64,000 nt of DNA from Streptomyces sp. WM6386 (GTDB lineage Bacteria > Actinomycetota > Actinomycetes > Streptomycetales > Streptomycetaceae): contig NZ_JXTE01000028.1 in the NCBI RefSeq assembly GCF_000972385.1, positions 1 through 64,000 of the forward strand, read 5' to 3'. A program made the translations under genes and the position numbers. Under the pieces are notes generated by a model that searched no databases, had not been told where the DNA came from, and saw nothing but the letters and a program-made list of their open reading frames with translations. Shown here in pieces: positions 1 to 64,000 of this stretch (its first letter is position 1; every line of letters begins with the position of its first letter).

Positions 1-276
1 CGGCTCGTCGTGCTCCGAGGAGACGACCAGCTGCTTGATGTTGAGGATCAGGTCGGTGACGTCCTCCTTGACGCCCGGCACGGTGGTGAACTCGTGCAGA
101 ACGCCATCGACGCGGATGCTGGTGACAGCAGCGCCGGGGATCGACGACAGCAGGGTACGACGAAGAGAGTTGCCGAGGGTGTAGCCGAAGCCCGGCTCCA
201 GCGGCTCGATCACGAACCGGGAACGGAACTCGTCGACGACCTCTTCGGTCAGAGACGGACGCTGAGCAATGAGCAC
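1..276 (-). CDS. rpoA: RNA polymerase alpha subunit, N-terminal part (cut by window edge)
   Basis: Alpha subunit of RNA polymerase, which nucleates core assembly through its N-terminal domain. The first 92 residues are visible and begin [14 protein letters not shown]. They include the alpha-NTD dimerisation stretch around [17 protein letters not shown] and end SSEHDEP at the window edge. The GTG start (274-276) is fixed by a GGAGGA ribosome site 8-9 nt upstream. The coding sequence looks intact and typical of streptomycetes. What is odd is the neighbour: in the usual alpha operon rpsK lies just upstream on the same strand, but positions 277-663 show no rpsK coding sequence and the next upstream gene is a secreted beta-helix protein. 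I cannot tell whether this is the only rpoA or a relocated second copy. Confidence 0.97.
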
Positions 277-562
277 GAGGTGTGTCCTCCAATGTTTGAC
301 GCCCGCTATGTGACGCCGTAGACCCTCGAAGGGTACGGGCGATACGGCCGTCGAAGACACCGAACCTGCCGACTCCGCCTGTCCACCAGCCAGTCGGCGA
401 CCGTGATCCACCTGGCGTGGAGCCCGACCATCAGCTGCTTCTGTCCCGGAGAGTCAACGCGAAGCCGGATCTCATGCAGCTAGAACGGGTTAGTCCGTCT
501 CGTGTGTCGAGAGACGAGAGGAGGTCGTCTGTATCGTTCATCACACAACCCGACGGCCCCCC
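277..562. other. rpoA upstream region without a gene
   Basis: This is a non-coding leader between rpoA and the terminator of the next gene upstream. It must contain the rpoA promoter if the copy is expressed, because the strong hairpin at 563-604 should block read-through. A short weak hairpin (TCTCGT/ACGAGA) lies near 500-522. I see no ribosomal protein coding remnant and no tRNA. Confidence 0.5.
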
Positions 563-604
563 GCCATCGGGTGGTGCACCCACGAGGGCGTACCACCCGA
601 TGGC
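563..604 (-). terminator. Strong terminator hairpin downstream of the discoidin/beta-helix gene
   Basis: There is a perfect 13-bp inverted repeat, GCCATCGGGTGGT (563-575) with ACCACCCGATGGC (592-604). The loop bases can pair further with one mismatch, giving a stem of about 18 bp. It lies about 60 nt past the stop codon of the minus-strand gene and upstream of rpoA, so it insulates rpoA from that gene. No U-tract is obvious, which is common for Streptomyces terminators. Confidence 0.8.
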
Positions 605-663
605 AGGTGACGACGCGCTGCGAGAGCGGGTTCAGCGGTGCGATGCACCGCCTGTCCCGTGGA

Positions 664-3213
664 TCACGGGAACGAGGTCACCTTCGACGGCACGGTGTCC
701 GTCCCCGAGGTCGGGGCGCCGGTGTCGTTGATGACATGGGCGTACTGGCCCTTGCCGCCCAGGGAGATCACCTGCAGGTTGTGCATCTTGACGCCCGCCT
801 TCACCGGGACCTGGAAGCCGTGGTGCTGCACGATCGAGGGATCCGAGGTGTAGTTGCAGTAGCTGCCCAGGCCCCACGCTTCGTGCACGGCCACCGTGTC
901 GGCGACCTTGTAGGCCGCCCAGCCGACCATGCCGTCGTGTGTGATGGCGGCGGCGTTGGGGGCGTCGTACGCCTTCTCGTTCTGGAAGAAGATCGTGCGC
1001 CCACGCTCACCGCTCCATACGACGTCGTACTTGTTGAAGTGCTCCACGAACAGGCCGGTTGCCAGGACGTCGTCGCCGTTGACGCGCAGTCCGTAGTCGG
1101 CCCGGTTGGTCTCCCAGCCGACGCCTTCGCCGTGATCGGCCCGCCATATCCAGGTGTGGTCGATGACGACGTCGTCGCTGTTGACCACGACGGAGTCCGT
1201 CGCCAGGCCGGGGCCGGCGCCGCCGATGCGGATGAACACGTCCTGCATGGTGGTCGGGTTGGCGGAGTGGTCCGCGCCCGCTCCGGCGGGGCCGATCCGG
1301 AGCAGGGTGTCGGAGCGGGTGGCACCGGCGTCGATGAGGAAGCCGGCCAGCCGCACGCCGTCGACGTCCGCGACGTGCAGGGCGTCGATGCCGCCGTCGG
1401 GCACGATGGTCGCCAGGCCGAGCCCGAGCACCACGGTGTCGGCGCGGGTGACGTCGATCGTCTGGTCGAGGTGGTAGACACCGGGCGTGAAGAGCAGGTT
1501 CAGGCCCTGGGCCAGTGCGGTGTTGATGGTGGCGGCCGTCGCGCCGGGCTTGACGACGTAGAACTGGCTGAGCGGCAGCGAGGTCCCGGCGTTGGCGGGC
1601 CAGGACACACCGCGGGCGTTGGTGCGCTTGGCGGGGACGAAGACCTTGTAGTCGTTGCCGTCGAGGTACAGGAACGGCTTCTCCCGGGAGATCGGGGTGG
1701 TGTCCAGCGTGGTGTACGGCCCGGTGTCGAAGTTGGTCGCCGGGGCGCCCTGGACGCCGGTGAACGTCATGTTCCACACGCCGTTGGTCCAGCCGCCCAC
1801 GGAGCTGTCCCGGGTGTACCACTGCTGCTGCGAGTACGGGCCGACCGTACCGTCGATCTTGGAGTCGGCGATGTAGCCGCCGGAGGCCCATCCGTAGCCG
1901 TTGGGGGCGAGGTTGAGGCCGCCCTTGACGTGGATACGGCGGAACGGCGCGGCCTGGGCCACGGCCCAGCGGTCGGTGCCGTTGGACGGTGTGATCGCCA
2001 GGTTCTCCGCCGAACGCCAGAAGTTCTGCGTGGCGTTGCCGTTGAACCAGCCCGCGTCCACGGTGATGTCGCCGTTGATCTGCGTGTCGTCGGGGTTGAT
2101 TCCGAGGCCGGAGACGGAGGTGTAGAAGCCGAGTTGGGCGTTGATGCCGTTGTAGGTACCCGGCTTGAGCAGGAACTGGTAGCGCCCGGAGCCGAACTGG
2201 GCGGACTCCTGCTGGGCGAAGACCTGGTCGAACTTCTGCTGGAGGTTCGGCGTGGAGGGGTCGACGACGATCACGTTCGGGCCGAGGTCACCGCCGCCTT
2301 CGACCGGGCCTGCGGGGCCGCCGGACGTCGTACGGACGGCGACTTCCCACAGCGAGTATCCGTAGCCCGTCCCGCGAGCCGTCCCCAGGACACGGACGTA
2401 ACGGCCTGTTCCGCTCACGTCGTAGGAGGCGCGGCCGCCGGTGGCGCCGGTGACGCTCTTGAGGGTGTTCCAGTTCTGGCCGTCGGCGGAGGCCTGGAGC
2501 TGGAAGTCCTTGCCGTACGCGGCTTCCCAGTTCAGGTCGATCTTGCAGATGCCCTGGGACGAGCCCAGGTCGACACGCAGCCACTGCGGGTCCGAGGCCT
2601 GGCTGGACCAGCGGGTGGAGTCGTTGCCGTCGACCGCGGCGGACGCGGGGGTGCCGGCGTTTTCCGTCGAGGACGCCGAAGCGGTCTTTCCCTGCGCCGA
2701 GTCGGCGTTCGAGCAGGTGCCCGGCTGAGATGTCCCGGTGGTGCCGAACACCTGGAACTCCCAGACGGAGTAGCCCCATTGCGTCGCCCGGTGGATGCCC
2801 TGCAGACGTACGTACCGACCCTGGCCGGAGACGGCGAGCGTGTCGGTGCCGCCGTCCGAGCCGGTGACCGTGTGCAGGTCGGTCCAGGTGCTGCCGTCGG
2901 ACGAGGACTGGATCTTGTAGTCCTTGCCGTGGGCCGTCTCCCAGTCGACGACGACCTGGCTGATCGTGGCGCCGGTTCCGAGGTCGACTTGGATCCACTG
3001 GTCGTCGGTGGCGGCCGAGGACCACCGGGTGCCGGTGTCGCCGTCGACCGCGTAGGCCGCGGGGGTGCCCGCGTTCTCGTTGGAGGACGCCGTCGCCGTT
3101 CTGCCCTGGGACAGGTTGGCGTCGGCGGCCGCGGCCACCGGTGGCTGGATGGTGGGCAGGGTGATCAGCGCTGCCGTGGCGGCGAGCGCGACACCCAAGG
3201 ATCTGAGTCTCAT
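664..3213 (-). CDS. Secreted protein with two F5/8 type C (discoidin) modules and a right-handed beta-helix domain
   Basis: An exported 849-residue protein, probably acting on or binding an extracellular polysaccharide. A Sec signal peptide covers about residues 1-29 (MRLRSLGVALAATAAL, cleavage near AAAADA). Two discoidin/CBM32-like modules follow at about 31-160 and 165-300. Each starts with an ASS.ENAGTPA..AVDG..TRWSS motif and ends with RYVR and a W.FQV/W.VAV strand. Residues about 310-849 are rich in short G/N/D-turn beta repeats typical of parallel beta-helices (pectate-lyase or GH55-like folds). I know no characterised specificity; homologues are sometimes mislabelled adenylyl cyclase. 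Start ATG 3211-3213 was chosen because the signal peptide begins there; the upstream in-frame extension lacks one. The gene has its own terminator. Confidence 0.85.
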   Translation of the reverse strand: MRLRSLGVALAATAALITLPTIQPPVAAAADANLSQGRTATASSNENAGTPAAYAVDGDTGTRWSSAATDDQWIQVDLGTGATISQVVVDWETAHGKDYKIQSSSDGSTWTDLHTVTGSDGGTDTLAVSGQGRYVRLQGIHRATQWGYSVWEFQVFGTTGTSQPGTCSNADSAQGKTASASSTENAGTPASAAVDGNDSTRWSSQASDPQWLRVDLGSSQGICKIDLNWEAAYGKDFQLQASADGQNWNTLKSVTGATGGRASYDVSGTGRYVRVLGTARGTGYGYSLWEVAVRTTSGGPAGPVEGGGDLGPNVIVVDPSTPNLQQKFDQVFAQQESAQFGSGRYQFLLKPGTYNGINAQLGFYTSVSGLGINPDDTQINGDITVDAGWFNGNATQNFWRSAENLAITPSNGTDRWAVAQAAPFRRIHVKGGLNLAPNGYGWASGGYIADSKIDGTVGPYSQQQWYTRDSSVGGWTNGVWNMTFTGVQGAPATNFDTGPYTTLDTTPISREKPFLYLDGNDYKVFVPAKRTNARGVSWPANAGTSLPLSQFYVVKPGATAATINTALAQGLNLLFTPGVYHLDQTIDVTRADTVVLGLGLATIVPDGGIDALHVADVDGVRLAGFLIDAGATRSDTLLRIGPAGAGADHSANPTTMQDVFIRIGGAGPGLATDSVVVNSDDVVIDHTWIWRADHGEGVGWETNRADYGLRVNGDDVLATGLFVEHFNKYDVVWSGERGRTIFFQNEKAYDAPNAAAITHDGMVGWAAYKVADTVAVHEAWGLGSYCNYTSDPSIVQHHGFQVPVKAGVKMHNLQVISLGGKGQYAHVINDTGAPTSGTDTVPSKVTSFP

Positions 3214-3443
3214 GGAGGTCCCTGCGGGTGCGTCGGGAAAGGACATGCGGGCGCGCCGACAGCGGACGTGGCGGCATACCGACGCCACTGTCACGACGCT
3301 TAGTTCACGTCTTGATTTAACTGATGAGTTCCAAGTCCCGGCAAGCCTTGGAGAGTTGAAATCTTTCCGGGCCCAACTGCGCCGTATCCCTTTCCTCGCG
3401 CACGGCTATGGGAAGTTTTGGGGTCCGTCATTACCCTCCGCCC

Positions 3444-4520
3444 ATGATTCCCACGGTGGTCTGGGGCACAGGCAACGTCGGACGCGCCGCCGTTCGGGCC
3501 GTCGCGGCGCATCCGGAGCTCAGCCTGGTGGCCGTGCTGGTGTCCGACCCCGCCAAGGTCGGCAAGGACGCGGGCGAGCTCAGTGGACTCGGCCGGCGTC
3601 TCGGGGTGGTGGCAACGGACGATGTGGCCGCGGCACTCTCCCAGGCTCCCCGCGCCGTCGTGTACGCGGCTTCCGGTGACGTACGCCCGGACGGTGCGAT
3701 CGAGGACATCAGCCGTGCGCTGCGCGCGGGCGCTGTGGTGGTCACGCCGTCCCTGTACGGCATGTACGACTGCACGCACGCGCCTGCCGAGATTCGCGAC
3801 GTGCTGCTGGAGTCCATCGAGGCCGGGGGCGGCTCGCTGTTCGTGTCGGGGGTGGACCCGGGGTGGGCCAACGACGTGTTCCCGCTGCTGGTGAGCGGGC
3901 TGGGGTCCGCCATCGATGCCGTCCGCTGTCAGGAGATCTTCGACTACTCGACCTACGACCAGGAGGAAGCCGTCCGCGACCTGATCGGTATGGGCCATCC
4001 CCTGGACTACCAGCCGCTGATGCTCGCCGAGGGCATTCCGACGATGATCTGGGGCGGACAGCTGCGCATGATGGCCCGGGCCCTGGGTGCCGAACTGGAC
4101 GGCATCGAGGAGACCTTGGAACGCCGTCCCCTCGACACGTCCGTCGTCACCGACACGATGGGCGAGTTCTCGGCCGGCACTCAGGGAGCGGTGCGCCTTG
4201 AGGTGCAGGGCATGATGGCGGGCGAACCCCGCATTGTCATCGAGCACGTCACCCGCATCCATGCCACCTGTGCCCCGGACTGGCCGACGCCACCCGACGG
4301 TGGGGCGGGCGCGCACCGCGTGATCATCGAAGGCCGTCCCCGGATCGAGGTCACGGTCGAAGCCACGGACGAGGGAGAGAACAGAGCCGCCGGCGGCAAT
4401 GCGACGGCGGCCGGCCGTCTCGTGAACGCCATCGACTGGCTCGTCGAGGCCGAACCCGGCCTCTTCGACGCGCTCGACGTCCCACTGCGCCCCGCGGTGG
4501 GCAGACTGGGAAAGAAGTGA
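3444..4520 (+). CDS. DapB-like NAD(P)H-dependent reductase
   Basis: A 358-residue oxidoreductase of the dihydrodipicolinate-reductase-like (diaminopimelate/amine dehydrogenase-like) family. The N-terminal Rossmann motif VVWGTGNVGRAAVRA binds the nucleotide, and the central substrate domain has the segments SLFVSGVDPGWANDVFPLL and EIFDYSTYD. Family members accept varied imine or keto substrates, so the real substrate is unknown; it is not the lysine-pathway DapB, which is shorter. The ATG at 3444 puts the Rossmann strand at the extreme N-terminus. A ribosome site is weak, so the message may be nearly leaderless. The stop lies 2 nt before the next gene, so the two are likely co-transcribed. Confidence 0.8.
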   Translation: MIPTVVWGTGNVGRAAVRAVAAHPELSLVAVLVSDPAKVGKDAGELSGLGRRLGVVATDDVAAALSQAPRAVVYAASGDVRPDGAIEDISRALRAGAVVVTPSLYGMYDCTHAPAEIRDVLLESIEAGGGSLFVSGVDPGWANDVFPLLVSGLGSAIDAVRCQEIFDYSTYDQEEAVRDLIGMGHPLDYQPLMLAEGIPTMIWGGQLRMMARALGAELDGIEETLERRPLDTSVVTDTMGEFSAGTQGAVRLEVQGMMAGEPRIVIEHVTRIHATCAPDWPTPPDGGAGAHRVIIEGRPRIEVTVEATDEGENRAAGGNATAAGRLVNAIDWLVEAEPGLFDALDVPLRPAVGRLGKK

Positions 4521-4522
4521 TC

Positions 4523-5011
4523 ATGCAGATCGACATCCCCCAGGACGCCGACCCCATCCTGTACGTCTGGGGCGACCTGGTGCCCGGGATCGGCCCGGCG
4601 GCCAGCGCGTTCTCCCTGGCCGTCTACGAGAACACGACCCTCGGGCTGCGCGAGTTCGAGGCCGCCCGCCTGCGCATCGCCCAGATCAACGGATGCCTGT
4701 TCTGCCTGGACTGGCGCACCGAACGCGGCGGGGAGAAGGTCGAGGAGGGCTTCCTCGACGCGGTCACGCAATGGCGCACCACGGGCGCCTTTGACGAACG
4801 GACCCGGCTCGCCGCCGAGTACGCCGAGCGCTACGCCCTCGACCACCACGGCCTGGACGACGACTTCTGGGCGCGGATCAAGGCGCACTACAGCCAGGCG
4901 GAGATCGTGGAGCTGACCATGTGCATCGGCTCATGGCTGGCCTTCGGCCGCCTCAATCACGTCCTGGGGCTCGACACCGCCTGCACACTGCCGTCGGTAA
5001 AGCACCCCTGA
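4523..5011 (+). CDS. Carboxymuconolactone decarboxylase / AhpD-like protein
   Basis: A 162-residue all-helical CMD-family protein. The redox motif C-L-F-C in INGCLFCLDW is the AhpD-type CxxC pair, followed by a downstream acid/His-rich helix. The pattern points to a peroxidase-like or thiol-redox role rather than true carboxymuconolactone decarboxylation. ATG 4523 is preferred, with GGGAAAG a few bases upstream; a GTG at 4517 overlapping the previous stop is possible and would add two residues. It forms a two-gene unit with the DapB-like reductase and faces a RidA gene, suggesting a small imine or aldehyde detoxification module (inference). Confidence 0.83.
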   Translation: MQIDIPQDADPILYVWGDLVPGIGPAASAFSLAVYENTTLGLREFEAARLRIAQINGCLFCLDWRTERGGEKVEEGFLDAVTQWRTTGAFDERTRLAAEYAERYALDHHGLDDDFWARIKAHYSQAEIVELTMCIGSWLAFGRLNHVLGLDTACTLPSVKHP

Positions 5012-5046
5012 CAACTGTGGCCTCCCGCAGGACCGGAGACACACGC

Positions 5047-5454
5047 TCAGTCGAGGACTGCGGTGGCTTCGATCTCGACCAGATGCTCGGGAACGTCCAG
5101 GGCCGCAACGCCGATCAGTGTGGTCGGCGGCACCGGAGTGAGTCCCAACTTCGCGGTCGCCCGGGAGATTCCCTCCAGGAGCAGGGGCATCTTGTCGGCG
5201 GCCCAGTCGACGACGTAGAAGGTCAGTTTCGCTACGTCGTCGAAGGAACCGCCGGCCTCGCCCAGTGCGGTGGCGACGTTGAGGTAGCACTGCTCAACCT
5301 GCGCGGAGAGGTCACCCTCGCCGACCGTGACCCCTTCCGCGTCCCACGAAACCTGCCCGGCGACAAAGACCAGCCTGGAGCCGGACGCGATCGCCACCTG
5401 CCGGTAGACATCGATCTTCGGCAGGCCCTCGGGATTCTTCAGCGTGATGGTCAT
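5047..5454 (-). CDS. RidA/YjgF/YER057c family protein
   Basis: A 135-residue Rid-family protein, a small trimeric enzyme whose best-known members hydrolyse reactive enamine/imine intermediates. The fold is recognisable from VFVAGQVSWDAEG near the N-terminus, the YYVVDW-like strand, and VPPTTLIGVAALDVPEHLVEIEATA at the C-terminus, which carries the family's acidic residue. The canonical RidA active-site arginine appears replaced in this subfamily, so deaminase activity is not certain. Start ATG has AAGGAG 8 nt upstream. It is transcribed divergently from the HxlR regulator, which is its likely controller. Confidence 0.88.
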   Translation of the reverse strand: MTITLKNPEGLPKIDVYRQVAIASGSRLVFVAGQVSWDAEGVTVGEGDLSAQVEQCYLNVATALGEAGGSFDDVAKLTFYVVDWAADKMPLLLEGISRATAKLGLTPVPPTTLIGVAALDVPEHLVEIEATAVLD

Positions 5455-5523
5455 GCTGTCCGTCTCCTTGTCCGGGCCCCCGTGAGCCCGTGTTCGTCAG
5501 ACCAGCCTCACGCGGTCTCTTGT

Positions 5524-5538
5524 GGTTACTAAGGAACC
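5524..5538. promoter_or_regulatory. Candidate HxlR operator between ridA-like and hxlR-like genes
   Basis: An inverted repeat GGTT-N7-AACC (GGTTACTAAGGAACC) lies in the 140-bp divergent region, 57 bp upstream of the HxlR start. HxlR-type regulators bind short dyads with GTTACT-like arms in the shared promoter of a divergent target. This site fits in position and sequence, but binding is inferred. Confidence 0.45.
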
Positions 5539-5594
5539 GTAGGAGAGTGAGCGATGACATGGAAGAACGCACTTTTCGGTGACTGGGGAACCTC

Positions 5595-5975
5595 ATGGTG
5601 ACCAAGCAGCTCAGCGGCTCGACGGACGATGCCAACCTGCGTCACGCCGACTCCCTGGCGCGGGAGATCTTCTCCGACGTCGCCAACAAGTGGGCACTCT
5701 TGATCATCGAGGCCCTGGGGGAAGGCACCCTGCGCTTCAGCGAGCTGCGTGTCCGGGTCGAAGGCATCAGCCACAAGATGCTCACCCAGAACCTGCGCAT
5801 GCTGGAGCGCAACGGCCTGGCCGAGCGAACCGTCCACCCCACCGTCCCGCCCCGTGTCGAGTACACCCTCACCGAAGCGGGCAACGGACTGCGGGCGACG
5901 GTCGACGGGATGTGCGAGTGGACCTACCGCTACTTCCGGCACATCGAGTCCGCCCGGCAGCGCTTCGAAAGCTGA
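5595..5975 (+). CDS. HxlR family transcriptional regulator
   Basis: A 126-residue winged-helix regulator of the HxlR class, which responds to electrophiles or redox stress. The family signature runs W-A-L-L-I-I-E-A-L-GEGTLRFSELR, then GISHKMLTQNLRMLERNGL and the wing VPPRVEYTLTEAG. The usual N-terminal cysteine of aldehyde/quinone sensors is not seen before the helix; a Cys occurs in the C-terminal helix (GMCEWTYRYF). ATG 5595 follows a GGGG tract; GTG 5598 is an alternative. It is divergent from the RidA gene with a dyad between them, so it probably controls that gene and itself. Confidence 0.9.
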   Translation: MVTKQLSGSTDDANLRHADSLAREIFSDVANKWALLIIEALGEGTLRFSELRVRVEGISHKMLTQNLRMLERNGLAERTVHPTVPPRVEYTLTEAGNGLRATVDGMCEWTYRYFRHIESARQRFES

Positions 5976-6130
5976 CGGCCGGCAGCCGGATCAGGTGAGG
6001 CTCCCGGCAGGACAGGCAATCGACCAAGGATGAGAAGCGCCCAGCCGTGCCGGCCGAGCCTGGTGATGAGTTTTCGCGCCCACACCCGTCACACCTACGT
6101 CGGGACACGACGAGGCGGAAGGATGACGTG

Positions 6131-7129
6131 ATGAGTGCGGACACGCGGCTGGAGGAGCTGGGCGGGAGCGGGCTGGGCGAGGTCGACGAGCCGGCGTTCT
6201 CGGGGCTGGCGGAGCGGCACCGGCGGGAGCTGCACGTGCACTGCTACCGGATGCTCGGCTCGTTCGAGGACGCCGAGGACACCGTGCAGGAGACGTTCCT
6301 GCGTGCCTGGCGGCGACGGCAGACCTTCGAGGGACGGTCGACGTTCCGGGCCTGGTTGTACCGGATCGCCACCAACGCCTGCCTGGATCTGCTCGCCAAA
6401 CGCCGCCCGGAGCCCGCGACCGGCGGCGAGGTGCTGTGGCTGCAGCCCTACCCGGACCGGCTGCTCGACGAGCTGCCCGCGGGAGACACGGACGAACCGG
6501 AGGGCCTCGCCGTCGCGCGGGAGACGATCGAACTGGCGTACCTGGTCGCGGTCCAGCACCTCGCCCCGCGCCCGCGGGCCGTGCTGATCCTGCGGGACGT
6601 GCTCGGCTGGCCCGCGAAGGACGTCGCGGAGATCCTCGGGGACTCCGTCAACTCCGTGAACAGCGCGCTGCAGCGAGCCCGCGCCGGCATGCGGGAGCAC
6701 CTGCCCGCCGAGCGGCAGGACTGGACCGGCGGCGAACAGGACGCCGCAACGCGCGAGCTGGTGCGCCGCTACACCGACGCCAGCGTGGCCACGGACATCC
6801 CGACGCTCGCCGCACTGCTGCGGGACGACGTCCGCTGCTCGATGCCGCCCACGCCGGGCCTGTATGTGGGCCGCGACGCGGTGGTGAACGACTGGGTCGA
6901 GAACGGCTTCGAGGGCATGAAGGGCCTGCGCGCCGTCCTCACCTCCGTGAACCGGCAGCCCGCCGTCGCCTTCTACCTCCGGCAGGAGCGGGAGGGCACG
7001 TACCTGCCGCTGACGATCGACGTCCTGCGCGTCACCGGCGGGGCGATCACCGAGATCATCACGTTCCACGACGACCAGTTCCCGCGGCTCGGGCTGCCCG
7101 AGCTCCTGCCGGCGGACGGCACGGAGTAG
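6131..7129 (+). CDS. ECF sigma factor with C-terminal SnoaL-like domain (TIGR02960 / SigG type)
   Basis: A 332-residue sigma-70 family factor of the ECF subgroup fused to an NTF2/SnoaL-like domain. Region 2 is seen at residues about 25-95 (HCYRMLGSFEDAEDTVQETF, then FRAWLYRIATNACLD). Region 4 lies at about 150-200 (LPPR-like LAPRPRAVLILRDVLGWPAKDVAEIL). The SnoaL-like tail covers about 215-325 (RYTDASVATDIPTLAALL, MPPTPGLYVGRDAV). In this class the tail replaces a cognate anti-sigma factor and tunes activity, and no anti-sigma gene is adjacent. ATG 6131 has AAGGA 8 nt upstream and matches the family start. A small gene follows 5 nt after the stop. Confidence 0.92.
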   Translation: MSADTRLEELGGSGLGEVDEPAFSGLAERHRRELHVHCYRMLGSFEDAEDTVQETFLRAWRRRQTFEGRSTFRAWLYRIATNACLDLLAKRRPEPATGGEVLWLQPYPDRLLDELPAGDTDEPEGLAVARETIELAYLVAVQHLAPRPRAVLILRDVLGWPAKDVAEILGDSVNSVNSALQRARAGMREHLPAERQDWTGGEQDAATRELVRRYTDASVATDIPTLAALLRDDVRCSMPPTPGLYVGRDAVVNDWVENGFEGMKGLRAVLTSVNRQPAVAFYLRQEREGTYLPLTIDVLRVTGGAITEIITFHDDQFPRLGLPELLPADGTE

Positions 7130-7134
7130 TCCCG

Positions 7135-7416
7135 GTGCGGACGCTCACGCTGCGCGGTGGCGCGCGTGTCGCGGTGGTCGCGGCGCAGTGGAACGACGCG
7201 TTCGGCGTCGTCACCCGCGGACGGGTACAGCTGGAGCTGCGCGACGGCGAGCTCGGTCCGGTCCTGGGACGCGATGCCGGGTTCTGGCTCCGCGGCACCG
7301 GCGTCCGCGCCCTGCGCAACCCCGGCCGTCGCACGGCCAGAGTGCGCGTCGTCACCCCGGGGCGAGGACCGTCGTATGCCAGTCAACCTCCAGAAAGTGG
7401 TACCGCGGCGCCATGA
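7135..7416 (+). CDS. Small conserved-looking protein coupled to the ECF sigma gene
   Basis: A 93-residue protein that I do not recognise. GTG at 7135 lies 5 nt after the sigma factor stop in a shifted frame, so it is probably translated by coupling. The sequence (ARVAVVAAQWNDAFGVVTRG, then LGRDAGFWLRGTGVRALRNPG and a TARVRVVTPG end) has alternating hydrophobics and glycine turns, like a small beta-sandwich or cupin-type fold. High third-position GC supports coding. It may modulate the sigma factor, but that is a guess from position. Confidence 0.6.
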   Translation: MRTLTLRGGARVAVVAAQWNDAFGVVTRGRVQLELRDGELGPVLGRDAGFWLRGTGVRALRNPGRRTARVRVVTPGRGPSYASQPPESGTAAP

Positions 7417-7438
7417 ACTCGCGGATCAGGAGCGGGAG

Positions 7439-7876
7439 TTACTTCTGGTGGGGTGTGCCGAACTCTCCATCAGGTCCAGGCAGCAATGCCGCAAGGCGGG
7501 CGGCGGTCTTCTCTCCCGCTCGCTGCTTGACCAAGCCCTCTTTGGCAGCCGCGCGAAGCCTCACCGCGGAGCTGTCCTCCGTGCCTCTTGTCACCCGGAC
7601 AGTGACCACCACAGGATTCAGACCGCCGAGACCACCACCGACGACGACACGCATCATCTCCTGGTCCCTGTCGTCCCCGACACGCATGGGCACCACCGGC
7701 TGCCCTCCCTCTCCGAGCACTGCGACGACGCGCTCCACGGCATCGCCGAACGGCAACGGGACGACGAGGTCGATCTCATCAACGTTCTTCCTCATCAACT
7801 TGGCCACAAACCCGGTCAAGCGACCGCCCAATGCGGCAAGCGCATCAGCCAGAATCTGGTCCTCGCCCTGGTCCAC
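7439..7876 (-). CDS. Hypothetical protein
   Basis: A 145-residue protein of unknown function. It begins MDQGEDQILADALAALGG from a GTG with a purine-rich GGGGAAGGG tract upstream. The middle is beta-rich and glycine-rich (VVVGGGLGGLNPVVVTVRVTR). The C-terminus is a basic amphipathic helix (AVRLRAAAKEGLVKQRAGEKTAARLAALL). Codon bias is typical and no membrane segment or signal peptide is seen. It runs tail-to-tail with the sigma operon, with 22 bp between stops. Confidence 0.55.
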   Translation of the reverse strand: MDQGEDQILADALAALGGRLTGFVAKLMRKNVDEIDLVVPLPFGDAVERVVAVLGEGGQPVVPMRVGDDRDQEMMRVVVGGGLGGLNPVVVTVRVTRGTEDSSAVRLRAAAKEGLVKQRAGEKTAARLAALLPGPDGEFGTPHQK

Positions 7877-8044
7877 ACGCCCCGCCCTTCCCCGCCGGAC
7901 CTGTCCACGGAATCAGCCACACGCTGGTGAGCGGGAGCCCGCTTCCATGCTCTGGAGCAGGGTAGTTCACCCGATTCACATGTTCCGCGGGCCATGTCGA
8001 CGCCGGGTCACTGGCCAGCGGGTCGTCGCGAACCGACGTGCCCG
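7877..8044. other. Intergenic, no gene seen
   Basis: This region lies between the hypothetical gene start and the polysaccharide-lyase-like gene stop, both on the minus strand. A 6-2-6 palindrome (AGCGGGAGCCCGCT, near 7927) is the only structured element I found. I see no coding potential. Confidence 0.4.
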
Positions 8045-8833
8045 TCAGAGGAGTTGATAGCCACGCATGTTGCTGAGCAACAGGTAGCAGTTCTGGAGGG
8101 AGCCTGACGTGTCGCCCAGGGAACGATAGATGCCCCACTTCGGGCGGACACGGTCGGCGAGGAAGGTGTCGATGCCGGTGCGGGACTTGTCGATGACCGT
8201 GGTCGAGCCGTTCTTGAGGATCCAGCGCAGGGAACCCGCCGAGCCGTTGCCGACCTTGATCTGGAAGTCGACGTCGATCCAGCTGTCGTGCAGCGGCTCC
8301 AGCTCGGTGCGGCCGATGAGGATGTCGTCGGTGAACTGCTTCAACTCGATGGTCTGAACGCCGTTCACGCGGCGCAGCGACTGAACGACGACGGGCGAGG
8401 AGCCCGTGCCCGGCTGCTTCATCTGCATGATGTGGGTGAAGCTGGTGGTCGCCTTCAGGGAACTCGGTATGTACATCGAGTACGTGACCCGCCAGGTCTG
8501 GCCCTCGGTCCACTTGAGGTAGTTGCTGCCGCTGCCGTTGCGCAGGCCGGTGACCTCGTGGCGCTGACGGTCGGTGGAGGTGTCCCGGTCGACGGTGTGC
8601 ATGGTGAAGCGCCAGTTGTTGCCGGTGGCGTAGATGTGCGGGGCGGCGGACGTGTGCGAGTCGGCGCGGTCGTCCTCGATGGTCTCGAAGGCGCCGAGTC
8701 CGTCGCTGCTCGCCGACGGGGACCACTTCAGCTGCCAGGAGGCGGCGTGCGCGGTGGAGGCGGGCAGACCGACCGTTGCGGCGGCCGCACCGCCGAACGC
8801 GGCGCCGAAAAGGCTTCTTCGCGTGGTGCTCAT
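8045..8833 (-). CDS. Tat-exported heparin-lyase-I-like polysaccharide lyase
   Basis: A 262-residue exported protein. The N-terminus has a twin-arginine signal (TTRRSLFGAAFGGAAAATVG, cleavage after STAHA). The mature part is a beta-jelly-roll like the Polysacc_lyase / heparin lyase I family (PF14099). It shows the WRVTYSMYIPSSLKATTSFTHIMQMK core and the C-terminal RPKWGIYRSLGDTSGSL motif common to Streptomyces members. The substrate is unproven; acidic polysaccharides such as glucuronan or alginate are candidates. Start ATG has GAGGTGA 8 nt upstream. Confidence 0.78.
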   Translation of the reverse strand: MSTTRRSLFGAAFGGAAAATVGLPASTAHAASWQLKWSPSASSDGLGAFETIEDDRADSHTSAAPHIYATGNNWRFTMHTVDRDTSTDRQRHEVTGLRNGSGSNYLKWTEGQTWRVTYSMYIPSSLKATTSFTHIMQMKQPGTGSSPVVVQSLRRVNGVQTIELKQFTDDILIGRTELEPLHDSWIDVDFQIKVGNGSAGSLRWILKNGSTTVIDKSRTGIDTFLADRVRPKWGIYRSLGDTSGSLQNCYLLLSNMRGYQLL

Positions 8834-9069
8834 GACCGTTCACCTCGTCAAGTCAGTTCACGGATATGACCAATGTTCACTCACGAATCTGTCAGCGGAG
8901 TACAGGGTGGCGTCCCGACCATGCCGGGTCAATGGTCCAGACCGATAAGCCCGAGCCCTCAGGGCGGTTTCCGGCCAGGGCGCGACCAGTCACGCAGCGC
9001 TGCCCCTGCGGGGGTGAGTGCGCTTGGATTCTTTGTCGCGCTGACGCCGACTCGTGCCAGGATGCGGCA

Positions 9070-10206
9070 ATGGTGTGGCTGAAAAGACGTGGGATGTGGA
9101 CGCTCAGGCTCGTAACCGCGGTGAGTGCGGCGGTCGCGGTGGCCGCCTGTGGTGCGGCCGGCATTGACGACGGGGACTCCGGGGGCCGTGAGGCGAGGTA
9201 CAAGCGCGCCATCGAGGACCCTCACCCGCAGCCCTCCGACGTCATCGAGGCGGCCGGCGCGCCCACCGGCGTGGTCCGCGCGGACGACGGTTCGCTGCTC
9301 CTGTCGTACGACCTCCGCAACGTCGAGGACGACGAGGGGCCGGCCGCCTTCGCCTGGCGCATCGTCGGACCTGACGGCCGTACGGTCGCCGAGCACGCGG
9401 AGCATGGGAATGCGGAGGCCACGCGGACCACGTTCAAGGGCGTAGCCGGGGGCTTCGTGCGAGTGCCCTCCGGAGAGGGGGCGGACGGAGCGTACTTGCT
9501 TGACGTACGCGGCAAGCGGCACAAGGTCGTCATCACCGACACACCGATGCGCACCCGGCCCGGCGACATCCTGCTCTCCGAGCCGGAGCCCACCCTCGTC
9601 TACCGAACGGCCACACGCACGGTCGCGCCCCCGGCCGGGGTGGCGGACGACGCCATCCTCGTCGCCGTCGACGAGCGGGGCACGGTCTGGAGCCTGGCAC
9701 AGTTCCTTACCGATGAGCCCAACCGTGTCGTACGGCAGCGCGACGGTCGCACCCTTGGCTCCAGGGCCGTCCCGTACTCCGACTCGGGGGGCATCCTCGT
9801 CGCAGGAGGCGCCACCGCGGCGCTGTCCCTCACTCAGAGCGAGGACGTACGCGGCCTGCTGGTGACGACGGACGACGGCGAACACTGGCAGACGGTCCGC
9901 GACGGTGGCATTCCCTGGAAGACCCTGAAGGGTGGCCCGGTGTCGCTGGGCCTGGAGCTGCTGACAGACGGGCGGCTGCTCGTCGGCGAGGAAGGCGGCC
10001 GCTACTGGCTCGCCGACGACCGCACCAACCGTGCCTTCCACGAGCTGAGGACACCGGCACCCTTCACGTCGTTCGCCGTCGACGGCACGACGCTCTACGG
10101 CATCGCTGACTCGACGACGGCGACGTACGGCCTGGTCAAGGGCGAAGGACTGTGGATCTCTCACGACGGCGGGCGCGAGTGGCGGCAGTACAAGCAGCGC
10201 CGCTAG
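9070..10206 (+). CDS. Lipoprotein with beta-propeller-like domain
   Basis: A 378-residue predicted lipoprotein. The N-terminus (VWLKRRGMWTLRLVTAVSAA) is followed by a lipobox VAVAAC with the lipid-accepting cysteine at about residue 29. The rest carries repeated blades with D-D-G-x-x-W and GGREW-like turns (TTDDGEHWQTVRDGG, ISHDGGREWRQY), as in BNR/sialidase-type propellers. I do not know a ligand or substrate. ATG 9070 is placed after GCCAGGA and gives a compact signal peptide; GTG/ATG alternatives slightly downstream also keep the lipobox. Confidence 0.75.
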   Translation: MVWLKRRGMWTLRLVTAVSAAVAVAACGAAGIDDGDSGGREARYKRAIEDPHPQPSDVIEAAGAPTGVVRADDGSLLLSYDLRNVEDDEGPAAFAWRIVGPDGRTVAEHAEHGNAEATRTTFKGVAGGFVRVPSGEGADGAYLLDVRGKRHKVVITDTPMRTRPGDILLSEPEPTLVYRTATRTVAPPAGVADDAILVAVDERGTVWSLAQFLTDEPNRVVRQRDGRTLGSRAVPYSDSGGILVAGGATAALSLTQSEDVRGLLVTTDDGEHWQTVRDGGIPWKTLKGGPVSLGLELLTDGRLLVGEEGGRYWLADDRTNRAFHELRTPAPFTSFAVDGTTLYGIADSTTATYGLVKGEGLWISHDGGREWRQYKQRR

Positions 10207-10256
10207 CGGCACGGCGGTGCCGGTCCTCGCGAGAGCCGTCCTGGCAAGATGGCGGT

Positions 10257-10610
10257 ATGGAACGTGTGCTTGGTATCGGTGGCTACTTCATGCGGGCGGC
10301 TGACCCCGCGGCCCTGAGTGCGTGGTACCGCGATTGCCTGGGCCTGGACGCCGATGAGAACGGCATGTGGCGTCAGGACGCCGGGGTGACGGTGTTCGCC
10401 ACGTTCGAGTCCGGGACCGAGTACTTCGGGTCCCGCGCGCAGCGAACCATGCTCAACTTCCGGGTCCGCGACCTGGACGCGATGCTCGCGCAGTTGCGCG
10501 CCGCGGGAGCCGATGTGGCCGAAGAGACGCAGGACATGGAGGGTGTCGGTCGATTCGGTTGGGTCACCGATCCCGAGGGCAATCGGGTCGAGCTGTGGCA
10601 GCCCGCCTGA
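10257..10610 (+). CDS. VOC family protein (glyoxalase/bleomycin-resistance fold)
   Basis: A 117-residue vicinal-oxygen-chelate protein made of two beta-alpha-beta-beta-beta motifs. The first begins LGIGGYFMRAADPAALSAWY and the second has FRVRDLDAMLAQLRAAG, ending in DPEGNRVELWQP, which supplies the metal-binding Glu of the family. Members include glyoxalase I, dioxygenases and antibiotic-binding proteins; the function here is unknown. ATG 10257 fits the family start. It is separated by 50 bp from the upstream lipoprotein gene and runs convergently with the AraC gene. Confidence 0.87.
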   Translation: MERVLGIGGYFMRAADPAALSAWYRDCLGLDADENGMWRQDAGVTVFATFESGTEYFGSRAQRTMLNFRVRDLDAMLAQLRAAGADVAEETQDMEGVGRFGWVTDPEGNRVELWQPA

Positions 10611-10684
10611 CCTCGTCGTCATGCAGGTGGTGACGTGCTGTCGCAGGCTGTGCCGAGAAGCCTGCTCTCTCGGGCCCGCCCCGC

Positions 10685-11470
10685 TCACGCACTCGCCGCC
10701 TGCCGCACCGCCCGCGGTGACGCGCCCAGTTCCTTGCGGCAGGTCTTGTTGAACGCCTGGAGGTCGGAGATGCCGACCGCGGCCGCGATCGCCGGGATGG
10801 CCAGGGTCGAGGCGATGAGGAGGTGCCGGGCGCGTTCCATGCGACGGTGTCTGATGTAGCCGACGACGGTGGACCCGGTGTCCTCGCGGAACAGCCGGGT
10901 GAGGTGGGTGTGGGAGACGCCTGCGGCGCGGGCGATGGCGGGGATGTTCAGGGGGCCGGCCAGGTGCTCCTCGATGTGTGCGATGGCCGCGCGTAGGGCG
11001 GGATGCCGGGGGCCTGGGCTGTTGTCTGCGGTGCCGTTCAGGGTGGTCGTGCGCCACAGCACCGTCCACAGCTCCGCGGAGGCGCGCGACGGGGACTGCG
11101 TGCTCGCCGCGACCGTCCGCCTCAGCAGCCCGCTCAGCGCAGCCGCCTCCGCACCGGCATCCTGCATCGCCGGGAGGCGGCGCCGCTCTCCGGAGCCGGG
11201 CAGCCGGAAGTGGGCGTAGAGATGCTCGCAGCGCGGGGCGTCGTAGTGGAAGTGGACCTCTGTGTCGGGTGGCACCAGGCTCACGTGGCCAGGCCGGATC
11301 GGGTGCGAGACGCCGCCGAACGACAGCATGCCGGAGTAGCTGTACAGATGGAGCTGCCACAGCCTGGGCAGCCGGAAGACCTCGTGCGGGCCTGCCGACC
11401 CGTGCACGCCCACGCCCGCGTTCGCCACGTGGGGCGGCTGATCGAGGGCGAGCTCCACCTGTCGCTGCAT
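10685..11470 (-). CDS. AraC family transcriptional regulator
   Basis: A 261-residue AraC/XylS regulator. The N-terminal cupin-like effector domain covers about residues 1-130 (GMLSFGGVSHPIRPGHVSLVPP). The C-terminal double helix-turn-helix covers about 165-258 (NIPAIARAAGVSHTHLTRLF and AIAAAVGISDLQAFNKTCRK), ending with the family's G.SPRAVR. It lies head to head with the PhyH gene 70 bp away, the classic local-activator arrangement, so that operon is its probable target. Confidence 0.92.
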   Translation of the reverse strand: MQRQVELALDQPPHVANAGVGVHGSAGPHEVFRLPRLWQLHLYSYSGMLSFGGVSHPIRPGHVSLVPPDTEVHFHYDAPRCEHLYAHFRLPGSGERRRLPAMQDAGAEAAALSGLLRRTVAASTQSPSRASAELWTVLWRTTTLNGTADNSPGPRHPALRAAIAHIEEHLAGPLNIPAIARAAGVSHTHLTRLFREDTGSTVVGYIRHRRMERARHLLIASTLAIPAIAAAVGISDLQAFNKTCRKELGASPRAVRQAASA

Positions 11471-11540
11471 GGTGGAAAATTACCAGTGCTCGCTGATTAG
11501 AGCCCACGACAGGGGCGGCGATGACTTTTACGGTCGTCGT
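11471..11540. promoter_or_regulatory. Divergent promoter region of araC-like and PhyH genes
   Basis: This 70-bp shared intergenic region is AT-richer than its surroundings around 11472-11485 (GGAAAATTACCAG). AraC-type regulators usually bind direct repeats here, but I could not define a clear repeat by eye. Confidence 0.4.
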
Positions 11541-12359
11541 ATGTCAACCACACGACAGCTGTTGAACTCCGTCGAGGTGGCGCGGTTCGTGGCTCACGGT
11601 TTCCTGCGCCTGGACGGCATCGTGCCCCGGGAGATGAACGAGGAGGCGCTCGGCGTCTTCGCCACCGGGCTGCCCGCCGTGCCGTACGGCACTCCTGTGC
11701 CGGAGGCGTTCCCCGAGGGCTCCTTCGCCCGTCGGCTCGTCGAACTCCCCGCTGTAGCAGGCGCGTTGGAGAGTCTGGTGGGAGCGGACCCGAGCGTCGA
11801 CCATCACTTCGTGCACACCCGCGAACCGCACGAGGGCAGCGCGCAGCCGCTGCACGCCGACGCCCTCATCGATGTGCGGCCCGACGCGTTCGACGTGCAG
11901 CTCATGTACTACCCGCAGGAGGTCACCGCGGACATGGGCGGCACGCTCGTCGTACCGGGCAGCCATCTGCGCCGTACCAACGAGTCCGACACCGGCCGCT
12001 ACCAGAACCTGCTCGGCCAGACCCGGCTGACCTGCGCGGCCGGCACCGTCATGCTGTTGCACCACGGCATCTGGCACGGCGGGCGCCGCAACGACAGCGA
12101 GACCGTCCGCCACATGTACAAGATCCGCTTCAACCCGACCCTGCCCCAGGTCCGGTTGTGGGACGTCTCGGATCTGGACTCCCCCGCCGTGCCCTCCGAA
12201 CTGGGACGCACCTTCCCCTGGTACGAGCCGGCCACCGGCCGACTGGAGATCCACAACCGGATCCGGCTGTGGCGCACCCTGACCGGCGACCCGAGCTTCG
12301 ACATCGACCACTGGGCCACCCGTATCACCAACCGGCCCGCCCTGAGGAGCCAGGCATGA
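11541..12359 (+). CDS. Phytanoyl-CoA dioxygenase (PhyH) family protein
   Basis: A 272-residue Fe(II)/2-oxoglutarate-dependent oxygenase-like protein. The metal triad is visible as H-A-D in QPLHADALIDV and the distal His in LLHHGIWHGG. An R in the following strand (TVRHMYKIRF) is a candidate 2-oxoglutarate anchor. The substrate is unknown. ATG 11541 gives the usual N-terminal helix; the ribosome site is weak. The stop overlaps the next gene by ATGA and the AraC gene is divergent, so this is a regulated two-gene operon. Confidence 0.85.
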   Translation: MSTTRQLLNSVEVARFVAHGFLRLDGIVPREMNEEALGVFATGLPAVPYGTPVPEAFPEGSFARRLVELPAVAGALESLVGADPSVDHHFVHTREPHEGSAQPLHADALIDVRPDAFDVQLMYYPQEVTADMGGTLVVPGSHLRRTNESDTGRYQNLLGQTRLTCAAGTVMLLHHGIWHGGRRNDSETVRHMYKIRFNPTLPQVRLWDVSDLDSPAVPSELGRTFPWYEPATGRLEIHNRIRLWRTLTGDPSFDIDHWATRITNRPALRSQA

Positions 12360-12667
12360 CCATCGCCGACAGCGAGACGACCGGGACCGCCGCACGCACC
12401 ACGCGCCAGCAGGTGCTCGTCCTGTACCTGGCCACCTCCGCCCTCGACTCGAACGTGGTCGGCTGGGCCCGCTACGACGGCACCGGCGCCTCCTCCCCCA
12501 CCACCGGTGACAGCGACGAACCCCCGTACCGCACCGGTGTCGCCGCCCTGCAGGACGGCTGGCGGCTCTTCCAGGCCGCCCAGCTCATCCCTCCGTATCC
12601 GGGGGCGGAGCACGAAACGTCCTTCCTCAAGCATGAGTTCTTCTTCGAGAAGCTCGTCGACCTGTGA
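12356..12667 (+). CDS. Small protein translationally coupled to PhyH
   Basis: A 103-residue protein that I do not recognise as a named family. Its ATG overlaps the PhyH stop (ATGA). It carries a conserved-looking core: LYLATSALDSNVVGWARYDG, then a helix ending in WRLFQAAQLIPPYPG and a C-terminal FLKHEFFFEKLVDL. The W/F/Y-rich pattern suggests a folded partner or binding protein. No signal peptide or membrane span is seen. Tight coupling suggests it works with the oxygenase. Confidence 0.7.
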   Translation: MTIADSETTGTAARTTRQQVLVLYLATSALDSNVVGWARYDGTGASSPTTGDSDEPPYRTGVAALQDGWRLFQAAQLIPPYPGAEHETSFLKHEFFFEKLVDL

Positions 12668-12768
12668 GATGCCGATCGGGCGGGTTCGCCTCGACCACTG
12701 TGGTCCGGGCGTGGAGGATGCGGCGGCGCGCGCCGGCCTGTCCGACCCGGGGGAGCAGCAATCAGTCG

Positions 12769-13785
12769 TCACTGCAAGTGATCCGCTACCGTCCCGGGAT
12801 GTTCGGCGAGGTACTCCCGCACCACCGTGTCGAAGCTCGCTTCGGGCAGCAGGCGCAGGTCCGCCGCGCGGCGGTTGTCGAAGACCGCGGGCCAGGAGCC
12901 GACGAGTGCCTCCACGGCCGGATCAGGTGCGAGGGTCACAAGATCGGCAGTCTTGGCGCCCGCCACTCTCCGCAGGGTGGCGAGCATGTCGGCCACCGAG
13001 ACGGTCAGAGCGGGCACGTTGACCGGCATCGCCCCCTGCACTCGTCCTGGCCCGCTGCCGCGCTCGGCTTCCGCGATACGGAGCACGGCCTCGATCGTGC
13101 TCCGCGGCGAGGCCAGGGCCACCTTCAACTCGGGGGCGACCGGGCAGACGGTCGGCCGTCCGGCAAGCGGCTCGCGGATGATGGCGGAGACGAAACCGGA
13201 GGCGGCCGCGTTCGGCCTGCCCGGCCGTACCGCGACGGTCATCAGCCGGGCCACACGCCCGTCGACGAAGCCGCGGCGGGTCATGTCCGCGACGAGGTGC
13301 TCGCACATCAACTTCTGCGTGCCATAGCTCGATTGCGGTGCCGGCAACGTCGTCTCGCTGACCATCGGCGGGAGTCCTCCCGCCGGCAGAGGGCCGTAGA
13401 CGGCGAGGCTGCTGGTGAACAGCACCCGCGCCACCGGTCCGCCGCTCGCCGACTGCTCCCGCGCGGCCTGCAGCAGCGCACGCGTGGCGTCCACGTTGAC
13501 GCGCATCCCGAGGTCGAAGTCGGCCTCGCACTCGGCGGACACCGCCGCCGCGAGGTGGAACACCACGTCCACCGGCTCCGCGAACACCTCGCCGAGGTGG
13601 TCGACCAGGTCGGCGTCGACCGTCTGCACGAGCGGGTCCACGGCCGACGGACCATCGGGCCAGGCAACACGATCGACCAGCACCAGCCGGGTGACCGGTG
13701 CCGCGGCGAAGGACCGCGTTCGCAGGAGTTCCCTCACCAGCAGGCGTCCCAGGAACCCGGACGCCCCCGTCACGACGATCCGCAC
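12769..13785 (-). CDS. NAD-dependent epimerase/dehydratase, D-erythronate dehydrogenase (DenD)-like
   Basis: A 338-residue extended short-chain dehydrogenase. The Rossmann motif is IVVTGASGFLGRLLVREL; the catalytic S is in LFTSSLAVYG and the Y-x-x-x-K in SSYGTQKLMCEH. The segment VRPGRPNAAASGFVSAIIREPL resembles DenD/uronate-dehydrogenase-like enzymes of sugar-acid breakdown, so oxidation of a C4 aldonate or similar is likely (inference). GTG 13783-13785 is preferred over GTG 13803 because the intervening AGGGGGGGG tract is an excellent ribosome site for it. Confidence 0.83.
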   Translation of the reverse strand: MRIVVTGASGFLGRLLVRELLRTRSFAAAPVTRLVLVDRVAWPDGPSAVDPLVQTVDADLVDHLGEVFAEPVDVVFHLAAAVSAECEADFDLGMRVNVDATRALLQAAREQSASGGPVARVLFTSSLAVYGPLPAGGLPPMVSETTLPAPQSSYGTQKLMCEHLVADMTRRGFVDGRVARLMTVAVRPGRPNAAASGFVSAIIREPLAGRPTVCPVAPELKVALASPRSTIEAVLRIAEAERGSGPGRVQGAMPVNVPALTVSVADMLATLRRVAGAKTADLVTLAPDPAVEALVGSWPAVFDNRRAADLRLLPEASFDTVVREYLAEHPGTVADHLQ

Positions 13786-14117
13786 CCGCCACCCCCCCCT
13801 CACTGGACAACCGGCACGTCACACGATGGCGCACCCGGCCGCTTCGCGACACCACACCCCATCTGCTTCCGTGTACGGAAATCTGCCCTGCCGGCGCTCG
13901 ATCAGCCGGCAGCACACTCCGTCGCAGCGAACCGGCGCGGCCGTACGCAGTCCGACCCGCACGGTTTCGGCGAGTCGCAGGTTGTAGTGCGTCCCAGCGA
14001 CCTGCGCGGCGCCGAACGGGTGGATTTGTGTGGAGGGCGGCCGCGCGCGGGACTGGCTCCCAGGGCGCGGATGGTGACGTGGCTGCCCCGACCCAGACCT
14101 GGAAGAGGCACCGAGTC
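13786..14117. other. Intergenic region between divergent genes, no gene seen
   Basis: These 332 bp lie between the DenD-like gene and the serine hydrolase. I find no convincing small gene, repeat or dyad; it should contain both promoters. Confidence 0.4.
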
Positions 14118-15317
14118 GTGAAACGTACCTCCGCCCGACGTGTCTTCGCCGCAGCGCTGCTCGTGGCGTCCGTGCTGGCCCCGATGGCGGCTACTCCCGC
14201 CACGGCCGCACAGGCCGTCGCCTCCCACCCATCCCGGCCGGACGACTGCCCGGCGCACGAACTCGACCCCAAGCTGGCCTCGCGGCTGGACAAGGCCATC
14301 GAGAAGGTCCGTCAGCAAACCGGCGTCCCCGGCGTGGTCGCCGGACTGTGGATGCCGGGCAAGGGCAGCTACGTCCGTGCGACCGGCGTCGCCGACACCG
14401 CCACCCGCAAGCCGATGACCTCCGATGTCTTCGTCCGGATCGGCAGCGAGACCAAGACCTTCACGGTCACCGCGCTGCTCGAGCTCGTCGACGACGGCCT
14501 GGTCGGACTCGACGACCCGATCTCCAAATACATCCACGGCGTACCCAAGGGCCACCGGATCACGTTGCGTCAACTCGCCGAGATGCGCAGCGGCCTCTTC
14601 CCCTACACCGCGGACGCCGGCTTCCAGCACGACCTGCTGAGCAACCCCAAGCGCTCGTTCACCCCACGGGAGCTGCTGGCGTACGGCTTCAAGCACAAGA
14701 ACACCTTCGCGCCCGGCAAGCAGTTCGAGTACTCCAACACCAACCTCATCCTGCTCGGCCTCGTCGTCGAAAAGGTGAGCGGGCACCGCCTCGCCGACTT
14801 CATCGAGAAGCGGGTGCTGGGTCCCGCCCGTCTGTCCCACACGTTGTTCCCGCGGGACTTCGAGTTCCCTCGACCGCACCCCCGCGGCTACACCAACCAG
14901 ACGCTGACCGGTGAGGTCACCGACAGCACCGACTGGAACCCCAGTTGGGCCTGGGCGGCCGGAGCGATGATCTCCGACCTGCACGACCTGCGCCGCTGGG
15001 CGAAGATCGTCGCCACGGGCACACTGCTGCGGCCGCAGACCCAGGAGCAGCGGCTCAAGATGCTGCCCACCGGCCACCCCGGCACCAGTTACGGCTTGGG
15101 CATCTTCAACAGCGACGGCTGGATCGGGCACAACGGCTCCATCCCCGGATACCAGACCGTGACCGTCTACCTTCCCTCGAAGAAGGCCACCTTGGTGTTG
15201 ATGCTCAACACCGACATCTCGTACGAGGGCCAGGAGCCGTCCTCGCTGTTCGCCCGGGCGATCACTGAGATCGTGACGCCGGACAACGTCTACGACCGAC
15301 CGCTCCCCACGAGCTAG
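14118..15317 (+). CDS. Secreted serine hydrolase (class C beta-lactamase / DD-peptidase fold)
   Basis: A 399-residue exported penicillin-binding-protein-like hydrolase. A Sec signal peptide covers about residues 1-32 (ARRVFAAALLVASVLAPMAA). The three active-site motifs are present: S110-x-x-K113 in IGSETKTF, Y205-S-N in FEYSNTN, and H-N-G in IGHNGSIPGY. This matches the family of Streptomyces R61-type DD-carboxypeptidases, esterases and beta-lactamases; which activity applies cannot be read from sequence. GTG 14118 is chosen because it directly precedes the signal peptide. Confidence 0.88.
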   Translation: MKRTSARRVFAAALLVASVLAPMAATPATAAQAVASHPSRPDDCPAHELDPKLASRLDKAIEKVRQQTGVPGVVAGLWMPGKGSYVRATGVADTATRKPMTSDVFVRIGSETKTFTVTALLELVDDGLVGLDDPISKYIHGVPKGHRITLRQLAEMRSGLFPYTADAGFQHDLLSNPKRSFTPRELLAYGFKHKNTFAPGKQFEYSNTNLILLGLVVEKVSGHRLADFIEKRVLGPARLSHTLFPRDFEFPRPHPRGYTNQTLTGEVTDSTDWNPSWAWAAGAMISDLHDLRRWAKIVATGTLLRPQTQEQRLKMLPTGHPGTSYGLGIFNSDGWIGHNGSIPGYQTVTVYLPSKKATLVLMLNTDISYEGQEPSSLFARAITEIVTPDNVYDRPLPTS

Positions 15318-15381
15318 CGCCCGGATCGCCGCGGACCGCATCGCATCCCGGTGTGCCGAGAGCAAGGTGAACCGGTTGCCG

Positions 15382-15741
15382 TCACCTGGTGGGATGCAGC
15401 GGTTCGGGCGGGGTGTCGATCTGCCGCAGCTCTGCCAGGAGCTGGTTCCGGCCGGTGAGGAGTTCGGTGAGGATACGGCGGGCGGCGCGCAGGAGTTCGG
15501 CGACGTCGCCGCCGACGAGGGCGTAGCGGACGGTGGAGCCCTCTCGTATGGACACGACGATGCCGGAGCGACGCAGAACGGCCAGTTGCTGCGAGAGGCT
15601 GGACGGCTCGATCTCGATGTCGGCGAGCAGGTCCCGAACGGACACCGGGCCGTCCTGGAGCAGCTCCAGCACCCGGATGCGTACGGGGTGACCGAGCATG
15701 CGGAAGAACTCCGCCTTGACTTGATAGAGGGGGGCCTGCAT
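15382..15741 (-). CDS. ArsR family transcriptional regulator
   Basis: A 119-residue winged-helix regulator. After a short N-terminus (QAPLYQVKAEFFRMLGHPV) come the ArsR helices IRVLELLQDGPVSVRDLL and a recognition helix around SSLSQQLAVLRRSGIV, then the wing REGSTVRYALVG. No ELCVCDL-type metal-binding cysteines are present, so it probably senses something other than a classic metal. ATG 15739-15741 has AGGAG about 10 nt upstream; a longer frame upstream lacks support. A palindromic operator candidate lies 155 nt upstream. Confidence 0.9.
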   Translation of the reverse strand: MQAPLYQVKAEFFRMLGHPVRIRVLELLQDGPVSVRDLLADIEIEPSSLSQQLAVLRRSGIVVSIREGSTVRYALVGGDVAELLRAARRILTELLTGRNQLLAELRQIDTPPEPLHPTR

Positions 15742-15895
15742 GTCTGCTCGCTCCTGGTCGGGTGGGGGCGACGGGGCTGCCGGGGTGCGGCGGCATCCGA
15801 GTACACCGCCGCACCGCATGCCACCCTCGGATGCCGATCCTTCATGCCCCGGGTCCGCCACGACCGCACATTGGAATCATGCTGATGTGGTGACT

Positions 15896-15909
15896 TGAAG
15901 AAGTCTTCA
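15896..15909. promoter_or_regulatory. Candidate ArsR operator
   Basis: The perfect 6-2-6 palindrome TGAAGA-AG-TCTTCA sits between the roadblock gene stop and the ArsR gene start. ArsR/SmtB proteins typically bind TTGAA...TTCAA dyads, and this core matches. The distance from the start codon (about 155 nt) implies a long leader or a separate promoter. Confidence 0.45.
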
Positions 15910-15946
15910 TATGACGGGCAGACGTGGCCCAGGGTCTTCGGCCGCG

Positions 15947-16321
15947 CTAGATCTCCATCGCCTCCTCCACCCGCTTGAGCTGGTGGCGGGCCATCGCCAG
16001 GTTCGAGCGGGCCTTGTCCAGGACGAGGTACAGGAACAATCCGTTGCCGGTGCGACCGGTGACCAGGCGGATCAGGTGGTACTGGGAGTCCAGTGTGATC
16101 AGGATGTCCTCGATCCGGCCGTTGAGACCCAACTGCTCCATCGTGCGCACCTTGGCCCGGATCACATCCGTGTTGCCGGCCGCCGCGACCGTCAGGTCCA
16201 GGTCCTTGCCCCCGCCCAGTGTGCCCAGCGCCATTCCGCTGGTGTAGTCGACGACGGCGGCTCCCAGAGAACCCTCGACCCCGGCCATCATCTCCTTGAG
16301 CGACACTTCCACACTCGCCAC
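15947..16321 (-). CDS. Roadblock/LC7 domain protein
   Basis: A 124-residue single-domain roadblock/LC7 protein. The domain is seen from SLKEMMAGVEGSLGAAVVDY through MALGTLGGGKDLDL to YHLIRLVTGRTGNGLFLYLVL. These proteins usually partner a small GTPase, often within streptomycete conservons (kinase-like, roadblock, DUF742, GTPase). Here it stands alone, with no GTPase beside it. GTG 16319-16321 is supported by GGGGAGG 5-6 nt upstream. Confidence 0.87.
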   Translation of the reverse strand: MASVEVSLKEMMAGVEGSLGAAVVDYTSGMALGTLGGGKDLDLTVAAAGNTDVIRAKVRTMEQLGLNGRIEDILITLDSQYHLIRLVTGRTGNGLFLYLVLDKARSNLAMARHQLKRVEEAMEI

Positions 16322-16640
16322 AACGCCTCCCCTTGCATGCCGTTGACTGCGGCGGACCGATGCTCCCGACCCGCCTCGGTCTCCGGACCGTATGCACGCC
16401 GTCCGCACGCCACGACCGAGTCTTTGACACTGACCTGTGCCGACCGAACAACGGCATGCCCGGACCGTTCGACAGACCGGAAGTGCCGTGACCGGCCACG
16501 AAGTTGACGCCCCCGCCCCTCTCGGCGAGCGACGCCCCGGCGAGCGGTGCGCCGGATCGCGGGGGACGACGGTTCTGTCAGGGATCTGCCAGAGTTCGGT
16601 CGTGCGAGGTCGAGGCGGGTTTCCCGGACGGAGAGAACAG
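16322..16640. other. Divergent intergenic region
   Basis: This region lies between the roadblock and lipid-kinase-like genes. A TTTGACAC element at 16423-16430 resembles a -35 box on the plus strand, but no good -10 follows at 17-18 bp. No gene is seen. Confidence 0.35.
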
Positions 16641-17981
16641 TTGGCCGTGGACGTGAGCAGACGGGCCTATCGAGGACAACGGTGGGCGGCGAGGGTGGCA
16701 TTGGCCGCTGCCGCCCTCGCGGTCCTGGTGCCTCTCGGCTACGACGGCCTGGCCGGCGTGCTGCTTCTGGTGTGCGGCGCTGCCGGCCTGGCGGTCGCCG
16801 CGGCTGCGGCATGGTGGACGCTGACCCTGCGGGGGCCGTTGCGCTGGGCGGCGGGCGTGCTGGCCCTGGCCGTCCCCGCCTCAGTCGTCGCCCTGTTCGC
16901 CGCCACGCTCTTCTGGGCGCTGCCGGCGTCATTGGCGCTGTGGGGCGTGGCCGTGTGGAGCGGCCGGTATGCGTTGCGCGGCACCGGAAGCCATCGGGTG
17001 CGGAGCAAGGAGCACCGTACGCCTCCGCCGCAAAGACCGTTCCTGATCATGAATCCGCGCTCGGGCGGCGGCAAGGTGGACCGCTTCGGGCTCAAGGAGA
17101 AGGCCGAGCGGCTCGGCGCACGGGTCGTCCTGCTCGACCCGGACGAACAGCAGGACATCACGGCGCTGGCCCAGGCCGCCGTCGCGGAGGGTGCGGATCT
17201 GCTCGGTGCCGCGGGCGGCGACGGAACCCAGGCCCTGGTCGCGGCCGTCGCCGCCGAGTACGGCATACCGTTTCTCGTGATCAGCGCCGGCACCCGCAAC
17301 CACTTCGCCCTGGACCTCGGGCTCGACCGCGACGACCCCGGCGCCTGTCTCGACGCGCTCAGCGACGGTGTCGAACTCCGCGTCGACCTCGGCTTCGCCG
17401 GTGACCGTCCCTTCGTCAACAACGCCTCCTTCGGGGCGTACGCGGCGATCGTGCAGAGCCCCTCCTACCGGAACGACAAGATCGGCACCAGCCTGGACCT
17501 GCTGCCCGATCTGCTCACCGGTCAGCAAGGTGCCCGGCTCACCGCGAAGGCGGGCGACACCACGCTCGACTCTCCTCAGGCGGTGCTGGTGAGCAACAAC
17601 CCTTACCGGACCGGTGATCCCTTCGGGTTCGGCCGTCGCGACCGGCTCGACACCGGAGCGCTGGGGGTCCTCGGCGTACGAGTGGACAGCGCGGCCGACG
17701 CCGCCGCGCTGCTGCTCGACCCGGAACCGGCCGCGCTCACCGTCCTGACCGTCCGCGAGGTCGTCGTAGAAGCTGACGGCGCGGAGGTGCAGGTGGGTCT
17801 CGACGGCGAGGCCCTCGTCCTGCCCTCTCCGGTCCACTGCCGCATCGCGCCCGGCGCACTCGCCGTCCGAGTCCCCCGGAAGCGGCCGGGGGTGTTGCAA
17901 CGTCAACCCCGCCTGGACTGGCGCCGGTTGCGGAAGCTTGCGGCGACGGTCGGCCGTACGGCTGCCCCACGCCGTACGTGA
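16641..17981 (+). CDS. Membrane-linked diacylglycerol kinase catalytic-domain protein
   Basis: A 446-residue protein. Three hydrophobic segments occupy about residues 15-105 (AALAVLVPLGYDG, LLLVCGAAGLAVAAAAAWW, GVLALAVPASVVALFAATLF). A lipid/diacylglycerol-kinase catalytic domain follows from about 135 (PFLIMNPRSGGGKVDRFGL), with the GGDGT nucleotide motif in GAAGGDGTQALV and the family's VNNASFGAYA strand. It probably phosphorylates a lipid alcohol at the membrane. The start is uncertain: TTG 16641 has ideal spacing from GGAGAG; GTG 16647 or 16653 are alternatives. Confidence 0.85.
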   Translation: MAVDVSRRAYRGQRWAARVALAAAALAVLVPLGYDGLAGVLLLVCGAAGLAVAAAAAWWTLTLRGPLRWAAGVLALAVPASVVALFAATLFWALPASLALWGVAVWSGRYALRGTGSHRVRSKEHRTPPPQRPFLIMNPRSGGGKVDRFGLKEKAERLGARVVLLDPDEQQDITALAQAAVAEGADLLGAAGGDGTQALVAAVAAEYGIPFLVISAGTRNHFALDLGLDRDDPGACLDALSDGVELRVDLGFAGDRPFVNNASFGAYAAIVQSPSYRNDKIGTSLDLLPDLLTGQQGARLTAKAGDTTLDSPQAVLVSNNPYRTGDPFGFGRRDRLDTGALGVLGVRVDSAADAAALLLDPEPAALTVLTVREVVVEADGAEVQVGLDGEALVLPSPVHCRIAPGALAVRVPRKRPGVLQRQPRLDWRRLRKLAATVGRTAAPRRT

Positions 17982-18008
17982 CGGTCACCGCCGACCTGGC
18001 TCCCGGGG

Positions 18009-18212
18009 TCAGAGGGATGCCAGCCAGGCCACCGTGTCGTTGGGGTGGCCGAAGCGGAGGGTGTCGAGAGGGGCGAAGCGGGGATCGCGGACACGGCGCT
18101 CGATTTCGCGGCGGCGGACCCCGTGTTGCGACCAGGCCCACCACGCCGGGTGTTCCCGGCTCAGCCAGCCGGTCCCGGCGCCCCGGCGCAGTCCCCCGAC
18201 CTCCGCGCCCAT
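18009..18212 (-). CDS. Small hypothetical protein
   Basis: A possible 67-residue protein rich in W, H and R (AWWAWSQHGVRRREIERRVRD, then LRFGHPNDTVAWL), running tail to tail with the lipid kinase gene. Third-position GC is very high in this frame over its C-terminal two thirds, which favours coding. The start is not well defined and no family is recognised. Confidence 0.5.
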   Translation of the reverse strand: MGAEVGGLRRGAGTGWLSREHPAWWAWSQHGVRRREIERRVRDPRFAPLDTLRFGHPNDTVAWLASL

Positions 18213-18273
18213 GGGAGCGCTTTGTTAGCGTCAGCCGTGTGGACGGTTCCCTGCTCCCCGGCCGGAGCGCGCG

Positions 18274-19449
18274 ATGAGCGTCGTCGAGTCCTGCCCGCTC
18301 GGCGCCGCGACCACGCTGGCCGAGCTCGCCCGGGATCCGCATCCGCGCCTGGCACTGCTCCGGGCGCGGGAACCGGTGTCGTGGGTGCCCGAGTTGGGCG
18401 GCTGGCTGGTGACCCGGCGTGATCTCGCGTTGAGCGTGATGCGGGATGCCGAGACCTTCACCGTCGATGACCCCCGGTTCTCCACCGCGCAAGTGGTCGG
18501 CCCCAGCATGCTGTCCCTCGACGGTGACCGGCACGCCCGGCACCGCGAGCCCTTCAGCGCGCCCTTCCGTCCCCGGGCCGTACGTGAGGGTTTCGCCGCG
18601 TTCATCGAGCGGGAGACCGACACCCTCATCAGCGCATGGGAGCCGGTGGGCGCGGCCGAAATACGGCGCTCCTTCGCCGGACCCCTCGCGGTCGCGGTGG
18701 TGACCGAGGCGCTGGGGCTGGCCGGCACCACCGTGGACACGGTGCTCGCCTGGTACGACGCCATCGTGCGGTCGGTCTCGGACATCACCGCCGGCCTGGA
18801 GGCGGGAGCGGCGGGTGTCACGGCGTACGCGCAGCTGCGCTCCGCGGTGGAAGCCACCGTCGCCGACCGCAACACGTCCTCCCTCCTCGCGGCAGCCGCC
18901 GGACAGCTGACCGTGCCCGAGGTGGCATCCAACGCCGCGGTGCTGATGTTCGGAGGCATCGAGACCACCGAGGCGATGATCACCAACGCGCTGCTGCACC
19001 TGCTGCGGCACCCCGACCAACTCGCTCTGGTCCGGGCCGACGCCGGTCTGCTGGACGGCGCGATCGAGGAATCACTGCGCCTCGAACCCGGCGCCGCCGT
19101 CGTGGACCGCTACGCCACTCGCGACACCGTGCTCGGCCCGGCCACCATCCGCCGTGGTGACCTCGTCACCGTCTCCCTCACCGGCGCCAACCGCGATCCT
19201 GCCGTCTTTGCCGACCCCGACCGGTTCGACGTCCGCCGCGAGAACGCGCGGCTCCAACTGGCCTTCGCACACGGCCCGCACTACTGCCTCGCCGCCCACC
19301 TCGCGCGCCTGGAGACCCGTATCGCCCTCCAGCGCCTCCTCCAGCGCCTTCCCGCGCTGCGTCTCGACCCCGACCACACCGCGGCCCCGTACGGCCTGGT
19401 CTTCCGCAAGCCGGCCGCGCTGCACGTGCGGTGGGGACGGGCGGCCTGA
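18274..19449 (+). CDS. Cytochrome P450
   Basis: A 391-residue bacterial class-I P450. The I-helix is F-G-G-I-E-T-T (oxygen-binding Thr), the K-helix E-x-x-R is in EESLRLEPG, and the heme loop FAHGPHYCLAAHLARLE places the thiolate cysteine at residue 338. The meander RYATRD..LGPATIRRGD is normal. No ferredoxin or ferredoxin reductase gene adjoins it, so electrons must come from elsewhere. The I-helix has G-I-E-T-T where many have A-G-x-E/D-T. The substrate is unknown; there is no biosynthetic cluster around it. Confidence 0.95.
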   Translation: MSVVESCPLGAATTLAELARDPHPRLALLRAREPVSWVPELGGWLVTRRDLALSVMRDAETFTVDDPRFSTAQVVGPSMLSLDGDRHARHREPFSAPFRPRAVREGFAAFIERETDTLISAWEPVGAAEIRRSFAGPLAVAVVTEALGLAGTTVDTVLAWYDAIVRSVSDITAGLEAGAAGVTAYAQLRSAVEATVADRNTSSLLAAAAGQLTVPEVASNAAVLMFGGIETTEAMITNALLHLLRHPDQLALVRADAGLLDGAIEESLRLEPGAAVVDRYATRDTVLGPATIRRGDLVTVSLTGANRDPAVFADPDRFDVRRENARLQLAFAHGPHYCLAAHLARLETRIALQRLLQRLPALRLDPDHTAAPYGLVFRKPAALHVRWGRAA

Positions 19450-19542
19450 GCCGCCCTCACCGGGCTTTCGGGCGAGCGGGCCGCAATACGGATCTGCCGC
19501 GTCGCGCCGCCTGAGCGCTCTGGCGGAAGTGCGGTGGTGGAC

Positions 19543-19598
19543 CTGCGGGCCGGTAGGGGCTGGTCGCTCAGTTCCCCGCGCCCCTTACGGGGCGGTGC
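19543..19598. repeat. Streptomyces-type intergenic repeat with terminator hairpin
   Basis: The sequence from GCGGGCCGGTAGGGGCTGG through CAGTTCCCCGCGCCCC to GGGGCGGTGCC matches, from memory, a short interspersed element found between genes in many Streptomyces genomes. It ends in a hairpin CGCCCC-TTAC-GGGGCG (19579-19594). It lies between the convergent P450 and STAND genes, where it would act as a shared terminator. Confidence 0.6.
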
Positions 19599-19611
19599 CG
19601 CACCGGACGTC

Positions 19612-22600
19612 CTATCGCGCGGTCTCCTGGCAGCCGGTTTCAGTTGAGCGTGTGTCCGGGTAGCGGGCCTGTTCCACCGGGGTGAGGGTGCGGTCGACGG
19701 CCTCGCAGATGGTGCGGATCGCGTGGGTCACGTCGGGCAGGTCGACGTTCCACAACCCGACGGAGCCGCCCGTGCCGATCGCCAGGGTCCCTCCGTCCGG
19801 GCTGAAGGCCACTGCGCCGGGTGAACGGGCCGGCAGGGTGATGCGGCTCTGGCTGGTGGCGAGGTCCCACAGCTGGACTCCTCTTGCGGTGCTTGCGGCC
19901 AGGGTGCGCGCATCGGGGGTGAAAGCCAGGGACGACACCTCAGTGCTCACGCTGAAGGTGTCTTCGAGCCGCCCGGTGCGCGTGTCCCACGTCTTCACGA
20001 GTCCGCTGCTGCCGCTCGCGGTGGCCAGGGTGTGGCCGTCGGGGCTGAACGCGAGGATCAGCAGGCTCCGGGGGCCCGGGTCGATGGTGCGCTGTGTGCG
20101 GCCGGTCGCGGCGTCGAACAGCGTGATCCGGTCGCCGCCGGTCTCGATGTCCACGACGGCGAGTGTGTGACCGTCCGGGGAGAATGCCATCGTCCTCACG
20201 GGTTGGCCGTGGCTGGTGTGGACGGTGCGCAGTTCGCCCGTTGACAGGTGCCAGATGCGCACCGATCCCTTCTCGCCGACGATGGCGAGCCGTGTCCCGT
20301 CGGGACTGAAGACCGCCGTGAGGACGGCGCCCACGGCACGGCTTTGGCGAAGGCTGCCCGTGGCGACATCCCGGACCTCGATGACCCTGCGGTTGACGGC
20401 CGAGGCGGCCAGGGCGCGCCCGGTCGGGCTGAATCCCACGGCCACGGGGCGGGAACCCGTGACGGGCGGTTGTTGTCCCCGAACTGCCAGATCGGTGTCG
20501 GGTGCCGGGGCGGCTTCGGGTTCGCCGGTCCTGGCATCCCAGAGCTGTACCGACCCACGGCCCAGCGGTTGTTGGCGGACCGTGGTCACCGTGCGTCCAT
20601 CACGGCTGAACTGCATGTCGGTGACGTACGTGCCGGATCGGCCCGGCAGCGTGGTCCGCGGGTGATCAGCGGACAGGCGGTGCACGCGGATGGTGGGGCT
20701 CGCGTTGCTGCTGGTGAACAGGGTGCGGCCGTCCGCGCTCAGTGCCACGCTCATGGCTCCCCGTCCATGGAGGCCGACCGTCACGGTGGTCCGCGCCGTA
20801 CCGGAGGCGGTGTCCCAGAGTCGTACCGTGTCTCCTGGACCTTGGAGGGCGAGGGTTCGCCCGTCCGGGGCGAAGGCCATCCCGTGCGACCCGATGGGAA
20901 CGTCCTTGATGGTGTGCCGGACGACGCCGGTGGCCGTCTCCCGCAGTTGCACCGAACCGTCGGTGCGGACGAGCGCGTACGTCTGACCGTCCGGGCTCAA
21001 AGCCACCTCGCTGCCCGTGATTTGGCCGTCGCGGGAGGTTCGGGTGCGGCCGGTCGTCACGTCCCACACCCACACCCCCTCGTTGGGGCTTGCTGCGGCG
21101 ACAGTGCGTCCGCCGGGGCCGAAGCCGACCGCCTGCGGGTCGGGGTGGCTGGTGAGGCTGTGGCGTGTGCGGCCGGTGGCCATGTCCCAGACCCGTACGG
21201 CCCTCGGGGAGGAGGCGGCCACGGTACGACCGTCAGGGCTGAAGGCCAACCCGCGTACCGAACCGTCGGGCACGGGGAAGTTTCTGATCTTCCTGCCGCC
21301 GGCCGGATCCCACAGGGTCACCCTCGCTCCGGTGCCACCGGAGGTAGCGACGGCCAGGATGCCTCCGTCGGGGCTGAACACCGCGGCCTGGCTCCCTTCA
21401 TGGCTGCTGTCGAAGGCGGTGAAGGTGTCTCGGAGCCGGCCCGCGGGCAGATTCCAGATCCGCATTTTGCCGTCTCTGCTGGAGATGGCGAGGGTCTTTC
21501 CGTCCGGGCTGAGGGCGATGGCGTCCACGGGCTCGGTGCCGCCGGTCAGGCGCTTGCGCAGCGGGAGCGCCACGGCGGCGTAGAGGGCGGCGGTGGCTTC
21601 GCGGGTCGGGCTGGTTCGGTAAGCGCGCACGGCGAGCAGTGCGGCGAGGTCGGGGTCGGAGTCCAGCAACGTGCTGGACTGGGCGGCCAGTTGCCGGGAC
21701 TGGGCCATGTGCTGGGCGGTGACCGCGCTCTGCCACTGCCCCACGGCCAGGCCGGCGGCGACGAGGGCGAGGCACAGGGCGGCGGTGACCGCGGTGAGCA
21801 CCAGCCGGTACCGGCGGCGGCCCCTCTGCTCGTGGTCATGGCTGGCATCGAGGAAGGCGTGTTCTACGTCGGTCAGGTCCTCGCGCGATGCGCCGGCGAA
21901 GTGTTCCTGGGCTGTGGCGAGCCTGCTTCCCCGGCTCAGAGCGCCCGTCTCGCGGCCCAGTTCCCTCCAGGCGTGGGCCGCTTCGGTCAAGTTCCGGTGC
22001 GCACGCAGGCGTTCACGGTCTTCCTCGATCCACCCGCGCAACCGGGGCCAGGCCGTGATCAGGGCCTCGTGGGCCATCTCGACGGTGTCGGCGTCCAGGG
22101 TGAGCAGCCGCGCCCCGGCGAGTGCCTCCACGACCGTGGCGGTGTCGCCTCGGTCGGTGCCGGGCAGTTCCGCGCGCTGGACGGGACGGCGGGTGTCGGG
22201 GGTGCCGTCACCGGGGGTGACCAGGCGCAGCAACACCCGGCGGGCGGCAGTCGCCTGGCTGTCGGTGAACCGGTCGTACACCTGCTCGGCGGTCTTGGCG
22301 ATCGCGCCGTCCAGGCATCCGACCGCCTCGAACCCCGCCATGGTCAGTGTCTTGCCGCGGCGGCGGCGCCAGGTCTCCAGCAACGCGTGGGACAGCAGCG
22401 GCAACCCGCCCGGCGCGTCGGTGACCTCGTTGACCAGCCGTGCGGTGAGGGCGCGTTCCACGGTCAGCCCGGCGGCCGCGGCCGGCTTGACGACGGCGTC
22501 GCGCAGTTCCGTCTGGCTCATCGCGCCGGCCAGGAGGTTGGCGTCGCGCAGTGCGTCGGCCAGGTCGCGGTGCTCGGCGCAGCGGCCGTAGAAGTCGCCA

Positions 22601-23343
22601 CGCACCGCCAACAGCACCCGCAGGCGGCTGCCCGGTCGCCGGGCTGTCAGTAACAGGTCGATGAAGCGAGCGCGCTCGGCCGCGTCGCGGCAGAGGGTGA
22701 AGACCTCCTCGAACTGGTCGACGATCACGAACGTGTCCGCTTCCGCGCTGCCGTCGCGGGCTGAAGCGGGTACGAGGAGGGGTGCGTGGCTGCGGGCGGG
22801 GTGTTCGCCCGGTGTCAGGATGCGGATCGCGGCCGGGCGCAGGCCCGGCTCCTGAGCGCGCCGGAGAGCGGGTATCAGGCCGGCCCGCAGCAGGGAGGAC
22901 TTGCCGCTGCCGGAGGGGCCGAAGACCGCGGCGAACCGTCGGCCGCGCAGCAGATCGACCAGGTCGGCGGTGAGCCGGTCCCGGCCGAAGAACAGGCCGC
23001 TGTCCCCGGTCTCGAACCGTGTCAGGCCCCGATACGGCGTGAGTGATCCGTCCTCGTCCCCGTAGCCGTCCCCGGCCGACTCCGCCACCGCCTCCTTCCA
23101 CCGGGCCTCCCATTCCGCCAGGTCGCCGCCGCACGCCCCCGCATAGGCCAGGGCCACCGGAAGCGTCGGCAACTGCTCGCCCGCCGCCGCCTGCGACAGC
23201 GTGGTCACCGAGTAGCCCGCCCGCTGCGCCAGCGACCGGTAGGTGATCCCGTCCGCCTCCGCCCTCAGTTTGCGCAACTCGAACGCGAACCGCTGCACCG
23301 GCCCCGCCGCCGGATCCAACGGCACCTCACGACGCCCCGCCAC
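19612..23343 (-). CDS. HTH-nSTAND1-WD40 signalling ATPase
   Basis: A 1243-residue STAND-class protein. The N-terminal XRE-like helix-turn-helix spans residues about 15-75 (YRSLAQRAGYSVTTLSQAA). The nSTAND1 NTPase starts near 105 with PYRGLTRFETGDSGLFFGR, has P-loop GPSGSGKSS at 142-150 and Walker B VIVDQFEE at 206-213, and extends to about 500. A membrane segment lies at about 514-536 (LVLTAVTAALCLALVAAGLA). About 13-14 WD40-like blades then run to the end (FSPDGRTLA...LWD). STAND proteins are inducible oligomeric switches. Start GTG 23341-23343 follows GAAGG. Codon 231 is TTA (22651-22653), predicting dependence on the bldA tRNA and expression late in growth. Confidence 0.92.
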   Translation of the reverse strand: MAGRREVPLDPAAGPVQRFAFELRKLRAEADGITYRSLAQRAGYSVTTLSQAAAGEQLPTLPVALAYAGACGGDLAEWEARWKEAVAESAGDGYGDEDGSLTPYRGLTRFETGDSGLFFGRDRLTADLVDLLRGRRFAAVFGPSGSGKSSLLRAGLIPALRRAQEPGLRPAAIRILTPGEHPARSHAPLLVPASARDGSAEADTFVIVDQFEEVFTLCRDAAERARFIDLLLTARRPGSRLRVLLAVRGDFYGRCAEHRDLADALRDANLLAGAMSQTELRDAVVKPAAAAGLTVERALTARLVNEVTDAPGGLPLLSHALLETWRRRRGKTLTMAGFEAVGCLDGAIAKTAEQVYDRFTDSQATAARRVLLRLVTPGDGTPDTRRPVQRAELPGTDRGDTATVVEALAGARLLTLDADTVEMAHEALITAWPRLRGWIEEDRERLRAHRNLTEAAHAWRELGRETGALSRGSRLATAQEHFAGASREDLTDVEHAFLDASHDHEQRGRRRYRLVLTAVTAALCLALVAAGLAVGQWQSAVTAQHMAQSRQLAAQSSTLLDSDPDLAALLAVRAYRTSPTREATAALYAAVALPLRKRLTGGTEPVDAIALSPDGKTLAISSRDGKMRIWNLPAGRLRDTFTAFDSSHEGSQAAVFSPDGGILAVATSGGTGARVTLWDPAGGRKIRNFPVPDGSVRGLAFSPDGRTVAASSPRAVRVWDMATGRTRHSLTSHPDPQAVGFGPGGRTVAAASPNEGVWVWDVTTGRTRTSRDGQITGSEVALSPDGQTYALVRTDGSVQLRETATGVVRHTIKDVPIGSHGMAFAPDGRTLALQGPGDTVRLWDTASGTARTTVTVGLHGRGAMSVALSADGRTLFTSSNASPTIRVHRLSADHPRTTLPGRSGTYVTDMQFSRDGRTVTTVRQQPLGRGSVQLWDARTGEPEAAPAPDTDLAVRGQQPPVTGSRPVAVGFSPTGRALAASAVNRRVIEVRDVATGSLRQSRAVGAVLTAVFSPDGTRLAIVGEKGSVRIWHLSTGELRTVHTSHGQPVRTMAFSPDGHTLAVVDIETGGDRITLFDAATGRTQRTIDPGPRSLLILAFSPDGHTLATASGSSGLVKTWDTRTGRLEDTFSVSTEVSSLAFTPDARTLAASTARGVQLWDLATSQSRITLPARSPGAVAFSPDGGTLAIGTGGSVGLWNVDLPDVTHAIRTICEAVDRTLTPVEQARYPDTRSTETGCQETAR

Positions 23344-23523
23344 ACCTTCACCCCCTTCAGCTGCCCCCGCATCGGGGCAGCCGATGCATGCACCTCGATG
23401 ACACCCGAAAGCCCGCGCGCCCCGCCTCATTGTTCGGCCGCCAGAACGGTACTGCCGAACAATGCTCCGGCCGCTGGACTCGGTGCCCAACGCCCGCCTC
23501 GTCGAAGAGGACTTCACCCACGC

Positions 23524-24789
23524 ATGGAATCCCGACCCCTCGCCCCCGCCTCGACTTCTTCACCCTCCGTCACTGCACGATTACTGACCACCATCACAAC
23601 AGTCGGTCCGTCGCGATCGGGCTGGCTGGACGCGTTGCGTGGCATCGCCGCCCTCGTCGTCGTGTTCGACCACTCCTCGTACACCTTCATGGCCGACTTC
23701 CGGCGCGAGTTGATGCCGCAGTTCAACACGAGCCGCTACGCCATCATGGTGTTCTTCCTGGTGAGCGGTTACGTCATCCCCGCTTCGCTGGAACGCCGGG
23801 GCTGCGTCCGGACGTTCTGGATCGGACGGATCTGCCGTGTTTACCCGCTGGCGGCGGCTGTCGTCACCATGCTCCTCGTCGCCAACCTCCTCGGCATTGC
23901 GGAGATCCGTGACTTCGACCGGCAGAGCGCCGCCACCGTGATCGTCGCCCACGCCACCATGCTCGCGGAGTTACTGGGGACACCCAATCTCCTGCTCGTC
24001 CTGTGGACGCTCTCCTACGAGATGTCCTTCTACCTCCTGGTCGTCGCTCTTTTCACGGTCCGCCTTCACCAGCGGTCCGCGGCGGTCGCAACCGTCCTGG
24101 CCGCGGGCGCCGCGGTCAGCGTGACGGCAGGGGTGGTGGTGCCGGCCTCTGCCCTGTCCGGCCTGGTCGGAACCGGTCCACTGATCGCGTTCGCCTCGGT
24201 CACCATGGCGGTCGCGATCAGCTGCGCGAGCGCCGGGCCACCCGTACTCCGGTGGTTCGGGGGCGTGTTGGGCGGGGTGCTGGCGCTCGTCCTGGTCCTG
24301 TTCAACGGCACGGTCCCGCAGTGGGAGGGCCTGGTGATTCTCGCCGTGATGTTCCTCGGCACCGCCGTCCACCGTGCCGAGAACGGTCAGAGCACCTGGT
24401 CCCGTGCGGCCGCCGCTGCTGTCACCGTGGTCGTCTGTGCCGTGGGGAGCGCGTTCTGGTACGGCGACGGTGACCACGTACGGCGCGGCTGGATCGTCGC
24501 CTTCCTGATGGCTGTGCTCACCTTCGGCACCGGACTGTTGTTGCGGCGCCGTCGCGTTCCGCGGTTGCTGACCGGGCTGGGCACGATCAGCTACTCGGTC
24601 TATCTGGTGCATCCGGTGCTGCTGGCGGTGATCGACGGCACGATCGGCCGACGGCGGCAGGACAGTCTTCTGCTCGAAGCGGCGTTCTTCACCGTGCTGT
24701 TGCCGCTGTGCCTGCTGACCTACCGCTGTATTGAAGCGCCCAGCCGAAGGTGGGGGCGAAAGTCTTTGCGCGGGCCGCTCTCCGGATGA
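23524..24789 (+). CDS. Membrane acyltransferase (acyltransferase 3 / OafA family)
   Basis: A 421-residue integral membrane O-acyltransferase with about ten transmembrane segments. The family's catalytic region is L-R-G-I-A-A-L-V-V-V-F-D-H near residue 40, followed by FFLVSGYVI and R-x-x-R-I-x-P-like RICRVYPL. Such enzymes acetylate or acylate surface sugars, peptidoglycan or secondary metabolites. Codon 150 is TTA (23971-23973), a bldA hallmark. ATG 23524 fits the family N-terminus; the ribosome site is weak. It is divergent from the STAND gene, 180 bp away, and both carry TTA codons, so they may share developmental timing. Confidence 0.9.
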   Translation: MESRPLAPASTSSPSVTARLLTTITTVGPSRSGWLDALRGIAALVVVFDHSSYTFMADFRRELMPQFNTSRYAIMVFFLVSGYVIPASLERRGCVRTFWIGRICRVYPLAAAVVTMLLVANLLGIAEIRDFDRQSAATVIVAHATMLAELLGTPNLLLVLWTLSYEMSFYLLVVALFTVRLHQRSAAVATVLAAGAAVSVTAGVVVPASALSGLVGTGPLIAFASVTMAVAISCASAGPPVLRWFGGVLGGVLALVLVLFNGTVPQWEGLVILAVMFLGTAVHRAENGQSTWSRAAAAAVTVVVCAVGSAFWYGDGDHVRRGWIVAFLMAVLTFGTGLLLRRRRVPRLLTGLGTISYSVYLVHPVLLAVIDGTIGRRRQDSLLLEAAFFTVLLPLCLLTYRCIEAPSRRWGRKSLRGPLSG

Positions 24790-24836
24790 TGGAGTGGCAG
24801 GGTGATCGACATGCTCGCCATGGGGCAGCGTCGAGG

Positions 24837-25253
24837 TCACCGTTCCCGAATGCGCCACCACCACCAGCGCCCCGCCGTCCATTCGCTCACCCAACCGGGG
24901 TTCGGAAGGGTACGGCGTTCGAACTCCACGTCGATCCGCTCCACCAGGCGGCCCAGATCTGCTCGGGCTCCTGTGGGCAGATACAGCAGGGCCACTTCCA
25001 GGTCGTCTCGGCCGTCCTCGATCTCGATTCCGGGGCTCTCGGCAGGGCCGGTCAGATATCGTCCCGGCTGTTTGAAGGCCCACTCGAACCGACTGAGAGC
25101 GTCAGCGACTGCGTCCGGCCAGAGATGTTCGGCCTCAACACGTCGCACGGCTGCCCGAGTTCGGGCCGATACGCCTGGGATCCGACCGACCGGCATGTGC
25201 TTCGGTGGCCGCCACCGCTCGACGCGGACGGCCTTCGGGCGCCTACGCGGCAT
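24837..25253 (-). CDS. Hypothetical protein
   Basis: A 138-residue protein of unknown function. It has a basic N-terminus, then EAEHLWPDAVADALSRFEWAF and a C-terminus with LGRLVERIDVEFERRTLPNP followed by a run of four tryptophans in GRWWWWRIRER. Codon bias is normal and no membrane span is seen. It is convergent with the acyltransferase gene. Confidence 0.65.
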   Translation of the reverse strand: MPRRRPKAVRVERWRPPKHMPVGRIPGVSARTRAAVRRVEAEHLWPDAVADALSRFEWAFKQPGRYLTGPAESPGIEIEDGRDDLEVALLYLPTGARADLGRLVERIDVEFERRTLPNPGWVSEWTAGRWWWWRIRER

Positions 25254-25427
25254 TGCCCTTTCTGATCAGAATCATGTCGGCATTCTGCCATGGCCCGCGC
25301 CTTCGGAGAGGGGCTGGGGATCCGGGCCTCGTAGCCGAGAACAGCCCTGCCATGTCGATGAGTTGGCACGCTGCGTGGAAGCGGCACCCCCCTGGCATCA
25401 GGGACAAGCCCACGAGATGATCACGTC

Positions 25428-26159
25428 ATGGTGGATGTGATCTTCTTCGATCTGGACGGCACCCTGGTCGATCATCGAAGCGCGGTCTGGGAAACGATCG
25501 GCCAGATCGTCCAGACCGCGCCGAACGCGACGGCGCCACCGGAGGAACTGGCGATGTTGTGGTGGACGCTGGAGGCACGCCACATGCGGGAATACCTTGC
25601 CGGTGAGTGCTCCTTCGCCGAGCACCACCGGCGCAGGGTCCGTTCCTTCCTGCCGATGCTCGGCGAGCCGGTCCCTGAACGTACCGACCTGCTGGACGCC
25701 TGGATCTCCGAGCGCTACCTCACCGTGTTCGAGGAGGCCTGGCGGTGCTATCCCGATGTCCAGCCAAGCCTGGACACCCTCAGACGGCTCCCCCGAGGAC
25801 CGCGTCTGGCTGTGCTCACCAACGGGGCTCCCGGCCAACAGCGCGCCAAGCTCGCCCGCTTCGGCCTTCTCGACTATTTCGAAGCCGTCCTGACCCCGGC
25901 CGAGCTCGGTGCGGCCAAGCCTGTCGCCTACGCCGCCGCCTGCCGGTGGATGCGTACGGACCCCGTCCAGGCGGTCAACGTGGGCGACATGCTGGAGAGC
26001 GACGTGAACGCGGCCGCCCTCGCCGGACTCACCGGCATCTGGCTGGACCGCGGCATCGACTTCGTCACCGGTGGACCCTCGCCGACGGCAGACGAGACGG
26101 TGCTCCGCATCGAACAGCTCACCGAGCTCCCCGCCCACTTGTCCCGTACGAACGCCTGA
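25428..26159 (+). CDS. HAD family hydrolase
   Basis: A 243-residue haloacid-dehalogenase-superfamily phosphatase. Motif I is FFDLDGTLVD (nucleophile and acid Asp), motif II is VLTNGAPG, the motif III Lys is in LGAAKPVAY, and motif IV is NVGDMLESDVNAA. A helical cap is inserted between motifs I and II, as in phosphoglycolate- or pyrimidine-nucleotidase-like enzymes. The substrate is unknown. ATG 25428 is preceded by GAGAT. It is followed by the terminator of the oppositely transcribed small RNA gene. Confidence 0.9.
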   Translation: MVDVIFFDLDGTLVDHRSAVWETIGQIVQTAPNATAPPEELAMLWWTLEARHMREYLAGECSFAEHHRRRVRSFLPMLGEPVPERTDLLDAWISERYLTVFEEAWRCYPDVQPSLDTLRRLPRGPRLAVLTNGAPGQQRAKLARFGLLDYFEAVLTPAELGAAKPVAYAAACRWMRTDPVQAVNVGDMLESDVNAAALAGLTGIWLDRGIDFVTGGPSPTADETVLRIEQLTELPAHLSRTNA

Positions 26160-26210
26160 CCGGCGCTCACGGCCGCCCTGTCCCTGTCCGGGGCAAGCTG
26201 AAAAACGTAT

Positions 26211-26240
26211 GGGGCCTGTCCGCATTTGCGGACAGGCCCC
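26211..26240 (-). terminator. Intrinsic terminator of small RNA copy 1
   Basis: A perfect 13-bp stem (GGGGCCTGTCCGC with its complement) and a 4-nt loop. On the minus strand it is followed by ATACGTTTTTC, a real U-tract, which is unusual in GC-rich Streptomyces. It starts 6 nt after the tRNA-like body. It may also serve the HAD gene from the other side. Confidence 0.88.
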
Positions 26241-26246
26241 AGATCG

Positions 26247-26316
26247 AGCGCCGGGCAGGCCTTGCACCTGCATCTCCCCGCAGGAAGCGGGGCATCTTTC
26301 CTTGGACGACCAACGC
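26247..26316 (-). ncRNA. tRNA-Gly(UCC)-like small RNA, copy 1
   Basis: A 70-nt element that folds as a cloverleaf. The acceptor is GCGUUGG/CCGGCGC (7 bp, two G-U) with discriminator U. U8 is followed by a D-arm GUC/GAU with loop CAAGGAAA, keeping A14 and the G18-G19 pair. The anticodon arm CCCCG/CGGGG has loop CUUCCUG (anticodon UCC). The variable loop is AGAU. The T-arm GCAGG/CCUGC has loop UGCAAGG. G1-C72, C2-G71, G3-C70, C35, C36 and U73 are the glycine identity set I know. Unlike translating tRNAs, position 55 is G (GUGC, not GUUC), position 37 is U, and the D-stem has only three pairs. CCA is not encoded. A 35-nt leader with its own hairpin (GCAAC/GUUGC) precedes it. The body differs from copy 2 at two sites only. 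Confidence 0.75.
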
Positions 26317-26357
26317 ACTGCCGAGCAACCAGAGTTGCGGCGACCGGCTCGTGATCA

Positions 26358-26363
26358 ACTCTA
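26358..26363 (-). promoter_or_regulatory. -10 box of small RNA copy 1
   Basis: TAGAGT on the minus strand, of TANNNT form, sits 42 nt upstream of the tRNA-like body, exactly as TATGCT does in copy 2. The predicted start is near 26351. No clear -35 box is shared by the copies. Confidence 0.55.
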
Positions 26364-26478
26364 GCGCATGTACGGGGCGGTACTCACCACACGCCAGGCC
26401 CGCCGAATACGTCGTTGCAGGGCTGCCGCGCCCCGAAACTGAAGTGCGTTCGGCCTCAGCGACACCTGTCGTGCGCCC

Positions 26479-26929
26479 ATGCATGCGACGCCGACCCACC
26501 GGCCACTCACGCTGGAGAACGCTCCGGCCCTGGCCGAGTTGTTCGCCGCGGTGGAGGCGACCGACGGCACCGACGAGTACTGCGACGCCGAGGACCTCGC
26601 CGATGAACTGGGCGACCCACGCCTGGAGTTGCCCCACGATTCGGCGGGGGTGTGGTTGCGCGGCGAACTGATCGGAGTACGACGCCGAGACCGCGATGAC
26701 CGGCATCCGCGAATGCTGGATCGACCGGCTCGGCACCCGACCGGGCCGGCGTGGCAACGGCGTGGCCACCGCGCTGCTCACCACCTGCCTGCGGGCCTGG
26801 CAGGAGCAGGGCTTTCGCAGAGCCGGTCTGAATGTGGACAGTGCCAATGCCCACGGTGCGTTGAGCCTGTACGAGCGGTGCGGGTTCCGCACCCTGCACA
26901 CCTGGATCGGCTACGTGCGGCCGTTGTAG
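26479..26929 (+). pseudogene. Remnant of a two-domain GNAT acetyltransferase
   Basis: The first part (26479 to about 26680) encodes an N-terminal GNAT piece, TLENAPALAELFAAVEATDG to GVWLRGELIG. From about 26677 a different frame encodes the C-terminal half of a second GNAT domain, EYDAETAMTGIRECWIDRLGT, RPGRRGNGVATALL, ending ALSLYERCGFRTLHTWIGYVRPL. Together they look like a tandem-GNAT protein of about 300 residues that lost roughly half its length in an out-of-frame internal deletion. A short in-frame product from ATG 26696 could still be made but would lack the first acetyl-CoA strands. Confidence 0.75.
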
Positions 26930-26953
26930 CGGCAGGCCCATCCGTCCACGGGT

Positions 26954-27607
26954 TCACAGCAGGCCGAGGTCGCGGGCGCGCAGTGCGGCCTGGGTGCGGT
27001 CGCGCAGGGCGAGGCGGCTGAGGATGCGGGAGATGTGGTTCTTGACGGTGCCTTCGCTGAGGTACAGCTGCGCGGCGATCTCCCGGTTGGTGCGGCCGCG
27101 CGCCACGAGCCGCAGGATGTCGATCTCGCGCGGGCTGAGGGCGGGAGCGGCGACGGGCGGGTCGGGAGTGGCATGGGGCAGGGCGGCGGCGAGCCGGGCG
27201 GCCACCGAGGAGTCGAGTTGGGTGACTCCGGCGTGCGCCAAGCGGATCGCCTGCGCGAGTTCCTCGGCCGGCAGGTCCTTGAGGAGGTATCCGCTGGCTC
27301 CCGCGCGCAGCGCCTGGACGACGTACTCCTCGTCGTCGAACGTCGTCAGCATCACGACCCGGCACTCCGGTGCCCGGCCGCGCAGCACGGCGACGGCCTC
27401 CACGCCGTCCAGTTCCGGCATCCGTACGTCCATCAGCACGACGTCGGGTCCCAGTTCCACCGCCTTCTCCACGGCCTCCCGCCCGTTGACCGCCGTACCG
27501 ACGACGGTGATGCCCGGCCGGATCGAGAGCAGTGCGGCGATGCCGTCCCGGATCAGCTGCTGATCGTCCGCCACCAGCACCCGTACCGCCGTCGGCTCCT
27601 GGCTCAC
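26954..27607 (-). CDS. NarL/LuxR family response regulator
   Basis: A 217-residue response regulator. The receiver domain has ADD near residues 13-15, phospho-acceptor D60 in VVLMDVRMPELDG, T in VVMLTTFDDEEYV and K in GYLLKDL. The C-terminal LuxR helix-turn-helix is LSPREIDILRLVARGRTNREIAAQLYLSEGTVKNHISRIL (quoted in parts). GTG 27605-27607 overlaps the kinase stop by 4 nt (GTGA), so translation is coupled. Its probable target is the divergent membrane-protein gene or the operon itself. Confidence 0.94.
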   Translation of the reverse strand: MSQEPTAVRVLVADDQQLIRDGIAALLSIRPGITVVGTAVNGREAVEKAVELGPDVVLMDVRMPELDGVEAVAVLRGRAPECRVVMLTTFDDEEYVVQALRAGASGYLLKDLPAEELAQAIRLAHAGVTQLDSSVAARLAAALPHATPDPPVAAPALSPREIDILRLVARGRTNREIAAQLYLSEGTVKNHISRILSRLALRDRTQAALRARDLGLL

Positions 27608-28740
27608 CGCTCGCCTTCCCGCCGCGGGACGACGACGGTGAGCCGTGTGCCCTCGCCCGGCCTGCTGTCGATGTCGACGCTCCCCGCGACCAGGTGGACC
27701 CGTTCGCGCATGCCCCTCAGACCGAAGCCGGCCGTGGCCCGGTCCGGTGTGAAGCCGCAGCCGTCATCGGTCACAGCCAGGCGTGCGGTGTCCTCGGCCA
27801 GCCGGACCGCCACGGACACCCGCGAGGCCCGCGCGTGGCGCAGCGCGTTGGTCAGCCCCTCCTGTGCGGCCCGGTACAACGCGGTCAGCGCGGCCGTGCC
27901 GTAACCGTCCTCCTCTCCCGTCACCTCCACGCTGACGCACGGACCCGCACCGCCCTCACGCGCCCATCCCGCGAGCGCCGCCGACAGCGACGGGCGCGCG
28001 TCGTCGCGCAGCGCGCGCACCGACTGCCGGACATCGCCGAGTGCCAGCTTCACCGACTGTCTGGCCTCCGCCATCGCCCGTCCGGCCGCGTCCGGGTCCA
28101 GGACACGGAACTCGGACGCGATCTCCAACTGCACCGAAATCGCGGTGAGATGGTGGCCGAGGCTGTCGTGGATGTCGCGGGCCAGCCGGTTGCGTTCGGT
28201 CGCTGCGGACAGTTCAGCGACCTGCGCGGCGTATTCCTGCAGTTCTCGCCGGGCCCGTTGCTCGCCTACGGCGACGGCGGCCATCGAGATCGCCAGCACC
28301 AGACCGACCCCGACCATCAGCAGGTCGGACACGTACTCCATGTCGCGATACCAGCCGGGAGCCGTCAGCAGAAAGCCGGTGAGCAGTCCGGCCAGGCACA
28401 GCGCCCCCAGTACGAGCGCCGTCGTGCGGCCGAACGCGAAGTATGCGGTGAACGGCAGGAGCACGAACAGCACTTGGGACAGTTCCGAGGCATCTGCGGC
28501 GACCACCGCACCTGTCAGCCCGCACCGCGCGAGCAGCAGCGGCACCCGCGGCAGGTTCCGTCGGCGCCCCGCCACGTCCAGCGCGCACAGGGCGGCGAGC
28601 CCGGCGACGAAGGCGGCCGTGCGCCAGGACAACAGCCCGGGGCCGGCGCCCAGATCCGCCGCCAGGTAGTAGACGGCGCCGACGAAGACCGCGCCGTACA
28701 GCAGCGGTGACACCCACGGCACGGGCACATACGCCGACAT
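27604..28740 (-). CDS. Sensor histidine kinase, NarL-partner class
   Basis: A 378-residue kinase. Six hydrophobic segments occupy residues about 10-160, without a large extracytoplasmic sensor. A HisKA_3 dimerisation region follows with H191 in RLARDIHDSLGHHLTA, then an HATPase with AAQEGLTNALRHA, TDDGCGF and GFGLRGMRERV. ATG 28738-28740 follows GGGGGTG. It likely senses membrane or envelope stress directly in the membrane, and phosphorylates the regulator encoded by the overlapping gene. Confidence 0.93.
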   Translation of the reverse strand: MSAYVPVPWVSPLLYGAVFVGAVYYLAADLGAGPGLLSWRTAAFVAGLAALCALDVAGRRRNLPRVPLLLARCGLTGAVVAADASELSQVLFVLLPFTAYFAFGRTTALVLGALCLAGLLTGFLLTAPGWYRDMEYVSDLLMVGVGLVLAISMAAVAVGEQRARRELQEYAAQVAELSAATERNRLARDIHDSLGHHLTAISVQLEIASEFRVLDPDAAGRAMAEARQSVKLALGDVRQSVRALRDDARPSLSAALAGWAREGGAGPCVSVEVTGEEDGYGTAALTALYRAAQEGLTNALRHARASRVSVAVRLAEDTARLAVTDDGCGFTPDRATAGFGLRGMRERVHLVAGSVDIDSRPGEGTRLTVVVPRREGER

Positions 28741-28989
28741 GCACACCCCCACCCCCGACGCCACCGCCCAGGCTAGGCCTGACGCGCAGGCCAGGCGACA
28801 CCGACGGGAGAACTCCGGCCGGGAGCCGCGAAGTGTGGACGAACGGCACATGCCGAACGGCACTCCCACGACCGCGGGCGCCGATGACCTCCAGCTTCGG
28901 ATGTCGCCGCTCGACACCTGCCTGGACCGGCTGCTCACTTCCTACGGTTTCGGCCTGACCTGCCCTTCGACACACCGGAGTTGGCCATC

Positions 28990-29610
28990 ATGTCCTCAGC
29001 GTTCGACTCTGTGCCCGCCCCCGCCCGGCTCCCCCGCTTCGGCGCCCTGTGCGGGGTGCTGTCCGGCCTGCTCATCGCACTGCCCGCCGCCGTCGAGGCG
29101 TTCACCGGCGAAACCGCCGTGACCAGCCTCCTCCTCGCCCTCTCCCCCGCATTGGCTCTGCCGTTCCTCACCGCGCTCCACCAGTGGCAGACCCCTGTCA
29201 CCGGGCGTTTCGGAGAAATCGCCTATCTCGTGAACCTCATCGGCCTCGGCCTGTTCGGCGGGGCCGCGTTCGCCGCGAACCTGGTGCTCTACTACCTGGA
29301 CGACGACGTCATCGAAGCGGAACTGACGGGTCCCACCGTTCCGGCCCTCCTCGGTTCAGCGGTCGTCTTCGCTGTGGGCTGCGCGCTGTTCGGGGCGGCG
29401 CTGATCCGTGCCCGCACGGTGCCGAGGGTTGCGGCGTGGGGGTACGCCGTCGCACTGCCCCTGTTCGCGTTTCTGATCGCGCTGCCCGATTCCGTGCTGA
29501 CGAGCGCCCTGCACATCGTCGTCGGCATCGTCCTGGCATGGCTCTCGACCGCCCTGTGGCAATCCGCCTCGTCGAACGACCGAACCGCTGTCTCGACGTT
29601 CACCAGCTGA
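28990..29610 (+). CDS. Six-helix integral membrane protein
   Basis: A 206-residue membrane protein with about six spans (LSGLLIALPAAVEAF, LLLALSPALALPFLTAL, LVNLIGLGLFGGAAFAANLV, LLGSAVVFAVGCALFGAAL and so on). No transporter family motif is recognised. ATG 28990 has GGAG 11 nt upstream. It is divergent from the kinase gene across 250 bp, a common place for the regulated target of a two-component system. Its end overlaps the convergent VanJ-like gene by 11 nt. Confidence 0.8.
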   Translation: MSSAFDSVPAPARLPRFGALCGVLSGLLIALPAAVEAFTGETAVTSLLLALSPALALPFLTALHQWQTPVTGRFGEIAYLVNLIGLGLFGGAAFAANLVLYYLDDDVIEAELTGPTVPALLGSAVVFAVGCALFGAALIRARTVPRVAAWGYAVALPLFAFLIALPDSVLTSALHIVVGIVLAWLSTALWQSASSNDRTAVSTFTS

Positions 29611-30727
29611 TTCCGGCCGCCACCGGCAGATGGTCGCTGCCGGTGGCCGGCAGGACCCACGAGCTGTCCGGCTCCACGCCGCGGACCAGGATCTGGTCGA
29701 TGCGTGCCACCGGGAACTTCGCCGGCCAGGTGAAGCCGAAGCCGTCCCCGGCCGTGTCCTGTGTCGAGCGCAGCTGCGAGGTGATGCCGGTGAGCGCGCG
29801 GTCGTCCGTGGTGCCGTTCAGGTCGCCGAGCAGCACCACGCGCTCGTTCTGCTCGGCGGCGACGGCCTTGGCGAGGGCCTGCGCGTTTCTGTCCCGCGAG
29901 TCCGTCCAGAAGCCTGTCCTGGGAGTCACGCGTACGGACCCCAGGTGGGCGACGTACACGGCGAGGGGCCCGTTGTCCGTGGCGACGGTGGTGCGCAGTG
30001 CCCGGTTGTAGGCCATCTTGACGTCGTCCGGCTTGGCGTCGCCCAGCGGCCCGGCGTCCATCTCGGTGTCGACCGCCCGGGTGTCCGACAACGGCAGCTT
30101 GCTCCACAGCCCGACCGTGCCCTGGACCGTGTGGAACGGGTACGTCTTCGCCAGCCCCTTCTCGTAGATGCCCCGGTCCTGCGCGGTCAGCTCCACCAGC
30201 GCCAGCACGTCCGCGCCGGAGGCGGCCAGGTCGCGGGCGGTGCCGGCCGGGTCGGGGTTGTCGGCGCCGACATTATGGCTGGCCACGGTGAGGTCACCGC
30301 CCGCGTGGGACTTGTCGCCGAGCAGCCCGCCGAAGAGGTTCAGCCAGACCATGACCGGCAGCAGCAGCGCGACCATCGCCGAGGCGGAGCGACGCCACAG
30401 CGCCGCGGCCAGCAGCACCGGGATGAACAGGCCGAACCACGGCAGGAAGGTCTCCACGAGACTGCCGAGGCTGCCGAGGCCCCCGGTCCGGTTCGGGATC
30501 TTCGCGTGCAGCAGCATGAGGAGGCCCAGCAGCAGCGCCGACGCCGCGAGCACCAGGCCGCGCTTCCACGGCTCCGGCCGGGAGCTGATGCGGATCGCCC
30601 GGTGGATGGCCGCGCGCCAGGTCCCGGTGCCGGGGGCCCGGCGGATGCCCGCGGGTCGGGTACCGGTGTCGGCTCCCTGGCTGCCGGAGCCGCCCTGTCC
30701 GGGCTCCGCGGTGTCCACCTGCGCCAT
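29600..30727 (-). CDS. vanJ: VanJ-like membrane endonuclease/exonuclease/phosphatase-fold protein
   Basis: A 375-residue protein. Three membrane spans at about 58-150 (RGLVLAASALLLGLLMLLHA, FLPWFGLFIPVLLAAAL, MVALLLPVMVWLNLFGGLL) precede an extracytoplasmic EEP domain: LTVASHNVGADNPDP, DVLALVELTAQD, VVLLGDLNGT, ARIDQILVRG and TGSDHLPVAAGI. The Asn, Glu, Asp-x-Asn and Ser-Asp-His motifs are intact. S. coelicolor VanJ has this architecture and gives teicoplanin resistance, apparently through a lipid-linked phosphate. Its place behind VanY and beside VanR/VanS supports the name. ATG 30725-30727 follows the VanY stop by 23 nt. Confidence 0.8.
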   Translation of the reverse strand: MAQVDTAEPGQGGSGSQGADTGTRPAGIRRAPGTGTWRAAIHRAIRISSRPEPWKRGLVLAASALLLGLLMLLHAKIPNRTGGLGSLGSLVETFLPWFGLFIPVLLAAALWRRSASAMVALLLPVMVWLNLFGGLLGDKSHAGGDLTVASHNVGADNPDPAGTARDLAASGADVLALVELTAQDRGIYEKGLAKTYPFHTVQGTVGLWSKLPLSDTRAVDTEMDAGPLGDAKPDDVKMAYNRALRTTVATDNGPLAVYVAHLGSVRVTPRTGFWTDSRDRNAQALAKAVAAEQNERVVLLGDLNGTTDDRALTGITSQLRSTQDTAGDGFGFTWPAKFPVARIDQILVRGVEPDSSWVLPATGSDHLPVAAGISW

Positions 30728-30750
30728 CGTCTGTCCTCGCTCACTGCTGG

Positions 30751-31404
30751 TCACTGCTGCATCCTGGGGTCCTGGGTGGGGTCGGCATACATGCGGGGGC
30801 AATCCCGGTCGATCGCCTCGGTACGCAGTTCGTAATGCCAGGGTTCGTTCTCGTAGATCTGGCACAGCCCGTACTCGGCGCCGTGCGTGGACAGCCACGC
30901 CGACGCATCGGAGCGCCCGATGTCGACCGCGTCCCCCGACACATGGGGAGATGTCGCGGCGGTGGCCACCCATCGGGCGGCTTCCTCTTCGGATCCGTAC
31001 TCCGAGACCGCCTCACGAAGAAGCTGATCCTGGTACTCGGGGGAACGCCAGCCGCTGTTGACGTAGAACGCCACGCCGTCGTCGGCGGCAGCCGTCGCAG
31101 CCTCGCGGAGAGCCTTGAGCAGATCCGGATCGAGGTTGGTCACGGCCGGAATCGCGTCGTCGAAGACCGTCACGCCGTCGGGGACGACACCGCCGGCCTC
31201 GCCGAGCGCACCACGGTGCTCACTGCGATGAGGACTCGTGAGTGATGCGGTCGAGGGGGGTAAGGGGGGCGAGGATGACGAGGACTTCGTCACCTGGTGG
31301 CCGAGGGCCGCGGTGAGCCCCGCCAAGGCGACGAACAGGCCGACGACAAGGAACCATCGCATCCGGTGGGTCCGTGTTCGTGCTGATGGTGGGGTTCGCG
31401 TCAT
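30751..31404 (-). CDS. vanY: VanY-type D,D-carboxypeptidase
   Basis: A 217-residue membrane-anchored zinc D,D-carboxypeptidase (peptidase M15B). An N-terminal anchor lies at about 16-36 (WFLVVGLFVALAGLTAALG). The catalytic domain carries NSGWRSPEYQ, S-P-H154-V-S-G-D-A-V-D161 (zinc ligands) and E187-P-W-H190 (catalytic base and ligand). It would remove the terminal D-Ala from peptidoglycan stems, eliminating the glycopeptide target. ATG 31402-31404 is preferred; the frame opens at TTG 31416. Divergent from vanR, so VanR control is expected. Confidence 0.87.
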   Translation of the reverse strand: MTRTPPSARTRTHRMRWFLVVGLFVALAGLTAALGHQVTKSSSSSPPLPPSTASLTSPHRSEHRGALGEAGGVVPDGVTVFDDAIPAVTNLDPDLLKALREAATAAADDGVAFYVNSGWRSPEYQDQLLREAVSEYGSEEEAARWVATAATSPHVSGDAVDIGRSDASAWLSTHGAEYGLCQIYENEPWHYELRTEAIDRDCPRMYADPTQDPRMQQ

Positions 31405-31430
31405 ACCGACAGTCAAGGCAGCACGGTGTT

Positions 31431-31462
31431 GTCGGCACGTATGCGGTTTTCGATATGCCGAC
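31431..31462. promoter_or_regulatory. Candidate VanR-binding inverted repeat
   Basis: GTCGGCA (31431-31437) and TGCCGAC (31456-31462) form a perfect 7-bp inverted repeat separated by 18 bp, midway in the 86-bp vanY-vanR region. A further TGTCGGTAT copy lies at the vanY start. Such paired sites suit an OmpR-family dimer driving both directions; binding is inferred. Confidence 0.55.
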
Positions 31463-31490
31463 GATAGGCGCCGACTCGTAGCCTCGGAGC

Positions 31491-32178
<688 letters not shown>

Positions 32179-32186
<8 letters not shown>

Positions 32187-33303
32187 AGCGCCTGGTGTGA
32201 GCGTTCGCCTCAAGCTCACCCTCAGCTACGCCGGATTCCTCATGGTCGCCGGCGCCCTGCTGCTCACGGCGGTGTGGGTCTTCCTCCTCCGTTACGTCCC
32301 CGACCGCGCGATGCTCTACAACCCCGACGACAGGCCCACAGGCGGTGTCTTTCCCATCCGGTCCGTCCTTCTGCACATCTTCGCTCCGAGGGCGGTCGCG
32401 GTGCTGGCGTTCCTGCTGGTGTTCGGTCTCGTGGGAGGGTGGCTCCTCGCCGGCCGGATGCTCGCCCCGCTGACCCGCATCACCGAAGCAACCCGCCTGG
32501 CCTCGACCGGATCGCTCTCCCACCGGGTTCTGCTGCCGGGCCGCAAGGACGAGTTCCGCGAGCTCGCCGACGCCTTCGACACCATGCTCGCCCGCCTGGA
32601 GGAACACGTCGCCGAACAGCGCAGATTCGCAGCCAACGCCTCTCACGAGTTGCGCACCCCGCTCGCGATCACGAAGTCGCTTCTCGACGTGGCCCGCACC
32701 GATCCGGCACGCGACACCGGCGAGATCATCGAGCGCCTCCACGCCGTCAACACCCGAGCGATCGACCTCACCGAGGCGCTGCTCCTGCTCAGCCGCGCCG
32801 GCCAGCGCTCCTTCACCCGAGAACACGTCGACCTGTCCCTCCTGGCGGAAGAAGCCACCGAGACCCTCCTCCCCCTGGCAGAAAAGCTCGGCGTCACCAT
32901 CGAGACCTCCGGCGACATCGCCCCCACCGACGGCTCACACGCGCTGCTGCTACAGCTGAGCATGAACCTCGTACACAACGCGATCGTCCACAACCTGCCG
33001 GGACAGGGCACCGTGTCGGTGAACACCAGCGTCCGCACCGAGACCGTGGTGCTCACGGTCGAGAACACCGGCGAGAAGCTCACCCCACAGGTGGTCTCCA
33101 CGCTCACCGCACCGTTCCGGCGCGGCACGGAACGCATCCACACCGATCACGCAGGCGTCGGCCTCGGCCTGGCCATCGTCAACACCATCACCCAAGCGCA
33201 CGACGGAACACTCACGCTCACCCCGCGCTCCGCGGGCGGGATCAGCGTCAGCGTGGAACTACCCCGGTCTCCCCGCACGCCGACAGGTGACGGGCGGGCC
33301 TGA
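32179..33303 (+). CDS. vanS: VanS-type sensor histidine kinase
   Basis: A 374-residue membrane kinase. Two spans at about 14-38 and 67-92 flank a very short extracytoplasmic loop of about 30 residues, as in S. coelicolor VanS, which binds vancomycin directly. HAMP follows (AGRMLAPLTRITEATRLAS), then HisKA with H156 in AANASHELRTPL, and HATPase with NLVHNAIVHN and GVGLGLAIVNTI. The loop (RAMLYNPDDRPTGGVFP) differs from the S. coelicolor one I remember, so ligand range may differ. ATG 32179 overlaps vanR, giving coupled translation. Confidence 0.92.
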
Positions 33304-33369
33304 CCAGGTCGAGGCGCGAGGGCTCCCGTTGGCGTAAGACGCTCTTCCATCGACATCAGGCCTGGTCAG
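33300..33369 (+). terminator. Possible long-range stem after vanS
   Basis: CTGACCAGG (33300-33308) is complementary to CCTGGTCAG (33361-33369), enclosing about 50 nt. It starts at the vanS stop codon. It could act as a terminator or a 3'-end stabiliser; the wide spacing makes this tentative. Confidence 0.35.
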
Positions 33370-33501
33370 AGTCCCCGTCTCATACCAGACCGTGCCATGC
33401 CGGAAGTCGGCGTTCCAGGGGGTGACAGGTCGCCCCACGCCACCGTCGGCGCCGGTTGTCCGCCGCCCCGGCCCCGATCCTGTCGGCGGCCCGGCTCCGG
33501 C

Positions 33502-33557
33502 GGAACGTTACGGATACGTTCCGAGCTCTTGACGGCCACCGTATGACTGCGTAGACA
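33502..33557 (+). promoter_or_regulatory. LacI-gene promoter with overlapping dyad operator
   Basis: TTGACG (33529-33534) and TAGACA (33552-33557) are spaced by 17 bp and form a sigma-70-like promoter. Just upstream, GGAACGT-N7-ACGTTCC (33502-33522) is a perfect 7-bp dyad, a natural operator for an autoregulating LacI repressor. The predicted start near 33564 lies downstream of the first ATG (33555), which supports translation from ATG 33626. Confidence 0.65.
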
Positions 33558-33625
33558 TGACCGCGCAGTCAGACGAACGGCGTCCGGCTGGATCGGGCTC
33601 GATCGTGCGGCCATCGGGAGACGTC

Positions 33626-34768
33626 ATGACGCGAGGGACTGGACGGGACGGAAGCCCCGGCGCGCCGCGCAGTGTGGACGTGGCCCGGGTGGCCGGCGTC
33701 TCGCAGAAAACGGTGTCGAGGGTCTTCAACGACGAGCCGTACGTCTCCGCCGACGTACGCCGACGCGTCCTCGGCGCCGCCGAACAGCTCGGCTACCGGC
33801 GCAACAACGCCGCCCGGGCACTGGCCTCCGGGCGGACCCGCTCGATCGGCGTGGTGACCCTGGGCACGGCCCTGTACGGTCCCGCCTCACTGCTCATGGG
33901 TGTGGAGCGGGTCGTCCGGGACACCGGCTACGCGCTCCGCGTGGTCAACACGATGGAAGGCGACCCGGCGGGCCTCGCCGGCGCCGTCGGCTCGCTCCTC
34001 GACCAGGGCGTGGACGGCATCGTCATCTCCGAGCCGATCGACGAGCCGGGTGGCGGCGAAGCCGAACCCCTCCGCGTCGACGTGCCGATTCTGGTTCTCG
34101 GCGCGCCGCAGCCCTTGGCGGCCTCCACGGTGTTGTTCGGGGGACGCGGCGCCGACCGGATGGCACGGGCGGTCGTCGAGCATCTGCTGGACCTGGGGCA
34201 CTCGACGGTCCACCACCTCGCCGGCCCCCAGCGGTGGTACGCCGCCAAGGACCGTCTCGAGGGATGGCGGTCGGCACTGGCCGCACACGGCAGGGACGAG
34301 CCGCCGGTCATCGAGGGCGACTGGTCGGCCGCCTCCGGCTACGCGGCGGGCCGGGAGCTGGCCGCCGACCCCGAGGTGACGGCGGTGTTCGCCGCCAACG
34401 ACGACATGGCGATCGGTCTGATCCGGGCTCTGGCGGAAGCCGGCCGGAGTGTGCCGCAGGACGTCAGCGTCGTCGGCTTCGACGACATCCCGGTCGCCGC
34501 CTATGTGACTCCTCCACTGACCACGGTGCGACAGCCGTTCGACACGGTGGCGCAGGAGGGGCTCAAGCGACTCGTGCACGCCATCGACAACCCGCAGGCC
34601 GAGGCTCTGCCGGCGAGCGATCCGCCGGTCGACCTCATCGTGCGTGCTTCGACCCAGCCCCCGCCGCCCCGGACGCCACCGGGACGCCGACGACATAGCG
34701 CCTCCCGATCCCCTGGAGAGGTGTCCGCTCACTCGCTCCCTGAGAAAGGCTCGTCCACCCGCCGCTGA
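33626..34768 (+). CDS. LacI family transcriptional regulator
   Basis: A 380-residue repressor. The LacI helix-turn-helix is at residues about 17-62 (SVDVARVAGVSQKTVSRVFN, YRRNNAARALASGRT). A periplasmic-binding-type effector domain follows (SIGVVTLGTALYGP, VFAANDDMAIGLIRAL, VSVVGFDDIPVAAYVTPPLT). A serine/proline-rich tail extends beyond the usual end. ATG 33626 has GGGAG 6-7 nt upstream. It precedes the ABC importer and GH42 genes in the same direction and is their likely regulator, with a sugar as inducer. Confidence 0.92.
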   Translation: MTRGTGRDGSPGAPRSVDVARVAGVSQKTVSRVFNDEPYVSADVRRRVLGAAEQLGYRRNNAARALASGRTRSIGVVTLGTALYGPASLLMGVERVVRDTGYALRVVNTMEGDPAGLAGAVGSLLDQGVDGIVISEPIDEPGGGEAEPLRVDVPILVLGAPQPLAASTVLFGGRGADRMARAVVEHLLDLGHSTVHHLAGPQRWYAAKDRLEGWRSALAAHGRDEPPVIEGDWSAASGYAAGRELAADPEVTAVFAANDDMAIGLIRALAEAGRSVPQDVSVVGFDDIPVAAYVTPPLTTVRQPFDTVAQEGLKRLVHAIDNPQAEALPASDPPVDLIVRASTQPPPPRTPPGRRRHSASRSPGEVSAHSLPEKGSSTRR

Positions 34769-35142
34769 ACGGCACCGATCAGTTCGGGCTCCAGAGCCCG
34801 GACCCGGCGCATGCCCAGGGCCTGGGCGGTCGTACCGGCCGTAGCTCAGCCCCTGCCCAGCCCGACCGCGTCCCCGCCACTGCGGACGACCCCGCCACCC
34901 GGACGACGCGCGCATTCCCCCTCCGCCCAGCGACTCTCGAGCCGCATGGCCGCAGCGCGCTGCGGCCCTCCCCGCACACACCTGCGTGCCGTACACGGGC
35001 GCAGCCCACGCAACCGCGCTTCCCGAACCCGTCGGCTTCGACGTCCAGATCGTCGCGCCCACACCTGTATTCGCCCTCAGCACCCCCATTCCGCACGCCC
35101 TCCCCCGGCGTGCTGTCCCTTCGCCATCGGCGGGAGTTCACC
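34769..35142. promoter_or_regulatory. Leader of the sugar ABC operon with two palindromes
   Basis: A 374-bp non-coding stretch. It contains the 7-2-7 palindrome CGGGCTC-CA-GAGCCCG (34785-34800), just after the LacI gene stop, and the 7-1-7 palindrome GCCCAGG-G-CCTGGGC (34813-34827). Either could be an operator or a weak terminator. I did not find the GGAACGT dyad of the LacI promoter here, nor a TGNAANCGNTTNCA box. Confidence 0.4.
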
Positions 35143-36534
35143 ATGCCCACATCCGGATCCTTCGCCAGCTCCTCCTCCATGAACCGTCGTCTGTTCCTCA
35201 CCGCGACGGGCGCCCTGTCGCTCGGCGCCGCCCTCACGGCGTGCGGCGGCGGTGACTCCGGCGGTTCCTCCGCGGCCGCTAAACCGGTCAGCCAGGCCGA
35301 CATCGACAAGGCGATGAAGACGCCGACCGAGCTGACGTTCTGGACCTGGGTCCCGAACATCGCCAAGGAGGTCGCCCTCTTCGAGAAGAAGTACCCGGCC
35401 GTCAAGGTCAAGATCGTCAACGCCGGCCAGGGCACCCCGCAGTACACCAAGTTGCGTACAGCGCTGAAGGCCGGAAGCGGCGCCCCGGACATGGTGCAGA
35501 TCGAGTACCAGGCCATCCCGACCTTCACGATCACCAACAGTCTCCTGGACCTGCGCCCTTACGGTGCCTCCGCCCTCAAGGGCCAGTTCGTCGACTGGAC
35601 TTGGGGCCAGGTCAGCGGCAGCGAGGGTGAGATCTGGGCGATCCCCCAGGACACCGGCCCGATGGGCATGCTGTACCGCAAGGACATCTTCGACCAGCAC
35701 GGCATCGAAGTCCCGGGGACCTGGGACGAGTTCGCCGCGGCGGCCCGCCAGCTCCACAAGGCCGACCCCGACGTCTACCTCACCAACCTCGCGGCGAACC
35801 AGCCCGCGGCCTGGCACGGCCTGCAGTGGCAGGCGGGCGCCAAGCCCTATGTGACCTCCGGCAAGAGCGACATCGCCATCAGCGTCGACGACGCCGTCTC
35901 CCGCAAGCTCGGCGAGTACTGGGGCGGGCTCGCGAAGGAGGGAGTCATCGGTGTAGAGCCGGACTTCACCGACGCCTGGTACGCGGCTCTCAACAAGGGC
36001 AAGTACGCCACCTGGCTCACCGCGGCCTGGGGGCCCGTCTTCCTCTCCGGCTCCGCCAAGGCCACCGCGGGCAAGTGGCGGGCGGCCCCGCTGCCGCAGT
36101 GGGACTCCGCCAAGCCCAGTTCGGGCAACTGGGGCGGCTCGACCACCGCGGTCATCCGCTCGACCAAGAGCCCCATCGTGGCAGCCGAGTTCGCGAAGTT
36201 CCTGAACTCCGACCCGGCCAGCGCTCGTATGTTCGCCACCGAGCAGTTCTTCTTCCCGGCGACCAAGGCCCTGCTCACGGACGCCGAGTTCGTCGGCCAG
36301 GCGCCGTCGTTCTACGGCGGCCAGAAGGTCAACCAGCTGTTCGCCGACATCAGTTCCACGGTCAACTCCTCCTTCCAGTGGCCGCCGTTCCTCGACCAGG
36401 CGGCCACCGACTGGACAGAGACGGTCGGCAAGTCCCTCGCCGACAGGACCGACACCGTCCGCGCGCTGGGCACATGGCAGTCGCGACTGACGACGTACGC
36501 CAAGGGCCAGGGCTTCACCGTCAAGGGGAGCTGA
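35143..36534 (+). CDS. ABC sugar transporter, extracellular solute-binding lipoprotein
   Basis: A 463-residue CUT1-type substrate-binding protein. The N-terminus has two arginines (MNRRLFLTATGALSLGAALTAC) and a lipobox ending LTAC, so it is lipid-anchored after Tat or Sec export. The family core is seen as LTFWTWVPNIAKEVALFEKKYP, MGMLYRKDIFDQHGIEVPGTWDEF and WLTAAWGPVFLSG. ATG 35143 follows GGGAG by 6 nt. First gene of an operon with two permeases; no ATPase is encoded, so it probably uses the shared MsiK-type ATPase, as most Streptomyces sugar importers do. Confidence 0.94.
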   Translation: MPTSGSFASSSSMNRRLFLTATGALSLGAALTACGGGDSGGSSAAAKPVSQADIDKAMKTPTELTFWTWVPNIAKEVALFEKKYPAVKVKIVNAGQGTPQYTKLRTALKAGSGAPDMVQIEYQAIPTFTITNSLLDLRPYGASALKGQFVDWTWGQVSGSEGEIWAIPQDTGPMGMLYRKDIFDQHGIEVPGTWDEFAAAARQLHKADPDVYLTNLAANQPAAWHGLQWQAGAKPYVTSGKSDIAISVDDAVSRKLGEYWGGLAKEGVIGVEPDFTDAWYAALNKGKYATWLTAAWGPVFLSGSAKATAGKWRAAPLPQWDSAKPSSGNWGGSTTAVIRSTKSPIVAAEFAKFLNSDPASARMFATEQFFFPATKALLTDAEFVGQAPSFYGGQKVNQLFADISSTVNSSFQWPPFLDQAATDWTETVGKSLADRTDTVRALGTWQSRLTTYAKGQGFTVKGS

Positions 36535-36535
36535 G

Positions 36536-37432
36536 ATGGCTGCCACCACCGCCGCCCCCGCCAAGGGCAGGCGCCGTACGGCAGGGCCGCTGTTCGTCGC
36601 ACCGTTCATGGTGCTCTTCCTCCTGCTCTTCCTCGCCCCGCTCGGCTACGCCGCCTACCTCAGCCTCTTCCAGGAACGCCTCATCGGCGGCACGGCGTTC
36701 GTCGGGCTGGACAACTACGTCAAGGCCGTCCAGGACCCGCAGCTCATCCATGGCGTCGGACGCGTCGCGCTGTTCTTCGTGATCCAGGTCCCGGTGATGC
36801 TGCTGCTCGCCCTGCTGTTCGCCCTCGCGCTCGACAGCGGACTGCTGCGGCTGGCCCGGGTGATCCGGCTGGGCATCTTCGTGCCGTACGCGGTGCCCAG
36901 CGTGGTCGCCGCGCTCATGTGGGGCTATCTGTACGGCCCGGACTTCGGCCCGTTCGCCCAGCTGAGCCGGGACCTGGACCTGCCGGTGCCGCAGTTCCTC
37001 AGCGAGGGCTGGATGCTCGGCAGCCTCGCGAACATCGTGACCTGGGAGTTCGTCGGCTACAACATGATCATCCTGTACGCCGCCCTGCGCACCATCCCCA
37101 CCGAGCTGTACGAAGCGGCCGCCATGGACGGCGCCGGCGCCTGGCGCATCGCCTGGTCCGTCAAACTCCCCGCTCTCAAGCCGGCGTTGATGCTCACCCT
37201 GCTGTTCTCCGTCATCGGCAGCTTCCAGCTCTTCAACGAACCGAACCTGCTGATGAAGGTCGCCCCGGACGTCATCAGCAGCTCCTACACCGCCAACCTC
37301 TACGCCTACTCCCTCGCCTTCACCGGCCAGCAGGTCAACTACGCGGCCACGGTGTCCTTCCTTCTCGGCCTCGTCATCGTGATCGCCTCCTACGCCATCC
37401 TGCTCACCGCGAACCGCAGGAGGACCCCGTGA
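36536..37432 (+). CDS. ABC sugar transporter permease (MalF-type)
   Basis: A 298-residue inner-membrane permease with six spans. It begins near AGPLFVAPFMVLFLLLFLAP and carries the EAA loop EAAAMDGAGAWRIAW, which docks the ATPase. The start lies 1 nt after the binding-protein stop and its end overlaps the next permease (GTGA), showing tight translational coupling. Confidence 0.95.
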   Translation: MAATTAAPAKGRRRTAGPLFVAPFMVLFLLLFLAPLGYAAYLSLFQERLIGGTAFVGLDNYVKAVQDPQLIHGVGRVALFFVIQVPVMLLLALLFALALDSGLLRLARVIRLGIFVPYAVPSVVAALMWGYLYGPDFGPFAQLSRDLDLPVPQFLSEGWMLGSLANIVTWEFVGYNMIILYAALRTIPTELYEAAAMDGAGAWRIAWSVKLPALKPALMLTLLFSVIGSFQLFNEPNLLMKVAPDVISSSYTANLYAYSLAFTGQQVNYAATVSFLLGLVIVIASYAILLTANRRRTP

Positions 37433-38370
37433 CGACCACCACCGCCCTGCCCCCGGGGACCACGAGCGCCCCGCCCAAGGGCCGGAGGTCCGCGACCCGC
37501 AGCCGGCGTAAGCCGTCCTCGGGGCGCCGTAGTACCCCGCTGACGATCGCCATGCTGGCCGCCCTGGCCTACTTCCTCCTCCCCCTGTTCTGGCTGCTGA
37601 TCGCCTCGACCAAGAGCACCCAGGACCTGTTCAACAGCTTCGGCCTGTGGTTCTCGGACGCCCCGCAGCTGCCGGCGAACATCAAGGCGACCTTCACCCA
37701 GGACGACGGGGTCTTCGTGCACTGGCTGCTCAACACGGTGATGTACGCCGTGGTGAGCTCCGTCGGTGCCGCCCTGCTCGCGGCCGCGGCCGGGTACGGC
37801 TTCGCCAAGTTCCGTTTCCGCGGCGACCGGTTCGGTTTCAACCTGGTCCTCGGCGCCGTCATGGTCCCGACCACCGCCCTGGCGATCCCGACCTATCTGC
37901 TCTTCGCGGAGGCGGGCCTGGTCAACACCCCCTGGGCGATCATCCTGCCCTCCCTGGTCAACCCGTTCGGCCTCTACCTCATGCGCGTCTACGCCCAGGA
38001 CGCCGTACCCGACAGCATCCTGGAAGCGGCCCGCATCGACGGCGCCGGGGAAGCACGGATCTTCTTCACCATCGCCCTGCGACTGCTCGCGCCGGGCCTG
38101 GTGACGGTGCTGCTGTTCACGCTGGTGGCGACCTGGAACAACTACTTCCTGCCGCTGATCATGCTCAACGACCCGGATCTGTACCCGATCACGGTCGGCC
38201 TGTCCTCCTGGGCCGCCCAGGCACAGAACGGCGGGGCCGGCTCCAGCAGCGACATGCTCGCGCTCGTCGTGACCGGCTCCCTGATCTCGATCCTGCCCCT
38301 CGTCGTGGCCTTCCTGCTCCTGCAGCGGTACTGGCAGAGCGGCCTGGCCGCCGGCGGCGTCAAGCAGTAG
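37429..38370 (+). CDS. ABC sugar transporter permease (MalG-type)
   Basis: A 313-residue permease with an N-terminal Arg/Ser-rich cytoplasmic tail and six spans (LAALAYFLLPLFWLLIAS and onward). The EAA loop is EAARIDGAGEARIFF. GTG 37429 overlaps the previous stop. It completes the importer; the substrate is probably a galactose- or arabinose-containing oligosaccharide, given the GH42 gene that follows 46 nt later. Confidence 0.95.
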   Translation: MTTTTALPPGTTSAPPKGRRSATRSRRKPSSGRRSTPLTIAMLAALAYFLLPLFWLLIASTKSTQDLFNSFGLWFSDAPQLPANIKATFTQDDGVFVHWLLNTVMYAVVSSVGAALLAAAAGYGFAKFRFRGDRFGFNLVLGAVMVPTTALAIPTYLLFAEAGLVNTPWAIILPSLVNPFGLYLMRVYAQDAVPDSILEAARIDGAGEARIFFTIALRLLAPGLVTVLLFTLVATWNNYFLPLIMLNDPDLYPITVGLSSWAAQAQNGGAGSSSDMLALVVTGSLISILPLVVAFLLLQRYWQSGLAAGGVKQ

Positions 38371-38416
38371 GGCCCGCGACCCTCGTACCACTCCCCCTTC
38401 CCCGGAGGTTTCCTTC

Positions 38417-40543
38417 ATGGCGGCTCTGCCTGCCCGCGTCCTCTTCGGCGCCGCGTACTACCACGAGTACCAGCCGTACGAGCGCCCCGACGAACGTCTC
38501 AAGACCGACCTGGGCCTGATGTCCGAGGCGCATGTCACGGTCATCCGGGTCGGTGAGTCGGTGTGGTCGACCTGGGAACCGGAAAACGGACGGTTCGACC
38601 TCGACTGGCTCCAGCCGGTCCTCGACGGCGCCCACGAGCGGGGCATCTCCGTCGTCCTCGGCACCCCGACGTACGCCGTCCCGCCGTGGCTCGCCCGCCA
38701 GTACCCCGAGATCACCGGCGAGCGGCGCACCGGCGAGCGCATCGGCTGGGGTGCCCGCCAGGAAGTCGACTTCACCCACCCCGCGTTCCGCTTCCACGCC
38801 GAGCGGATCATCCGCAAGATCGTCGCCCGGTACGTCGACCACCCCGCGGTCATCGGCTTCCAGGTCGACAACGAACCCGGCCTGGAGCTCTTCCACAACC
38901 ACGGCGTCTTCCAGCGCTTCACCGACCACCTGCGCGCCAAGTACGGCGACGTCGAGACCCTCAACCGTGAGTGGGGACTGGTCTATTGGTCGCACCGGCT
39001 GTCGACCTGGGCCGACCTGTGGACCCCGGACGGCAACGCCCAGCCGCAGTACGACGTCGCCTGGCGGGAGTTCCAGGCCCGGCAGGTCACCGAGTTCATC
39101 GGCTGGCAGGCCGACCTCGTCCGCGAGTACGCCCGGCCCGAGCAGTTCGTCACCACCTGCATCTCCTACAAGCGCCCCGGGGTGGAGGACGACGAGCTGA
39201 CGGACCGGCTCGACATCGCCACCGGCAACGCGTACTACGGCATGCAGGACGATCTGCTGCTGCCCGACCCCACGCCCGACGGTCTCGAGCAGGGCTGGCA
39301 GACCACCGGCGTCTGGGCGTTGTACCAGACCGCGGACTGGATGTTCTCCTCCCGCCAGGAGCCCTTCCTGGTCACCGAGACCAACGCCGGCTCGATCGGC
39401 ATGCCGTGGGACAACCGCCCCGCCTATGACGGCCAGTGGCGTCAGGCCGCCTGGGCGCTGGTCGGGCGCGGGGCCCGGATGATCGAGTACTGGCACTGGC
39501 ACACGCTGCACTTCGGCGCGGAGACCTACTGGGGCGGCATCCTGCCCCACACCGGGCAGCCCGGCCGCACTTACACGGAACTGGCCCGGCTGGGCGCGGA
39601 GTTCGATGCCGCGGGCCCGTTGGTGGCCGGGCTCGAACCGGACGCCGACATCACGATGGTGTACTCGACGCCGAGCAAGTGGCTGATGGAGAAGTACCCG
39701 CCGCTGGCCAAGCCGGACGGCGAGCCCGACCCGACCGCCTACCACCGCATCTTCGACCCCTTCTACCGCGGCGCCTTCGACGCCGGCCGCCAGGTCCGTA
39801 TCGTCCACGCCCGCCAGCTGCACGACCCGCGCGGCGAACGGGAGGGAATGACGCCGCAGGAAGCCGCCCAGCGCCACCCCGTCCTCGTCGTCCCGGCGCT
39901 GTACATCGCCGCCGACTCGACACTCGACTGGCTCGCCGCCTACGCGCAAGCCGGCGGCCACCTGATCCTCGGCCCGCGCACCGGCTACGCCGACCACGAG
40001 GCGCGGGCCCGACACGAGCCGGCGCCCGGACGGCTGGTCGACGCCGCGGGGGTGCAGTACGACGAGTTCAGCAACCTCGTACGAGAGGTCCCCGTGCGCT
40101 CGGCGTCCGGCGGTCCGCTGGACCTGCCCGAGGGCGCGACGGCGACCCACTGGGCGGAAGGCCTGACCGTCACCGACGCCGACGTCCTCGTCGAGTACGA
40201 CCACCCCCACTTCGGCCGCTGGCCCGCCGTCACCACCCGCCGCCACGGTGAGGGCCGCGTCACCACCGTCGGCACCGTCCCCGGCCGCGACCTCGCCCGG
40301 GCGCTGGCCGCCTGGATGACACCGGCGCCCCGTGACGCGTGGACGGACCTCCCGGAATCCGTCACCGCCACGACCGGCACCTCACCCGACGGACGCCGCG
40401 TCCACATCGTCCACAACTGGAGCTGGGAGCCCACCCGCGTCCAGACCCCGGTGGACCTCTCCGACGCCCTGACCGGCGCCTCCCTCCCCGCGGGCACGGC
40501 GCTGGAGCTCGGCGCCTGGGACGTCCGCGTACTCGCCTCCTGA
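38417..40543 (+). CDS. GH42 beta-galactosidase
   Basis: A 708-residue intracellular glycoside hydrolase of family 42. The N-terminal TIM barrel starts FGAAYYHEYQPYERP. Acid/base E153 is in QVDNEPGLE and nucleophile E321 in LVTETNAGS. A trimerisation domain (PVLVVPALYIAADSTLDWL) and a small C-terminal beta domain follow. No signal peptide is present, so it cleaves imported beta-galactosides, such as galactan fragments. A subset of GH42 enzymes also acts on alpha-L-arabinopyranosides. ATG 38417 has GGAGG 9 nt upstream. It sits in the LacI-ABC sugar operon. Confidence 0.95.
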   Translation: MAALPARVLFGAAYYHEYQPYERPDERLKTDLGLMSEAHVTVIRVGESVWSTWEPENGRFDLDWLQPVLDGAHERGISVVLGTPTYAVPPWLARQYPEITGERRTGERIGWGARQEVDFTHPAFRFHAERIIRKIVARYVDHPAVIGFQVDNEPGLELFHNHGVFQRFTDHLRAKYGDVETLNREWGLVYWSHRLSTWADLWTPDGNAQPQYDVAWREFQARQVTEFIGWQADLVREYARPEQFVTTCISYKRPGVEDDELTDRLDIATGNAYYGMQDDLLLPDPTPDGLEQGWQTTGVWALYQTADWMFSSRQEPFLVTETNAGSIGMPWDNRPAYDGQWRQAAWALVGRGARMIEYWHWHTLHFGAETYWGGILPHTGQPGRTYTELARLGAEFDAAGPLVAGLEPDADITMVYSTPSKWLMEKYPPLAKPDGEPDPTAYHRIFDPFYRGAFDAGRQVRIVHARQLHDPRGEREGMTPQEAAQRHPVLVVPALYIAADSTLDWLAAYAQAGGHLILGPRTGYADHEARARHEPAPGRLVDAAGVQYDEFSNLVREVPVRSASGGPLDLPEGATATHWAEGLTVTDADVLVEYDHPHFGRWPAVTTRRHGEGRVTTVGTVPGRDLARALAAWMTPAPRDAWTDLPESVTATTGTSPDGRRVHIVHNWSWEPTRVQTPVDLSDALTGASLPAGTALELGAWDVRVLAS

Positions 40544-40590
40544 TCCGACCTCTTACCGGCACCACCGTGGTCATCCCCCGAGGAGGGGCA

Positions 40591-42396
40591 ATGCACAGAA
40601 GAAGAGCAGGAAAAGCGCTGGGAACCTTCGTCGCGGCATCAGCGATGCTGGCGATACCCGCCTCCAGTGCGCAGGCGTACAACCCGACGGGCGGGATCCT
40701 CTACCAGCTCGGCAGTGAACCGTGTCTGAAGGGGCGGGGCAACTGCGCGGTCTACCCGAAGTCGGCGCAGCTGCCGAGCGGGCGTCTGGTCGCGTCGTTC
40801 GAGAAGTCCACGGTCGTGTCGGCGACGGGCAGCGCCGACAGACAGACGCTCCCCGTGTACAAGAGCGACGACCACGGCACGTCGTGGCAGCCGCTGTCGG
40901 AGGTCAAGGCTCCCGCGTACCTCTCCAGCGACTCCAAGTACGCGAAGTACACGAGCAATTGGACGAACCCGTACCTCTACACGCTTCCGCAGGACGTCGG
41001 GAACCTGAAGCAGGGCACGCTGCTCCTCGCAAGCGTCGTGTCGGGCGACGACTACTACTACAAGGAGCACAAAGCGGCCGACCCGAACTGGACGCCGACC
41101 AACGACGGAGACCGCAGGGACCTGGCGATAGCCCTGTACTCCAGCACCGACGAAGGTGCGACGTGGAAGGTCCTCAACATCGTCGCGACCGGCGGCTGGC
41201 AGGGCGGCAGTGCGGGCGCGACCGGGCAGAACATCGCCGCCGCGAACACGAACAAGCAGGTGGATCCCCTGTGGGAGCCGTACCTGATGGTCTACAAGGG
41301 CCAACTCGTCTGCTACTACTCCGACGAGAACGACTACACCGGTTTCAACGCGAGCACCGGAGTCCCGATACTGGACCCCGCCAACGACACGGCCACGGAC
41401 TCCCTGGGCCAGATCCTCGCCCACAGGACCTGGGACGGTCGTGGTGCGCAGTGGAGCGCCCCCGTTGTCGACGTCGCCGGACTGACCCAGAACATGGGAG
41501 GCGGCAAGACGGAGATCGGCGGCGGACGGCCGGGCATGGCGAACGTCGTGCGCACGACGGACGGCAAGTGGATGCTCCCCTTCGAGTACTGGGGCGGCGG
41601 AGCCAACACCAGGTACGTGGTCGCCGACAACCCGTTGGAGTTCTACCGCGGTTCCGCCACCGGCACGGACGTCGCCTCCCTGCCGGTCGACTCCGGCTCC
41701 CGTCCGCTCGCCAGAAACGGCAGTCCGGTGATCATCAGGCTGCCCGGCGGGCGCCTGGTCTACAACGCGGCCGCGAGCGGCAACGTCTGGGTCAACGAGA
41801 GCGGACGCAGCGACGGCACATGGAAGGAGTACCAGACGACCTCACCGGCCGGTTACAGCCGCAACCTGCAGTACGTCGAGGGCACCGGCCGCATCGCGAT
41901 CCTCAACAACCAGGGCACCTCGACGATCGCCTACGCCGAGGTCGACCTCGGCCAATCAGCCGGCGCCTACTACCAGTTGGTCAACCGCAAGACCGACCAG
42001 GTGATCGGTACCGGGAACAACAGCAACGACGCGAACCTCGGCAACGGCGACGTTCCCGACGTCGTCCTGGAGGACCCCGGCGCGGCGGCCAACCCGGACA
42101 CCCAGTACTGGCATGTGGTGACCGAACCGAACGGCGGCACGACCCTGCTCAACAAGTCGGGCGGCCGCGCGGCGGCCATCTGGACGGGCAACGCGACGGC
42201 CGGCCAACGGATCGGCCAATGGGTCGACAACAGCGCCACCGGCAGCTGGAACCTGATCAGGACCAGTGACGGGTTCTACAAACTGCAGTCGGCCAAGAAC
42301 ACGAACCTGTACCTGACCGGCGCCTCCGACGGAGCACCTCTGACCTTGCAGACCGCGGCCACGGACGGCTCGCAGGACTGGGAGCTCGTCCAGTAG
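40591..42396 (+). CDS. Secreted sialidase-like beta-propeller with ricin-type lectin domain
   Basis: A 601-residue exported protein. A signal peptide covers about 1-29 (RRRAGKALGTFVAASAMLAI). A six-bladed BNR/Asp-box propeller follows (YKSDDHGTSW, YSSTDEGATWKVLN, MANVVRTTDGKWMLPFEYWG), similar in layout to GH93/sialidase-clan exo-enzymes. A C-terminal beta-trefoil of the RICIN type covers about 450-600, with repeated Q-x-W-like ends (TQYWHVV, GSWNLI, SQDWELV). Activity is unproven; an exo-arabinanase or related role would suit the operon. GAGGAGGGG precedes ATG 40591. It closes the operon, before a strong terminator. Confidence 0.82.
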   Translation: MHRRRAGKALGTFVAASAMLAIPASSAQAYNPTGGILYQLGSEPCLKGRGNCAVYPKSAQLPSGRLVASFEKSTVVSATGSADRQTLPVYKSDDHGTSWQPLSEVKAPAYLSSDSKYAKYTSNWTNPYLYTLPQDVGNLKQGTLLLASVVSGDDYYYKEHKAADPNWTPTNDGDRRDLAIALYSSTDEGATWKVLNIVATGGWQGGSAGATGQNIAAANTNKQVDPLWEPYLMVYKGQLVCYYSDENDYTGFNASTGVPILDPANDTATDSLGQILAHRTWDGRGAQWSAPVVDVAGLTQNMGGGKTEIGGGRPGMANVVRTTDGKWMLPFEYWGGGANTRYVVADNPLEFYRGSATGTDVASLPVDSGSRPLARNGSPVIIRLPGGRLVYNAAASGNVWVNESGRSDGTWKEYQTTSPAGYSRNLQYVEGTGRIAILNNQGTSTIAYAEVDLGQSAGAYYQLVNRKTDQVIGTGNNSNDANLGNGDVPDVVLEDPGAAANPDTQYWHVVTEPNGGTTLLNKSGGRAAAIWTGNATAGQRIGQWVDNSATGSWNLIRTSDGFYKLQSAKNTNLYLTGASDGAPLTLQTAATDGSQDWELVQ

Positions 42397-42399
42397 GCC

Positions 42400-42455
42400 G
42401 TCGCCGGCCCGGCGCGAGAGGCAGGCGAAACCGCCTTTCGCGCCGGGCCGGCGAC
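42400..42455 (+). terminator. Very strong terminator of the sugar operon
   Basis: An 18-bp perfect stem, containing TCGCCGGCCCGGCGCGA and its complement, encloses a 20-nt loop with further GC pairing (GGC...GCC). It lies 4 nt after the propeller gene stop. Confidence 0.85.
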
Positions 42456-42665
42456 AGCTAGCGTCTGGGTGCAGCGAGTCGCCCACGAGGAGTTGAGAGA
42501 TGGTCGGTCTTCCGAGCGCGCGTTGACGTCGTAGGCCGTCACCGGCCCGTCATCGCGTGCTGCCCTTGATGTTGCGGCACAGCGAACCTTCTCCTGCCTG
42601 GACCGTCGGTGTACCTGTCGGGTGCCCGGTGGCAGGCCTCGTTGTCGGCGACCCGAGGGATCCCC
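42456..42665. other. Intergenic, no gene seen
   Basis: This gap lies between the terminator and the MFS remnant. I see no convincing gene or repeat. Confidence 0.35.
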
Positions 42666-43025
42666 GTGCCGTCCGCTTCCTCCGCTGTGTCCGATTCCGG
42701 TCGACCCGTTCCGTCCAGTCTGTGGCGGGACAGCGACTTCCGCAGACTCTGGGTGGGGCAGACCGCCTCCCAACTCGGGGAACACACAGGCCTGGTGGTG
42801 CTTCCGCTCTTCGCCGTCCTGACGCTGCACGCCGGTGCGACCGAGCTGGGCATCCTGCGTGCGGTGGGTCAGGCGCCGATCCTGTTGCTCTCGCTGTTCG
42901 TCGGCGCATGGGGGGACAGGTGGCGCACTCGCACGGTGATGGTACTGACGGACGTGGGCCGGACCTCCCGGCCCCCGCAGAACGCGCCGCTGACGGCTGA
43001 CCGCGCGAAGGGCGCCCCAGGGTGA
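42666..43025 (+). pseudogene. Truncated MFS transporter
   Basis: Only the first part of a major-facilitator protein remains: LWRDSDFRRLWVGQTASQLG, two to three membrane segments, and the loop motif GAWGDRWRTRTVMVLTDVGR between helices 2 and 3. The frame then runs into unrelated proline/arginine-rich sequence and stops, next to the convergent methyltransferase gene. A full member has about 400 residues, so roughly three quarters is missing. Not expected to be functional. Confidence 0.75.
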
Positions 43026-43033
43026 CGGCCTGG

Positions 43034-43783
43034 TCAGCCGGCTTGCAGCCGGAAGTGCAGCAGGCCGGTGTCACCGGCCGGGGCGGGCTTGCCGTCAGGG
43101 TAGGTGACCGCGGTCACGGTCAGGCCGGCCGCCGTGGCCAGCTTCTCGAACTGGTCCCCGGTGTACCAATGCAAGATCCACGGGCGTTCCACGACACTGC
43201 TGTCCGAACGATGGTGGCGTTCGTAGCGCAGAAGCGTCGTCTGTGTCCGAGCTGTCTCGTCGCGTTGTTCGGCGACGACGGACACGCGAAGCTCAGCGCC
43301 GTCGGGTGCGGCAGCCGTGCGGACGCGGCCGATCTGTTCGGCCGGTGTCGGTGCGGGGGTGAACAGCGGCACCAGGGCGGTGCCACCCTCCGCCAGGTGA
43401 GCGCGGATGCCGCGCAGGGCGGCCAGCGCCGCGTCGTCGTCGGGGAGCAGGGTGAAGGTCGGTCCGGCGAGGAAGATCGCCCGGTAGCGGCGGGACAGTT
43501 GCAAAGCCTCCATCCGCTGGTGGAACACGGTCGCACGGATGCCTTCCTCGTCGGCCCGGCGACGCAGACGGTCAAGCATGTCCGCCGAGGAGTCCACGCC
43601 GTCGACTTCCAGACCGCGTCGGCGCAGTTCGAGCAGAGGATCACCGTCGCCGCACCCCAGCTCCAGTGCCGGCATGCCGGCTCGCTGAACGAAGGCCGCA
43701 TAGGGCTCGGGGTCCTGGGAGAAGGACTTCAGCGGTCCGTAGAGCTCTGCGACGATGCCGGTGTAAAAGTCAGCTGGGTCCAC
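43034..43783 (-). CDS. Class I SAM-dependent methyltransferase
   Basis: A 249-residue methyltransferase. Motif I is [19 protein letters not shown], followed by the acidic VDGVDSSADML, and FLAGPTFTLLPDDDAALAAL in the region of motif IV. It begins DPADFYTGIVAELYGPLKS. GTG 43781-43783 is supported by AGGGTGA 6 nt upstream; the longer frame has no ribosome site. The acceptor is unknown. Confidence 0.87.
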   Translation of the reverse strand: MDPADFYTGIVAELYGPLKSFSQDPEPYAAFVQRAGMPALELGCGDGDPLLELRRRGLEVDGVDSSADMLDRLRRRADEEGIRATVFHQRMEALQLSRRYRAIFLAGPTFTLLPDDDAALAALRGIRAHLAEGGTALVPLFTPAPTPAEQIGRVRTAAAPDGAELRVSVVAEQRDETARTQTTLLRYERHHRSDSSVVERPWILHWYTGDQFEKLATAAGLTVTAVTYPDGKPAPAGDTGLLHFRLQAG

Positions 43784-44023
43784 GCGCGTCACCCTACGCA
43801 GCCCAGTCCGTCCGCTCACTCGAATATCCAGGGCAGGGCACTGTTGATGAGCCAGCTCCCGGCGCCGCATCAAGGGCACGGGACGCACGTTGACAGGCGT
43901 CTGTCGACATGTTGCTATGAGGCGCTGCTCAGCCGGATCTGCGTCGCGGCGCATACCAATCGGGCACCGGTTCGACGGACACCAGAGCGGGGGCAGTGCC
44001 CCTTAAGTACAGAGCGAGGAACC

Positions 44024-45205
44024 ATGCCGCAGCGCGCTGCGACCATCGTCGGCGGCGGCATCGGCGGGCTCGCGGCGGCCATCGCCCTGCATCGCCGGGG
44101 CTGGCGTGTCGAGGTGCTGGAACGGGCTCCGGAGTTCGCCGAGATCGGCGCCGGCATCTCCCTGTGGCCGAACGCGCTGCGCGCGCTCGAGGTGCTCGGC
44201 CTGGCCGACGCCGTCTCGGCACTGGGCGCGGTCGAGGCCGCGGGTGGCGTACGCGACCTCCGGGGCCGGTGGCTCTCCCGTACGGACAACGCGGAACTGG
44301 CACGCCGCTTCGGCCACCCCCTGATGGTCCTGCACCGCGCCGACCTGTTGCGGGCGCTCACCCAGGCGCTGCCCGCCGACAGCCTGCGGCCGGGCAGCGA
44401 GGTGTCCGCGGTCCACGACGACGGCCACCGCCCGGTCGTAGATCACGGCGGGGGTCGGTCCCGGCCCGACCTCGTCATCGGCGCCGACGGGCTGCGCAGT
44501 GTGGTCCGGCGCGCCCTGTGGCCCGACGCGGCCGGACCCAGGTACGCCGGTTACACCGCCTGGCGCATGGTCACCGAGCCCCTCCCCCAGCCGCCCGCCG
44601 AGGGCGCGGCGACCTGGGGCCGCGGGGAGAGGTTCGGCTACACGGCGCTGCCGGGCGGGCGGATGTACTGCTTCGCGACCGCGTCGCTCCCGGCCGGAGC
44701 GGCCTCCGCCTCCTCCGAGTACGACGAACTGCTGCGCCGGTTCGGATCCTGGCCGGATCCCGTCCCCACCCTGCTGGCCGCCGTCCCCGCGGACGCTGTG
44801 CTCCGCCACGACCTGTACGACCTGCCGCCCCTGCCCTCCTTCGTACAGGGCCGCATCGCGCTGCTGGGCGACGCGGCCCATGCGATGACCCCCAACCTGG
44901 GCCAGGGCGCCTGCCAGGCGCTGGAGGACGCGGTCACCCTCGCGCACTGCCTCGACAGCACCCCGGACGTCACCGCCGCGCTCCGCTCGTACGACCTACT
45001 GCGCCGCCCGCGTACCCAGGCCATCACCCGCCGCTCCGCCCGGCTCGGTGCGCTCGGCCAACTGTCGTGGCCGCCGGCGGTGTTGCTGCGCGACACCGCC
45101 GCCCGGCTGACCCCGACGCGAGCGACCCTGCGTTCCATGACGCCAGTGCTCGGCTGGACCGCACCCGATGGCCCGACGACCGCGACACGGAGCGAGACCC
45201 ACTGA
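44024..45205 (+). CDS. FAD-dependent monooxygenase (PHBH/UbiH fold)
   Basis: A 393-residue class A flavoprotein monooxygenase. FAD motifs are VGGGIGGLAAAIALHRRGW (GxGxxG), LVIGADGLRSVVRR (DG motif) and LLGDAAHAMTPNLGQGACQA (GD motif). It probably hydroxylates or epoxidises an aromatic or unsaturated substrate; the substrate is unknown. GAGGA lies 5 nt before ATG 44024. The stop overlaps the next gene by 1 nt (TGATG), so the membrane partner is co-translated. Confidence 0.92.
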   Translation: MPQRAATIVGGGIGGLAAAIALHRRGWRVEVLERAPEFAEIGAGISLWPNALRALEVLGLADAVSALGAVEAAGGVRDLRGRWLSRTDNAELARRFGHPLMVLHRADLLRALTQALPADSLRPGSEVSAVHDDGHRPVVDHGGGRSRPDLVIGADGLRSVVRRALWPDAAGPRYAGYTAWRMVTEPLPQPPAEGAATWGRGERFGYTALPGGRMYCFATASLPAGAASASSEYDELLRRFGSWPDPVPTLLAAVPADAVLRHDLYDLPPLPSFVQGRIALLGDAAHAMTPNLGQGACQALEDAVTLAHCLDSTPDVTAALRSYDLLRRPRTQAITRRSARLGALGQLSWPPAVLLRDTAARLTPTRATLRSMTPVLGWTAPDGPTTATRSETH

Positions 45206-46743
45206 TGCCGGACTGGACCTATCACCCGCTGCGCCGGGCGGCCTCCGCAGTCCTCGGCCGACGCCGTTCACAGCGCACCGCACTGGGACTGCTCGCCCGG
45301 ATCGGCTCCCGTCCCGCCGGTGCGCGACTCATCGCCCGCGGGTTCGGCCACCGCCATCCGCCGCAGCAGCTCGCCGGCGACATCGTCGGCGTACCCGTGA
45401 CGGTCCGCCTCGGCATCTCCGTCCCGCCCTCGCTCGCCCGCGAAGCGGTACAGGCCATGCCCCCGCTCGGCGCCGGTGTCGTCGAGGTGGCGCCCGTCTC
45501 GGCGGCCGACGCGGAGACAGTACGCAAGGCCGCCGTCGGCCGCACGATCCCGCTGGTCGTCCGCGCCTGCGACCCCGAGGTCGAGGCCGCCCTCAAACCC
45601 CATGTCGACGGGTTCACCAGCGGCGACGACCCGCACCTGGTCCGCGTGTCCGACCCGTCGGTCACCGCCGCGGCCGCCGCGCTCGAGAAGCCGGGCACGG
45701 TCGTGCTCGCCCGGCCCGGGGTGCTCGTCGAGTCCGGACCCGGCTGGTTCGCCCGGGTCACCGAGGCAGCCACACCGACCGTGCCCGCTCCAGGCCTACG
45801 GGACGTCGGCCTCGATCCCCGCCGCTGGCCCGCCTGGTGGTGGGCGCTGCTCGTCGGGCTCGGGATGACGGGCGCCGGGCTCGGGGCCGCGGCGATCACC
45901 CTCGGGCCGGTACTGCTCTGGTACGACCACGACTACCTCGGCATGACGCTGCACGACCTGCACCACGCCAACCACCACCTCGTGCACTTCCTCCAGCACG
46001 ACCGGATCACCATGGCCGGCACGATGGTGGCGATCGGCGCCCTCTACACCGGCCTCGCCGCGGGCGGAATCAGACGCGGTTGGCCCTGGGCCCGCGAGGT
46101 GTATCTGCTCTCGGGGGCCGTCGGCTTCCCCACCCTGTTCTACTTCCTGGCCACCGGCTTCGTGGAACCCCTGCACACGGCCACCGCCCTCGTCCTGTTC
46201 CCGATGTTCGTGGCCGGGGTCCGCCGGACCCCGCACGCACCCCGCTGGCGCCTGGCTCCCGAAGGGCCGGAGCAGGAGCGCCGACGGGCGCTGACCGGCC
46301 AGCTTCTCCTGATCGTCACGGGAGCCGGGCTGTTCGTCGGCGGAGCCGTGATCTCCGTGGTCGGTCTGACCGGCGTCTTCGTGCCGACAGACCTGACGTT
46401 CCTGGGCACCGGCGCGCAAAAGCTGGAAGCCGTCAATCCCCGGCTCGTGCCGTTCATCGCCCACGACCGTGCGGGTTTCGGCGGCGCCCTGATGTCCGCG
46501 GCGGTGGCGATCCTCCTGCTCAGCGCGTGGGGCTGGCGGCGGGGTGAGGCCTGGGTGTTCTGGACCCTGGCCGCGGCGGCGACCGCCGGCTTCCTGCCCG
46601 CCGTCGTGGTCCACGCAGTGATCCACTACACCAGCTTCACCCACCTCGCACCGGTCTACATCGGCATCGCCCTGACCAGCACCGGGCTACTGCTGGCACG
46701 TCCGTATCTCTGCGCCAAGACGCCGACCCCGCTGAACGACTGA
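45205..46743 (+). CDS. Membrane protein with a DHODH-like N-terminal region
   Basis: A 512-residue protein with an unusual build. Residues about 60-190 resemble part of a flavin-binding TIM barrel of the dihydroorotate-dehydrogenase type (VPVTVRLGISVPPSLAREAV, then PLGAGVVEVAPVS). Residues about 205-505 hold seven to eight membrane helices with a His-rich loop (MTLHDLHHANHHLVHFLQHD) between the first two. The His cluster could bind metal or heme. I know no named family with certainty. Tight coupling to the monooxygenase suggests that the two act together, perhaps on a lipophilic substrate. Confidence 0.7.
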   Translation: MPDWTYHPLRRAASAVLGRRRSQRTALGLLARIGSRPAGARLIARGFGHRHPPQQLAGDIVGVPVTVRLGISVPPSLAREAVQAMPPLGAGVVEVAPVSAADAETVRKAAVGRTIPLVVRACDPEVEAALKPHVDGFTSGDDPHLVRVSDPSVTAAAAALEKPGTVVLARPGVLVESGPGWFARVTEAATPTVPAPGLRDVGLDPRRWPAWWWALLVGLGMTGAGLGAAAITLGPVLLWYDHDYLGMTLHDLHHANHHLVHFLQHDRITMAGTMVAIGALYTGLAAGGIRRGWPWAREVYLLSGAVGFPTLFYFLATGFVEPLHTATALVLFPMFVAGVRRTPHAPRWRLAPEGPEQERRRALTGQLLLIVTGAGLFVGGAVISVVGLTGVFVPTDLTFLGTGAQKLEAVNPRLVPFIAHDRAGFGGALMSAAVAILLLSAWGWRRGEAWVFWTLAAAATAGFLPAVVVHAVIHYTSFTHLAPVYIGIALTSTGLLLARPYLCAKTPTPLND

Positions 46744-46847
46744 CGGGCAGCCCCGGAGAGAAACCCGAGCGGCGCAAGTCACGCAGCGGAGACGGCACTT
46801 GAGCAATGGGGCAGCCAGCAGTCACCGTGGCAACATCGGCCGACGGC

Positions 46848-47984
46848 TCACGGGGTCTGCTTGCCCTGGGTGAACGCGGCGATCAGGCCCTGGGCCGTGT
46901 TGTTCTCGGAGTCGATGCTGTGGACCTCGGCACCTTCGAACATGGCGACCTCGGCGCTGCGGGGGAACATGGCCTGTTCGTACGCCGTGAGCGCGGCCTC
47001 GATGTCGTCGGGGTGCGCGGCGAGGGCCTTGCCGAGTTCGGCGCCGTCGAGCATGGCCAGGTTGGCTCCTTCGCCGTTCGGGGCCGCGAGGTGGGCGGCG
47101 TCACCGAGGAGGGTCACCCCCAGCGCCCGGTCCCACCGGTGTTCGGTGGGCAGGGTGTAGTGGGGGCGCAGGACCGGAGCGGTGTCGCCGTCGGTGATCA
47201 GTGCGGTCAGTTCGGGCGCCCAGCCGTCGAACTCCTGGGCGATCCGTGCGGCGGCCGCGGCGGCATCGGTGAAGTCGATGGCGGCGAACCACTCCTGCGG
47301 CCTGCTCAGCGCCACATAGGTGTGCAGGGTGTCGCCGCTTTCCCGGTGGCCGAAGATCTCCTTGCCCGGCGAAGGCGCCATCATCGAACCGCCGCCGACC
47401 GCTTTCGCGCAGGCGGGGTGCCGGGTGTCGGCGTCGAACAGGTAGGTCTCGACGAACGATGTCCCGACGTACTCGGGAGTGGCGCTGGACAGCAGCGGCC
47501 TCACCCGTGACCACGCGCCGTCCGCGCCGACCAGCAGAGTGGTGACGACGGTGGTGCCGTCCGCGAACGACACCTCGTGGCGGCCGTCGCCGAGGGCACG
47601 GGTGCCGTCGGCCTTGTGCCCCCACCAGACGGTGCCGGCCGGGAGTGAGTCGAGCAGGATCCGGCGCAGTTCGCTGCGCTGCACCTCGGGGCGTCCGCCG
47701 GTGCCGTCGTCACCCTCTTCGAAGAGGACGGTCCCGTCCCGGTCGAGGACCCGCATCGCCTGACGGCCCTCCAGGATGATGGCCCGGAACTCGTCCATCA
47801 GGCCGGCCGCCTCCAGGGCGAGCTGCCCGTTGTAGTCGTGGATGTCGAGCATCCCGCCCTGTATACGCGCCGATGGGGAGGACTCGGCCTCGTAGACCGA
47901 GACCGGGATGCCGTGGACGTGCAGGACACGGGCCAGCGTGAGTCCGCCGAGTCCGGCGCCGATGATCGTGACGGGTGTGTGCAT
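46848..47984 (-). CDS. TetX-like FAD-dependent monooxygenase
   Basis: A 378-residue flavoprotein monooxygenase. The FAD-binding motif is TIIGAGLGGLTLARVL. The segment ARIQGGMLDIHDYNGQLALE closely follows the TetX pattern ARIxGGxLDLHxxxGQ, and VTLLGDAAHLAAPNGEGANLA is the GD motif. Tetracycline destructases share this architecture, but many Streptomyces homologues act on other aromatic polyketides, so resistance is not proven. AAGGAG is 6 nt before ATG 47982-47984. Upstream lies an array of 11-bp-spaced repeats that may control it. Confidence 0.85.
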   Translation of the reverse strand: MHTPVTIIGAGLGGLTLARVLHVHGIPVSVYEAESSPSARIQGGMLDIHDYNGQLALEAAGLMDEFRAIILEGRQAMRVLDRDGTVLFEEGDDGTGGRPEVQRSELRRILLDSLPAGTVWWGHKADGTRALGDGRHEVSFADGTTVVTTLLVGADGAWSRVRPLLSSATPEYVGTSFVETYLFDADTRHPACAKAVGGGSMMAPSPGKEIFGHRESGDTLHTYVALSRPQEWFAAIDFTDAAAAAARIAQEFDGWAPELTALITDGDTAPVLRPHYTLPTEHRWDRALGVTLLGDAAHLAAPNGEGANLAMLDGAELGKALAAHPDDIEAALTAYEQAMFPRSAEVAMFEGAEVHSIDSENNTAQGLIAAFTQGKQTP

Positions 47985-48053
47985 GGTGGCTCCTTGGGAT
48001 CGGGCCGCCCGGTGGTCTCCGGCCGGCCTCCTCCGGAAAGATCCCAACGCCTA

Positions 48054-48102
48054 CCGACAAGCCACCGACATCGCACCAACAGCCCCCGACAACCGACCGA
48101 CA
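48054..48102 (-). promoter_or_regulatory. 11-bp-periodic direct-repeat array upstream of the TetX-like gene
   Basis: On the minus strand five hexamers, TGTCGG four times and TGTTGG once, start at intervals of 11, 10, 11 and 11 bp (plus-strand CCGACA/CCAACA at 48054, 48065, 48076, 48086, 48097). One-turn spacing of direct repeats is the hallmark of SARP-type or other head-to-tail binding activators. The array sits 70-118 bp upstream of the start codon, where a -35-overlapping activator site would be. Confidence 0.65.
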
Positions 48103-48255
48103 CCGCGCCGCTGATGATCGTGACAGAGGTCTGGCCCGCCGCTACGGGGGAGAGCGACGGGCCAGCACCTCCACAGTGCCACAGGCGCGCACGAGATGTG
48201 TGGTGTCACGGGAAAGCGGGACGCCGCTCCAGGGAGCCAGAAGGCCGGAAATACA

Positions 48256-48290
48256 CAGAGCCCGTCCCGGACGTACCGGGACGGGCTCTG
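48256..48290 (-). terminator. Intrinsic terminator of small RNA copy 2
   Basis: A perfect 15-bp stem (CAGAGCCCGTCCCGG and its complement) with a 5-nt loop, followed on the minus strand by TGTATTTCC. It starts 6 nt after the body, the same spacing as in copy 1. The stem sequence differs from copy 1 while pairing is fully kept. Confidence 0.85.
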
Positions 48291-48296
48291 TTGTCG

Positions 48297-48366
48297 AGCG
48301 CCGGGCAGGCCTTGCACCTGCATCTCCCCGCAGGAAGCGGGGCGTCTTTCCTTGGACCACCAACGC
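48297..48366 (-). ncRNA. tRNA-Gly(UCC)-like small RNA, copy 2
   Basis: A second copy of the 70-nt element, differing from copy 1 at only two positions. One (position 9) is unpaired in the cloverleaf; the other changes a D-stem G-U to G-C, so structure is kept. All features of copy 1 recur: 7-bp acceptor, U8, A14, G18-G19, anticodon UCC in a 7-nt loop with U33, T-loop with GUGC, and discriminator U. The 47-nt stretch from the body up to and including the -10 box is the same length as in copy 1 but only 31 of 47 positions match, and its hairpin is preserved by AAC/GUU and CC/GG pairs. Strong body conservation with free flanks argues for selection on the RNA. Confidence 0.75.
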
Positions 48367-48407
48367 ACAACCGGAAACCAGGAGTTCTGGCGACCAGCTC
48401 AAGATCA

Positions 48408-48413
48408 AGCATA
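48408..48413 (-). promoter_or_regulatory. -10 box of small RNA copy 2
   Basis: TATGCT on the minus strand, 42 nt upstream of the tRNA-like body, aligned with TAGAGT of copy 1. The predicted start is near 48401. Confidence 0.55.
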
Positions 48414-48458
48414 GCGGATACTCGACAGCCGGCAGACACGGGCGACCGCACCAAGCTG

Positions 48459-50174
48459 TCAGTCCTCCGCCGGGTGCACGTCCGTCACTTTGCCCTTGAT
48501 GTCGGTTTCCAGGTAGCCGGAACGGCTGTACTTGTCCGAGAGGTAGACGGACAGTCCGAACGAAGGGTTGAAGACGTCGGGTTGGCGCACCAGCACATAG
48601 CGGGTCTCGGGGTCCTTGACGTTCAGCTTCTTCTCTGCCTCTTCCAAGAGGGCGGGAATCCTGTCCCAGTTGAAGTCCTCGACGGCGAAGGGTTTGTCGC
48701 CACTCGGCAGGGTGCTGTCGATGATGCTCTTCTCCGCACCCGTGCCCGGGCGGTAGTCGTACGTCTCGAACGCGGAGTCGCTGCCGTCGACCATGATCCT
48801 GGCTGTCACGTAGTCGTCGTAGACGGAGAAATCACCGAACCTCTTCCGGCCGCTCTCCCTCTCCAATGCCTTGATGGCAATGCGGATGTTAGCCGGGGTG
48901 AGCATGCTCCCGGTCGTGGTCTCCTGCGAGTCCGATCCGGTGGAAGCCGAGTCCGACGTGGCCGTCGAGACTGACGTGGGTGTCGAGGACGACGAGGACG
49001 ACGAGGGCGTCGAGGGGCCGCCCGTGTTCAGGTCGGCGGTGCCGCCGTCCAGGGGCAGCAGCCACCACAGCAGGGCTACGGCGCCGACGAGCGAGGTTCC
49101 CGACAGGCTCAGCAGCAAGGGGCGGCCCGGGACGCGTCGGCGTGGCGGTCGGGTAGGAGCGATCACCGATTGAGGTGCTGTCGGTCCTGGGATCGGGTTG
49201 GCCGATGGAGGTCCGAAGGCGGCGGGAGTGGCAGGCGCGCCGGGGTACGAAGGGCCCGTGGGCGTGGACGGTGCCGCCAGGGGGTAGGAGGTGGGTTCGT
49301 CTCGCGGGGGCGTCGGGCCGGTCGTCGGCTCCGACTCGATCACGGCGAGTCTCCGGTCCAGGACAGCGGCGGACGCCCGCGCTGCCGGGTCCCGTACCAG
49401 CACGCTCATCAGGACGTCGCCGAGAAGACCGGCCCGCACCGGTGGCGGCACGTCCTCGTGGAGCACGGCGGCGAGGGTGGCCAGGGTGCTGCCCCGGCGC
49501 AGCGGGTGGTGGCCCTCGACCGCGTTGTAGAGCATCATCGCCAGGGACCACAGGTCGGACGCGGGTCCACCCTCGTGGCCCGAGATTCGTTCTGGCGCCA
49601 TGAAGTCGGGTGTGCCGATGATGGAGCCGGTGGCGGTGAGGCTGGTCGTCTCGCGGATCGCGGCGATGCCGAAGTCGGTGAGGACGGGGCGCCCGTCCGG
49701 CCGTAGCAGAACATTGGCGGGCTTGACGTCCCGGTGCTGGATTCCGGCGTCGTGCGCTGCGGTCAGCGCGGCCAGTACTCCGCGGCCGATCCGCGCCGCC
49801 TCGGCCGGGGGCATCGGCCCCTGGGCCAGCCGGTCGGCGAGCGAGCCGCCGCCGACCAGCTCCATCACGATCCACGGGTAGGTGCCCTCGCCGCCGTCGA
49901 CGATGTGGTGGATGGTGACGACGTTGGGATGGTCGATCCGGGCCAGGGCCCTGGCCTCGCGCAGCACGCGCTCACGCAGCATCCGTGCGGCCTCTGGGTC
50001 GTACTCGGCGAGATCGCGGTCCGGCGGGCGGACCTCCTTGATCGCCACCAGCCTGTGCAGGACCAGGTCTCTGGCCCGCCAGACCATGCCCATCCCGCCA
50101 CCGCCGAGGCGGGCCTCCAACTCGAAGCGCCCGTCGACAACTCGTCTGCCGGGACCTCCGTCTGCCTCACTCAT
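48459..50174 (-). CDS. Membrane-anchored Ser/Thr protein kinase (PknB/Hanks type)
   Basis: A 571-residue kinase. The catalytic domain covers about 14-270: glycine loop LGGGGMGMVW, Lys in HRLVAIKEV, HRDVKPANVLL, DFGIA, and APERISGHEGGPASDLWSLAMML. A proline-rich linker follows, then one membrane span near 345-368 (LLLSLSGTSLVGAVALLWWLL). An extracytoplasmic Ser/Thr-rich stalk leads to a sensor-like domain of about 150 residues without PASTA repeats. ATG 50172-50174 fits the family; ATG 50202 would add ten residues, and neither has a strong ribosome site. The ligand is unknown. Confidence 0.92.
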   Translation of the reverse strand: MSEADGGPGRRVVDGRFELEARLGGGGMGMVWRARDLVLHRLVAIKEVRPPDRDLAEYDPEAARMLRERVLREARALARIDHPNVVTIHHIVDGGEGTYPWIVMELVGGGSLADRLAQGPMPPAEAARIGRGVLAALTAAHDAGIQHRDVKPANVLLRPDGRPVLTDFGIAAIRETTSLTATGSIIGTPDFMAPERISGHEGGPASDLWSLAMMLYNAVEGHHPLRRGSTLATLAAVLHEDVPPPVRAGLLGDVLMSVLVRDPAARASAAVLDRRLAVIESEPTTGPTPPRDEPTSYPLAAPSTPTGPSYPGAPATPAAFGPPSANPIPGPTAPQSVIAPTRPPRRRVPGRPLLLSLSGTSLVGAVALLWWLLPLDGGTADLNTGGPSTPSSSSSSSTPTSVSTATSDSASTGSDSQETTTGSMLTPANIRIAIKALERESGRKRFGDFSVYDDYVTARIMVDGSDSAFETYDYRPGTGAEKSIIDSTLPSGDKPFAVEDFNWDRIPALLEEAEKKLNVKDPETRYVLVRQPDVFNPSFGLSVYLSDKYSRSGYLETDIKGKVTDVHPAED

Positions 50175-50310
50175 GGGCGGGAGCTTAGTTGGCGCCGCCG
50201 ACATCGTTCGACGGCCCCCAAGCGGCCGGTCCGGGGCGGTGTTCCTGCCGCGTCACCCGATGTACTACCAGCCTCCCCAACGGCCTTCGGACACGACTCC
50301 GTCGGTCATC

Positions 50311-51420
50311 TCAGTCGAACCGCAGGATGCGCGGGGCGAAGGTGCCCTCGGGGCCGTCGGCGCGGCCGACCGACCACACGGTCGACGTGCCCGGCACCGG
50401 TGCCAGCCGTAGCGTTCTGGAGTCTCCCTCCCCGGCCACCGCCGGTTCGCTGTATTCGGCGAACGACTGTCCGTTCCAGGAGAGGAAGTCCGGTCCGGGA
50501 ACCCACGGTGGAGTGCTGCCCGGCGGGCCCCACTTCTGCGAGCGGGCCACCGCGACCCAGCCCAGCTCGCCGGAGGTGGTGGGCGCGAGTGACGTGATGC
50601 CGCCGAAGTCGGTGGGCACGGTCACGTGGCTCCACTCGTGTCCGTCGAAGCGGACCAGCAGCGGCGGGATCGGCCGGCCCACCGGACCTCCGACGAACCC
50701 GGCCGTGCCACCTGCCCACACCTCCGTCGGCGAGACCGCCAGTACGCTGCCCACGGCCGAGCGCGGGAACCCGTCCACGATCGTCTGCTGCCACGTCTGC
50801 CCGTCCCAGTGCGACACCGCCGCACCCGAGCTGGTCTCGCCCGCGGCCCAGACGTCGTCCGCCGCCAGGATGTGCAGGCCGTACACGGCCCCCGGCGGCA
50901 CCGGTACGTCCCGCCAGCTCCGCCCGTCCCAGCGCAGCAGTGCCTGGGCGCCGTCCCGTGAGCCGATCAGCCAGGTCTCGCCGCCACCGGAGACGACCCG
51001 GGTCAGCAGGACACCACTCGGCGGCCGGCTCTCGCGCCAGGCAGTGCCGTTGTAGCGCAGCAGTCGCGCGCCGCCCGTCGAGTCGCGGCCGACGGCCCAG
51101 AGGGTGGTCGGTGAGGACGCGGCGACGGACAGGAATTCTCCCTGCCAGCCGATCCCGGGCAGGTTCTGGCGCTGCCAGGTGGTTCCGTCCCAGCGCAGCA
51201 CCAGCGGGAAGCCCGGCGCCTCGCGGCCGACGGCGTCGGCACCGACCACCCAGGCCCGCTCCGGCCCGAGCGCCACGGCCTCGTTGAGTCCGGCCTGTGG
51301 GCGTACCTGTGCCGGGACGGGAATGTGTCGCCAGGACCGGGTTTCCGCCGCGGCCGTGGTCATGAAGGTGATGATGGTCAGGGCGACGACGAGAGCCGCG
51401 ACGAGAAGTCTGCGTGCCAT
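50311..51420 (-). CDS. Secreted beta-propeller protein, paralogue 1
   Basis: A 369-residue exported protein with signal peptide ARRLLVAALVVALTIITFMT. It has about six repeats of the type W-D-G-x-x-W...(D/A)W-A-(V/A)-G, such as VLRWDGTTWQRQNLPG, LLRYNGTAWRESR and VSHWDGQTWQQ. The repeats suggest a six- or seven-bladed propeller of unknown ligand. GGGAGG lies 7 nt upstream of the ATG. It follows its paralogue by 2 nt, so the pair is an operon. The Ser/Thr kinase gene lies downstream on the same strand. Confidence 0.78.
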   Translation of the reverse strand: MARRLLVAALVVALTIITFMTTAAAETRSWRHIPVPAQVRPQAGLNEAVALGPERAWVVGADAVGREAPGFPLVLRWDGTTWQRQNLPGIGWQGEFLSVAASSPTTLWAVGRDSTGGARLLRYNGTAWRESRPPSGVLLTRVVSGGGETWLIGSRDGAQALLRWDGRSWRDVPVPPGAVYGLHILAADDVWAAGETSSGAAVSHWDGQTWQQTIVDGFPRSAVGSVLAVSPTEVWAGGTAGFVGGPVGRPIPPLLVRFDGHEWSHVTVPTDFGGITSLAPTTSGELGWVAVARSQKWGPPGSTPPWVPGPDFLSWNGQSFAEYSEPAVAGEGDSRTLRLAPVPGTSTVWSVGRADGPEGTFAPRILRFD

Positions 51421-51422
51421 GG

Positions 51423-52490
51423 TCAGCCTCCCAGCCGCTCGCTCATCAGGTTCGGTTTCGAGCCGTAGATCTCGACGGTTCCGAACGACAGCAGTGACGA
51501 CCCGGCCCTCGTCAGTGCACTCGGTTTGACGTCGATCGCGTTCGTGCGCTCGGGGCCGTAGGAGAAGGTGGTGCGGGGGCCGTCCACCCGTGCGTACTTC
51601 GACTGGAACGCACGGTCGCTGCGCACCGGCAGCCACAGGGCGCCGTCCGGGCCGCGCGTCATGCCCTCGGTGTGCGTGTCGCCCAGCGAGGGGTAAGTGG
51701 TGCGCCAGGCCTGCCCGTTGAAGGTCATCAGGTAGGTGCGGGACACGCCGTCGGTGTACTGGCTGCCGCCGATCGTGGCCCGGCCGGACGGTTCGAGCAG
51801 GATCGTGTGCACGTTGCTGTTCGGCGGCAGCGGCACCTTCGCGTCCCGCCATACCGTGCCGTCCCGACGCAGGACGGTGGTCCCGGTGTTGGTGTCCGCC
51901 CAGGCCCACGCATCGGAGGCCGTACGCGCGGTGACGCCCATCAGGTAGAGCACGCCGTCCGGGGTGGACTGCGTGGTCCAGCCGGAGCCGTCGTAGTGCA
52001 ACACCTTCAGCCCGGTGTCGTCTTCACCGACCACCCACGCTGCGCCCGGTACGGCGGTGAAGTCCTGGTAGGTCCACAGAGTCCGCGGCAGCGGAACGGC
52101 GCTCCATCCGGTCGACGACCGGCGCAGGATCTCCCCTGTCCCCGCGCGGTTGTGGAAGATCCACACCTCTTCGCCGACGAACTGCACCTTGCCGAGCCAG
52201 CCCAGCTCGTCGGCGCCGGGGAAGCTGGTCTCCCGGTTCCATGCCGTGCCGTCCCACCGGTACAACATCGGCCGCAGTCCGTCGGTGGCGTGCTCGTATC
52301 CGCTCGCCCACGCCTCGCCCGGCCCGCGGGCGGCGAGATCGGACACGGTCACCGGCGGGGCCGCCGCCGGCACGGGCAGCGCTGACCAGCTCGGCTTCGC
52401 GGCGGCGGCAGGCGGCGCAGCCGCGGCCGGTGACCCGACCGTGGCGCACGCGATCACAAGGCAGACGATGACTGTGCGGAGACCGTTCAC
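51423..52490 (-). CDS. Secreted beta-propeller protein, paralogue 2
   Basis: A 355-residue exported protein with signal peptide NGLRTVIVCLVIACATVGSP. It has the same repeat type as its neighbour (LYRWDGTAWNRET, VLHYDGSGWTTQS, VLRRDGTVWRDAK), so the two arose by tandem duplication. GTG 52488-52490 is preferred because a GGGGGG ribosome site sits 4-5 nt upstream; an upstream ATG at 52535 would add a non-signal extension. No enzymatic motif is seen. Confidence 0.75.
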   Translation of the reverse strand: MNGLRTVIVCLVIACATVGSPAAAAPPAAAAKPSWSALPVPAAAPPVTVSDLAARGPGEAWASGYEHATDGLRPMLYRWDGTAWNRETSFPGADELGWLGKVQFVGEEVWIFHNRAGTGEILRRSSTGWSAVPLPRTLWTYQDFTAVPGAAWVVGEDDTGLKVLHYDGSGWTTQSTPDGVLYLMGVTARTASDAWAWADTNTGTTVLRRDGTVWRDAKVPLPPNSNVHTILLEPSGRATIGGSQYTDGVSRTYLMTFNGQAWRTTYPSLGDTHTEGMTRGPDGALWLPVRSDRAFQSKYARVDGPRTTFSYGPERTNAIDVKPSALTRAGSSLLSFGTVEIYGSKPNLMSERLGG

Positions 52491-52630
52491 GAGACCCCCC
52501 AGTACGCGACGGTCGCACACGGTATTGGCGTTCACCCACCGGGAACAGACGGCATTCGGCCATCACGGTTCCCTTTGGAGGACGTGCGTCACGGTTCGTC
52601 GGGCGGGGTCCTACCTCCTGTATGCCGTGC

Positions 52631-52654
52631 TGAGGTGCAAGCGTTTTCACCTCA
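52631..52654. promoter_or_regulatory. LacI-type operator 1 upstream of the PL11 gene
   Basis: TGCAAGCGTTTTCA (52636-52649) matches the LacI/GalR consensus TGNAANCGNTTNCA at every defined position. It is embedded in a larger dyad TGAGGTG...CACCTCA (52631-52654). It lies about 260 bp upstream of the lyase start. Confidence 0.7.
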
Positions 52655-52758
52655 GGGCCACGCAGACGATCAGGGCACGAAGACCGGCCTGAACTCTACA
52701 GATGTAGCCATGCGTTTCATCTTGACGCGTACGCATCACGATGCTTCCATCGCCACCG

Positions 52759-52772
52759 TGCAAACGCTTCAA
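52759..52772. promoter_or_regulatory. LacI-type operator 2 upstream of the PL11 gene
   Basis: TGCAAACGCTTCAA matches TGNAANCGNTTNCA at all but one defined position. Spacing to operator 1 is 123 bp centre to centre, suited to DNA looping by a tetrameric repressor or to flanking of the promoter. A TTGACG at 52722-52727 between the two sites may be the -35 box. Confidence 0.55.
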
Positions 52773-52906
52773 CTCGGGACGGCTCATTGGCGACCGATCG
52801 ACGCGAAGGTCACGCCGGCGAGGCGGTCACGAACGCAGCCGAGCCCGGTCCGCATCCGACTGCACCACACCACGCACGCAACCGAGAGCAACCCAAGGAG
52901 ACCGTC

Positions 52907-54808
52907 GTGCACTTAACGCATCGGTGGCGAGCCGCCCACCGGCTCCCCGTCACCGTCTCAGCGGTCCTGGCCGTCTGCGCCACACTGGCCGCCGCCCCGG
53001 GAAGCGTCGCCTCGCCCGACCCGGCCGCGGCCGGCGATGTGACGATCCAGGCCGCGCGCGTGATGGAGAACCTCGGACGCGGGGTCGTGGCGGTGCGCTC
53101 CGGCACCAGCCAGGTCCTGGTCTCCTGGAGGCTGTTGGGCCTGGACCCGGAGGGCATCGGCTTCAACGTGTACCGGTCCACCGGTGAAGGTGCGTACACC
53201 AAACTCAACACCGCCGTGCTGACGGGCGGGACCAACTACACGGATTCCACGGCCGACTTGACGCGGTCCAACAGCTATCGCGTGGCCGCGGTCGTGGGCG
53301 GTCAGGAACAGGCGCCCAGCGGGGCCTTCACGTTGACGGCCGATCACGCGACGGAACCCGTGGTCCGCGTGCCGCTGCACTCCGGCGGTCCGGTGAAGTT
53401 CGTCTGGGTCGGCGACCTCGACGGCGACGGCGAGTACGACTACGTGGTGGACCGGCAGACCTCGCCCCAGAAGCTCGAGGCGTACAGCAGTGCCGGCGAC
53501 TTCCTCTGGGACGTCGACATGGGGCCGAACAGCCAGAACCAGGACAACATCGAACCGGGGTCCTCCGCGATCGACGTAGGTCACTGGGACGGTGTCACGG
53601 TCTTCGACTTCGACAGCGACGGCCGAGCGGAGGTCGCCCTCAAGATCGCCGACGGTGTCAGGTTCGGCGACGGAGCGACCTGGACGCACGCGGACGACGC
53701 GCGACAGTTCATGGCCGTCCTCGACGGCCGGACCGGAGCACTGCGCAACTGGGCCGCCATACCCACCACTTACCTGAGCGACGGCCCGATGGGGGCGCGT
53801 CTGGGGGTGGCGTACCTCAACGGCACCACGCCGAGCCTGGTCGCCTACATGAAGAACCGCCGCGACGACGGCGCGTTCAACCTGATGATGGCCGCCTGGA
53901 GATTCACCGGCAGTGCACTGAGGCAGGAATGGACGTGGCTGCGCGGCAGCCAGAACGCACCCGACGGACACAACACCCGCGCCATCGACGTCAACGGCGA
54001 CGGCACCGACGAGGTCGCCGAGATCGGGTTCGTCCTCAACGGCGACGGCTCCCTGCGCTACTCCATGGGCCCCCAGGGCATCATCCACGGCGACCGCTTC
54101 CACATCGCGGACATGGACCCCGGCCGCCCGGGCCTCGAGGGCTACGGCGTCCAGCAGGACAACCCGAGCGGTCTGCTCGAGTACTACTACGACGCCTCGA
54201 CCGGCTCCGTCATCTGGAAGCACAACGGCGGCCCCGCCGACGTCGGGCGCGGCATGGCCGCCGACGTCGACGCACGCTTCCCCGGCATGGAGGTCTGGTC
54301 CTTCTCGGGCCTGTACAACGCACCCTCCAACCGGCTCACCGAACCGAACACCTCACTACGGCCGTGGCCTCAACTGGGGCTGTGGTGGGACGGCGACCTC
54401 ACCACGGAGCTCCTCAACGACGGCAAGATCGAAAAATGGAACCCGCTCAGCCCGACGTCGACCGGCAGCCTCCCCCGTCTGGTCAGCACCTGGAACTACG
54501 GCGCCGTCACGGCAGCTCAGGGCGGCCCCACCCTCGTCGGTGACATCCTCGGCGACTGGCGCGAGGAGGCCGTCTACACCAACGCGTCCTACAACGAACT
54601 GATCATCTTCACCACGAACCAACCGACGAACACCCGTCTCTACACGCCGGCCCACAACTCCGCCTACCGCAACGCCATGACCTTCAAGGGCTACATGCAG
54701 TCCCACCACGTCGACTACTTCCTCGGAGCCGGCATGTCCCCGGCACCCCGGCCGAACATCACCTACGCGGGCGCTTCCACCACCACCGCGTCTGCGGATG
54801 CCGACTGA
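52907..54808 (+). CDS. Rhamnogalacturonan lyase, family PL11
   Basis: A 633-residue exported lyase that cleaves the rhamnogalacturonan I backbone of pectin by beta-elimination. After a signal peptide (RLPVTVSAVLAVCATLAAAP) comes a fibronectin-like N-terminal domain (RVMENLGRGVVAVRSG..VLVSWRLLG). An eight-bladed propeller follows with calcium-binding D-x-D-x-D-G loops (VGDLDGDGEYD, DFDSDGRAE, DVNGDGTDE, DADA near the end). GTG 52907 has AAGGAG 6 nt upstream. The third codon is TTA (52913-52915), so full expression should need the bldA tRNA. Two LacI-type operators lie upstream. Confidence 0.93.
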   Translation: MHLTHRWRAAHRLPVTVSAVLAVCATLAAAPGSVASPDPAAAGDVTIQAARVMENLGRGVVAVRSGTSQVLVSWRLLGLDPEGIGFNVYRSTGEGAYTKLNTAVLTGGTNYTDSTADLTRSNSYRVAAVVGGQEQAPSGAFTLTADHATEPVVRVPLHSGGPVKFVWVGDLDGDGEYDYVVDRQTSPQKLEAYSSAGDFLWDVDMGPNSQNQDNIEPGSSAIDVGHWDGVTVFDFDSDGRAEVALKIADGVRFGDGATWTHADDARQFMAVLDGRTGALRNWAAIPTTYLSDGPMGARLGVAYLNGTTPSLVAYMKNRRDDGAFNLMMAAWRFTGSALRQEWTWLRGSQNAPDGHNTRAIDVNGDGTDEVAEIGFVLNGDGSLRYSMGPQGIIHGDRFHIADMDPGRPGLEGYGVQQDNPSGLLEYYYDASTGSVIWKHNGGPADVGRGMAADVDARFPGMEVWSFSGLYNAPSNRLTEPNTSLRPWPQLGLWWDGDLTTELLNDGKIEKWNPLSPTSTGSLPRLVSTWNYGAVTAAQGGPTLVGDILGDWREEAVYTNASYNELIIFTTNQPTNTRLYTPAHNSAYRNAMTFKGYMQSHHVDYFLGAGMSPAPRPNITYAGASTTTASADAD

Positions 54809-55138
54809 CCTGGCAGAACGATGAAACGCGCGTTCACGGCCTGCTTGGCGACGCTCCCCGCCGGTCGCGGCTCGATCAGGCATGAGTGGGGCACGGGCCC
54901 TGGACTCGCGCCTCCGCGGAGGATCCAGAACTCGTCGCGGTCGGGCACGCACATCATGCGGTGCGCCGGCACGACGGGTTCACCGGGCAGTGGATCGACC
55001 CCACGGACCACCATGGCGAGGCTCACCCATCGGTCGTAGCCGGTCGGGTATATCCGTGTGAATGCGCCGCACTTGGGACAAGTCGACGGTTCGATCGTTG
55101 GGGAAGACGTTCCAACACGCCTCGCAGAGTCGGGTCAT
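54763..55138 (-). pseudogene. Zinc-ribbon protein gene with an apparent 1-nt frameshift
   Basis: From ATG 55136-55138 one frame reads MTRLCEACWNVFPNDRTVDL, with a first CxxC. The protein-like sequence then continues in another frame as CPKCGAFTRIYPTGYDRWV, a second CxxC, through VVRGVDPLPGEPVVPAHRMM and on to the stop at 54763. The four cysteines form a typical zinc ribbon only if the frames are joined, near 55080-55090. The total span (376 nt) is one base too long for a single frame, consistent with a single-base insertion. It could be a decayed gene, a sequencing error or, less likely, programmed frameshifting. It overlaps the PL11 3' end by 46 bp. Confidence 0.65.
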
Positions 55139-55179
55139 GAAGGTGATCCGCCCGCGATCGCGCACGGTCATGCGCGCAA

Positions 55180-55389
55180 TCAGTCTCGCTTCTCAAGTGA
55201 CCGGCGCCGCTTCGGCCGAGGAAGGACGTGGTCGAGGATCGCGCCCACGGCGGTCACCGCACCCACGATCAACAAGGCGATGGAAGAGATACGCAGCCCT
55301 CCGTCGCCGTACAGGGCCTGATAGCCCAACCACGCCACGGCTACGCAGGTGATCAGGGCATTGCCGAATTGCTTGAGGCGCGGAGCCAT
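55180..55389 (-). CDS. Small two-helix membrane protein
   Basis: A 69-residue protein with two membrane segments (FGNALITCVAVAWLGYQAL and IALLIVGAVTAVGAILDHVL) and a basic C-terminal tail (PRPKRRRSLEKRD). ATG 55387-55389 follows AGGAG by 5 nt, which decides the start over longer frames. Function unknown. Confidence 0.68.
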   Translation of the reverse strand: MAPRLKQFGNALITCVAVAWLGYQALYGDGGLRISSIALLIVGAVTAVGAILDHVLPRPKRRRSLEKRD

Positions 55390-55633
55390 GCGCACTCCTG
55401 AGTCAGGTAGGCCCTCCGAACAGGGCACCCGAGTGTGACATGGGTCAGTGGCACGGAATGCGGCGGCTGAGGAGTCCTGCGACATGGATCGATGGACTGG
55501 GCGTATGGGGAGGGCCGGGGCCATACTGGTGGAGTTGAGCGTGGTCGAGCAGGCAGCCAAACGGTCCGCCAAGGCAGCCAGTGGCCACGAGGTCATGCCG
55601 TGATCGCCGCTTCGCGTACGTGGCGCGAGTCAG
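55390..55633. other. Intergenic, no gene seen
   Basis: This non-coding stretch lies upstream of the small membrane protein gene. I see no dyad or repeat of note. Confidence 0.35.
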
Positions 55634-56194
55634 TTATGACAGTGGCCGCCCGCCAAGGCCCGTCCGGCGCACGCCCCGAGGCGAGAACGTGGTGGGCCCT
55701 ATCCAGCCTTGGCGGACGAGGGCGATCTGGGACGGCAGCGGGGAGACCGGATCGATGGCCCTTCCCCGTGACCAGTTCTCCAGCAGTCCCTCCGTCGTCT
55801 CGACGGCGGACACCACCATGGTCACCTTCAGCTCCCCGCCGTCGCTCCAGGTGTTCCACAGCGCCCAGCCCTCGGGCCTCGGCTCCACACCGATCCGAGC
55901 GCATACCTCCTCGTACCCCTCCTCCACCCCTGCCGGCATGACCCCGGGCTTCAGCACCAAGGCTCCGACGAGCCGGACCAGGGGCCGGCCCGCCTCCGCA
56001 CAGCCGTCGCCCTCGAAGTGGTAACTGCGCAGTGTCCGAGCGAGCGCGTTCACGCTGCGCTGGAGCGGTGTGGACTCCTCGGGGTCTGCCTGGAACGAGA
56101 GCCATCCTTCGTCGGATGCCTCCACTCTGACGCGGTTGGCGAGGCGCTCGATCTCCCGGAGATAGTCCAGCTCGCTCAGCTCGGGTGAGGTCAT
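55634..56194 (-). CDS. Hypothetical protein
   Basis: A 186-residue soluble protein of unknown function. It begins [20 protein letters not shown]; the middle has [13 protein letters not shown] and [20 protein letters not shown], and then [20 protein letters not shown]. Acidic, mixed alpha/beta, with normal codon bias. It is divergent from the DNA ligase region. Confidence 0.7.
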
Positions 56195-56552
56195 GGCGCG
56201 AAGTTTCGCAGCAGGTCAGTCGGCGCCGACACAGATTATCGATCCGGCATGTCCCGTCGCCGGAAGATCGCGGCACGTCGGCGGCGAGGTCTACATCCGC
56301 TTCCGCGCCGAGCTCGAATGCTTCGACGCCGACACGCGCCGCGCCGTGGACTACGCAAGGCGCCTGGGGTGCACCGTCAAAACCCTCACGGTTGTCGGCG
56401 CACACCGGCAGCCCGGCCGTAGTCGTCGCCCGCCGCACCGGCACCGGCCGGCGACTTCCGCCGCGCCCACCGCGGCCCCCGATGAGGGCCTGCGGGCGTC
56501 CCAGACACGGACCACGAGGGCGTTGTCAGTGGTGGCAGGCAGGATGGTGACC

Positions 56553-58640
56553 ATGACGACACCAGCTGCACAGATCGTGGATGCCACCGCCTACGCGCAG
56601 GCGGTCGAGGATGCGGTGAAGGCCGCGGGCGCCTACTACGAGGGCGGCACCTCACCCCTGGACGACGACGCCTACGACCGGCTGGTGCGCGGTATCGCGG
56701 CGTGGGAGGCGGAGCATCCCGACGAGGTGCTGCCGGACTCTCCGACGGGCAAGGTCGCCGGCGGGGCCGTGGAGGGGGATGTTCCGCACACGGTCGCGAT
56801 GCTCAGTCTGGACAACGTGTTCTCGCCGGAGGAGTTCACCACCTGGACCGCCTCGCTCGCCCGGCGCATCGGCCACGACGTCACCTGCTTCAGTGTCGAG
56901 CCGAAGCTCGACGGGCTGGCGATCGCCGCCCGCTACATCCACGGCCGTCTGAGACAGCTGATCACGCGCGGGGACGGGACCGCAGGGGAGGACGTCTCGC
57001 ACGCGATCGGCACCATCGAGGGGCTCCCGGAGGAACTGTCCGAGCCGGTCACCGTGGAGGTGCGCGGTGAGGTCCTGATGACCACGGCGCAGTTCGAGCA
57101 CGCCAACGAGGTGCGCACCGCGCACGGCGGGCAGCCGTTCGCCAATCCGCGCAATGCCGCGGCGGGCACTCTGCGCGCCAAGGAGCGTGCCTACACCGTG
57201 CCGATGACCTTCTTCGGCTACGGCCTGCTCCCCCTGCCCGACACCCAACCGGCACTGGCGGAGCAGCTCGGCGAGAGCGCCCACAGCGACCTGATGAAAC
57301 AGGCCGGCGGGCTCGGCGTGAACACCACCGCGACGACGGCCGTGCCCGGCAGCACCGCCGACACCGTCGAGCAGGTCCTGGCTCGGGTGCAGGAGATCGC
57401 GGCACTGCGTGCGGAGCTGCCCTTCGGGATCGACGGGGTCGTCATCAAGGCCGACCTGGCCATCGACCAACAGAACGCCGGATCCGGAACACGCGCCCCG
57501 CGCTGGGCGATCGCCTACAAGCTCCCCGCCGTGGAAAAGGTCACCAGGCTGCTCGAAGTGGAGTGGAACGTGGGCCGCACCGGCATCATCGCGCCCCGCG
57601 CGGTCCTGGAACCAGTGGAGATCGACGGCTCCACGATCACCTACGCCACACTGCACAACCCCGCCGACATCACCCGCCGCGACCTGCGCCTGGGCGACCA
57701 CGTCATGGTCTACCGCGCCGGCGACGTCATCCCCCGCATCGAGGCCCCCGTCGCCCACCTGCGCACCGGCGACGAACAGCCGATCGCCTTCCCAGAAGTG
57801 TGCCCCCGCTGCGGCTCCGCCATCGACACCAGCGAACAGCGCTGGCGCTGCGAGAACGGCCGCAACTGCCACCTGGTCGCATCCCTGTCCTACGCCGCCG
57901 GCCGCGACCAGCTCGACATCGAAGGCCTCGGCCACACCCGAGTCGTCCAACTCGTCGACGCGGGCCTGGTCGCCGACCTCGCCGACCTCTTCACTCTCAC
58001 CCGCGACCAACTCCTGGCCCTGGAACGGATGGGCGACACCAGCACCGACAACCTCCTTGCCGCGCTGACCACGGCCAAGAACCAGCCGCTGTCGCGAGTG
58101 CTCTGCGCGCTCGGAGTGCGCGGCACCGGTCGGTCCATGTCCCGCCGTATCGCGCGCTACTTCGCCACCATGGACAACATCCGGGCCGCCGACGCCGAAG
58201 CGATGCAGCGGGTCGATGGCATCGGCACCGAGAAAGCCCCCTCCATCGTCGCCGAACTCGCCGAACTCGCCCCGCTCATCGACAAGCTCGACGCGGCCGG
58301 GGTGAACATGACCGAACCGGGCGCCACGCCGCCCGTCCCGGCAGACGACAACACCGTGGACACCGACGGCGAAGCTCAAGGAGCGGAGCTGCCGCTGGCA
58401 GGGATGGCCGTCGTGGTCACCGGGTCCATGACCGGCGCACTGGAGAAGCTCTCCCGCAACGAGATGAACGAGCTCATCGAACGTGCCGGCGGCCGCTCCT
58501 CCTCCAGCGTCTCCAAGAAGACCACCCTGGTCGTCGCCGGAGACGGCGCGGGCTCCAAGCGAGCCAAAGCCGAAGATCTCGGCATCCGTCTGGCCACCCC
58601 GGACGAATTCGCCACGCTCATCGCCGACTTCCTCGACTGA
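56553..58640 (+). CDS. ligA: NAD-dependent DNA ligase (LigA family)
   Basis: A 695-residue ligase that seals nicks using NAD+. The Ia region ([12 protein letters not shown]) binds NMN. The adenylation lysine K118 is in [15 protein letters not shown], with downstream [22 protein letters not shown] and [13 protein letters not shown]. An OB fold follows, then a zinc finger CPRCGSA...RCENGRNC, HhH motifs ([23 protein letters not shown]) and a C-terminal BRCT domain ([10 protein letters not shown]). ATG 56553 is set by AGGA about 9 nt upstream. The gene stands among hypotheticals; Streptomyces genomes often have a second ligase like this, so it may not be the housekeeping copy. Confidence 0.93.
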
Positions 58641-58704
58641 CCGACACCTTGAGCAGCGGCCGGCCGCCGCCATCCGTGGCGTTGCTGCGGACTTCCACGT
58701 GCGC

Positions 58705-58893
58705 ATGGAGTCGTCCGGATCGTGGCGGCTGTGGCTCCAGCCGCCTGACCGCATACGTCTCGTCGTGCGCACCCTCCAGGCCAGTGGCCCGTACGTCTTC
58801 CGCTACGAGGGTGGGCCTGGGCAGATCCTCTTCAGCCATCGCGGCGGCGGGCCCTTCACGGTCGAGGCGCTCACGATGGGCTCGTCGTGCTGA
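58705..58893 (+). CDS. Possible small protein or gene remnant
   Basis: A 62-residue frame with protein-like alternation: SSGSWRLWLQPPDRIRLVVR, PYVFRYEGGPGQILFSH, and GGPFTVEALTM. It may be a small beta-rich protein or the tail of a lost larger gene. No ribosome site is clear, and an opposite-strand frame covers part of it. Confidence 0.4.
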   Translation: MESSGSWRLWLQPPDRIRLVVRTLQASGPYVFRYEGGPGQILFSHRGGGPFTVEALTMGSSC

Positions 58894-58951
58894 GTGTGCA
58901 CGGGTATGCGCCGGGTCCGGATGTCAGAGGCGGCAAGTAGCCTCGGGCACC

Positions 58952-59425
58952 ATGGGCATTGAGATCGATGTAGTGGTGGGTTACCCGATCAACGATGAGG
59001 TGGAGCGGGTGCTCGGGTTGGCCGAGGCGGTCGACGAGCCCATCACTGTCACGTTCATGTGGGAGGGGCGGGAAAAGGCGGAACGCGCGGTGCTGGTGCC
59101 CGCGGCCACGCTGGCGCTCTGGGAGCACTGGGCCCCGGCGGCCTACCCGACGAGTGGCGCCGGGGAAGCGGACCAGGCTGTGGCGGAGGAGCCGGAACTG
59201 GCCCACCCGGCGGAGTTCGGCGCGTTCACTCTCTTTCGTCGTCGCGTGGGCGGACGCACGGCGGTTGCCCGCAAAGGCGTGGTGGTCGCCGAGCTCCTGG
59301 ACCCCGACGAGGCGCACTGGCTTCAGGAGAAGGCCCGTAATGTCCGCCAAGGGTTCATGGATCCGAAGCAGAAGGCGGCGTTCGAGGAGTTCCTTGCCCG
59401 ACAGGCTTCCCTCGATGATGAGTGA
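58952..59425 (+). CDS. Hypothetical protein
   Basis: A 157-residue soluble protein. It starts GIEIDVVVGYPINDEVERVL; the middle strand PITVTFMWEGREKAERAVLV and a helical C-terminus (DPKQKAAFEEFLARQASLDDE) follow. Acidic, no export signal. The start ATG is clear, though the ribosome site is weak. It shares strand and spacing (48 bp) with the next hypothetical gene, so they may form an operon. No family recognised. Confidence 0.72.
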   Translation: MGIEIDVVVGYPINDEVERVLGLAEAVDEPITVTFMWEGREKAERAVLVPAATLALWEHWAPAAYPTSGAGEADQAVAEEPELAHPAEFGAFTLFRRRVGGRTAVARKGVVVAELLDPDEAHWLQEKARNVRQGFMDPKQKAAFEEFLARQASLDDE

Positions 59426-59473
59426 AGCTCCCTAGAACACGGTCCGGCGGGAGCCGGGTGCGATCCTGCGGGT

Positions 59474-59881
59474 ATGAACGATCTCGGTGACGCGCACCTC
59501 CGCACCTGGACGCTGCGGTTGATGACTCTCCTCGCAGCCGACATCCAGGATCAGCTTGCCTGGCTGGGCGATCGTGAGCTGGAGACGGAGTCCATCGTTG
59601 AAGAGGTGGAGCTCCTCTGCCGCGTCTCCGAAGGGCTGGCAGAGCGCGGAGTCTTCGAACCCCAGGAGCTGCTGGATCTTCGGGCCGTCGGCCGTCGCCT
59701 CGGCGAGATCGATGCCACGGGCCGCACCGGCCTCTGGGCCGACGCCCTGGGCACGGATCCGGCGACGGATCCGGCGTGGGGCGAGATACGTCTTCTCGCC
59801 CGCCAGTTCCTCCTCACGACGCTGGGCGACTGGCGTCAGCCGATGCCACGTCCCGTGCACCCGCACACAGGCCACCACTGA
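59474..59881 (+). CDS. Hypothetical helical protein
   Basis: A 135-residue, mostly helical acidic protein (TWTLRLMTLLAADIQDQLAW, ESIVEEVELLCRVSEGLAER, EIRLLARQFLLTTLGDW). It shows no known motif. Codon bias supports coding. Confidence 0.65.
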   Translation: MNDLGDAHLRTWTLRLMTLLAADIQDQLAWLGDRELETESIVEEVELLCRVSEGLAERGVFEPQELLDLRAVGRRLGEIDATGRTGLWADALGTDPATDPAWGEIRLLARQFLLTTLGDWRQPMPRPVHPHTGHH

Positions 59882-59989
59882 GTGACACATGGACGAACAG
59901 ATGAAACGAACACTTGTTCCCCGTCGCCGCTGAAAGGGACCGCCGTGATGCCCTGGGCCCGGACCAGCGGGCCGCTGGGCGTCCGCTGG

Positions 59990-60047
59990 TAAAATGGGGG
60001 CACGCTTCGACATCGCCGGGGCCCGTGCCAAGGGGTACGGGCCCCGG
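59990..60047 (+). promoter_or_regulatory. Promoter -10 and 5'-leader hairpin of the DEAD-box helicase
   Basis: TAAAAT at 59990-59995 is a good -10 box without an obvious -35. The leader then forms a perfect 11-bp hairpin, CCGGGGCCCGT (60016-60026) with ACGGGCCCCGG (60037-60047), loop 10 nt, 36 nt before the start codon. Structured leaders on cold-shock helicase messages often control translation with temperature; that role is inferred. Confidence 0.55.
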
Positions 60048-60083
60048 ACCGTTCCGGGGCGCCACTTCAGGAAGGTTCCCCTC

Positions 60084-61502
60084 ATGAACGCGAAGCCGTC
60101 GACCCGTGGACGCTCCCGTGCTGGTACACCGCAGCGGGCGACAGGGGTGCAGGGCGACCTTTCGACGCCGAAGACGGTGTCGCCGGGCCTGCCCGCGGCC
60201 GCGTCCTTCGACGCGCTCGAGCTGCCGCCGGAGCTGAGGGAGGCGATGACGGGCCTCGGGGTGACGGAACCGTTCCCGATTCAGGCAGCCACTTTGCCCA
60301 ACGCGCTGGCCGGCCGCGATGTCCTCGGCCGGGCACGGACCGGCTCCGGCAAGACGCTGGCCTTCGGGCTGGCGCTCCTCGTCCGGACCGCGGGCCTGCG
60401 AGCGGAGTCGAAGCGCCCGCTCGCGCTGGTCCTGGTGCCGACCCGGGAACTCGCGCAACAGGTGAGCGACGCGCTGACTCCGTACGCGCAGACCCTCAAG
60501 GTGCGACTGACGACGGCGGTCGGCGGGCTGTCGATCAACCGGCAGCAGGCCGCGTTGCGGACCGGAGCCGAGGTGGTCGTCGCGACGCCAGGGCGACTGG
60601 CCGACCTCGTGTCACGCCGGGACTGCCTCCTGAATCACGTGCGGATCACCGTGCTGGACGAGGCGGACCAGATGTGCGACCTGGGATTCCTGCCGCAGGT
60701 CACGGAAATCCTGGACCAGATGCCCCACGAAGGGCAGCGGCTGCTGTTCTCCGCCACGCTCGACCGCAACGTCGACCAGCTGGTGCGCGACTACCTCCAC
60801 GACCCCGTACTCGCATCCGTCGATCCGGCGGCAGCCTCGGTCACCACGATGGAACACCACGTGCTCAACATCCACCCCGCCGACAAGTACGCGACCGCGA
60901 CCGAGATCGCCGCGCGGGACGGCCGGGTGCTGATGTTCCTGGACACCAAGGTCGCCGTGGACCAGTTCACCCGTCATCTCCGGGCCAGCGGCGTACGGGC
61001 CGGAGCCCTGCACAGCGGAAAGTCGCAACCTCAGCGCATGCACACCCTGGGCCAGTTCAAGGACGGCGCGATCACCGTGCTGGTGGCCACCAATGTCGCC
61101 GCGCGAGGCATTCACATCGACACGCTCGACCTCGTCGTCAACGTCGATCCGCCGGCCGACGCCAAGGACTACCTGCACCGCGGCGGACGCACGGCACGCG
61201 CCGGGGAGTCCGGGACCGTGGTCACCCTGGTCACACCCAACCAACGACGTGATGTGAACCGGATGATGTCCGAGGCCGGGATCCGGCCGACGGTCACACA
61301 AGTACGCTCCGGCGAGGCGCAACTGACCGCCATCACCGGGGCGAAGCGCCCGCCGACGGAGACGAAGTCCACCACCGGCAACATCCCCTTCCGCGGCCTC
61401 GGCGACCGTACGGGCCGCCCCGCGAAGGAGTCCCGCAAAGCCGCCGAGGCCCGCAAGGCCGCGGAAGCCCGCGCGGCGGCCCGGGTACGCAAAGGCCGCT
61501 GA
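60084..61502 (+). CDS. DEAD-box RNA helicase
   Basis: A 472-residue ATP-dependent RNA helicase. The Q motif is FPIQAATLP, motif I ARTGSGKT, Ia PTRELAQQV, Ib TPGRLADL, II VLDEAD (DEAD), III SAT in LLFSATL, V ATNVAARGIHID, and VI YLHRGGRTARAGE. The C-terminal tail is basic and rich in K-A-A-E-A-R repeats, likely binding RNA. Members unwind structured mRNA and rRNA, often at low temperature. GGAAGG lies 8 nt before ATG 60084. The hairpin leader suggests post-transcriptional control. Confidence 0.96.
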   Translation: MNAKPSTRGRSRAGTPQRATGVQGDLSTPKTVSPGLPAAASFDALELPPELREAMTGLGVTEPFPIQAATLPNALAGRDVLGRARTGSGKTLAFGLALLVRTAGLRAESKRPLALVLVPTRELAQQVSDALTPYAQTLKVRLTTAVGGLSINRQQAALRTGAEVVVATPGRLADLVSRRDCLLNHVRITVLDEADQMCDLGFLPQVTEILDQMPHEGQRLLFSATLDRNVDQLVRDYLHDPVLASVDPAAASVTTMEHHVLNIHPADKYATATEIAARDGRVLMFLDTKVAVDQFTRHLRASGVRAGALHSGKSQPQRMHTLGQFKDGAITVLVATNVAARGIHIDTLDLVVNVDPPADAKDYLHRGGRTARAGESGTVVTLVTPNQRRDVNRMMSEAGIRPTVTQVRSGEAQLTAITGAKRPPTETKSTTGNIPFRGLGDRTGRPAKESRKAAEARKAAEARAAARVRKGR

Positions 61503-61582
61503 CGCCCGTGTCGTAGCTCGGGTGTTGAGCCTCGTACGAACTCCCTGTCGTGCGGCACAGGCACCGGTCGACACGAAACTGC

Positions 61583-61747
61583 TCAGCGGTCAGCGGCGCG
61601 TGAACGCCTGCGTCGCCGCAGCGGTGCTGCCACCCACACCGTCAGCCCGACGAGGGAAACGATCAACGCCCCTCCGATGACGATGGGGACGGCCGCTATC
61701 AGAGCGAAGTTCAGCAGGACCTCCGCCCAGGTCGGCTCCTCACCCAT
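61583..61747 (-). CDS. Small single-span membrane protein
   Basis: A 54-residue protein with a long hydrophobic stretch (LLNFALIAAVPIVIGGALIV, continuing to VGLTVWVAAPL) and a very basic tail (RRRRRSRAADR). ATG 61745-61747 follows GGGAG by 4-5 nt; an ATG seven codons earlier lacks a ribosome site. Function unknown. Confidence 0.65.
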   Translation of the reverse strand: MGEEPTWAEVLLNFALIAAVPIVIGGALIVSLVGLTVWVAAPLRRRRRSRAADR

Positions 61748-61978
61748 CGTGCTCCCACCCTGTGCCATAGACGCCAGGACGCCGACGGGAGTCGATCAGT
61801 TCCGGGTGTCTGACACGGCCTACGCCACTCAGAACCCGGCCGAGAGCAAGCCGCCCGAATGTCCGCTACGACCCCCTCTGTGACCGACAACTCATCGGCG
61901 GCAGAGCGTTGTCCATGCAGCGCAACGCCAGCACCACTCCGGGCCGCAAGCGAGCCGGGCGGTTCACCGTCGCCGCAG

Positions 61979-62396
61979 TTGGTGCACGTGTTCGCGGTCA
62001 CCGCGCCGGGGGCGGTGATGCCGGCCGGGCTGCGGACGCTGCTCCTCGGGGACTTCACGGTGGCGGTGCCGGAGGGAGGCGATGTCTATCTGCTGTCCCG
62101 GGTGCTGCACGACCGGGTCGATGAGCGGTGCCTGACCGTTCTCCGGCGGTGCCGCGCAGGTGATGCGGGCGGGAACCGAACTGCTCGTCGTGGAGCGGCT
62201 GTTGCCCCAGGGCGACCTGGTGCCGTCACCTGCGGTGGCCTGGGACGTCCACATGTTGTGCAACGTGGGCGGCAGCGAGCGGACCGAGGACCACTACGCG
62301 CGCCTGTCGGCGGAAGCGGGCTTCGAGGCGACGGCTTGCCACGGTCTGCCCCTGGGCGGCTCGCTGATCCACGCTGTGAGAGGTGCTGGGCTGTGA
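61979..62396 (+). pseudogene. Remnant of an O-methyltransferase
   Basis: The C-terminal part of a family-2 O-methyltransferase survives in two frames. The first (to about 62155) has LLLGDFTVAVPEGGDVYLLS and RVLHDRVDERCLTVLRRC. The second (from about 62160) has AGTELLVVERLLPQG and WDVHMLCNVGGSERTEDHY, then the end EAGFEATACHGLP. The typical HDWDDE motif is altered to HDRVDE, and the N-terminal half with the dimerisation domain is missing. Truncation plus frameshift indicate decay. Confidence 0.78.
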
Positions 62397-62633
62397 CGCC
62401 TCCCTTCGTCGGAGCGCCCCGCTCGATCGGCTCGGGGCGGGGTGGGCTGCCGCCCTCCTGGCTCAGCGGCCAACCAGCCTGGTTCCGGCTGCCGCTCGCC
62501 GTGTTGTCCGTGAACTCCCCCGGAATTGTCCTTGATCGGTAACAGACGCATCCCGGGGCCGCCGGCCATCGTCCTGCCTGGTGTCGCACGGCGACGCAGG
62601 ATCGGCGAGGAACTGTTGGAAGGTGGGGCGGAC
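62397..62633. other. Intergenic, deacetylase promoter region
   Basis: No gene seen. The AT-richer stretch around 62521-62545 (CGGAATTGTCCTTGATCGG) may hold the promoter of the deacetylase. Confidence 0.35.
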
Positions 62634-63404
62634 ATGGCGCAGCATGGCGGCGGTCGGGGCTGGTACGGCAAGGTCGTCGGAGCTGCTCTCGGTGTGACAG
62701 TGCTGGCCGCCGGTGCCTCGGCATGGTCCGCGCAAGCCGGCGCCGCGGACGGCACGTCGCCGCGGGCGGCGAGTTCCGCCACGCCGGGCAGTGTCAAGCC
62801 CGTGTCGGTGACCATCGCGCACGCCTCGGACAAGGGCGCGCGCGGAGTCAACATCACCATCGACGACGGCCCCGACCCCATGTGGACCCCCCAGATGCTC
62901 GACGTGCTGCGGGAGTACGGGGTGAAGGCCACGTTCTGCATGGTCGGGACGCAGGCGCAGGCCCATCCGGACCTCGTGAAGCAGGTGGTCGCGGCCGGGC
63001 ACCGGCTGTGCGACCACTCGGTGGCGCACGACACCACCATGGACACCAAGACCCAGGCGTACCAGTCGCAGCAGATCCTCGACGCCGAACAGATGATCAC
63101 CGAGGCGTCCGGGGGCGTACGGCCGATGTACTACCGGGCCCCCGGTGGCGCGTTCACGCCCTACAGCCGCAAGCTCGCCGCCTCCCGGGGCATGCGCCCG
63201 CTGGGCTGGAACGTGGACACCAAGGACTTCGAACGGCCGGGCGCCGACGCCATCGTCGCCACCGTCCAGCGGGAGCTGCCCAACGGACCGACGCTCCTCT
63301 TCCACGACGCGGGCGGCGACCGTTCCCAGACCGTCGAGGCGCTGCGCCGGATCCTGCCCTGGCTCAAGACCCAGGGCTACTCCTTCGGCTTCCCGGTGCG
63401 CTGA
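62634..63404 (+). CDS. Secreted polysaccharide deacetylase (CE4/NodB)
   Basis: A 256-residue exported NodB-homology protein. The signal peptide includes KVVGAALGVTVLAAGASAWS. Motif 1 is NITIDDGPDP (catalytic and metal Asp), motif 2 is H-S-V-A-H in CDHSVAHD (zinc ligands), motif 3 is YYRAPGGAFTP, motif 4 GWNVDTKDFERPG and motif 5 LLFHDAGGDR. All catalytic positions are kept. It likely removes acetyl groups from peptidoglycan, chitin or xylan in the envelope or outside. ATG 62634 follows GGAAGGTGGGG. A bidirectional terminator separates it from the csp gene. Confidence 0.93.
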   Translation: MAQHGGGRGWYGKVVGAALGVTVLAAGASAWSAQAGAADGTSPRAASSATPGSVKPVSVTIAHASDKGARGVNITIDDGPDPMWTPQMLDVLREYGVKATFCMVGTQAQAHPDLVKQVVAAGHRLCDHSVAHDTTMDTKTQAYQSQQILDAEQMITEASGGVRPMYYRAPGGAFTPYSRKLAASRGMRPLGWNVDTKDFERPGADAIVATVQRELPNGPTLLFHDAGGDRSQTVEALRRILPWLKTQGYSFGFPVR

Positions 63405-63425
63405 GCCCCGGTAGCTGTAAACGGT

Positions 63426-63456
63426 TCGGGCCCGCGAGCTTGACTCGCGGGCCCGA
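63426..63456. terminator. Bidirectional terminator between deacetylase and csp genes
   Basis: A perfect 13-bp stem TCGGGCCCGCGAG / CTCGCGGGCCCGA with loop CTTGA, centred between the two convergent stop codons. Confidence 0.85.
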
Positions 63457-63472
63457 GACGCTGCCTTCAGAA

Positions 63473-63676
63473 CTAGGCGGGGGTGATGTTCTCCGCCTGC
63501 GGGCCCTTCTGGCCCTGGGTGATGTCGAAGGTCACCGCCTGGCCTTCCTGGAGCTCACGGAAGCCGGAGGCGTTGATGTTGGAGTAGTGAGCGAAGACGT
63601 CCGGTCCGCCGCCGTCCTGGGCGATGAAGCCGAAGCCCTTCTCCGCGTTGAACCACTTGACGGTTCCGCTGGCCAT
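63473..63676 (-). CDS. Cold-shock protein, CspA family
   Basis: A 67-residue single-stranded nucleic-acid-binding OB-fold protein. RNP1 is KGFGFI in [13 protein letters not shown] and RNP2 is DVFAHYSNI; it ends [10 protein letters not shown]. It binds RNA and melts secondary structure, and many Streptomyces copies are constitutive. ATG 63674-63676 has GAGAGG 8 nt upstream. The long structured leader upstream suggests control at the RNA level. Confidence 0.97.
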
Positions 63677-63697
63677 GCTGGTACCTCTCAATAGACG

Positions 63698-63722
63698 TCA
63701 GAACCGCACCGCGCGGTCCTGA
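63698..63722 (-). promoter_or_regulatory. csp leader hairpin proximal to the ribosome site
   Basis: On the mRNA, TCAGGACCGC pairs with GCGGTTCTGA (10 bp with one G-U), loop GCGGT. It ends 21 nt before the start codon, just upstream of the GAGAGG ribosome site, so it can influence initiation. Confidence 0.55.
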
Positions 63723-63758
63723 AGGTGCTCGCCCTGGTCCGGTACTGCACAGCAAAGC

Positions 63759-63778
63759 GCCCGCGCCTAAGCGCGGGC
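63759..63778 (-). promoter_or_regulatory. csp leader hairpin, distal
   Basis: GCCCGCGC and GCGCGGGC form a perfect 8-bp stem with a 4-nt loop (TTAG on the mRNA), about 85 nt upstream of the start codon. Two stable hairpins in a long leader are typical of cold-shock messages. Confidence 0.55.
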
Positions 63779-64000
63779 AGGTACTGCGAACCACGACAGC
63801 TGGCAGTGACGCTACACCGCGGAAAGGACGATCACCAGAGAGCAACAACCATGAACCGGATCAGGCGGGTTGGAAAACTCCAGCAATGGCTTCATTCCGG
63901 CGGATCTCGCGGTTCTGGGTTGTTTAAAAAGGTACGGAAAGACCAGCCTCTCGCAGCCTGAGCAGTGCTCTTCCCATGCACTCCGCGATTGAGGCTCCGT
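63779..64000 (-). promoter_or_regulatory. csp upstream region, probable promoter
   Basis: This non-coding region is clearly AT-richer than the rest of the window, for example CTTTTTAAACAA on the minus strand around 63920-63931. It is the likely site of the csp promoter. No further gene is supported before the window ends. Confidence 0.4.

Follow-up and report, generated by a model that had tools for sequence, protein, structure and literature searches.

The diversion of aminoacyl-tRNA from translation to cell-wall and similar enzymes is unclear in most instances, according to the available part of PMC4052509, which names FemX and VanK as reported users of Gly-tRNA in Streptomyces; DhpK and Orf11 are further, FemABX-like users of Gly-tRNA in this genus (PMC12945691, in part). 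For Staphylococcus aureus, A49-U65 and A51-U63, replacing G49-U65 and G51-C63, mark tRNA-Gly that is expected to bind EF-Tu weakly and to stay out of translation (PMC4052509), and non-proteinogenic Gly-tRNA has been argued to need U73 as a shield against D-aminoacyl-tRNA deacylase (PMC6097841, in part). A different precedent is tRNA-Other of Bacillus cereus, a tRNA-like molecule that plays no part in translation and is contained in longer RNA species (PMC3399842, in part).

Here we describe a family of tRNA-Gly(UCC)-like genes, which we call mimics, together with a core relative that we name Gly*; a search of open-licence papers found none that treats either. The mimics resemble the non-proteinogenic tRNA-Gly of Staphylococcus in having A51-U63 in place of G51-C63 (PMC4052509) and in their U73 (PMC6097841). 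On the other hand, most mimics keep G18G19, carry G49-C65 rather than A49-U65 and have an abnormal anticodon loop, one that is either 6 nt long or combines C32-G38 with a pyrimidine at position 37. They are accessory, often multi-copy genes with an apparent promoter and terminator of their own and no link to FemAB. The GUGC T-loop of the mimics is one that we take to be common to the peptidoglycan Gly-tRNAs of S. epidermidis. That statement was not found in the available part of PMC7912444, and its one match in the available part of PMC7609411 falls within the references. Whereas tRNA-Other is known from one genomic-island border, the mimics are spread over many genomes as a covarying family whose glycine identity is intact.

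Two mimics lie in the window, by which we mean the whole 64-kb stretch of DNA that was analysed (Table 1). The sequence-only reading had given the first of these (copy 1) a tRNA-Gly(UCC)-like cloverleaf with a GUGC T-loop, within 48246-48413; this is borne out by ARAGORN, by RF00005 and by our own reading of the sequence, and the coordinates are consistent with a unit that runs from promoter to terminator. As read from its sequence (GCGUUGG UG GUC CAAGGAAA GAC G CCCCG CUUCCUG CGGGG AGAU GCAGG UGCAAGG CCUGC CCGGCGC U C), copy 1 would fold with a 7-bp acceptor, a 3-bp D-stem, a 5-bp anticodon stem and the T-stem GCAGG/CCUGC. It has U8, A14, A15 together with U48, and G18G19, one nucleotide of 16/17 being absent; its anticodon loop is CUUCCUG, its T-loop UGCAAGG, and U73 and C74 form its 3' end. 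The U33, U37, G55 and glycine determinants that had been assigned to it are all correct. Absent from that account were the ability of C32 and G38 to pair and the existence of copy 2, which lies in an 87%-identical stretch (26244-26369) on the same strand as copy 1. In each copy, TANNNT stands at -47, the leader is about 35 nt long and a terminator hairpin of its own follows the body, the hairpin sequence of copy 2 being unlike that of copy 1. The leader of copy 1, for which the start site is inferred from the position of the -10 hexamer, is partly conserved in the column consensus (GATCTTGAGC...) and probably forms a hairpin.

Table 1. Coordinates of the two mimic units and of one protein-coding gene in the window
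Feature	Position	Strand	Basis and remarks
tRNA-Gly(UCC)-like body, copy 1	48296..48366	-	ARAGORN; RF00005, 39.8 bits; 232-gene comparison
-10-like hexamer TATGCT, copy 1	48408..48413	-	47 nt upstream of body; read from sequence
5' leader of about 35 nt, copy 1	48367..48401	-	76-copy listing and column consensus
Terminator-like hairpin, copy 1	48255..48291	-	Near-perfect inverted repeat (self-match), 3' side T-rich
tRNA-like body, copy 2	26246..26316	-	87% identity over 127 nt; R1, 98.1 bits
-10-like hexamer TAGAGT, copy 2	26358..26363	-	Sequence; position -47
Terminator hairpin, copy 2	26211..26240	-	Read from sequence; T run after it
nSTAND1 NTPase with WD40 repeats, STAND-type, 1301 aa	19612-23517	-	Pfam

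ARAGORN, which the sequence-only reading had proposed as a check, made a single call in the window, tRNA-Gly(tcc) at 48296-48366 on the minus strand, and left copy 2 uncalled. At the gathering threshold, Rfam gave no match in the whole 64 kb; in a permissive scan of 251 nt, the score of copy 1 against RF00005 (cut-off 29) was obtained with the full model covered. Copy 1 is the weakest among the 72 RF00005 matches listed for its own genome, copy 2 is not among them, and a search of this genome at E 0.001 found no further copy besides these two.

We compiled 251 places, which come to 232 distinct genes after repeats are removed, with the broken copies L162 and L172 left outside the set. Members were found by similarity and the conservation counts rest on that; 125 of the 232 came from a pattern scan in which part of the T-arm and of the 3' end (GCGCTC) is preset, and the remaining 107 offer the fair count. 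We compared 68 unique bodies (the deletion copy L228 was left out), in 62 of which the anticodon arm could be parsed. The anticodon-stem pairs vary (five pair types at 31-39, four at 30-40) yet remain paired in 62 of these 62 bodies, and at 51-63 (AU, UA, CG), 52-62 (GC, CG, AU) and 6-67 (GC, AU, UG, CG) the pairing is intact in at least 67 of the 68. A covariation tool, applied to 26 sequences, gave 97.3% of cells paired and a score of 0.156, both higher than in all 500 shuffles; for the same 26 sequences, the three pairs changed on both sides were reached in 43 of 500 shuffles and the observed value for further pair types in 460, results that we think are partly due to a gap that MAFFT placed in the stem.

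Of the 230 genes for which the upstream sequence is long enough, 213 have the hexamer TANNNT within -53 to -40, and in 101 it stands at -47; among 920 control windows, which overlap and lie further upstream, 10 have it. Folding of the 70 nt that follow the gene gives a median of -41.6 kcal/mol (231 genes), compared with -27.6 kcal/mol for the upstream controls (230). Because pairs are kept while letters change, the promoter spacing holds and the downstream sequence folds, the mimics are, as judged from sequence, a gene family and not debris. A TG precedes the -10 hexamer by 4-5 nt (81% and 71%), and about 25 nt upstream there is a weak GGT; no clear TTGACA was found upstream of -47 in the family promoters, and these are perhaps promoters of a special type.

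The same data bear on the proposal that the mimics are a functionless repeat, either degenerating or mobile. Copy number does vary, there are same-strand arrays and broken copies (L162, L172, L228 and L279), and in two of four annotated plasmid stretches a transposase lies within 4 kb; set against the compensatory changes, the near-constant promoter spacing and the differing terminators around a near-constant body, these points leave this proposal highly improbable. Homologues in which the cloverleaf is broken, which the sequence-only reading had named as evidence against itself, are confined to those few copies, and the fold is kept in the others. Eight array loci contain two or three same-strand copies, with a spacing that is mostly 0.8-2.1 kb but reaches 6 kb in L173. 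A mobile element was considered for them and rejected: the shared unit is just 111-184 bp, approximately the gene itself, and no neighbour recurs. No transposase or phage context recurs at the 121 loci, and the phage and viral searches gave no match. At L049, L060, L193, L209, L229 and L249, two or three same-strand mimics stand 1.1-2.1 kb apart with unrelated genes between them.

The bacterial glycine determinants are U73, G1-C72, C2-G71, G3-C70, C35 and C36 (PMC9976931, in part), and both window copies carry all six. Across the family, U73 is present in 232 of 232 genes and the outer three acceptor pairs in 231, the sole exception (L279) having an altered 5' strand; CC is present in 222 of the 230 anticodon loops that could be parsed, and the eight exceptions all belong to one related genus, g14, with the loop CUUUCAG (UUC, without C35). 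Counts for the 107 non-pattern genes are 107 for U73, 107 for the T-loop UGC, 107 for the three outer pairs and 99 for CC. These 107 genes come down to 39 unique bodies. Among them the three glycine pairs are invariant, as is 53-61, and every other pair of the acceptor and the T-stem varies. Four of the 17 acceptor, anticodon and T-stem pairs are invariant in intact copies and three of these four are the glycine pairs, for which the chance under random choice is 4/680 by our own arithmetic on unique bodies with the D-stem pairs left out. Among the extra contacts of Thermus GlyRS, namely G10, C50-G64 and U16 (PMC9976931), G10 is present, C50-G64 is found in 212 of 232 genes and U16 is absent. 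All 60 genomes searched appear to have one dimeric-type GlyRS (three pieces each; four in G094), and no second enzyme was found in any of them; the idea of a GlyRS dedicated to the mimics was accordingly rejected.

What these sequences portray is a tRNA-like family that has kept the glycine identity set and lost normal decoding features, with U33 mostly staying. A purine at 37 and a non-Watson-Crick combination at 32/38 matter for decoding, and the three canonical tRNA-Gly of the own genome have A37 and either U32 or C32 with A38. Among the mimics, 23 of 230 loops are of 6 nt (CUCCAA 10, CAGCCG 5, CAACCG 4, CAUCCG 2, CUGCCG 1 and AUCCAA 1); the 207 seven-nucleotide loops have C32-G38 in 206, U33 in 206, U37 in 172, C37 in 26 and a purine at 37 in nine. 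The non-pattern genes account for 14 of the 6-nt loops, and C32-G38 pairing is possible in 93 of their 93 seven-nucleotide loops. The mimics do not have an elongator-type loop (7 nt, purine 37, non-Watson-Crick 32/38), though they do have U33, nor do they have the elongator T-loop U54-U55-C56, since UGC, and thus G55, occurs in 232 of 232 genes. In the T-stem, canonical Gly(UCC) of the own genome pairs G49 with U65 and G51 with C63. Of the 232 mimics, by contrast, 222 have A51-U63, 229 have G49-C65 and one has G49-U65, and from sequence only these look like weak EF-Tu pairs. G18G19 is kept, as AAGG in the D-loop of the window copies and the aligned bodies, so its replacement is not a trait of the family; it is replaced in core Gly*, in the g14 genes and in L160, and L161 has AAGU.

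The non-translational role that had been suggested for copy 1 gains from these features, in that 6-nt loops, C32-G38 and a pyrimidine at 37 argue against translation, though U33 in 206 of 207 loops does not. We regard it as extremely improbable that the mimic is an ordinary extra, somewhat divergent tRNA-Gly(UCC) for translation. Acceptance of copy 1 by ARAGORN and RF00005, and the prevalence of U33, would suit such a tRNA; the anticodon-loop anomalies would not, nor would the presence of a canonical Gly(UCC) or the 58 of 121 genomes in which no mimic was matched.

Bearing in mind that glycine identity is kept and the anticodon loop is abnormal, the mimic is predicted to be charged and then to be a likely source of glycine outside the ribosome. 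We hypothesize, tentatively and giving it somewhat less than an even chance, that the mimic is a glycine-charged, non-decoding tRNA that donates its glycine to a non-ribosomal aminoacyl-tRNA-dependent enzyme. Such a stand-alone RNA would be transcribed from its own promoter; RNase P and tRNase Z would trim the precursor, and CCA would be added. The cell's single GlyRS would then glycylate it, U73 would shield Gly-mimic from D-aminoacyl-tRNA deacylase, EF-Tu would bind it weakly through A51-U63, with G49-U65 and G51-C63 missing in nearly all copies, and the glycine would be handed to the proposed enzyme. Several observations count against donation: the eight g14 genes read UUC and are without C35; U33 persists; a C32-G38 pair would make the loop smaller and might be an obstacle to GlyRS, and the Thermus-type U16 is absent; UCCA is gene-encoded in just 92 of 232 mimics; and the presence of mimics is patchy (63 of 121 genomes), without tracking by FemAB, a common neighbour or an extra GlyRS. 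A large family that carries the charging code without normal decoding, in the main antibiotic-producing genus, would offer many natural variants with which to address how aminoacyl-tRNA is diverted.

The main rival to donation is that the mimic acts as a decoy or sensor that binds GlyRS, is maybe charged, passes glycine to no acceptor, and tunes or signals the Gly-tRNA pool. This would call on the same identity elements and would accord with our finding no recipient enzyme and with the several copies in many genomes; the conservation of U73 and C74 suggests, however, a role for the 3' end, no regulatory target is known and an entire elbow is more than a decoy needs, and we consider this explanation unlikely. 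Less probable again is a small regulatory RNA with a stable tRNA fold, whose C-rich loop (UUCC) would pair with Shine-Dalgarno-like sequences. Here the CC in an exposed loop (222 of 230) would be put to use, leader and terminator would make a longer RNA, and tRNA-Other is a precedent (PMC3399842), but the frozen glycine acceptor pairs and U73 would be left unexplained while other acceptor pairs vary.

A blastn search with the RNA detects the mimic family in 63 of 121 Streptomyces genomes and gives no match in the other 58. Each carrier has 1 to 7 matches; G035 matches over 40 bases only, and one of three in G000 is the terminator's own inverted repeat. Mimics are also found in 70 plasmid records (68 of Streptomyces, 2 of Streptantibioticus), and a pattern scan of genomes gave at least 120 stretches, all from Streptomyces among those listed, bar one from Actinacidiphila; records of S. 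griseofuscus and S. lavendulae are among those with copies. No match was found in 50,697 phage records or, with the exact pattern, in viral contigs. The mimic is not a chance occurrence, because 63 of 121 genomes and 70 plasmid records match and the stems covary; it probably spread by duplication, linear plasmids included. A covariance model, R1, detects mimic members in the own bacterial family, and in a search of the class it matched 41 of 296 genomes, 18 of these being Streptomyces. The best R1 score outside Streptomyces in this search was 50.5 bits, and the six of the 23 non-Streptomyces genomes that were read all had GTTC T-arms, that is, ordinary tRNAs; in G189, G211 and G255 the R1 match arises solely from Gly*.

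An accessory, multi-copy RNA that is plasmid-borne too might be a decoy for enzymes that attack Gly-tRNA, either anticodon nucleases or TacT-like acetyltransferases; the latter read U73 and G71 (PMC9976931), which the mimics conserve. We nevertheless judge this very improbable: no recurring gene lies beside the copies, the variable loop length makes nuclease mimicry less likely, and the phage records and, by exact pattern, the viral contigs gave no match.

The sequence-only reading had gone further and envisaged a dedicated glycine donor for FemX or VanK, with co-occurrence of the copies and femX/vanK as one proposed check. The comparison does not support this. FemAB was found in 60 of 60 Streptomyces genomes, comprising 30 carriers and 30 non-carriers (20 chosen by blastn and 10 by R1), so that it is present in every genome, half of them without a mimic, and does not track the family. 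More than one FemAB was counted in 19 of 30 carriers and 15 of 30 non-carriers, these protein numbers being inferred from PF02388, which gives two pieces per protein among the matches listed. FemAB is also found in 25 of 25 own-family genomes, including seven without Gly* (six of g14, one of g11). Since FemAB is present without the mimic or without Gly*, neither RNA is strictly required wherever FemAB occurs. The mimics show no co-occurrence with FemAB, and no gene of that kind was found beside them. No shared neighbour gene was found either: no protein cluster extends to more than 8 of the 121 loci, some of the eight being one place fetched twice or orthologous positions, and part of it consists of positions beside a gene that we take to be tsaD-like. 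Between 18 and 50 kb in the window, 19 ORFs were scanned and 11 have Pfam matches, with no aminoacyl-tRNA-using enzyme among the 11; besides the NTPase in Table 1, these are a two-component pair, an exo/endonuclease-phosphatase family protein, a LacI regulator, a beta-galactosidase, a FAD-binding protein, a protein kinase, a P450, a HAD hydrolase and a transporter component.

Gly* of the own genome lies upstream of Gly(GCC), at G000:C190:81483-81554 on the plus strand (L336:1501-1572), and is uncalled by ARAGORN, which does call some Gly* relatives. Gly* and the mimic share the glycine acceptor identity, UCC, the UGC T-loop, A51-U63 and C50-G64; in contrast to the mimic, Gly* combines U33 with A37, is without G18G19, has an extra U in the T-stem and is present in 121 of 121 Streptomyces genomes. 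This last count comes from the model R2: the best match in each genome scores at least 94.9 bits, and the next class of match reaches 72.1 bits. The genes used to build R2 come from nine of the genomes searched (G000, G058, G189, G195, G199, G211, G237, G255 and G267), which match by construction. Some genomes have Gly* in tandem. In the own family, 18 of 25 genomes have Gly* at 85 bits or more; those below are six of six g14 genomes and one of g11.

For copy 1, identity is 67% with Gly* and no higher than 62% with any other tRNA read in its own genome, and the G064 and g7 types are 66% and 67% identical to Gly* compared with at most 59% to Gly tRNAs. Because these are closest to Gly*, the mimic probably descends from core Gly*, with a reservation from the 6-nt-loop type of G058, which shares 63% identity with canonical Gly(UCC) and 59% with Gly*. 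As a candidate for the Streptomyces cell-wall donor Gly* is a direct one and would fit better than the mimic, though not strictly. It is conceivable, if on the doubtful side, that glycine delivery outside translation has two tiers in streptomycetes, in which universal core Gly*, its elbow pairs lost, would be accompanied by a spreading, multi-copy, decoding-dead offshoot serving accessory, strain-specific chemistry. In three genomes of genera g2 and g5 (L387, L388 and L389), Gly* retains a D-loop GG and a T-loop UUC; the two elbow-contact partners may have been lost together later. The g14 genomes have divergent tRNA-like genes (L158:3348-6219, L159, L164 and L165) with the loop CUUUCAG, a UGC T-loop and no G18G19, and in L158 three same-strand tRNA-like copies are found within 3 kb.
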